DNA of 24,880 nucleotides, taken from positions 1 through 24,880 of the IMG/VR virus record IMGVR_UViG_3300005253_000541, one strand, 5' to 3'. Made by a program: the position numbers and the translations under genes. Origin of the DNA: a virus. The notes below the pieces were generated by a model. That model saw only the letters and a list, made by a program, of their open reading frames with translations, had not been told where the DNA came from and made no database searches. Below are positions 1 to 24,880 of this stretch, in pieces (within the stretch, counting starts at the first letter, position 1; each line of letters begins with the position of its first letter).

Positions 1-450
1 GATTAGCCCCTTGTAGGTATCAGTGAGAGCTTTCATCATTTTCGCGCCGTCCTGAAAACTGAGTTCTTCGTCTGGTGCTACACCCTCAACGCTCGTAACT
101 TCGCGTAACATTCTCTCTACTTTACGGTGATTATTGGCCGCCGATGCTGCCTGGAATTCCAAGAAACGTTTTGTATTCCATTTGGAAAAGCTCACAACAA
201 CATCCTCAGTATCTATGTCTTCGGCTACTGCCCGGAGGGTCTCATGAATGGTACGTAAAACTTCTGCACCATCCTCGACACTCAGAGCCATGATGCCTTC
301 CTCAAAGGGGGTCTCATAGTCCCAGCCAATAAGTAGCCTATCACCCATCTCATACTGGGCCGTTAAATCTCCTGAAAGGATTGCCTCCAGGAAAGCATTG
401 AAGTCGGCATACGACCAGTTATCAACGAACATGCGAATTTTTTTACTCAT
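1..450 (-). CDS. Unknown tail gene after the tail tube (possible tail assembly chaperone), 3' end missing
   Basis: An open frame of 150 codons runs from an ATG at 450 to the left edge with no stop, so the C-terminus lies outside the window. The protein starts MSKKIRMFVDNWSY and is acidic and helix-rich, with no recognised motif. It lies directly behind the tail tube gene. In siphoviruses this slot usually holds the tail assembly chaperone (gpG/gpGT type), which coats the tape measure during tail assembly. That role is inferred from position only. A purine-rich AGGAGA lies about 12 bases upstream of the ATG. If it is a chaperone, a programmed frameshift would be expected near its 3' end, which cannot be seen here. 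Confidence 0.75.
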   Translation of the reverse strand, partial: MSKKIRMFVDNWSYADFNAFLEAILSGDLTAQYEMGDRLLIGWDYETPFEEGIMALSVEDGAEVLRTIHETLRAVAEDIDTEDVVVSFSKWNTKRFLEFQAASAANNHRKVERMLREVTSVEGVAPDEELSFQDGAKMMKALTDTYKGLI

Positions 451-474
451 AGTATTAGTGTTCTCCTAGTTAGA

Positions 475-1230
475 TTATCCGCGATAAACGGTATTCGGGG
501 GTACAATCCATGCACCCTGGCGCATACCGGAAAGTTCTTTCTCGATTTTGTCATGGTCGGGGAAGCTCTCAGATACCTTCTCAAGCAAAGCCTGCATAAC
601 AAAGTGTTTCTTGCCAACGATTTTGCCCTGTTGGTAAACATAAACATAGCCCCACTGTCCCTCGAAGATAGCATATTCCCAGTCCAGATCGGAAGCCTTG
701 AACATGCTCATATCAAAGGATACAGCCGACGCAACCGCAATTTCCATGCGTTCGAATTGGTTGATCGGGGTGACATCAGTCGTCTCAACAGAGCCTTCCC
801 AGCTAAACTGAGAAACTTCGTCAGAAAGTGTGATGAGGATACTGCCCTGTGTGGTGACTTCTGTCACCAGATTGGGGTCTGCTGTGGTGTTACCTGTCAG
901 GCCATCAATATCCACAATATCAATCGTGTACCACAGATTGACGATAGCCGTCAATGTGATGTCCGTAATGAGCGTGCCTGTGGCGACAATATCACCAGCC
1001 GTCAGGTTGTCCAGGGCATCCAGGGCAGCGTTAATCGCAGTAAGGTCTGTAGCGATTGTGCCTGTCATGGTGATGGCCGCTGTGGTCTCACCGTTGACGC
1101 GCAGCTTGAAAGTACCTCCAGTAATGTCTGCATGGAAATAGAGGTGCTGAATATGCGTAGCAGCAGCACCGTGCGGTAAAAACTGAATGACCAAATCCTT
1201 ACTGGTCAGTCGTGTAGTTGTATAAGGCAT
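475..1230 (-). CDS. Major tail tube protein with an inserted beta-rich domain
   Basis: This 251-residue protein has the size and position (after the tail terminator) of a siphovirus major tail protein, whose hexamers stack into the tail tube. Residues 1-30 and 130-251 form the presumed tube fold; 'SQFSWEGSVETTDVTPINQFERMEIAVAS' residues (about 140-168) have the look of tail tube proteins. Residues about 38-95 form an inserted domain with the pattern TGGTF.L..NG.TT..I, then AAL.AL, then DITLT. The same pattern occurs inside the major capsid protein of this phage. The ATG is preceded by AGGAGAG at good spacing. Assignment rests on size, order and general character, not on a catalytic motif. Confidence 0.72.
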   Translation of the reverse strand: MPYTTTRLTSKDLVIQFLPHGAAATHIQHLYFHADITGGTFKLRVNGETTAAITMTGTIATDLTAINAALDALDNLTAGDIVATGTLITDITLTAIVNLWYTIDIVDIDGLTGNTTADPNLVTEVTTQGSILITLSDEVSQFSWEGSVETTDVTPINQFERMEIAVASAVSFDMSMFKASDLDWEYAIFEGQWGYVYVYQQGKIVGKKHFVMQALLEKVSESFPDHDKIEKELSGMRQGAWIVPPNTVYRG

Positions 1231-1241
1231 TATTATCTCTC

Positions 1242-1679
1242 CTAATTATGAGACAATTTAATCTGGTAGAAACCGCCTACTGTGTAAGTCTTGGTGTTTT
1301 CTACAGATTTGTTTTCGAAGATTGGTAGACGCTCCTCCAACCAGTGGTAAGGTGGGGCATCTGGATAAGCGGTATGAATAGGCATCATTCTGTGGAGTTG
1401 GCTAACAGCATTGGCCAGAGCCAAAGCAGTTGCCTTATTAGCAGTAAACCCTGAGACCTTCCATAGGCTATTGCTGGCCTGACTTTGTGTATCGTTGTCG
1501 AACCCACCAGATAAGTGAGTGAGAACAATATACGGTGCTCCTATCTTATCAGGCACATCCTCCCAAAAAATTTTATACTGACCTGCTGCACCTTCAAGTT
1601 CGACCAGACCAGTAATCGCAGGAATGGTCAGCAACGTGTCCCGGAGAATGGTACTCTCGATAACTTGCAGTGCGTCCAT
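1242..1679 (-). CDS. Tail terminator / tail completion protein (DUF3168-like)
   Basis: The product has 145 residues. The N-terminal helix (MDALQVIESTILRDT), the 'GAPYIVLTHLSGG' strand and the conserved order between an HK97 gp10-like gene and the tail tube gene match the DUF3168 / lambda gpU-like tail terminator group. These proteins form a ring that caps the tail tube and joins it to the head. The ATG overlaps the TAA stop of the upstream gene by one base (TAATG), indicating translational coupling. The functional call is from length, order and general sequence character. Confidence 0.65.
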   Translation of the reverse strand: MDALQVIESTILRDTLLTIPAITGLVELEGAAGQYKIFWEDVPDKIGAPYIVLTHLSGGFDNDTQSQASNSLWKVSGFTANKATALALANAVSQLHRMMPIHTAYPDAPPYHWLEERLPIFENKSVENTKTYTVGGFYQIKLSHN

Positions 1680-2107
1680 TATTTTAGTTTCCTCTTGGCT
1701 AGGTCAGGATAAATTGCAGATATACGCTTAATGGCTGGCTCAAGAAATGGCCTATCCATTTCATTCTCCAGCACTGGTGCGTAGTTGCCACGCCCCTGTG
1801 GATTATTACCATCCGCAGTATCAATACGAACAAACTGCATCGACACATTCTTGCCTTTGGCAAAACGCCCCAGAACATCACGCGGCGTTCTATCCTTCTT
1901 CACTGAGCTATCCAGGTTGCCTGTCACTACCGCAGGAGCATTGCCCTTGCTGGATGGCGCACTGGATGACCAATGACTACGAATATCATTCACCAGGATT
2001 GTAGCAGCCTCATCCACAAGACTATCTGCCTTTCGTTTCTTGTTCTCTTCAATGCGAATGGCAGTCTTATGGAACTTCTTAACTCCTCGGAATTTAACTT
2101 TTATCAA
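1679..2107 (-). CDS. HK97 gp10-like neck/tail-component protein
   Basis: This basic 142-residue protein has a long N-terminal helix (about residues 10-45, FHKTAIRIEENKKRKADSL) followed by 'IRSHWSSSAPSS' and 'VVTGNLDSSVKK', the usual layout of HK97 gp10-type proteins (a G.L..S segment after the helix). These act at the head-tail joint. A GTG at 2116 is only one base from the ribosome binding site AGGAGG. The in-frame TTG at 2107 sits eight bases from it, so TTG 2107 is preferred (protein starts MIKVKFRG). The frame overlaps the end of the upstream head-closure gene, so the AGGAGG lies inside that gene's coding sequence. Confidence 0.72.
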   Translation of the reverse strand: MIKVKFRGVKKFHKTAIRIEENKKRKADSLVDEAATILVNDIRSHWSSSAPSSKGNAPAVVTGNLDSSVKKDRTPRDVLGRFAKGKNVSMQFVRIDTADGNNPQGRGNYAPVLENEMDRPFLEPAIKRISAIYPDLAKRKLK

Positions 2108-2501
2108 GATCGACACCTCCTGGAAAAAAGATACCTGCTTCCACAGTTATATCAAAAGCGGATGCTGCCTTCAGTTTCCTGATCTCATAATAATCCCCAT
2201 TGAGAATTACTGTATCAGTCTCGTCTATGTCTACATCATAAGGTAGCTCCAGATTGTAGTTATCAATCACTACTTCCTGAAACCTAGCATTGCCTGGTCT
2301 AAATGCCCTGGAAATTTCTATGTTACAAGGTATGTCGGTTGATCCCTCGTATGAGCGTAGACTAGGAGCAGTCTGCGTAAGAATACCTGAACCTGAAATA
2401 GTTTGATTAGTACCTATAGCAGGACGTAGCTGACATATATCCCTCATTCCACTCTTAATCACATCTCTCATGAGGGTCAAAGTGGTTGTAGGTGGTCTCA
2501 T
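2094..2501 (-). CDS. Putative head closure / head-tail joining protein
   Basis: The product has about 135 residues. It lies between the presumed connector and the gp10-like gene, the usual place for a head-closure (stopper) protein. The sequence is rich in beta strands in its second half ('ELPYDVDIDETDTVILNGDYYEIRKLK' region), as expected for the small beta-barrel stoppers. ATG 2501 overlaps the upstream stop as ATGA. A GTG at 2510 is an alternative three bases after an AGGAG. Function is from gene order only. Confidence 0.6.
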   Translation of the reverse strand: MRPPTTTLTLMRDVIKSGMRDICQLRPAIGTNQTISGSGILTQTAPSLRSYEGSTDIPCNIEISRAFRPGNARFQEVVIDNYNLELPYDVDIDETDTVILNGDYYEIRKLKAASAFDITVEAGIFFPGGVDLDKS

Positions 2502-3034
2502 GGTCGCCACTTTCTCCTATGTCGCTTGATCGTCTTGTTGCGGTAGTACCTACCCCTATCTACGCAGTGAGTATACTCCTGTTGGAGATTAACTTTATTA
2601 CTACCTGCCTTGAAATCTATGTAGTGGACACGTTGATTGGCCTTCTGTTCCCAGAGGTCTGCTAGAGCTTCCCACATGTTGATGACCAGGGCCTCAACAT
2701 AATAGTAGTCGGTAGTAAGAGCTTCAGTAAAGACTAACTCCCCCCTACCCTGCTCCAGGGTGTAGCTTGTAGACACTACTGTACCCCCAGATGTGTACAC
2801 AACTAAAGTAGCTGTATCCAACCTATAGTGCCGAGGTAGATCAATGACAAATGTAGTGTTATCAGAGGTAGAGGCATTCAACCTCACTCTGACACGTTTT
2901 CCTAGAGTATCTAGGATTGCCTCTAGCTGGTCATCAGACCAGTAGGTAACACCCTCGAACACATCTGTATTAGAGGCGTTACCATACTGGCGTAAAAAAC
3001 GAGTAGCTTGCAGAAGAGAGGCGCGTACTGACAT
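2498..3034 (-). CDS. Putative head-tail connector (adaptor) protein
   Basis: The product has 178 residues and begins directly after the major capsid gene, where phages of this type carry the adaptor that binds the portal. The N-terminal helices 'ASLLQATRFLRQYGNAS' and 'SDDQLEAILDTLGKRVRVR' are followed by a beta section and then 'ALADLWEQKA', an arrangement common in gp6/gp15-type connectors. The C-terminus is strongly basic (RNKTIKRHRRKWRP). ATG 3034 has a good ribosome binding site (AGGAGG, seven bases before). Confidence 0.65.
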   Translation of the reverse strand: MSVRASLLQATRFLRQYGNASNTDVFEGVTYWSDDQLEAILDTLGKRVRVRLNASTSDNTTFVIDLPRHYRLDTATLVVYTSGGTVVSTSYTLEQGRGELVFTEALTTDYYYVEALVINMWEALADLWEQKANQRVHYIDFKAGSNKVNLQQEYTHCVDRGRYYRNKTIKRHRRKWRP

Positions 3035-3047
3035 GCCTCACCTCCTA

Positions 3048-4328
3048 TTATGCGCCTACAGCAAACGGGCTGTTGGCGGTTGTTTCGATGAACATACCAA
3101 GCTCAGGCGACCACTTGCCCACACCATATTTCATGTATGCGCTGTACTCGGCTGTACGTCCCTGGAATACTGTTTCGAAATGGCTCTTGACGGCTTCACG
3201 AATGTCAAATGCGAGGGCATCAGGATAGAACATGAGAGACTTGGCAGAAGCTGAACGTTCGTACAACTTGATACCCAGGCTCACACCATCGCTATCCACA
3301 ATGTTACCGCCCAGGCCTGTGACCAGATCATAGGCGGATTTCTGGAGAGCTACATAGTTATCCAGCGTGCCATCTTCATCATACTTCACGGCAACGCGAA
3401 GTTGACTGTCATCGTCCAGATACAAAGTAGCCGGAGGGGTGATTGTGATGTCATTATTGGCCGAACCTGTTACAGTCCATGTACCATTACCCGTGAAAGT
3501 CAGAGCTTCCAGAGCTGCCTTGATATTGGTAATCATCGTGGCCGGAGTAGCACTGACTGTGATTGTAGCAGTGATGTGTTCACCAACAGTGTTGCCATCA
3601 CTAATCTGCAAGCGGAAAGTACCCCCAGTACCATCCACATAGGCCTTGAAAACAACCTTACGTGGCATCAGGTCTGCAATCGCCAAGTTCATACCGCCGA
3701 AAGTCGGCAACGTGAAGCTGGAAATAGCCTGATTACGGAAGTCCAGGTTAGTACCACTGTCCGTGCCTGTGAATTGGATCAACTTCTCCATCACAGGTAG
3801 TGCTTGATAGGGATGAATGACATGGTATAGTGTACCTGTGCGCCGTCTGTTATTGAAAACAGTAGCGCCCTGTAGCGGTAGAGCTAGGCTGTAGTCAGTT
3901 GCAGCACTGCCTAACGTCCCACCAAAGAAGGTACTGAGAGCAGTCTGAAACAGGTCACTCTCAACACGAGCGCCAATACCTGCACCCAGGAATTCAACCG
4001 TATCAGCTATGATGTCTTCCAGGTCGGTACTACGCCGTCTGTCAGAAATACGATACCTATCACCGATTTCTTTTGGCGACAGCTCCCCCTTGCGGGTACG
4101 CTGCACTGTGGTGTCAGGAATTGCCGTGTCCTCAGAAAGGGCAACAGCTCGTCTGCTCGGCAGATATTCTGACCATTTACGGACGTTCCAGCCCTGCATG
4201 TCGGTTAGGACTTTCACACGCGGGGCCATCGCATACTTGGCGAACACGTATTTCAACGCCATATGTTCGATGTGAGGAATGAGGTCAAGCCCACTCCCAA
4301 AAATATAATCTAAGCCTGTAAGGGCCAT
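3048..4328 (-). CDS. Major capsid protein with an inserted beta-rich domain
   Basis: This 426-residue protein follows a scaffold-like gene and precedes the connectors, the normal place of the major capsid protein. The N-terminal arm (about 1-50), the 'RISDRRRSTDLEDIIADTVE' helix (about 93-112), the 'TLYHVIHPYQA' segment (166-176) and the C-terminal 'FDIREAVKSHFETVFQGRTAEY' segment agree with an HK97-fold capsid subunit, but no signature is decisive. Residues about 233-300 form an extra domain (GTGGTF.L, AALEAL, DITIT) that closely resembles the insert in the tail tube protein. It is probably exposed on the capsid surface. The ATG is preceded by AAGGAA. Confidence 0.78.
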   Translation of the reverse strand: MALTGLDYIFGSGLDLIPHIEHMALKYVFAKYAMAPRVKVLTDMQGWNVRKWSEYLPSRRAVALSEDTAIPDTTVQRTRKGELSPKEIGDRYRISDRRRSTDLEDIIADTVEFLGAGIGARVESDLFQTALSTFFGGTLGSAATDYSLALPLQGATVFNNRRRTGTLYHVIHPYQALPVMEKLIQFTGTDSGTNLDFRNQAISSFTLPTFGGMNLAIADLMPRKVVFKAYVDGTGGTFRLQISDGNTVGEHITATITVSATPATMITNIKAALEALTFTGNGTWTVTGSANNDITITPPATLYLDDDSQLRVAVKYDEDGTLDNYVALQKSAYDLVTGLGGNIVDSDGVSLGIKLYERSASAKSLMFYPDALAFDIREAVKSHFETVFQGRTAEYSAYMKYGVGKWSPELGMFIETTANSPFAVGA

Positions 4329-4345
4329 AATAAGTTTCCTTTTTC

Positions 4346-4915
4346 CTAGCTAGTGTCTTGGTCTAAGCCCAAGCTCTTATAGACATTCGAGATTGTCCCA
4401 TCCAGATCAGACCCCTGATCTCCTGGGTCTCCCCCGTCTGTGTCCTCGAAACCATAGGCACTCCTACCCAGGAGTTCAGCAGCAGCTTCGGGGTCGTTAC
4501 TCTGTTCCAACAGAGGTAAGGCCTCCTTCTTCAGCTTGTGCTTTTCCATAATTGCGGCGAGTTCAGTAGTGCGTGCTGTAGCTACTGTACGAGCATCTAC
4601 ATCACGTTTATCAATAGCAGCGATAGCCGCATCAATGATCTCCTGCGAGGTCATTGTGGGCGGAGTAGGCTTTTCAGTCTCCTCTGTATCGTCCTCTGGG
4701 GGATCATCAACTTCCAGCTCTTTAACCTGGGCATTCAAAGCCCTGATCTTTTTACGCCGCTTGATGTCACTGTCCTGAACTTTCTTGTAACGGGGGTCGG
4801 CAAACATCTGTTCGTCAGTAACCTCAACACTCTCCACCAGGATATATGTTACGTTACCATCGTCATCAGTTTGCTCTGCAAAGTAGTCCACCACTTTGTT
4901 ATTTCCTTTCTGCAT
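4346..4915 (-). CDS. Putative capsid scaffolding protein
   Basis: The predicted protein (189 residues) is acidic and low in hydrophobic core residues. A basic stretch is followed by an acidic/proline linker (about 65-90) and a long helical segment about residues 90-145 ('IIDAAIAAIDKRDVDARTVATARTTELAAIMEK'). Position directly before the capsid gene, composition and length fit a scaffold that guides capsid assembly and is then removed. ATG 4915 lacks a nearby ribosome binding site. An in-frame GTG at 4894, nine bases after AAGGA, is an alternative start. Confidence 0.65.
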   Translation of the reverse strand: MQKGNNKVVDYFAEQTDDDGNVTYILVESVEVTDEQMFADPRYKKVQDSDIKRRKKIRALNAQVKELEVDDPPEDDTEETEKPTPPTMTSQEIIDAAIAAIDKRDVDARTVATARTTELAAIMEKHKLKKEALPLLEQSNDPEAAAELLGRSAYGFEDTDGGDPGDQGSDLDGTISNVYKSLGLDQDTS

Positions 4916-5068
4916 CCATGCAGTTTACGATTAGTTCCTAGACCTCAATTTGGGTACAAACAGCCATCAAATCTATTCGACATGAGTGTTATTTGTGGCT
5001 CAGAAATATACCTGTTAGTGAAGTCTAGGGAGGTTAGAAATAAATACTATTCTTAATAAGCATTATTC

Positions 5069-5413
5069 CTAGTAAGAAACGTCGGAAACGCGCTCGATAA
5101 TCCTGATCGTCTCCTGGTCTACATCTAGTACAAAAATACCTCCAGTTGCTGGTTTCCAGACAACATCGAAGTAGTATTGACCGATGTCTATATCTGTCTC
5201 ATCAGGGGACAGGGTGAAGATTGCAACACCATTGGCCCCATCGGTTGCGACATCTGCTGTCTCTTGAGCAACCCCAGGATCATCATCGTCTTTGTGGGCC
5301 TTAACCGTCATCGTCATTACGTCGCCGGAGATGTCAATAGGGGTATCATCCTCAAGCGTTAGTGTGAAGTGTATCACCCTCGTCGTGCCCTGGGGTATTG
5401 CGCTGATCGACAT
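5069..5413 (-). CDS. Small beta-sandwich structural protein (BppU N-terminal / Ig-like)
   Basis: This 114-residue protein consists of alternating strands: 'IPQGTTRVIHFTLTLEDDTPIDISG', 'TMTVKAH', 'GVAIFTLSPDETDIDIGQYYFDVVWK'. The pattern (induced strain D.G.YYFDV) resembles the Ig-like N-terminal domain found in BppU-type baseplate and head decoration proteins. It could be a head fibre base or decoration protein, because it sits between the fibre gene and the scaffold/capsid genes. Its start overlaps the end of the upstream small gene by 62 bases, and GGGAGG lies just before the ATG. Confidence 0.62.
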   Translation of the reverse strand: MSISAIPQGTTRVIHFTLTLEDDTPIDISGDVMTMTVKAHKDDDDPGVAQETADVATDGANGVAIFTLSPDETDIDIGQYYFDVVWKPATGGIFVLDVDQETIRIIERVSDVSY

Positions 5414-5561
5414 CGGCCTCCCATCCTTCCACTGGTACTACTATCAACTGAGGACGAACCTGCACTATTACGCCCATTTGTTCAGGCTGTGCTACTGCTT
5501 GCAGTTGATGACCATATTCGGCTACCAACTTATTATATGCTTCTACGAACTGCTCTAACAT
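5352..5561 (-). CDS. Small hypothetical protein
   Basis: The product has 69 residues and starts MLEQFVEAYNKLVAEYG, an amphipathic helix. A strand-like part 'GVIVQVRPQLIVVPVEGW' and an acidic tail follow. The ATG is preceded by GGGAGA at good spacing, so translation is likely. The gene overlaps the next one by 62 bases, which is long for this genome. No family is recognised. Co-transcription with fibre and capsid genes suggests a virion or assembly role. Confidence 0.5.
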   Translation of the reverse strand: MLEQFVEAYNKLVAEYGHQLQAVAQPEQMGVIVQVRPQLIVVPVEGWEADVDQRNTPGHDEGDTLHTNA

Positions 5562-5573
5562 TGTGTCTCCCTT

Positions 5574-5918
5574 TTATACGTCTGTCGCATCGGCAAAAAA
5601 CGCCAGTGCTTCGTTCACGTCCTCTTCTTTGGCAGCTTCCACTACTGCCATTCTCTTCAACGCCTTGTAGGCCTCTTTCAATGAGATATTCTTCATGACA
5701 TCCTCACCATCCTTATAATTCTCATTATGGAATTCACCCGCAAGATCGACCTGAAAACTAGCTACTGGGGTGCTGCCAGCTTCTCTGGCCGCCTCGTCTA
5801 CATACGTACCAACAGTACATACTGCATCCAGACGGTCATAATTACAGTTCAACTGCAACACACGATGATAAGTACCATCTACCCCCATCGGTGTGCTTTT
5901 AACCTTCTGTAGCGCCAT
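5574..5918 (-). CDS. Hypothetical virion-associated protein
   Basis: The 114-residue protein is not recognised. Its N-terminal half is beta-like ('YHRVLQLNCNYDRLDAVCTVGTYVD'). The segment 'FQVDLAGEFHNENYKDGEDVMKNISLKEAYKALKRM' leads into a helical, acidic C-terminus. Two cysteines lie in the first half. The ATG has AGGAG ten bases upstream. It directly follows the fibre gene (16-base gap), so it may be a fibre chaperone, a fibre-attachment protein or a decoration protein. This is inferred from context only. Confidence 0.6.
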   Translation of the reverse strand: MALQKVKSTPMGVDGTYHRVLQLNCNYDRLDAVCTVGTYVDEAAREAGSTPVASFQVDLAGEFHNENYKDGEDVMKNISLKEAYKALKRMAVVEAAKEEDVNEALAFFADATDV

Positions 5919-5933
5919 TATGTTTGTTCTCCT

Positions 5934-8624
5934 CTAGCTGTAGAAATCAGGTGATTTTTGTTTCGTTCCAATATTTGTTGACTGATAGTGAACATCAGAA
6001 TAATGGACAAAGGGGTCTTGATCTAGCGTGTCCGCAGCATCTGTGCTGTCTCGGTATATCCTGATGATTAATACGCCATCAGGCTCAATGTCGTTACGGT
6101 CTAAGTGTGTTGCGTCTCCGCCATCGTTGGTGATTGCCACCTCTGCCAGCATCTGCCCATATTGTGTTGTAGATGCTTGCTGTACCTCATTTTGGGTGAT
6201 TGGCGCATTGAAGGGGTCGCCTGCGCCTCCAGGTGTACCATGTGCCTTAGCGTAGGTGATGTCAAAATACCACTTCACATACCCGCCACTATCAATCACT
6301 GCCTGCGACCAATGCGTATGGATATGTAGATCAGTCCCAGGTACATAATCATGAGGGATATGATACTGTAGCCAGGCTTCGCGGAATTGGGGGCCACTCG
6401 TGAACCTGTATTGCCTGATCGACCCCCTGTAAGTTACCCACTCAGGATCGTTAGAACCAATAGTTTTAATAAAGATTTCACCAAGCAGGTCACGCCAGCC
6501 ATAAGTGGGTGTGGTCGTATCGACCATAATACCCCTGCCCTGTGCTTTGTCTAAGATGACATCGCCGTCAGGATCAATGGCTGTCAGAACTGCGCCTGAT
6601 GAGTTTTGCCACTCTTGGAGATTACTTGACTGGCTGGCAATGGCCTTGACAATCAGAGGTACGCCGTCTACAGCCTGGGAGTGAATAGTTAGCCCCGCAC
6701 CAGCACCTATGAATAAGCCATAAATAAGGGGTGTAGCTGTGGTGGAGTTGGCTATGTAGAGGGTGTTAGAACCTAGCTCGTTATAGCCAGCTTGAAAACC
6801 TAGTGCTACATTGCTGTTGCCTGTTGTGTTGGAGCGCAGCGCCAGACGACCATTCGCAGTGTTGTTGCTGCCTGTTGTGTTGAGGTACAGCGCCTGACGA
6901 CCATTCGCAATGTTGCTGTTGCCTATTGTGTTGGAGCGCAGCGCCTGATAACCAGTCGCAGTGTTGCTGTTGCCTGTTGTGTTGAGGTTACCAGCTCCAC
7001 CGAAGAACTGGTTAGTGAGGTCTGTGCCTAATGACGAACTGATTTTACCATCAGGGCTTACACTGCTTAGGGCTGCGCCCGAAGAATTCTGCCACTCTTG
7101 CAGGTTCGCTGTTTGGGATGCTGCGGCTTTGACTGTTAGGCCTACTGTTGAAGCTGTGAAGCCGTTTATTAGGACGTTGCCTGTAGCATCAATCGTTAGT
7201 GCTGTTACATTAGAACCAGTTCCCAATGTTATTTTTCCCGCAGCGTAATCAGTTGATATTTTCAAGTTATTATTACTTGAACTTTCCATTCCTACAAATC
7301 CAACCCTACTCGTATTATTTCCACGATAAAATTCAACCAGAGTCGCTACTGCTAGGTCTGTGACAGCATTTGAATCTGACATCCTTAGCGTTGGAACTCC
7401 ACTCTCTATATGTAACTCTTTTTGTGGGCTTGATGTTCCTATTCCCACATTGCCACCATTGGACTGCAATAAAACTGGAGCGTAACCAGATGGATCATTA
7501 GAGGCATCTCTTCCTTGCCCACCTTGAAGAGATATTTCTCCTCCTCCACCACCTATTCCACCATAATGCGTTGTTTTTGAACCACCAATTAAAGACAACA
7601 CACCAACACCTATGCCATAAGCTCCATTTATATCAGCCGTTCTTAATATAATATCTGGAGCACCATTTCCAGTTGCATAATTTTTAATTATTATATTATC
7701 ATTTGATTCTGCCCCAGCAGCAGGAGTCAGATAAAGAATATCTCCTTGATAATGTAAACCTGAGTATGGGTCTGTCCCAATCCCAATATGACCATCTTTG
7801 TCAACTACAGTAAGTGCAGTACCACTCGAATTCTGCCATTCTTGCAAGTTTGCTGTTTGGGATGGGGCTGCTTGGATTATTTGAATGGGAACAGCAACAT
7901 CTGCACCCTTGATATGAAACTTGGCATCAGGAGCTACAATACCGATACCAACATCGCCATCAGATGTTAGACGCATTTTTTCACTACCAGCCATCTTAAA
8001 TGACAGATCAGTGTATGTATCAAAATTTATAATGCTTCCATATGCGCCAAGAGTAAAATACTTGCTTTCTTCACTTTTTGTCCCCAGTTGTAAGCGCGGC
8101 CCGTTACTAGGGTCTCCTAGTGTAAACGCATAAGCACTAGAGATGCTACCCCCCAACACTCGCAGCCTACCACCGACGACCTCAAATAATTCTGTTGGAA
8201 AATATTCCTCTCCAGCAAGATCGACACCGACAGCCACATTGCCAGAAAAATACCCACCACCTAATGGCTTAACATTCGCCACCATCACCCCACTACTATC
8301 GTGCATCTCAAGCAAATTCTTGGTCGGGTCATCATCTGTACTCTTGAGGATGAGAGCTTCGGATGTGGCCGTAGGAACGTTGATCTGTAATGTCCCAGTC
8401 ATCACATCCCCAGTTGTCAAGACCCAAGCATCATTGCCTACTTTATCGTAGTCAGCAAGCGTTAAGTGATAATATTCATCGTCTGCTCCACCTTGTAGGT
8501 CAGGGAACAGATTATGTTTAATGATCGAAATAGTTCCGCCTACCCCAACGTATACTCGATTGGGTGAATAGGTGGACGTAATTGTTTCTTCTGAAATTAC
8601 AACATTAATATTAATGATACCCAC
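5934..8624 (-). CDS. Large repeat-containing fibre / receptor-binding protein
   Basis: This 896-residue protein has features of phage fibres. An N-terminal segment with 'LQGGADDEYYHLTLADY' (about 40-57) is a motif often seen near the start of tail-fibre modules. Three copies of an 'NLQEWQNSSG' unit followed by 'DPDG/DKDG' are spread along the chain. A run of four 17-residue units of the type TTGNSN.A.GYQALRSN resembles trimeric beta-roll (YadA-head-like) repeats. The C-terminal about 150 residues contain 'TDLHIHTHWSQ', a histidine-rich strand typical of a jelly-roll tip. It probably binds host surface glycans. It lies between the portal and capsid genes, not with the tail genes, so a head fibre is possible. 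GTG 8624 directly follows an in-frame stop and has no ribosome binding site before it. AGGTGG overlapping the GTG would better fit an ATT or ATC start a few codons in. Confidence 0.82.
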   Translation of the reverse strand: MGIININVVISEETITSTYSPNRVYVGVGGTISIIKHNLFPDLQGGADDEYYHLTLADYDKVGNDAWVLTTGDVMTGTLQINVPTATSEALILKSTDDDPTKNLLEMHDSSGVMVANVKPLGGGYFSGNVAVGVDLAGEEYFPTELFEVVGGRLRVLGGSISSAYAFTLGDPSNGPRLQLGTKSEESKYFTLGAYGSIINFDTYTDLSFKMAGSEKMRLTSDGDVGIGIVAPDAKFHIKGADVAVPIQIIQAAPSQTANLQEWQNSSGTALTVVDKDGHIGIGTDPYSGLHYQGDILYLTPAAGAESNDNIIIKNYATGNGAPDIILRTADINGAYGIGVGVLSLIGGSKTTHYGGIGGGGGEISLQGGQGRDASNDPSGYAPVLLQSNGGNVGIGTSSPQKELHIESGVPTLRMSDSNAVTDLAVATLVEFYRGNNTSRVGFVGMESSSNNNLKISTDYAAGKITLGTGSNVTALTIDATGNVLINGFTASTVGLTVKAAASQTANLQEWQNSSGAALSSVSPDGKISSSLGTDLTNQFFGGAGNLNTTGNSNTATGYQALRSNTIGNSNIANGRQALYLNTTGSNNTANGRLALRSNTTGNSNVALGFQAGYNELGSNTLYIANSTTATPLIYGLFIGAGAGLTIHSQAVDGVPLIVKAIASQSSNLQEWQNSSGAVLTAIDPDGDVILDKAQGRGIMVDTTTPTYGWRDLLGEIFIKTIGSNDPEWVTYRGSIRQYRFTSGPQFREAWLQYHIPHDYVPGTDLHIHTHWSQAVIDSGGYVKWYFDITYAKAHGTPGGAGDPFNAPITQNEVQQASTTQYGQMLAEVAITNDGGDATHLDRNDIEPDGVLIIRIYRDSTDAADTLDQDPFVHYSDVHYQSTNIGTKQKSPDFYS
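6810..7013 (-). repeat. Four tandem 51-bp repeats inside the fibre gene
   Basis: Units begin at about 6810, 6861, 6912 and 6963. On the plus strand each starts with a variant of GTTGCTGTTGCCTGTTGTGT and ends with CCATTCGCAGT or a near match. The 51-bp period equals 17 codons and keeps the frame. The last unit diverges after about 30 bases. The encoded units are the NSN.A.G.QAL repeats of the fibre. Confidence 0.9.
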
Positions 8625-8706
8625 CTATTCAGTAATAAGGGAAGGGGGACAGCAGGATCAAAAGACCCCACTGTCACAAAAGGAGAACACTATTCCCTAC
8701 TCTTCT

Positions 8707-8735
8707 ATTGTAGCACAAATGTGCTACTCTGTCAA
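8707..8735 (-). promoter_or_regulatory. Leftward sigma70-type promoter P2 before the fibre and capsid genes
   Basis: On the minus strand TTGACA (8735-8730) and TACAAT (8712-8707) are separated by exactly 17 bases. Transcription would start near 8700 and leave a leader of about 75 bases before the fibre gene. The -35 box lies in the last codons of the portal gene. The sequence is nearly identical to the promoter at 12837-12865. Confidence 0.82.
8710..8727. promoter_or_regulatory. Operator-like palindrome within promoter P2
   Basis: GTAGCACAAATGTGCTAC is an inverted repeat with two 8-base arms and a 2-base centre. It fills the spacer between -35 and -10, where a bound protein would block or reshape RNA polymerase binding. 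Copies with the consensus TAGYACRNNTGTRCTA occur at 12841 and 23345. Confidence 0.72.
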
Positions 8736-10169
8736 ATCCTCTTCTGGCTCAGGAAGGAATTGCTGCTTCCACTCAAACTCGCCAACGATTGCCTCCTGTT
8801 GTTCTTTCCAGTTCAGATTGAGGCTGGCAGCAGCGGCCTGGAGTGACATGTAGCCAGCATTTATCGCTATTGCGCTGATATTGACAATTTCGGTCATGTC
8901 TGTCGGTAGTGCTGAACCAAACTGCACTTTAATATCTACATCCACTGGGTTCTCTTTGATATGGCCAGTTTCATAGCCCATCTGAAGAACTAACCTCGCT
9001 ACCCGGGCCAGGGCTTCCCCATAGGATGCCTGGAGCAATACATTTTTACTGATAGCGTCCAGGAACAGAGTACGAACAGCAGCATTAGTCACACGCTGAA
9101 GGTCTTTGGCTTCGCCTTTCAGCAATACCACTCTTGCAATGGCCAGATAGGTTTCTATGAGCTTATCCAAAACCTCTGAAACCCCCGCCATGTTGCCTTT
9201 CATCTCCATCCTATGTACACGAGCAGCCGCATTTTCAATGGTCATGAATGATCCATCACCCTTGACCTCATCGGCATCTGCCCCAGTAACTACATCTACA
9301 GGTTCGGAGTGCTCCCGGACGATACGGTTTCTCAAGGATGCTATGACATTCACAGTGTCCTGGAGGTCTTTTTCCGTAAAGTCTGACAAGCCGTAATAAT
9401 CGTTGGGATGGGGTAAGTGGGCGAAATCAATAATGGGAGGGATGGTACTGGTATGCTTAACCATCTTACCATCTTGCACAAAACTGCCCTCAGCAAAACC
9501 TATCATATCCAACCAAAGCGGAGGTGTACCATGCGGAGTGGGCGCGTTGAGAACCTTATCCACATCATTGTGGGCTGCCTGTGCTTTATAAGTGTAAATT
9601 TCCCAGTGAGTATCCTTATTCACAAAATCCCGGATATAGGCAATTTTACCCACGAAATATCTCATCTCGTACCAGACTATCTCAGCAGTATCATCGGCTT
9701 TCCAGAATACAGTAACGCTGGTGGGGTCTAGTGATATAAATTTCGGGAATTTCTGAGTATCTCTCTTGTCTCTGTGTACAGGCTTTACCCGGACAAAACC
9801 ATGCCCAGCCAGAAATGATCGAAGCCCAACTTTATACAGGGTCTTCAACCCCCCATTATGTTCAAAGAACTGGCGAATAAATGTCTCAGGTGCTGTCTCT
9901 TCGACACTACCCGTATCTATTACAAATTTAGGAACTTCGGGGAACAGAAAAGAGATGGTACGGTCTGCTGTCATTCTCACCAGATTTATCCGGGTGTTAT
10001 CATCCGGTTCGTCTGGGTCTGTATCCAGGGCCTCATCGTGCTTACCTGTGTAATAGTCTACAGCAGTAAGGTAGGCCTTCCTGCGGGCCGTTCTCTCTTC
10101 CTGAACAGTGGAAGCGAAGTTATTGCGGTCTGGATTTGTTGCGGGAACGTATTCTATTGCGCTCGGCAT
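8724..10169 (-). CDS. Portal protein
   Basis: The product (481 residues) forms the dodecameric ring through which DNA enters the capsid and to which terminase and neck proteins bind. Length, position right after the large terminase and the segments 'AVDYYTGKHDEALD' (early domain), 'NLVRMTADRTISFLFPEVPKF', 'FLAGHGFVRVKPV' and 'GLSDFTEKDLQDTVNVIASLRNRI' (the stem helix region) fit the SPP1 gp6-like portal class. ATG 10169 is chosen because AAGGAGGAGG lies upstream at good spacing. A longer frame to 10355 exists but would run deep into terminase. It overlaps the large terminase gene by 50 bases. The last codons (EEDLTE) overlap promoter P2. Confidence 0.9.
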   Translation of the reverse strand: MPSAIEYVPATNPDRNNFASTVQEERTARRKAYLTAVDYYTGKHDEALDTDPDEPDDNTRINLVRMTADRTISFLFPEVPKFVIDTGSVEETAPETFIRQFFEHNGGLKTLYKVGLRSFLAGHGFVRVKPVHRDKRDTQKFPKFISLDPTSVTVFWKADDTAEIVWYEMRYFVGKIAYIRDFVNKDTHWEIYTYKAQAAHNDVDKVLNAPTPHGTPPLWLDMIGFAEGSFVQDGKMVKHTSTIPPIIDFAHLPHPNDYYGLSDFTEKDLQDTVNVIASLRNRIVREHSEPVDVVTGADADEVKGDGSFMTIENAAARVHRMEMKGNMAGVSEVLDKLIETYLAIARVVLLKGEAKDLQRVTNAAVRTLFLDAISKNVLLQASYGEALARVARLVLQMGYETGHIKENPVDVDIKVQFGSALPTDMTEIVNISAIAINAGYMSLQAAAASLNLNWKEQQEAIVGEFEWKQQFLPEPEEDLTE

Positions 10170-11571
10170 GGAAGTTCTTACCTCCTCCTTTGAATGGGTT
10201 TTTCTGGGATTTCTTTTTACCTTTAGGCAGTCTGAACTTTTTACGTTTTGGAATGCCTTTATACGCCACATATAACGCAGTGACAGTATCGTCATGGCAG
10301 CCGTTAGCAGCGTTGTAGGTAATACTGTCTGTACGAGCTGTGCGTTGCCTCTCATAGGTATTCATCTCACTGGCTTGTACCTCACCATATTTGCTCTTAC
10401 GTACAAGCAACTTGAGACCCCCGTACTCCACATCAGCAGCCAATCTCTCCACTAACTGAACTTTTAGATCATGCTGCATATACAGTGCCTTCAGCTTGAG
10501 ACCTCCAGCAACCTCTTCTTCCCCTGTGGTGACAGGAGACATCATATGCCAGTCCAGGGCAGTAATATCCTCCCCTTGAAGAGCCAACTTGAGGAGATCA
10601 TAAAGACCTTCACCTATTCCGTTACGCTCGATATGAGTAATCACAGGTTGCCAGAGCTTCAGAATAGTTACAAGTTTTAGGATAACCTTGACAGTACCCA
10701 CATTGGTGATAACAGCACCCCAAACTTGCTCCCTGGTGTACTTATCTAAAATGGTAATGGCAGTAGCATCTGTGGTATGTCCAAAATCAATGCCAGCAAC
10801 ATATTGATGCCCTTGTAAAGGCCCATCCAATGGCTGGATACACATAGCCTTTTTGAGACCGGAAAAAACCCCTCCCTTATCATCAAGGAATTCAGCCATG
10901 AATTCCTCTAACCATTTCAGTTCGGGCATTGTCTCCTTGAGTTCCAGGAGTAATTCTTCATCCTGGAAAGGAGCTTCCAGAGAAGTCATATGCCAACTTC
11001 TATAGAAATCGTTATCCTCTTCATTGCCCATATTGAACAGATCATAGACCCAATTTTTACCATTAGGCGTTGTAGTAAAGAGAGCTTTGCCCCTGGAGGC
11101 TGTAATCATGGGGAGGCACACTGAGTACCACACATAATCCCCACGTCGGTAAAAAGCTGCCTCATCAAGGATGAGAAGGTCTACTGTGGGGCCGCGTAGA
11201 TTATCAGGATCAATAGCGGATCGAACAGCTAATACCCCACCACCATGAAAATGAATTTCCTTCTCATTACGGGAAATACGTTTGATAGGGAGGCCGGAAG
11301 CATCCAATAGCGCCAGCATCTCATTCCAGTGTGTCCTGGCAGAGGGGATCGTAGGCGAAATCCACATCACATACTTGCCCTGATTAATCGCATTATCCAG
11401 AGAAATATAACGGGCCAGCCAGGATTTACCCGACTGCCTACCCAAAATAGCTATGAAAAATCTATAAGGTTTGTTTCTTGAATTGAGGATTTTGTTATTG
11501 ATGTGGTCTACAATGTCTTGCTGGAGAGGATAAGGTGTGAAACCAAAATCTACTTTATAATGTTTAGCTAT
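10120..11571 (-). CDS. terL: Large terminase subunit (ATPase and nuclease), non-standard start codon
   Basis: TerL pumps DNA into the prohead and cuts concatemers. With the start at 11571 the protein has 483 residues: Q-motif FTPYPLQQD (11-19), Walker A GRQSGKS (44-50), Walker B LLILDEAAF (about 132-140), coupling motif FTTTPNGKN (about 165-173), and nuclease residues D262 in GIDFGHTTD, E315 in HIERNGIGEG and D427/D428 in GCHDDTVTA. No ATG, GTG or TTG occurs between the upstream stop (11602) and TTG 11445. Starting at 11445 would remove the Q-motif and begin one residue before Walker A. GGAGGAGG six bases before ATA 11571, which overlaps the TAG of the small terminase as ATAG, makes ATA the best candidate start. 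A -1 frameshift from the small terminase is an alternative. Confidence 0.93.
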   Translation of the reverse strand: MAKHYKVDFGFTPYPLQQDIVDHINNKILNSRNKPYRFFIAILGRQSGKSWLARYISLDNAINQGKYVMWISPTIPSARTHWNEMLALLDASGLPIKRISRNEKEIHFHGGGVLAVRSAIDPDNLRGPTVDLLILDEAAFYRRGDYVWYSVCLPMITASRGKALFTTTPNGKNWVYDLFNMGNEEDNDFYRSWHMTSLEAPFQDEELLLELKETMPELKWLEEFMAEFLDDKGGVFSGLKKAMCIQPLDGPLQGHQYVAGIDFGHTTDATAITILDKYTREQVWGAVITNVGTVKVILKLVTILKLWQPVITHIERNGIGEGLYDLLKLALQGEDITALDWHMMSPVTTGEEEVAGGLKLKALYMQHDLKVQLVERLAADVEYGGLKLLVRKSKYGEVQASEMNTYERQRTARTDSITYNAANGCHDDTVTALYVAYKGIPKRKKFRLPKGKKKSQKNPFKGGGKNFHAERNRIRSRNKSRPQ

Positions 11572-12116
11572 TTTGCACCTCCTCCAATCACAAACACTAT
11601 GTCATCATCTTTACTAGTATCAGGAATAGTCTCACGAATAAACCCAGTAGGCATAGAACCCGCACGTCTTGCTAGATCATCCTTCTCACGCAACGCGGCA
11701 GCGAGGCGTTTGATTTCCAGGGGATCAGGGTTCGTTCCTGCATCCATCTTGTCTTTCATATCCCCCAGTGTCCTGTCCAGGATTTCATTGAGAACGGCAA
11801 GCTGGATAGTCAGTGATTGAGTAACAGCCCTCCGATACTCTACAAGACTGGCATCTCTGATCTCAATGGAAGTCCGGGCTTTGTGGCTGTCATATGCCGC
11901 CACCCTGTTACCCCATTGGTATTTAGCTGACCATTTCTCAAGTTGTTTCTGATCTTTATAGCCCAGCTTTATGCCAGCATTAAAAAGCGAACGGCTCTCA
12001 CCCTTCGCTCCAAAGGGAGGCATCTCCCGGTACAAAATGAAGGCCCCCCATGATTTGTTAGTTTCTTGGCGCAGCCTATCCCAAGGCTGGAATGCCGGAA
12101 CAGAGTTGGTAGTCAT
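11568..12116 (-). CDS. terS: Small terminase subunit
   Basis: This 182-residue protein lies directly before terL. The segment 'SLFNAGIKLGYKDQKQLEKWSAKYQWGNRVAAYDSHKA' (about 43-80) has the helix-turn-helix type W.S..Y.W..R..AYD pattern common in small terminases, which bind the packaging site on DNA and hand it to TerL. A helical oligomerisation part follows (about 95-150). The C-terminus is GGGAK, and the codons for these glycines form the GGAGGAGG ribosome binding site of terL. Its own start overlaps the end of the lipoprotein gene by 41 bases. Confidence 0.85.
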   Translation of the reverse strand: MTTNSVPAFQPWDRLRQETNKSWGAFILYREMPPFGAKGESRSLFNAGIKLGYKDQKQLEKWSAKYQWGNRVAAYDSHKARTSIEIRDASLVEYRRAVTQSLTIQLAVLNEILDRTLGDMKDKMDAGTNPDPLEIKRLAAALREKDDLARRAGSMPTGFIRETIPDTSKDDDIVFVIGGGAK

Positions 12117-12798
12117 TTGTCGTTTCCAGTGTGATAGAGTTAAATCGGATAAAGCTCCCGTGCTCTGGAGTTGCCCATATTGAGCGCACCCCCACGTCCA
12201 AACGTGCTACAAGTGAAGTGAGAACATGTAATGGCCATAGGTATTCTCGTTCACCTCCCATAGTCATATCAGGTGTTCCATAATCTCGAACAATCGGATG
12301 CACCCCCAATATCTTATCCACACCATCAATACGCGAACGAGCTACAACACTAATATTGCCAGCCTCAACATAGGCATCTCCTACAATATCCGTAGTGGAG
12401 GTCGCTCGAAGGACGTAACAGTTGGCAGGCTCAAGTTCTATAAAAGGTATTCGCAATCCCGCATAGCCCTGAAAATATGTTAAGTCAATGCGGAAACCTG
12501 TGCCATCCCGTGATATGTCGGTGTAATTCATTTGAGTTTGATATGGAGAACTATAATCGAACCAGAAGCCCCAATTATCGGGGACAACAATAGCTTTGCC
12601 CTCAACGATGAAAGAATTTTCTCCCTGCATACAAGGGTTCGTAAGAAGACAAACACGCCCCTCGCAAGCCTCGCAGACAGGTACTTCAGTTGGTACTGCT
12701 TCACGGGTTGGTGTTGGTTCTATGTTATCGACAACAGCCGGGCCACAGGCGACCAGGAATACGATAATGAAGATCAACAATGCAAGCCATTTCTTCAT
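12076..12798 (-). CDS. Phage-encoded lipoprotein
   Basis: The 240-residue product has a clear type II signal peptide: MKKW, a hydrophobic stretch, and the lipobox LVAC with C18 as the lipidated residue. A proline/threonine linker (about 26-40, EPTPTREAVPTEVP) leads to a cysteine-bearing segment (C42, C45, C50, C56 region) and a beta-rich domain (about 60-235) resembling a carbohydrate-binding jelly roll. It should sit on the outer face of the host membrane. It is the first gene after promoter P1 and is co-transcribed with terminase and portal. Phage lipoproteins such as T5 Llp and TP-J34 Ltp cause superinfection exclusion, so a receptor-masking or exclusion role is plausible but not shown. 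AAGGAG lies ten bases before the ATG. Confidence 0.85.
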   Translation of the reverse strand: MKKWLALLIFIIVFLVACGPAVVDNIEPTPTREAVPTEVPVCEACEGRVCLLTNPCMQGENSFIVEGKAIVVPDNWGFWFDYSSPYQTQMNYTDISRDGTGFRIDLTYFQGYAGLRIPFIELEPANCYVLRATSTTDIVGDAYVEAGNISVVARSRIDGVDKILGVHPIVRDYGTPDMTMGGEREYLWPLHVLTSLVARLDVGVRSIWATPEHGSFIRFNSITLETTNDYQLCSGIPALG

Positions 12799-12836
12799 AG
12801 CAGGTTTTCTCCTTTTGGTAGTTTACGTCTTATTCT

Positions 12837-12865
12837 AGTATAGCACGAATGTACTATTCTGTCAA
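12837..12865 (-). promoter_or_regulatory. Leftward sigma70-type promoter P1 before lipoprotein and terminase genes
   Basis: On the minus strand TTGACA (12865-12860) and TATACT (12842-12837) are separated by 17 bases, close to the ideal consensus. The start would be near 12830, about 30 bases before the lipoprotein ATG. The -35 lies in the last codons of the diphosphohydrolase gene, as the -35 of P2 lies in the end of the portal gene. Both upstream proteins end in DLTE. Confidence 0.85.
12840..12857. promoter_or_regulatory. Operator-like palindrome within promoter P1
   Basis: ATAGCACGAATGTACTAT forms an inverted repeat (arms TAGCAC-/-GTACTA with one purine/pyrimidine change) in the -35/-10 spacer, in the same position as the palindrome in P2. 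Shared consensus: TAGYACRNNTGTRCTA. Confidence 0.7.
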
Positions 12866-13234
12866 ATCCACGTCGTAGATGTCCAAGTCCAGCAGCTCCT
12901 TTGGAAGTTTACCCGCCAGGACTTCCTCCTCCATGTGTATTATGGCCATGGCGTTATAAAGAATAGCCGCAAGATGGTCTTCTACAGGGTCGCCCTCTCT
13001 CCAGGTCATCATATGCCTGAACATAGAAGAATAGAACCGGGAAACATGCTGCCCCTTCTCCCAATTACGCTCTCCATATTTCTCAGCACCTTTAGTCATG
13101 AGGTCGGCCAGCCTCTTGAGACCGTGAGGAGAGATTAGATCAAATCTAGGTTTACCCTCTTCAGTATCCCGGACAGAACCTGTCTCAAACTCCTCCCGTG
13201 CCCCACTATCCCGCAAGCCAAATCTATTCAGCAT
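12854..13234 (-). CDS. dATP/dGTP diphosphohydrolase-like protein (DUF5664 / MazZ-type)
   Basis: The product has 126 residues. The core 'PRFDLISPHGLKRLADLMTKGAEKYGERNW', then 'SRFYSSMFRHMMTWREGDPVEDHLAAILYNAMAIIHMEEE', is the pattern of the all-alpha DUF5664 / dATP-dGTP diphosphohydrolase group. These MazG-like enzymes remove pyrophosphate from purine deoxynucleotides. In phages with 2-aminoadenine DNA a member of this group (MazZ) supplies dGMP to PurZ. No PurZ gene is in this window, and the family is also common in ordinary phages, so nucleotide-pool control is the safer reading. ATG 13234 lies nine bases after GGGAG. An ATG at 13243 directly abuts it and is less likely. Confidence 0.8.
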   Translation of the reverse strand: MLNRFGLRDSGAREEFETGSVRDTEEGKPRFDLISPHGLKRLADLMTKGAEKYGERNWEKGQHVSRFYSSMFRHMMTWREGDPVEDHLAAILYNAMAIIHMEEEVLAGKLPKELLDLDIYDVDLTE

Positions 13235-13700
13235 CGTCGTCATCTCCCAGTAATCCCTCTAAAAAGTCGGTAAAACTATCTGCCTCCTCTTCAATCTCTT
13301 CCTGGGACTGGGCCAGTGCCACACCTGCTGCTTGTAGTGCTCCTGTTACAGAAGCTGCCAGATCGTCTGGTTTAGTGAAATCCATGCCATCTGCCATAGC
13401 CTGACTAAACCCATTTCCGGCCAGAGCGTGCTCATTGATGAACAACCCTAAAATGAATGTAGAAGCCCGCACGGCCATTTCTCTGTCAAATAAACTATAC
13501 AGTTGACCATCCTCCCGTAAATGGGCCAATTGAACGCTATAGGCATAAATATTAGGCTGGATGTAGATATTGAGATGAACATCACCTTCATCCTCATTAT
13601 ACAGAACATAGGCTGCCACACTGCCTGATATACCTACACTCACAAGCGTGTGTGTTTCCATACTTATCTCTCTACCGTGCCTCAATAACACTGTTGCCAC
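13224..13700 (-). CDS. Hypothetical protein
   Basis: The 158-residue protein is not recognised. From about residue 14 it reads as strands ('ETHTLVSVGISGSVAAYVLYNEDEGDVHLNIYIQP'), then helices, and ends in a very acidic tail (EEIEEEADSF...LLGDDDDAE). GTG 13700 has AAGGAG seven bases upstream and is preferred. ATG 13661 is an alternative. It overlaps both neighbours by short stretches. Located between the replication protein and the nucleotide enzyme, it may serve DNA metabolism, but nothing in the sequence shows this. Confidence 0.65.
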   Translation of the reverse strand: MATVLLRHGREISMETHTLVSVGISGSVAAYVLYNEDEGDVHLNIYIQPNIYAYSVQLAHLREDGQLYSLFDREMAVRASTFILGLFINEHALAGNGFSQAMADGMDFTKPDDLAASVTGALQAAGVALAQSQEEIEEEADSFTDFLEGLLGDDDDAE

Positions 13701-13992
13701 AATATGTCTCCTTTACATATCGAATACAATCATCTAACTCCTCACCCAGCACTATTACCAAATGCAGGTGAGGTCTCTTGCCGATTAAAACATAAAACCT
13801 GGGTTGGTTCTGGTATAACACCCATACGGCATAAGCATCCATCTGGATATACACCCCTGCACCAGGAGTATGAGCTGTGTAGAGCTTATTGTGCTCCACA
13901 GCATAGTAATGTACTCTTACCCCTGGAAATTCCCTCAGCCCCATAAACAGAGGCAGAAGGGGCCAATATTCTCTTATTCGAAGTTTTACCAC
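13672..13992 (-). CDS. Hypothetical protein
   Basis: The 106-residue protein is not recognised. It is rich in tyrosine and short strands ('VRVHYYAVEHNKLYTAHTPGAGVYIQMDAYAVWVLYQ', 'FYVLIGKRPHLHLVIVLGEELDDCIRYVKE'). GTG 13992 lies four bases after GAGGAGG, inside the last codons of the PrimPol-helicase gene, so the two are translationally coupled. Confidence 0.62.
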   Translation of the reverse strand: MVKLRIREYWPLLPLFMGLREFPGVRVHYYAVEHNKLYTAHTPGAGVYIQMDAYAVWVLYQNQPRFYVLIGKRPHLHLVIVLGEELDDCIRYVKETYCGNSVIEAR

Positions 13993-16900
13993 ACGTCCTC
14001 CTCTACTTGAACAATATTAAGAGCAGTGCCCAGGTCACACTTCTCCTGGGCCATGAAGTCCAGAACCTCATCCTGAGTTTCTCTGGACAATGACTTAAAG
14101 GCCTCACGAGAGGCTTTGTCCACCAAGTCCTCATAAGCAACAATTTGATCCAACTGAAATTCATCTTCTAATCTCCAGGAGCAGAAAATCTCTGCCTCTT
14201 TCAGATTAGCTATATAGTAAGTTTTATCCCTACCACCATCGCCAGTACGCTTTGTTCTCTGGGCAAGCCCTATTCTCCCCAACAACACCTTTGAATAAGC
14301 TACAGCCAATTTCTCAGGAGTATCATTGACCAGCTCCCCATTGCGCTTCCGATTAGGAATAGCCGCATACTTCTGTTCCGCCCGAAATATCACCCTATCG
14401 TAATCTACACTAACCTTCTCCAATTCATCAAGAAATTTAGTAGCGCGTTCTGTCAAGGTAATCGGAGGCAAAGTCTCGTAAAGATCAGTGAACAGGTAAC
14501 GGGTAAGCCCCACCACAGCAACCAGAGTAATGTCATTGGAGAGTGTGATAAGGGCTTTAGTTCTATCGGCCATCCAGTGCTCGGCCTCTAGTAATGCTGT
14601 ATCCTGCTGAAGATATGCTGTAAGGGGATAGATGGAGCGTTCGAACTGGGTTACGATGTCATAAACTTCTTCATCTCTAGCTACCTCTGGAAGAGGTATA
14701 TTACCCATGAGATATTTCTCTATTTTAGCGTGCATGAGACCTTGAGCTATCTGTAGTGGGGTATAGTCCTCAAAAGCAGGTCTCTCCTGGTCTATAGGAG
14801 GTGTGTCTCTCCAGGTTTTAGCTACCTGAGCCAGCATCTTTTTACGAGCTGCACGAGTACCCTGTACGGCCCGTTGAAGTCTATCTTCGATACCCTCGGC
14901 CAACTGCATAGTAACTTCTCTGCCATCGGCCTTGAGTAGGTTCATATAGTAGGTACGTGCAGATCGTTCCTGCTGGTTGACATCGCCTATAGCTACTGAA
15001 GCTACTGCGTCCCTCGCCTTTGCATTGTCATTCCTAGTACGCCTCTTCATGGAGACTAGCTCAGCTTCTCGATCCGCCCTGGCTTCGGCTTCTGTTCTAA
15101 CCTCTTCCGCCGACCCCTTATCTAACTCCTCACCCCATCGGTAGTAGCAGTAGACTAGTCCCTGCCTACGGTAGCGGTTAAGTAGCTGTAGGTTATTACT
15201 AGGAGGTAGGAAGGTACTTATCTGGACTACCACATCAGCCTCTACATCTGTAATAGAGACCCCACTACCCATAACTGAGTTATAGCAAACTAGATCATAC
15301 TTGGCTGCCCCGACATTCACATCATCCATAAACATTTTCACTTCGGGCTGACTACCTGTATCACCCGTAATAACTATAGATAGCTTACCCTTGCTGCCCA
15401 GAAGACCTAGTTTCTTCATGGTCTCTCGGACTTCCATAGCCTTAGCTGCTGTATCACAGACTACTACTACCTTCTTATCATGTATCAAGGCAGACATGAT
15501 CTGGTAAAAAGCATCCTCTTCTTTAGCCAGAAACCTAACTGGGGCTTTAGGGGTTATCCGGGTATTCCGCACCACCTGAAGTGTCCTATCAGAGTTGTAC
15601 AAAGCAACTAGATCATAGGTCACTCTGGACATAGTAGCATCTACGAAATACACATGTCCTGCTCGTTCAATAGCTGCGCGAAGACAGGCCCAACCCTTGC
15701 GGGTCTGCATAGGGCTGACATGACTGGTGTGCATCCCTCCTCCGCCTCTGGCGAAATCTCGAATAAGCTGGTCACTCTCCTCCACATAAACCAAACCATA
15801 CTGCTCCATGTTGTTATCCCAGACTTTCTGGGCGAACGTCTGAAGAGTAGAGACCAAAATAGGAGCTTTTATCAGCTCCTCTCGGTCAAGAATTAATCCA
15901 CTTTCCAGGTCACGGTACAGCACAGCAGGTAACTTATGGATGTTAACTAACTCCCTGTGGAGACTAGTAGCTAGTTTAATACTCGGCACTAAAATAATGG
16001 TCTTGGGTTGCCCCAGTCTATTCCAAATAGTTTTCAATGCGTAGGTCTTTCCAGAACCTGTCTGAGACATCAGAAGCAGGAGATCAGGAAACTCATCAAG
16101 GGTCTTCACCCAATCGCTGATATACGTCTCATCTATCTGGTCGGTAAGCATAAAATCCGTGATTTCATAACCTGTGGTGGAAAGCCATCCAGCCTCTCTA
16201 GCTAAGGTACGTAGAGTAGCAACCGTAGCTACGGGTATAATATTTCCATTCTCGTCTACCTCACCTATAGGACGTTGCCTATGATTGCCCCACTTGTCCC
16301 GGAAAGCATTGATGCCATCCCGGCCATCCGAGAACACCACTTTCGGATGCTCTATGATATAGTTCATGATGTTCTTATCACCGTCAGCCGCATGGTGAGC
16401 AGACATCCACATCCTAATCCAGTCATCGTATTCTTTGTGGTCATCCCAATCTTTCAGGACATAGGACAACATTTCTTTGGTAAAAATTACCTTCTTGTTC
16501 TGGGAGGTTCTGCCGTACTTCTCTAAATTCTTACGTCCCTGTTCTGTTTGCCATTCGATCTCAGTTTTAGAGAGACCAGCTTGAAACCTTTTGGGCTGGG
16601 CAGTGAGCCGCTTATACAGTTCCAGGTTCAATATCCCCGGTTTGCTGTAGCTGCCGAAAGGCAAGGTGACATAAGCAGCTACATGTCCATCCGCCACACC
16701 TTTTTTAGTGGCACTTTTGCCTGTATACTGGTTTACACCACCTAGAGAAACTACTTGCCCACCCTCACCGCGTATATCAACGCCTGCAAATGGTGGATTG
16801 ATGTTATTGAGTAATGGAAGTTCATCTGGGGTCAGATAGTACATATGCACACCATTGCCTGGAGTGCCTAACACAAATGGCGTGGGGCAGATTTCCTGGA

Positions 16901-17249
16901 ACATATAGTAGATCGTAGCGGGGTCTAACCCTCCAGCTTCCATAGCCGAAGGGTCGAGGTCGATTACAATAAGATTATTCGACATCGCACCTGTTACTAC
17001 ACACCAGCCCTCTACGTCAGCTCGGCTCTGGTACTCCATAGCCATCTCTTCAGAATGGAGGTACTTGGTGTTCTTTTTTGTCCAGAAGTCCCAGTGGGGT
17101 ATTTTAGCCGTTGTTCTTTTAGGGAGAGCATAAAAACCTACTCTCCGAAGTAGGCGGAAATTCTCTAAATGGACATTCGGGGAAAAACAAGGGCGAGTGA
17201 AGTTAGATACTGGTTCAGGATACTGTGGGTAATTGCTGTCCAGCGCCAT
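13986..17249 (-). CDS. PrimPol-helicase replication protein
   Basis: This 1087-residue protein joins a primase-polymerase to a helicase. N-terminal AEP/PrimPol motifs: D97-L-D99 in IVIDLDP, H135 in GNGVHMYY, D158 in GVDIRGEGG. About 260-325 resembles a PriCT-type linker. The helicase has Walker A SQTGSGKT (395-402), a Walker B-like VYVEESD (about 488-493), a motif V-like 'GSGVSITDVEADVVVQ' and a motif VI-like 'QLLNRYRRQG', like the origin-binding/CyRepA1 group of superfamily 2. The last about 350 residues are helical and unrecognised. It would prime and unwind at the phage origin. The ATG has GGAG nine bases before it and overlaps the upstream gene by 35 bases. No DNA polymerase is in the window. 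Confidence 0.88.
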   Translation of the reverse strand: MALDSNYPQYPEPVSNFTRPCFSPNVHLENFRLLRRVGFYALPKRTTAKIPHWDFWTKKNTKYLHSEEMAMEYQSRADVEGWCVVTGAMSNNLIVIDLDPSAMEAGGLDPATIYYMFQEICPTPFVLGTPGNGVHMYYLTPDELPLLNNINPPFAGVDIRGEGGQVVSLGGVNQYTGKSATKKGVADGHVAAYVTLPFGSYSKPGILNLELYKRLTAQPKRFQAGLSKTEIEWQTEQGRKNLEKYGRTSQNKKVIFTKEMLSYVLKDWDDHKEYDDWIRMWMSAHHAADGDKNIMNYIIEHPKVVFSDGRDGINAFRDKWGNHRQRPIGEVDENGNIIPVATVATLRTLAREAGWLSTTGYEITDFMLTDQIDETYISDWVKTLDEFPDLLLLMSQTGSGKTYALKTIWNRLGQPKTIILVPSIKLATSLHRELVNIHKLPAVLYRDLESGLILDREELIKAPILVSTLQTFAQKVWDNNMEQYGLVYVEESDQLIRDFARGGGGMHTSHVSPMQTRKGWACLRAAIERAGHVYFVDATMSRVTYDLVALYNSDRTLQVVRNTRITPKAPVRFLAKEEDAFYQIMSALIHDKKVVVVCDTAAKAMEVRETMKKLGLLGSKGKLSIVITGDTGSQPEVKMFMDDVNVGAAKYDLVCYNSVMGSGVSITDVEADVVVQISTFLPPSNNLQLLNRYRRQGLVYCYYRWGEELDKGSAEEVRTEAEARADREAELVSMKRRTRNDNAKARDAVASVAIGDVNQQERSARTYYMNLLKADGREVTMQLAEGIEDRLQRAVQGTRAARKKMLAQVAKTWRDTPPIDQERPAFEDYTPLQIAQGLMHAKIEKYLMGNIPLPEVARDEEVYDIVTQFERSIYPLTAYLQQDTALLEAEHWMADRTKALITLSNDITLVAVVGLTRYLFTDLYETLPPITLTERATKFLDELEKVSVDYDRVIFRAEQKYAAIPNRKRNGELVNDTPEKLAVAYSKVLLGRIGLAQRTKRTGDGGRDKTYYIANLKEAEIFCSWRLEDEFQLDQIVAYEDLVDKASREAFKSLSRETQDEVLDFMAQEKCDLGTALNIVQVEEDVW

Positions 17250-17643
17250 GTATTATCTCCGTTAAAGGTACTCTAGTTATAGATATTTTATGAGCACTGT
17301 TGTGGAGCACGCGAATAATAGGAAAAGCCTGTTCCTGGGCATAATAACAGTCGTACCATTTTTGATTATTTTTTGTCGTACCTGCAAACAAGGCTATGAG
17401 TACAGCACCTTTGTGAATTGAATACACACGCTTTCCTACCCTGATACCATTAAGTGCAGTACCTAATACCAAAGTGTAAACGTCTCGTGTCTCTACGTTA
17501 TCAAGGTAAACTGACTTACCTGTGGGGGTTAATTTACCCTCTTCATCGACATACCCCTGACGTTTCAGAGCTGCCACTGATCTGCCATCTGCCAGCAACC
17601 CAGTGCTGAGTGCAATCAGTGCTTGAATTTGATTAGAATTCAT
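17215..17643 (-). CDS. Hypothetical protein, first gene of the leftward operon
   Basis: The 142-residue protein is not recognised. The N-terminal part (MNSNQIQALIALSTGLLADGRSVAALKRQGYVDEEGKLTPTGKSVYLD) looks like a winged-helix or MarR-like DNA-binding layout with a 'GKLTPTGKSVY' wing. The rest is strand-rich (about 50-140). It could be a DNA-binding regulator or an accessory replication protein, but this rests on that pattern only. The start is preceded by GGGGGAAAT. It overlaps the PrimPol-helicase gene by 35 bases. Confidence 0.65.
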   Translation of the reverse strand: MNSNQIQALIALSTGLLADGRSVAALKRQGYVDEEGKLTPTGKSVYLDNVETRDVYTLVLGTALNGIRVGKRVYSIHKGAVLIALFAGTTKNNQKWYDCYYAQEQAFPIIRVLHNSAHKISITRVPLTEIIHGAGQQLPTVS

Positions 17644-17652
17644 ATTTCCCCC

Positions 17653-17681
17653 TTGTTATGTTGGTAAGTTTCAGGTATCAT
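17653..17681 (+). promoter_or_regulatory. Weak rightward promoter candidate in the divergent region
   Basis: TTGTTA (17653-17658) and TATCAT (17676-17681) are 17 bases apart on the plus strand. Each box matches consensus at four of six positions. It points at the hairpin terminator 40 bases downstream. Confidence 0.35.
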
Positions 17682-17687
17682 ATGGAG

Positions 17688-17741
17688 TATTGATAGCCCA
17701 CATAATTTATATGGACAACGCACCTCTCCAGTGCGTTTTTT
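17688..17741 (+). ncRNA. Candidate short terminated RNA of about 54 nt
   Basis: If the promoter at 17653 is active, the transcript would run from about 17688 to the U-run at 17741. There is no coding frame of note in it. It would end at the terminator hairpin before the operon promoter at 17807, so it would be a separate RNA. Nothing shows its expression. Confidence 0.3.
17718..17741 (+). terminator. Rho-independent terminator in the divergent region
   Basis: ACGCAC (17718-17723) pairs with GTGCGT (17731-17736) over a 7-base loop, followed by a run of T (17736-17741). Orientation is rightward, yet there is no rightward gene upstream in this window. It could end a short RNA or shield the operon promoter from read-through. 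Confidence 0.6.
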
Positions 17742-17806
17742 ATTTCATCATTACTTAATTATACTGCCCAACCCCCGAAATTGCAAGGCCAATCTCAAAA
17801 ATACTC

Positions 17807-17835
17807 TTGACAGGCAAACAATGACATGGTATTGT
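17807..17835 (+). promoter_or_regulatory. Rightward sigma70-type promoter of the Toprim operon
   Basis: TTGACA (17807-17812) and TATTGT (17830-17835) have a 17-base spacer. The start would be near 17842, about 30 bases before the Toprim ATG. It lacks the TAGYAC palindrome found in P1 and P2. An ACAAT...ATTGT inverted repeat spans the -10 and a CAAACAGTTTG palindrome (17845-17855) lies at the start point, either of which could be another operator. Confidence 0.78.
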
Positions 17836-17870
17836 CTAATCTATCAAACAGTTTGTATGGAGGTAATCTA

Positions 17871-19088
17871 ATGGATTACAGCAGGATTAAAGAAGCAGCA
17901 AAACTATACGGGGGATCAGTAACAGACTGGTTAGCACTTGCACCAGCCAATGACCCTTTCTATGTGGGCACTCCAAAAGATATAATAAACGCTCAGTGGT
18001 TCAGGAAACTATGGGACACCGCAGGGTACGTATCTGGTATCCACCTGAGACGCGCACACTACTGGGCAGTATCACAGTCGAACCTGCTTCTCCCCAATGG
18101 TGAACGGTACGAAAATACCGACAAATGCTGGAAGTTCCTCACCCAGGCTTCGAAAATGTCCCGCTACCTGGGACTGGTGTGTATTGAGGATGTGGTTGAC
18201 CGCAAGAACCCAGAGGCCCGGGCGAACACCTACTACGCCTATGGAGAGGATGCAGAAGTTACACTAACCATCCCAGAACTGCAATCTCCGGCTATTAACA
18301 TCTGGAATTTAACCAATGGAGATGCCCAACCTTATCACCTCGAAATCTGGTGTGAAAAATCAACGATGAACGATATACTGCAACCATTGTGCGCCACTTA
18401 TGGGGCTAATCTGGTGACATTCAATGGTGAGGTATCTATCACCAGTGTCTATGACCTGATTAAACGTGGAGAAGCGGCTGATGGCAAACCTATCCGAATT
18501 CTCTACATCAGCGATTTCGATCCCGCAGGCATCTCCATGCCCGTAGCCATGAGCCGCAAAATAGAGTTCATGCTCCAGAAATATGAACACCAGAACTGGG
18601 ATGTCAAGGTGCAGTCGATCATGCTAACAGCCGAACAAGTGAGGAAATACCAGCTCCCTCGAACACCCATCAAAAAATCCGAGAAACGAGCAGGCAAATT
18701 CGAAGAAGCATTCGGTACAGGCGCAGTGGAACTGGATGCTCTGGAAGCTCTTCATCCTGGAGAACTAGAAGCACTCGTAACCCTCCACCTTCATAAATAT
18801 TACAGTGTAGAGGCCATGTATGCAGTACAGACCACCACACGAAATATTAAAGCAGAAGTGCAGATAGAGATCGACAAGATAACTGCAAAATATGCTACAG
18901 AAATTGCAGCTATGCAGAATTATCTGGATGATCTGGAAGCCCTGAAATTCGATATAGTCAAACGCAAAGTGTATAGGAGTGATTACCCCGCAGTAGCTGA
19001 GGACGAGGAGGATTTCTTATTCAGCAGTGACCGTAGTTACCCCACACAAATAGCAGCATACAAATCATTCAAGAATGGAGATAACTAA
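17871..19088 (+). CDS. Toprim-domain protein related to Topo VI A subunit / Spo11
   Basis: The product has 405 residues. The middle carries a Toprim-type layout: E162 in LEIWCEKSTMND, D215 and D217 in ILYISDFDPAG, then 'AVELDALEALHPGEL' (286-300). These are the acidic metal-binding positions of Topo VI A-like enzymes. Earlier, 'HLRRAHYWAVSQ' (58-69) resembles the R..YY segment that carries the catalytic tyrosine in Spo11/Topo VI A, with Y64 as candidate. The C-terminus (about 310-380) is a helical, coiled-coil-like region. No B subunit (GHKL ATPase) is in the window. Such lone A-like proteins are described in some mobile elements as Mini-A. The role (DNA nicking, decatenation or recombination) is open. 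ATG 17871 has GGAGG seven bases before it. A longer frame from 17826 would start inside the promoter. Confidence 0.75.
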   Translation: MDYSRIKEAAKLYGGSVTDWLALAPANDPFYVGTPKDIINAQWFRKLWDTAGYVSGIHLRRAHYWAVSQSNLLLPNGERYENTDKCWKFLTQASKMSRYLGLVCIEDVVDRKNPEARANTYYAYGEDAEVTLTIPELQSPAINIWNLTNGDAQPYHLEIWCEKSTMNDILQPLCATYGANLVTFNGEVSITSVYDLIKRGEAADGKPIRILYISDFDPAGISMPVAMSRKIEFMLQKYEHQNWDVKVQSIMLTAEQVRKYQLPRTPIKKSEKRAGKFEEAFGTGAVELDALEALHPGELEALVTLHLHKYYSVEAMYAVQTTTRNIKAEVQIEIDKITAKYATEIAAMQNYLDDLEALKFDIVKRKVYRSDYPAVAEDEEDFLFSSDRSYPTQIAAYKSFKNGDN

Positions 19089-19133
19089 ATGAAATCACCA
19101 CTGAGATACCCCAAGCTATATGGGAGCAGATAA
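19089..19133 (+). pseudogene. Remnant of the start of a D12-class DNA adenine methylase
   Basis: The frame begins with ATG directly after the Toprim stop (TAAATG), has GGAG upstream, encodes MKSPLRYPKLYGSR and stops. D12-class N6-adenine methylases commonly begin (M).SPLRYPGGKS, so the first eight residues match that start and then diverge. This looks like the stump of a methylase gene cut by a deletion. The match is short, so the identity is tentative. Confidence 0.45.
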
Positions 19134-19353
19134 TCCTGGTACAGTGGTAGAGAATATGATACCATTATGTCGAGACTGTAACAGCAGCAAGCAAGCAAAG
19201 CTACCCGAAGACTGGGCAACACCTGAACTGATCGAACAAGTAGAGGAGTATTTTGACCATGTTAACGAAACTTATGATAGGGATGCTGGTTATCAGTATC
19301 ATACTCATTATATTCGGTGCGTGGACATTAGCGCAACCACCAGCATACAGTGA
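19120..19353 (+). pseudogene. Truncated HNH endonuclease (C-terminal part only)
   Basis: The frame encodes 'GADNPGTVVENMIPLCRDCNSSKQAKLPEDW', the second half of an HNH motif: the N of the 'ENMIPLC' segment, the CxxC zinc pair (C..C in LCRDC) and the NSSK stretch. The first half, with the DH..P histidine pair, is missing. An in-frame stop lies at 19102-19104 and only about 15 bases separate it from the homology. No ribosome binding site precedes the ATG at 19120. It overlaps the next gene by 95 bases. It is best read as a decayed homing-type nuclease. Confidence 0.7.
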
Positions 19354-19561
19354 AGTAGATTTCCTTTTCATGAAGATACACCTGCAAACCATCTGCGAAG
19401 TGCGAATGGATGTAAGCAGGGAAGAATGTAAGGAAATGTTCGATGACATCACTTCCCACATGCCCGACGAGACCTGGGACTGCTATGAACCATACAGAGA
19501 CGACTGGACAGACCTGCAAAACGGTATGGAAATCATATACTGCATAGTTGAGGAGATGTAA
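19259..19561 (+). CDS. Small exported or membrane-anchored cysteine-rich protein
   Basis: The product has 100 residues. Residues 3-24 form one hydrophobic segment after a lysine (LTKLMIGMLVISIILIIFGAW), with a possible signal peptidase site near TLA-QP (24-26). The rest is acidic and carries four cysteines (C46, C57, C75, C95) that could make two disulfides outside the cytoplasm. Size and layout resemble small phage membrane proteins that act in superinfection exclusion or lysis control, but no family is recognised. AGAGGAG lies ten bases before the ATG. A TTG at 19253 is an alternative start. Confidence 0.72.
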   Translation: MLTKLMIGMLVISIILIIFGAWTLAQPPAYSEVDFLFMKIHLQTICEVRMDVSREECKEMFDDITSHMPDETWDCYEPYRDDWTDLQNGMEIIYCIVEEM

Positions 19562-19563
19562 CC

Positions 19564-19767
19564 ATGTTGAGGATCGTAACAGTTGACGATGTATTCAAAG
19601 GTGTGTATACCAATGACTTGCTGTTAGCTATAGCTGTGATGGAATTCACAGAAGGTGCTGCTCCAAAGGACAAAGAAAATGGAGAAAACTGGAGAACCTT
19701 TGAACACGAAGGACAAATCATCCGCATAGAAGTAGTGGAGGTGAACAAATGGGCAGAGACGAGCTAA
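19564..19767 (+). CDS. Small hypothetical protein
   Basis: The 67-residue protein is acidic and starts MLRIVTVDDVFKGVYTNDLLLAIAVMEF. No family is recognised. It begins two bases after the stop of the exported protein gene, with GAGGAG upstream. It overlaps the next gene by 19 bases and belongs to the tightly packed rightward operon. Confidence 0.6.
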   Translation: MLRIVTVDDVFKGVYTNDLLLAIAVMEFTEGAAPKDKENGENWRTFEHEGQIIRIEVVEVNKWAETS

Positions 19768-20585
19768 GGTACAGATGGGAGCACTGGAACGAGCTTTGCA
19801 TCAGAGCCTGTAAATCAGGACAGAAGCAAGAAGCAAAAGAAGCCAGGTATATGAGAGACCAATTCCAACGAGGAGATCAAATGAACATAGGACAAATCAA
19901 AACCAGAGACAACGTAGAAGACTATCTGCACGAATTCGCCTGTACAGACTTAGGCAGGAAAGATCGTATAGTCCTGGCTAACGTTGTGTACAAATGGTGC
20001 TTGGCTAAAGCAAAGAAGCCAGAAACACAACTATACCTACAGGTAGGTAGTCTAGGTGAACCTCTAGCTCATCTACGTACCTTAGCCTTCCAGGGATACA
20101 TCAAACTCTTCTACAAGGTAGGGGTAGCCTACTACGAACAACCTCATCTAAGGCACTGTAGAGACGACCAGTTCCGGCAGGATACCTACTACCTAACCCT
20201 AAACTCCAACAAGCTACAGGAACTGATAATAGGCCTCACCACCAACCTAGTTATGGAGGTAGCTATGCAGGCATACCACCTAGCCCAATTCGAGAGCAAG
20301 GTAGCAGATGAGGCAGAAAAGGTAGGTGTCGAGTTGGTGGAGACAGCTATTCTGAGTAGCTGGGATGAATACTCGTTCCACTTGACCAGAGGACGGGCAA
20401 CAGTAGTAGTGGGCAACTTGGGAGTTACCCTACACATCGAACCTTGTATTCTCAAGGTGCATAATCTGATTGCAGAGCTGCTCGACCTGGAGTTAAAACG
20501 TATAAAGGAAGACACCAAGTACATACTCCGTATCGACTGGCCATACCTAATCAGCCGAGCCAAGACACTAGCAGGAGGTGCATAA
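19749..20585 (+). CDS. Hypothetical protein, 278 residues
   Basis: No family is recognised. The N-terminus (about 1-45) is charged and helical. The main part is helical with 'DNVEDYLHEFACTDLGRKDRIVLANVVYKWCLAKAKK' and a helical segment 'NLVMEVAMQAYHLAQFESKVADEAEKVGVELVET', ending with a beta section (RATVVVGNLGVTLHIEPC). GGAGGTG lies before ATG 19749. A second in-frame ATG at 19881 also has a good GAGGAG site, so a short form (234 residues) could be made too. The stop overlaps the next start as TAATG. Confidence 0.7.
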   Translation: MGRDELRYRWEHWNELCIRACKSGQKQEAKEARYMRDQFQRGDQMNIGQIKTRDNVEDYLHEFACTDLGRKDRIVLANVVYKWCLAKAKKPETQLYLQVGSLGEPLAHLRTLAFQGYIKLFYKVGVAYYEQPHLRHCRDDQFRQDTYYLTLNSNKLQELIIGLTTNLVMEVAMQAYHLAQFESKVADEAEKVGVELVETAILSSWDEYSFHLTRGRATVVVGNLGVTLHIEPCILKVHNLIAELLDLELKRIKEDTKYILRIDWPYLISRAKTLAGGA

Positions 20586-20902
20586 TGGAAACACTATATC
20601 TAACCATAGGTAGCTTACACCTATTCGGCCCGGAAGCATACGGGTATCAACAGCAATTGTTGAAGATGATTGAACCCCAGGAGCTAGATACAGTAATCAC
20701 TGTAGTTGCCGTTCCAGCCCACCTTGACAACTGGTACGCCTGCATAGGCTGGCCACACAAGAACCTGCGCCCAGAACGTGCCCAGGAAGCCCTCTGGCAG
20801 CCCCGTATACACCCGGAGGACGTAGCCAAATCAGGTGACAAGATCGGTGAGGAACTTGCACGTCGGCTCTTTCCCGAACAGGAAGGGACATACTACCTAT
20901 GA
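20585..20902 (+). CDS. Hypothetical protein, 105 residues
   Basis: No family is recognised. The sequence has a strand 'ETLYLTIGSLHLFGPEAYGY', a helix 'QQLLKMIEPQEL', a strand 'TVITVVAVPAHLDNWYACIGWPH' and a helical basic part (about 60-90). It is coupled to both neighbours: TAATG at its start, ATGA at its end. Confidence 0.65.
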   Translation: METLYLTIGSLHLFGPEAYGYQQQLLKMIEPQELDTVITVVAVPAHLDNWYACIGWPHKNLRPERAQEALWQPRIHPEDVAKSGDKIGEELARRLFPEQEGTYYL

Positions 20903-21156
20903 TAGTTTCTAATATATTCACAGAGGAGAGCATAGAAACCCTCCAGGAGCTGTTTCCAGAACTTTCAGAGGATACTCCTGTCCAGGAGGTACAAGGGTTG
21001 CAGCATCAGCACGTAGCCATATGGCAGTCTACACACCCGATACAGGGACGAGTAATCGAACTAACCCCAGTGACAGAAACAGCCAATCACTACATGTCCT
21101 ACTTCCAGGGAGCAGATGTATTCATATGGTGCAAGAAAGAAGAGGTGATAGGATGA
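20899..21156 (+). CDS. Small hypothetical protein, 85 residues
   Basis: The acidic protein starts MIVSNIFTEESIETLQELFPE and ends in a strand-rich part with 'QGADVFIWCKKEEVIG'. No family is recognised. The ATG overlaps the upstream stop as ATGA and its own stop overlaps the next ATG in the same way. Confidence 0.62.
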   Translation: MIVSNIFTEESIETLQELFPELSEDTPVQEVQGLQHQHVAIWQSTHPIQGRVIELTPVTETANHYMSYFQGADVFIWCKKEEVIG

Positions 21157-21341
21157 AGAGAATAGCGGCTACACTCAAGATCAATGATGTACGTATGTTC
21201 GAAGAGAAGTACCAGGGGATAAGTAGTGACACAGTAGTTACGGATACCCCAGAGTTAGCTGGTGTGCAGGATGTAGGTAAGTACAAAGCAGCCTACTTCG
21301 CCAATGCAGACCTACTGATGGTGGGGTTTGACAATGAATGA
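21153..21341 (+). CDS. Small hypothetical protein, 62 residues
   Basis: The protein starts MKRIAATLKINDVRMFEEKYQG and ends ADLLMVGFDNE. No family is recognised. ATG 21153 overlaps the upstream stop (ATGA) and lies after GAAGAGGTG. A longer frame reaching left to 21021 is out of register with the operon's pattern and is not used. Confidence 0.6.
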   Translation: MKRIAATLKINDVRMFEEKYQGISSDTVVTDTPELAGVQDVGKYKAAYFANADLLMVGFDNE

Positions 21342-21654
21342 GAAGGTAAAGCGTCTGATCGAAAAGAATACCGGCCATACTGTGGATGAGGTGGAAGTTA
21401 ATCTTGAAAAACTATCCTGGAAAGGAGAGGATGTAGGGCCCCAAATATTCATCAGATACAAAGGAGCAACCATCTGCTGGAATACCAAAGGCTTCTGGGT
21501 AGGCATCCTGGAGTTCAAAGTAATACCAGTAACGGGGCCCCACACACTGGCAGAGCACATCAGAGGGCTAGAAAACCTCTGGGAAATATGCAGAAGTATG
21601 CTGGCCGGTAAAACTCCGGGGAAGTTCATAGCAAGAGCAAAGGAGCTGTCATAA
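21334..21654 (+). CDS. Hypothetical protein, 106 residues
   Basis: No family is recognised. A helix (MNEKVKRLIEKNTGHTVDEVEVNLEKL) is followed by strands with aromatic residues ('QIFIRYKGATICWNTKGFWVGILEFKVIPV') and a C-terminal helical part. The start overlaps the previous gene by eight bases and is preceded by GGTGGGG. A TTG two codons earlier is possible. The stop overlaps the next ATG as TAATG. Confidence 0.65.
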   Translation: MNEKVKRLIEKNTGHTVDEVEVNLEKLSWKGEDVGPQIFIRYKGATICWNTKGFWVGILEFKVIPVTGPHTLAEHIRGLENLWEICRSMLAGKTPGKFIARAKELS

Positions 21655-21944
21655 TGCCCAACAAACAAGAAGCAATACTGATTGATCTAATACGCCACTT
21701 CCCGGACATGAGACGGTATGACGTGGAGCAAAGATTACACTCTGTTTCTTTTGCCTTGAAGCTGCCCCTATCTAATGGCGCAACCTGGGGATTAACCAAC
21801 GACACATTTCTAGCCAAGTATGAGGGATGGTGGCAGGCAACTATCCAGGATCGTACTGCTGGGTATCTGACATACAAGCATGATCGTAGCCTAGCAGTAG
21901 CCATCTGCAAAGTGTGGTTGGCCTGGAAGGAACTGCAATCATGA
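21654..21944 (+). CDS. Hypothetical protein, 96 residues
   Basis: No family is recognised. The protein starts with a helix (NKQEAILIDLIRHFPDMRRYDVEQRLHS). Several tryptophans follow ('GATWGLTNDTFLAKYEGWWQATI'). It is coupled to both neighbours by TAATG and ATGA overlaps. Confidence 0.65.
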   Translation: MPNKQEAILIDLIRHFPDMRRYDVEQRLHSVSFALKLPLSNGATWGLTNDTFLAKYEGWWQATIQDRTAGYLTYKHDRSLAVAICKVWLAWKELQS

Positions 21945-22519
21945 GCGACAATCTGGAAGCACATCTACTACGTAAGAAAAGCAAAGCGATGGATGCCTTT
22001 ATCGCAGAGTTCGGAACATTGATTGATGGTTATGATTGCGGTGATGGTGATTATATTAATGACCAATGGTACAAACTCAAAACGCAGCATCTGGGCAGTG
22101 ACAAAAAGGTACTAGAACCGGTGATGTACGTATTCACAATGAATGGAGACTTTGATGCCTTGCTGGAAATGTCCTTTGAAGATGCGGAACGCTATGCTAT
22201 GCAACATATGGCAGCATGTGGGGAAGAGCCAAATTATCGTACAGCATATGGCACAGCCCCAGAGTATCATACAGTGGATTACGGCACTGATAATAAGAGA
22301 CACATACCCAGTGCTCGTCACAGTATTTCAACCCTGAGAATTGTAGAGCCTCGAACTTCATTGAAGAGTAATAGAAGTTGGGACTATACTGAAAACCGTG
22401 GAGAATTCGCTGAATGGGAAAAATTCACACAGGAGGCAAAGGAGCTTTCGATCAAAGCCAATGGTGGGGACTACTACCAATGGCCATGGCCGATACCAGA
22501 AGAGGAGGATCAATCATGA
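21941..22519 (+). CDS. Hypothetical protein, 192 residues
   Basis: No family is recognised. The N-terminal part is helical and basic (MSDNLEAHLLRKKSKAMDAFIAEFG), followed by an acidic section with 'GDGDYINDQWYKLKTQHLG', a stretch rich in histidine, tyrosine and alanine ('YRTAYGTAPEYHTVDYG', about 105-121), and a tryptophan-rich end (YYQWPWPIPEEEDQS). The start overlaps the upstream stop as ATGA. The stop overlaps the next ATG. Confidence 0.65.
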   Translation: MSDNLEAHLLRKKSKAMDAFIAEFGTLIDGYDCGDGDYINDQWYKLKTQHLGSDKKVLEPVMYVFTMNGDFDALLEMSFEDAERYAMQHMAACGEEPNYRTAYGTAPEYHTVDYGTDNKRHIPSARHSISTLRIVEPRTSLKSNRSWDYTENRGEFAEWEKFTQEAKELSIKANGGDYYQWPWPIPEEEDQS

Positions 22520-22728
22520 TCGACATTTGGGTTGTGAAAAACACAGTCACGGGGAGATACTATCAATACATTGGGAAAGGCTGTCATAGGTGGGTTAAAT
22601 CTATTCATGCCGGCGACAATTTCTCAACACCTAAAGTGCTTGATATGGTTGATGATCTCAACTGCCAGGGCTATGATGCCATTGAAATGCGTATTGAAAA
22701 ATTGAACAACCAAACCAAAGGAAAGTAG
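22516..22728 (+). CDS. Small hypothetical protein, 70 residues
   Basis: The product starts MIDIWVVKNTVTGRYYQYIGKGCHRW and ends in a basic segment (KLNNQTKGK). No family is recognised. GAGGAGG lies seven bases before ATG 22516, which overlaps the stop of the previous gene. A longer frame from 22414 lies out of register inside the previous gene and is not used. Confidence 0.62.
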   Translation: MIDIWVVKNTVTGRYYQYIGKGCHRWVKSIHAGDNFSTPKVLDMVDDLNCQGYDAIEMRIEKLNNQTKGK

Positions 22729-22754
22729 AAGAATAGTTGAGGAGGCTGAATAAG

Positions 22755-22910
22755 ATGCAGTACACAATAGAAGTTAGCGGGCTGCACGCGATAATCACTG
22801 TCGAAGGTGAAGACGAGGAGGACGCATTATACGCATGTCAGGAAGGCTGGGGAGAGAGGCAAATCATATGGGACGACGCAGAATATGATGTGAAGGAGGA
22901 CAAGGATTAA
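22755..22910 (+). CDS. Small acidic protein, 51 residues, last gene of the operon
   Basis: This short frame has a good ribosome binding site (GGAGG, nine bases before the ATG). It encodes MQYTIEVSGLHAIITVEGED, then EEDALYACQEGWGERQIIWDD, and ends VKEDKD. The layout of two strands, a helix and a strand, with many acidic residues, resembles small phage proteins of unknown function. The rightward terminator follows 17 bases after its stop. Confidence 0.6.
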   Translation: MQYTIEVSGLHAIITVEGEDEEDALYACQEGWGERQIIWDDAEYDVKEDKD

Positions 22911-22927
22911 GGAAGAATTGAGACAAC

Positions 22928-22948
22928 AGCCCCGAAAGGGGCTTTCTT
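22928..22948 (+). terminator. Rho-independent terminator of the rightward operon
   Basis: AGCCCC and GGGGCT pair over a GAAA tetraloop, followed by TTTCTT. This is a compact and strong terminator directly after the last small gene. Confidence 0.9.
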
Positions 22949-23048
22949 CATTGTGCAAAACGCCGGAAGCACTAGCTGGCGTGTCTCATACTTCGTCTAT
23001 TAATATCTCCAACTCATCTTCGGCAAATCCTTAGCAAGTGCCTTTTAG

Positions 23049-23098
23049 AATGCAATAACCGCAAATACAATATCTTATCTAAAAGCGGTTATTGCATT
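23049..23098. repeat. Perfect 14-bp inverted repeat with a 22-base loop
   Basis: AATGCAATAACCGC (23049-23062) is exactly repeated inverted as GCGGTTATTGCATT (23085-23098). Neither strand has a run of U after the stem, so it does not look like a terminator. It could be a binding site for a dimeric protein, a cruciform or a replication-initiation hairpin. Confidence 0.88.
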
Positions 23099-23184
23099 GT
23101 TACAGAGAAAATAACGAAAAAGAGTTTAGTAAAAAGGGGCTGAATAGTATGATCTCAGGGCCTCAGGAAGACAACTGTTCTAGG

Positions 23185-23196
23185 GGGTTCGAACCC
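23185..23196. repeat. 12-bp perfect palindrome resembling a tRNA T-arm
   Basis: GGGTTCGAACCC is its own reverse complement. It contains the TTCGAAC of a tRNA T-loop, but surrounding bases do not form a tRNA. It could be a protein site, or part of an attachment site if the phage integrates at a tRNA gene. Confidence 0.6.
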
Positions 23197-23205
23197 ATGC
23201 TCTAC

Positions 23206-23224
23206 TTAACTTAACATAAGTTAA
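23206..23224. repeat. 8-bp hairpin
   Basis: TTAACTTA and TAAGTTAA are perfect inverted copies separated by ACA. It is AT-rich and lies next to the AT-only stretch. Confidence 0.7.
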
Positions 23225-23343
23225 ATCATAAGGAAACAATGCCTAAACTATAGCTTAACCTCACTCATATTATTACATATATAATTATATTATTATTGTA
23301 TAATAAATAGATCATGCTACACACACACCATACAGCACACACA

Positions 23344-23361
23344 GTAGCACATGTGTACTAC
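23344..23361. promoter_or_regulatory. Third copy of the operator-like palindrome
   Basis: GTAGCACATGTGTACTAC matches the minus-strand P2 sequence GTAGCACATTTGTGCTAC at 16 of 18 positions, and the next two bases (AA) also agree. No TTGACA lies at -35 distance, so this copy has a site but no clear promoter. Confidence 0.5.
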
Positions 23362-23460
23362 AAACACAGCATAGATGTAGCAATTATTACTAACGATAAG
23401 GACGCTTATCAAGAGGTAATATATAGTAATGTAGTATGTAAGGACGTATTGTTCATTATA

Positions 23461-23478
23461 ATAGAGCACCTGTTCTAT
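23461..23478. promoter_or_regulatory. Possible fourth, more divergent palindrome of the same type
   Basis: ATAGAGCACCTGTTCTAT fits the looser pattern TAGNRCANNTGYNCTA. Its arms pair except for one purine/pyrimidine change. It is less certain than the other three. Confidence 0.3.
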
Positions 23479-23833
23479 GGTGTACAGTACGCATCTCTGT
23501 TCTAAGCAACGCATATACACTATCATGTAGGTATACACATGGAACACTCTGTACTTCGCTGTAATGAACACAGAGCCACACAGAGCATATATCTATATAA
23601 CTATCTCATGGTCATTGTGTAGGCTATTCGAGGGCGTATCTGTAAGAAAATAAAAGGTGAATGGTGGAAGTGGCCTAGGGACAAGGCATAATCGGATGTT
23701 TGATCTAAGGGCTTAGTGTGTAGGGGCATATAGAGCGCGAAGTTAGACTGGACATATCATTATCTGTTCTTTTACATAAAACAATAGGATAAGCCATACA
23801 GCCTACCCTATCATCCCTATCTCTACTCACTAT

Positions 23834-23888
23834 CTTTTAGTTAGTTACTTACCCTCTACCACCTACTTACTTTTAGTTAGTTACTTAC
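23834..23888. repeat. Two direct copies of a 19-bp sequence, 36 bp apart
   Basis: CTTTTAGTTAGTTACTTAC occurs at 23834-23852 and again at 23870-23888. Each copy itself contains TTAGTTAGTTA. The second copy overlaps the stop of the leftward gene. They could be binding sites of a replication or regulatory protein. Confidence 0.8.
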
Positions 23889-24415
23889 TTCTCAGGCCAT
23901 GCTACCTTGTATCTGTACTCTTCTGCTATCGCCTTCAATTGGTCTAGGGCTTGTTCTCTTGTGTTTGTGTATACTGTAGCGACTACAATAGGGAATATAC
24001 TTTGCACATTTTTACATAACAGCCTTAAACAAATGGCTTTATGATGAACTCCGCCTTTTTTACTGACTCTCATATCTTTGCGTTTACTGGCGATAGCAAA
24101 ATCTGACCTAATACCACACTTACAGGCTTGGATCAGTTGTTGTCTATTGTCAACTAATTCCACTCTGATAATGGCTTGATATTCTTGACACTTTGAGCAA
24201 TATGGGCCAATTAAATTTGTCCACTCTTTTTTATCGCTATTGTAGACATAATTTAGTGCCGTTAGACCATCGTTTACATTGTCGATTTTAAAGGTATGTA
24301 GCCATTGGGCCATAGTCAATAGCTTGCTCAAAGGTGGTCGGTCATTCAGAACTTCATTTTTGAGTAGGTGAAACATATCGGCAAATGGCAATTGGTTTGT
24401 TTCTGTTTTCTGCAT
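23885..24415 (-). CDS. Zinc-ribbon-like hypothetical protein
   Basis: The product has 176 residues. Residues 73-100 hold C73-x2-C76 and C98-x-C100 (YCSKCQEY...ACKCGIRSD), the pattern of a zinc ribbon. It is followed by a basic stretch (SKRKDMRVSKKGGVHH). The N-terminal half is helical. It may bind nucleic acid, but no family is recognised. ATG 24415 is preceded by AAAGGAG. A longer frame to 24454 has no such site. Confidence 0.68.
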   Translation of the reverse strand: MQKTETNQLPFADMFHLLKNEVLNDRPPLSKLLTMAQWLHTFKIDNVNDGLTALNYVYNSDKKEWTNLIGPYCSKCQEYQAIIRVELVDNRQQLIQACKCGIRSDFAIASKRKDMRVSKKGGVHHKAICLRLLCKNVQSIFPIVVATVYTNTREQALDQLKAIAEEYRYKVAWPEK

Positions 24416-24451
24416 GATATTTTTTACTCCTTTATAAGAGGAAGGGACGGC

Positions 24452-24481
24452 CACAATAGGCCGGCCCCAGATGCTATTGTG
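24452..24481. repeat. 8-bp inverted repeat between two leftward genes
   Basis: CACAATAG (24452-24459) and CTATTGTG (24474-24481) are perfect inverted copies around a GC-rich loop containing GGCCGGCC. It directly abuts the stop of the gene at 24482. No U-run follows on the minus strand, so it may be an RNA processing or stability hairpin. Confidence 0.6.
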
Positions 24482-24688
24482 TTATTCTCCCTTTAGTTTT
24501 GTTACTGCCAATTCTATAGATCGTCCGATAAACTTGTTTAGGTTCGCTTTTCGTGCGGCCCTTTTTTCACCCCTTGACATATCGGATTGTATAATTTCCT
24601 CAATTCTAGCCTGGAAATGCTTGCTAATTTTCTTTCGTTTGTTCTCATGCCGTTGATTTTTAATATCATCCTTGCACGTTTCTACCAT
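24482..24688 (-). CDS. Small basic helical protein
   Basis: The 68-residue protein is highly charged, mostly lysine, arginine and glutamate (NKRKKISKHFQARIEEIIQ, SRGEKRAARKANLNKF) and likely helical throughout. No family is recognised. It could bind nucleic acid. The start overlaps the end of the upstream leftward gene by seven bases. The upstream purines GGCGGAT could act as the binding site. Confidence 0.58.
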   Translation of the reverse strand: MVETCKDDIKNQRHENKRKKISKHFQARIEEIIQSDMSRGEKRAARKANLNKFIGRSIELAVTKLKGE

Positions 24689-24846
24689 ATCATATAGTAT
24701 CCGCCGGCCTTGTTATCATATTCAGTATTACCACTATCTATGGCGTTACCCTCAATTTGTATATGTTCAATGTGTTGAATGATTTCGATTTCTGTTTGGC
24801 GTTCCCTCAATATCCGTAGTGTCTCTTCACCTAGACTATTTTCATC
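24682..24846 (-). CDS. Partial hypothetical protein, 5' end missing
   Basis: A leftward frame without stops enters from the right edge and ends with TAG at 24684-24682. The visible part is DENSLGEETLRILRERQTEI, then EIIQHIEHIQIEGNAIDSGN, and ends GGYYMIW. No start is present, because the true sequence is replaced by adapter from 24847. Not recognised. Confidence 0.5.
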   Translation of the reverse strand, partial: DENSLGEETLRILRERQTEIEIIQHIEHIQIEGNAIDSGNTEYDNKAGGYYMIW

Positions 24847-24880
24847 CTGTCTCTTATACACATCTCCGAGCCCACGAGAC
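24847..24880. other. Nextera/Tn5 sequencing adapter (not phage DNA)
   Basis: The 34 bases start with the Tn5 mosaic end CTGTCTCTTATACACATCT and continue with CCGAGCCCACGAGAC, the Nextera read-2 adapter. They are untrimmed library sequence at the contig end. Confidence 0.97.

Follow-up and report, generated by a model that had tools for sequence, protein, structure and literature searches.

Can the DNA-cleaving subunit of a type VI topoisomerase serve a tailed phage without its ATPase partner? The question is raised by a gene carried on an IMG/VR record of 24,880 bases, which was analysed in its entirety (hereafter the window) and is classed as linear and possibly a fragment. The minus strand of the window carries terminase, portal and head genes, and the element that hosts the gene is a tailed phage. 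A first-pass annotation, made from the letters alone, had read the product as a lone Topo VI A/Spo11-like Toprim protein, a description with which the profile, fold and residue tests reported here agree. We consider it likely that the product, an enlarged or long-form Mini-A, is a stand-alone Topo VI A/Spo11-type DNA transesterase of this phage, for which both cleavage and biological role are inferred.

The gene and its surroundings

The features of the locus are collected in Table 1. An in-frame alternative start at 17826, which would lengthen the protein by 15 codons, is less likely than the ATG. It had also been claimed that the gene is the first behind a strong promoter; the upstream site exists and is the sole one on the plus strand near the start to match at 10 of 12 positions, but the scan as a whole was not clearly above chance (23 sites against 16.6 +/- 4.6 in shuffles). 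From its position and the promoter sequence, the Mini-A gene may be expressed early. The divergent neighbour matches PF09250 (E 9e-9), PF00270 (E 1.1e-9) and the replication family phrog_4913 (E 1.3e-23).

Table 1. Features of the long-form Mini-A locus, in window positions
Feature	Positions	Strand	Remarks
Long-form Mini-A gene	17871..19088	+	405 aa; winged helix with catalytic Tyr and Toprim domain, N- and C-terminal extensions
Ribosome-binding site GGAGG	17859..17863	+	7 nt before ATG 17871; read directly
Putative sigma-70-like promoter TTGACA-17-TATTGT, extended TG	17807..17835	+	consensus match only
PrimPol-helicase, divergent neighbour	13986..17249	-	1087 aa; first large gene in the leftward unit; replication module
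N-terminal NDPFY-type segment, residues 17-43 (VTDWLALAPANDPFYVGTPKDIINAQW)	17919..17999	+	long-form clade only; absent from short Mini-A
R60 codon	18048..18050	+	4 residues before the catalytic Tyr; invariant in all three alignments, including one with haloarchaeal forms
Y64 codon, predicted catalytic tyrosine	18060..18062	+	invariant in all three alignments
E162 codon, Toprim glutamate (CEKS)	18354..18356	+	invariant, 25 relatives
D215-F-D217 codons, Toprim DxD (SDFDPAG)	18513..18521	+	D215 invariant; D217 replaced by N in HCIV-1 only
E287 codon (VELDAL)	18729..18731	+	candidate fourth acid and clasp partner; invariant, 25 relatives
C-terminal extension, residues 313-398	18807..19064	+	helices and conserved LF(S/D)S.R.Y..Q..YK motif

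Several other features of the window were recorded. Directly behind the Mini-A gene, 19120-19353 encodes an HNH endonuclease (PF01844, E 0.0022) of which the C-terminal half is present, with an in-frame stop upstream; it is probably what is left of a homing-type nuclease gene. A dATP/dGTP diphosphohydrolase domain at 12854-13243 (PF18909, E 9.7e-21) is a possible hint of nucleotide-pool or base-modification genes elsewhere in the phage. The stretch from 22730 to 23880 has few genes and is AT-richer; an imperfect inverted repeat of 21 nt (23042-23105) and a 24-nt unit repeated in tandem (23829-23888) are found there. The last 34 bases of the window (24847-24880, CTGTCTCTTATACACATCTCCGAGCCCACGAGAC) are an untrimmed Nextera mosaic end and read-2 adapter; the open end of a minus-strand ORF (24682-24879) thereby gains the artefact peptide SRGLGDVYKRQ.

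Assignment to the Mini-A family

Mini-A is the name given to truncated homologues of Top6A that are encoded by archaeal viruses and by phages (Takahashi et al. 2020, as cited in PMC7614492 and PMC8185306). They are illustrated by phage NP1 in PMC7614492, their function has been called unknown in reviews (PMC8084294), and none of the archaeal ones had been characterised as of PMC8185306. Compared with PHROGs, the window protein gave one strong match, to phrog_6247, 'DNA topoisomerase' (E 7.6e-30), which is also matched by all 25 aligned relatives (best E 7e-138; 18-50% identity to the window protein). This viral family of 303 positions differs from the window protein in that it covers residues 81-339 only, leaving out both extensions. 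A tblastn search of 50,697 phage records matched 44, with identity below 60% and query coverage below 80% throughout, including haloarchaeal HCIV-1 and phages of Salmonella, Bacteroides, Brevundimonas and Roseobacter; the record annotations of relatives read DNA topoisomerase. A 300-aa protein of Pseudomonas phage NP1 (about 41160-42068, minus strand) was matched by the profile of the close branch (E 4e-21) and by that of the whole family (2e-94), and, as the 50 kb of NP1 that were searched hold no other match, we infer that this ORF is the Mini-A published for that phage. A short C-terminal motif, reportedly described by Takahashi and colleagues, is said to distinguish Topo VI, Topo VIII and Mini-A from one another.

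Other routes to the family gave little. The window protein was unlisted under the Pfam TOP6A-Spo11_Toprim model even at E 1, and two distant family members matched that model weakly; a PDB sequence search returned no match with the window protein alone and coiled-coil noise only with the close alignment, and DNA-pattern searches for the Topo VI A motif TDGDPYG returned 0 matches or unrelated viral proteins only. Nevertheless, because the branch profile reaches NP1, the protein falls in phrog_6247, the catalytic residues are present and the predicted fold is Topo VI A-like, the window protein is, as judged from homology, residues and the absence of a B subunit, a Mini-A, that is, a cleavage subunit without ATPase. 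It shares with the published Mini-A the winged helix with catalytic tyrosine and the Toprim domain in one chain, the lack of a B subunit and carriage by a mobile element; it departs from them in size (405 aa against about 300 aa), in the NDPFY-type segment, in the helical C-terminal extension and in forming a separate clade.

Active-site residues and predicted fold

The acidic triad and the tyrosine within RRAHYWAVSQ proposed in the first-pass annotation were placed at the exact positions, and among 25 relatives R60, Y64, D110, E162, K163, G186, S189, D215, G220, E287 and A290 are invariant, with D217 as the one exception in the triad. In short Mini-A the sequence at the Y64 position is T-[LVIT]-R-x-x-[YFH]-Y. 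The exceptional DFN of HCIV-1 ORF35 resembles the DxN of plant SPO11-2 (PMC11302465). The best PDB match in the sequence-profile comparison was Topo VI A 1d3y, at a non-significant E of 0.78, and its alignment sets Y64 on the second tyrosine of TLREAYY, in the catalytic region, SDFDPAG on TDGDPYG and LPRNPIKETD on LPTHPLKEQD. In Methanosarcina mazei Top6A the catalytic tyrosine is Y106, the clasp residue R102 lies 4 residues earlier, and the acids are E202, E254, D256 and E342 (PMC13040014). By analogy, R60, Y64, E162, D215, D217 and E287 appear as obvious counterparts of the M. mazei residues, E287 being likely equivalent to E342.

The structure-prediction check pointed the same way. An AlphaFold2 model of the window protein, built from a multiple alignment, reached a mean pLDDT of 82.3 and a pTM of 0.77, and all six PDB matches with E below 1e-3 were Topo VI A chains (1d3y from Methanocaldococcus, 9o8p and 9o0g from Methanosarcina, and 9o7o; best E 1e-6), followed by the Spo11 core complex 8uru at E 1e-3; intact Topo VI was also among the best solved matches. 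A second model, of a member from Ktedonobacteraceae, had Topo VI A chains as its first 8 matches (best E 2e-6). A structure search of BFVD turned up nothing below E 1e-3. For the window model, TM-scores against Topo VI A were 0.34-0.50 and rmsd was near 10 A, which leaves the position of its two domains relative to each other uncertain. Since the tyrosine of Top6 pairs with the acids of the other subunit and, until cleavage, lies about 10 A from them (PMC13040014), the distance from Y64 to the acids within a monomer is not decisive.

Similarly to Topo VI A, the window protein has an arginine four residues before the tyrosine and the Toprim glutamate and DxD; it is unlike it in the 11-15% identity of the structural matches, in lacking a B gene and in scoring below the Pfam cut-off. 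With Spo11 it shares the catalytic plan and the tyrosine transesterase fold, and the way Spo11 cuts, without strand passage driven by ATP, offers the closest functional parallel, although the Spo11 core complex is eukaryotic and relies on Rec102/104-type partners, for which the window protein has no counterpart. A DUF2399/JetD-like Toprim protein of a Wadjet-type system was considered on the strength of a weak DUF2399 match (E 0.0036) and was rejected, as that match scored 17.5 bits against a curated cut-off of 23.4, PADLOC gave no match and the window has no SMC-type partner (PF13476 absent); with the catalytic tyrosine conserved and the match to phrog_6247 far stronger, we give this identity next to no credence.

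Search for an ATPase subunit

The GHKL domain of the B subunit (HATPase_c_3) was found in none of 18 virus or phage records (eight complete phages and ten virus records, the window being one of the ten) and in none of eight complete plasmids carrying relatives, while the control was positive in 14 of 14 genomes; the survey thus spanned 26 Mini-A records, of which complete phages and plasmids make up 16. In 21 records or genomes the Topo VI B transducer never scored over the cut-off. Absence from the window alone proves little, given that the record is linear and possibly incomplete, but the earlier remark that no ATPase B subunit is visible extends to the complete relatives. With the GHKL domain missing from both protein and record, neither the A2B2 composition of Topo VI nor the joined or paired A and B of Topo VIII is seen.

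It could be imagined that a B subunit is borrowed from the host, giving a full Topo VI-like tetramer, and the haloarchaeal hosts of plasmid-borne forms (see below) do have Topo VI, as the family control in Haloferax volcanii illustrates. The phage and prophage members, however, reside in bacteria, and Topo VI A (PF21180) was found in 0 of 400 Chloroflexota genomes (E up to 1e-4) and 0 of 396 Bacteroidota genomes (E up to 1e-5), for which reason bacterial hosts are unlikely to supply B; two genomes with a bacterial long form likewise had no Topo VI B transducer over the cut-off. Borrowing from the host is accordingly judged highly improbable.

A long-form clade in bacteria and their phages

The branch of Mini-A that includes the window protein is an enlarged one, set apart, at the level of sequence, from the published description of about 300 aa by its size and its two extensions. 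Long forms carry the N-terminal pattern D-[LMF]-x5-NDPFY-x-G ... A-x-W and a helical C-terminal end with LF(D/S)S-x-R-x-Y-x2-Q-x3-YK, both missing from the ~300-aa Mini-A, and members with intact ends measure 405-540 aa. A maximum-likelihood tree places the 17 bacterial long forms on one side of a branch with support 100/100. Their sources are virus contigs and the genomes of at least four phyla (Chloroflexota, Pseudomonadota, Bacteroidota and Bacillota), and no cultured phage among the 50,697 records encodes a full-length long form. In the Chloroflexota, 12 of 400 genomes had matches, and one virus contig and a stretch of a Chloroflexota genome encode the same protein. Several of the Chloroflexota copies (among L042, L044, L045, L052 and L053) are truncated or interrupted by stops and occur beside intact ones, as expected of mobile elements. 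In our sample the family is restricted to mobile elements or their remnants.

Extension to haloarchaeal vesicle plasmids

A search of 72,556 plasmids gave seven records in which the match spans 80% or more of the window protein. The top ones are haloarchaeal, annotated as hypothetical (best E 3e-37), and about 27-30% identical to that protein. The carriers include pR1SE, whose relative is WP_176580084.1, pR1SE2, pHTUR05 and pHALXA03. These haloarchaeal forms keep the catalytic residues and have both extensions, with RDPMYKG in place of NDPFYVG and a C-terminal D-P-[IL]-[YF]-D-S-x-R-x-Y. In a tree that includes them, haloarchaeal and bacterial long forms stand together against the short forms with support 100/100, and the branch that parts the bacterial from the archaeal long forms has lower support (96/89). 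As far as sequence can tell, the long-form Mini-A thus reaches haloarchaeal vesicle plasmids, a new finding for proteins hitherto hypothetical there.

Plasmids of the pR1SE type (apHPVs) spread among haloarchaea in membrane vesicles; no conserved replication module has been reported for them, possible origins have been placed before ORF6 or just after ORF25, and topoisomerases are not mentioned in the work describing them (0 occurrences; PMC10818511). In 6 of 7 sampled plasmids (L113, L114, L116, L117, L120 and L121) the Mini-A gene lies at most one gene from a conserved gene of about 800 aa, 43-53% identical among distant plasmids, which from gene order and conservation we take to be ORF25, the predicted packaging ATPase. 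A MCM/ATPase gene is also found near Mini-A on haloarchaeal plasmids. These plasmids resemble the phage in holding an unannotated full-length relative, here beside the putative packaging-ATPase gene, and are unlike it in being archaeal and vesicle-spread and not tailed phages. A broader reading would make the long form a Spo11-like protein, self-sufficient and common to bacterial phages and archaeal vesicle plasmids, that acts as initiator or processor of the DNA of mobile elements; it would cut beside origin and packaging genes and lead to recombination-dependent replication or to release of unit genomes for packaging; we regard this version as improbable in its full extent.

Gene neighbourhoods

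Replication or recombination genes lie near Mini-A in most loci. A DNA polymerase or helicase is nearby in several phages, a primase in one locus (L015) and a helicase in another (L033), the NP1 gene is accompanied by a RecA-like ATPase and a ligase, and integrases neighbour several chromosomal or plasmid copies. No partner gene common to the window and the other loci was found, and among the other loci common neighbours were confined to near kin, the haloarchaeal plasmid cluster excepted; as no partner is shared beyond close kin, it is only the general replication neighbourhood that points to a pathway.

On a 142-kb virus contig (L016, 9986-14227) Mini-A has DNA polymerase III alpha on one side and, directly after it, an SbcD-SbcC pair; of 19 Mini-A records, 5 contain an SbcC/SMC-like AAA_23 gene. 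SbcD-SbcC is the bacterial Mre11-Rad50, and in eukaryotes Mre11-Rad50 strips Spo11 from DNA ends. A Spo11/Mre11-Rad50-like link was considered on these grounds and, most records being without such a gene, is kept as a lead only.

The company of replication genes in many loci also bears on whether the target is the phage's own DNA. A nuclease directed against the host chromosome, competing elements or host defence would suit a gene that heads a rightward unit of small genes of unknown function, the usual place of takeover genes, and related Toprim dimers do act as nucleases in Wadjet and Gabija (PMC13040014). PADLOC gave no match to the window protein, and the catalytic tyrosine is invariant in Mini-A. 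We know of no defence Toprim nuclease that uses a catalytic tyrosine. Together with the replication neighbourhood, this leaves such a host-directed nuclease with a small share of the probability.

Proposed mechanism

According to the preferred reading, a stand-alone transesterase of the phage, the protein would act as an ATP-independent homodimer in which Y64 of one subunit pairs with E162, D215 and D217 of the other on bent duplex DNA, cleavage leaving 5'-phosphotyrosyl ends. A clasp between R60 and E287, like that of R102 and E342 in Top6, would restrain cleavage, and the N- and C-terminal extensions may replace part of the work of Topo VI B by holding the winged helix and aiding dimerisation. 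Made early alongside the replication genes, the protein would cut or nick the DNA of its own element, resulting in relief of topology or in the start of recombination-dependent replication.

How far the reaction would proceed towards religation separates this transesterase from an ATP-independent topoisomerase, in which reversible cleavage and religation would relax or decatenate element DNA with no net breaks. Topo VIII of Microscilla marina relaxes DNA without ATP, whereas another Topo VIII cleaves only (PMC7614492). With the conserved R60/E287 pair, cleavage would stay reversible (PMC13040014), and the annotation of relatives as DNA topoisomerase would also suit such an enzyme; however, there is no ATPase gate for driving or ordering strand passage. 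A true topoisomerase is somewhat doubtful, while being the alternative to which we give the most weight.

Implications

Topo VI A and Spo11 are both controlled by partners, so that a lone, enlarged A protein with intact residues amounts to a natural test of what the scaffold can do alone. The link to pR1SE offers a genetic system in Halorubrum lacusprofundi, where removal of the gene can be set against plasmid replication, copy number and vesicle transfer, and it provides a candidate DNA-processing protein for plasmids in which no conserved replication module has been identified (PMC10818511). If the reading as an initiator or processor were true, the long-form Mini-A would represent a new, ATPase-free use of the Spo11/Topo VI A scaffold.
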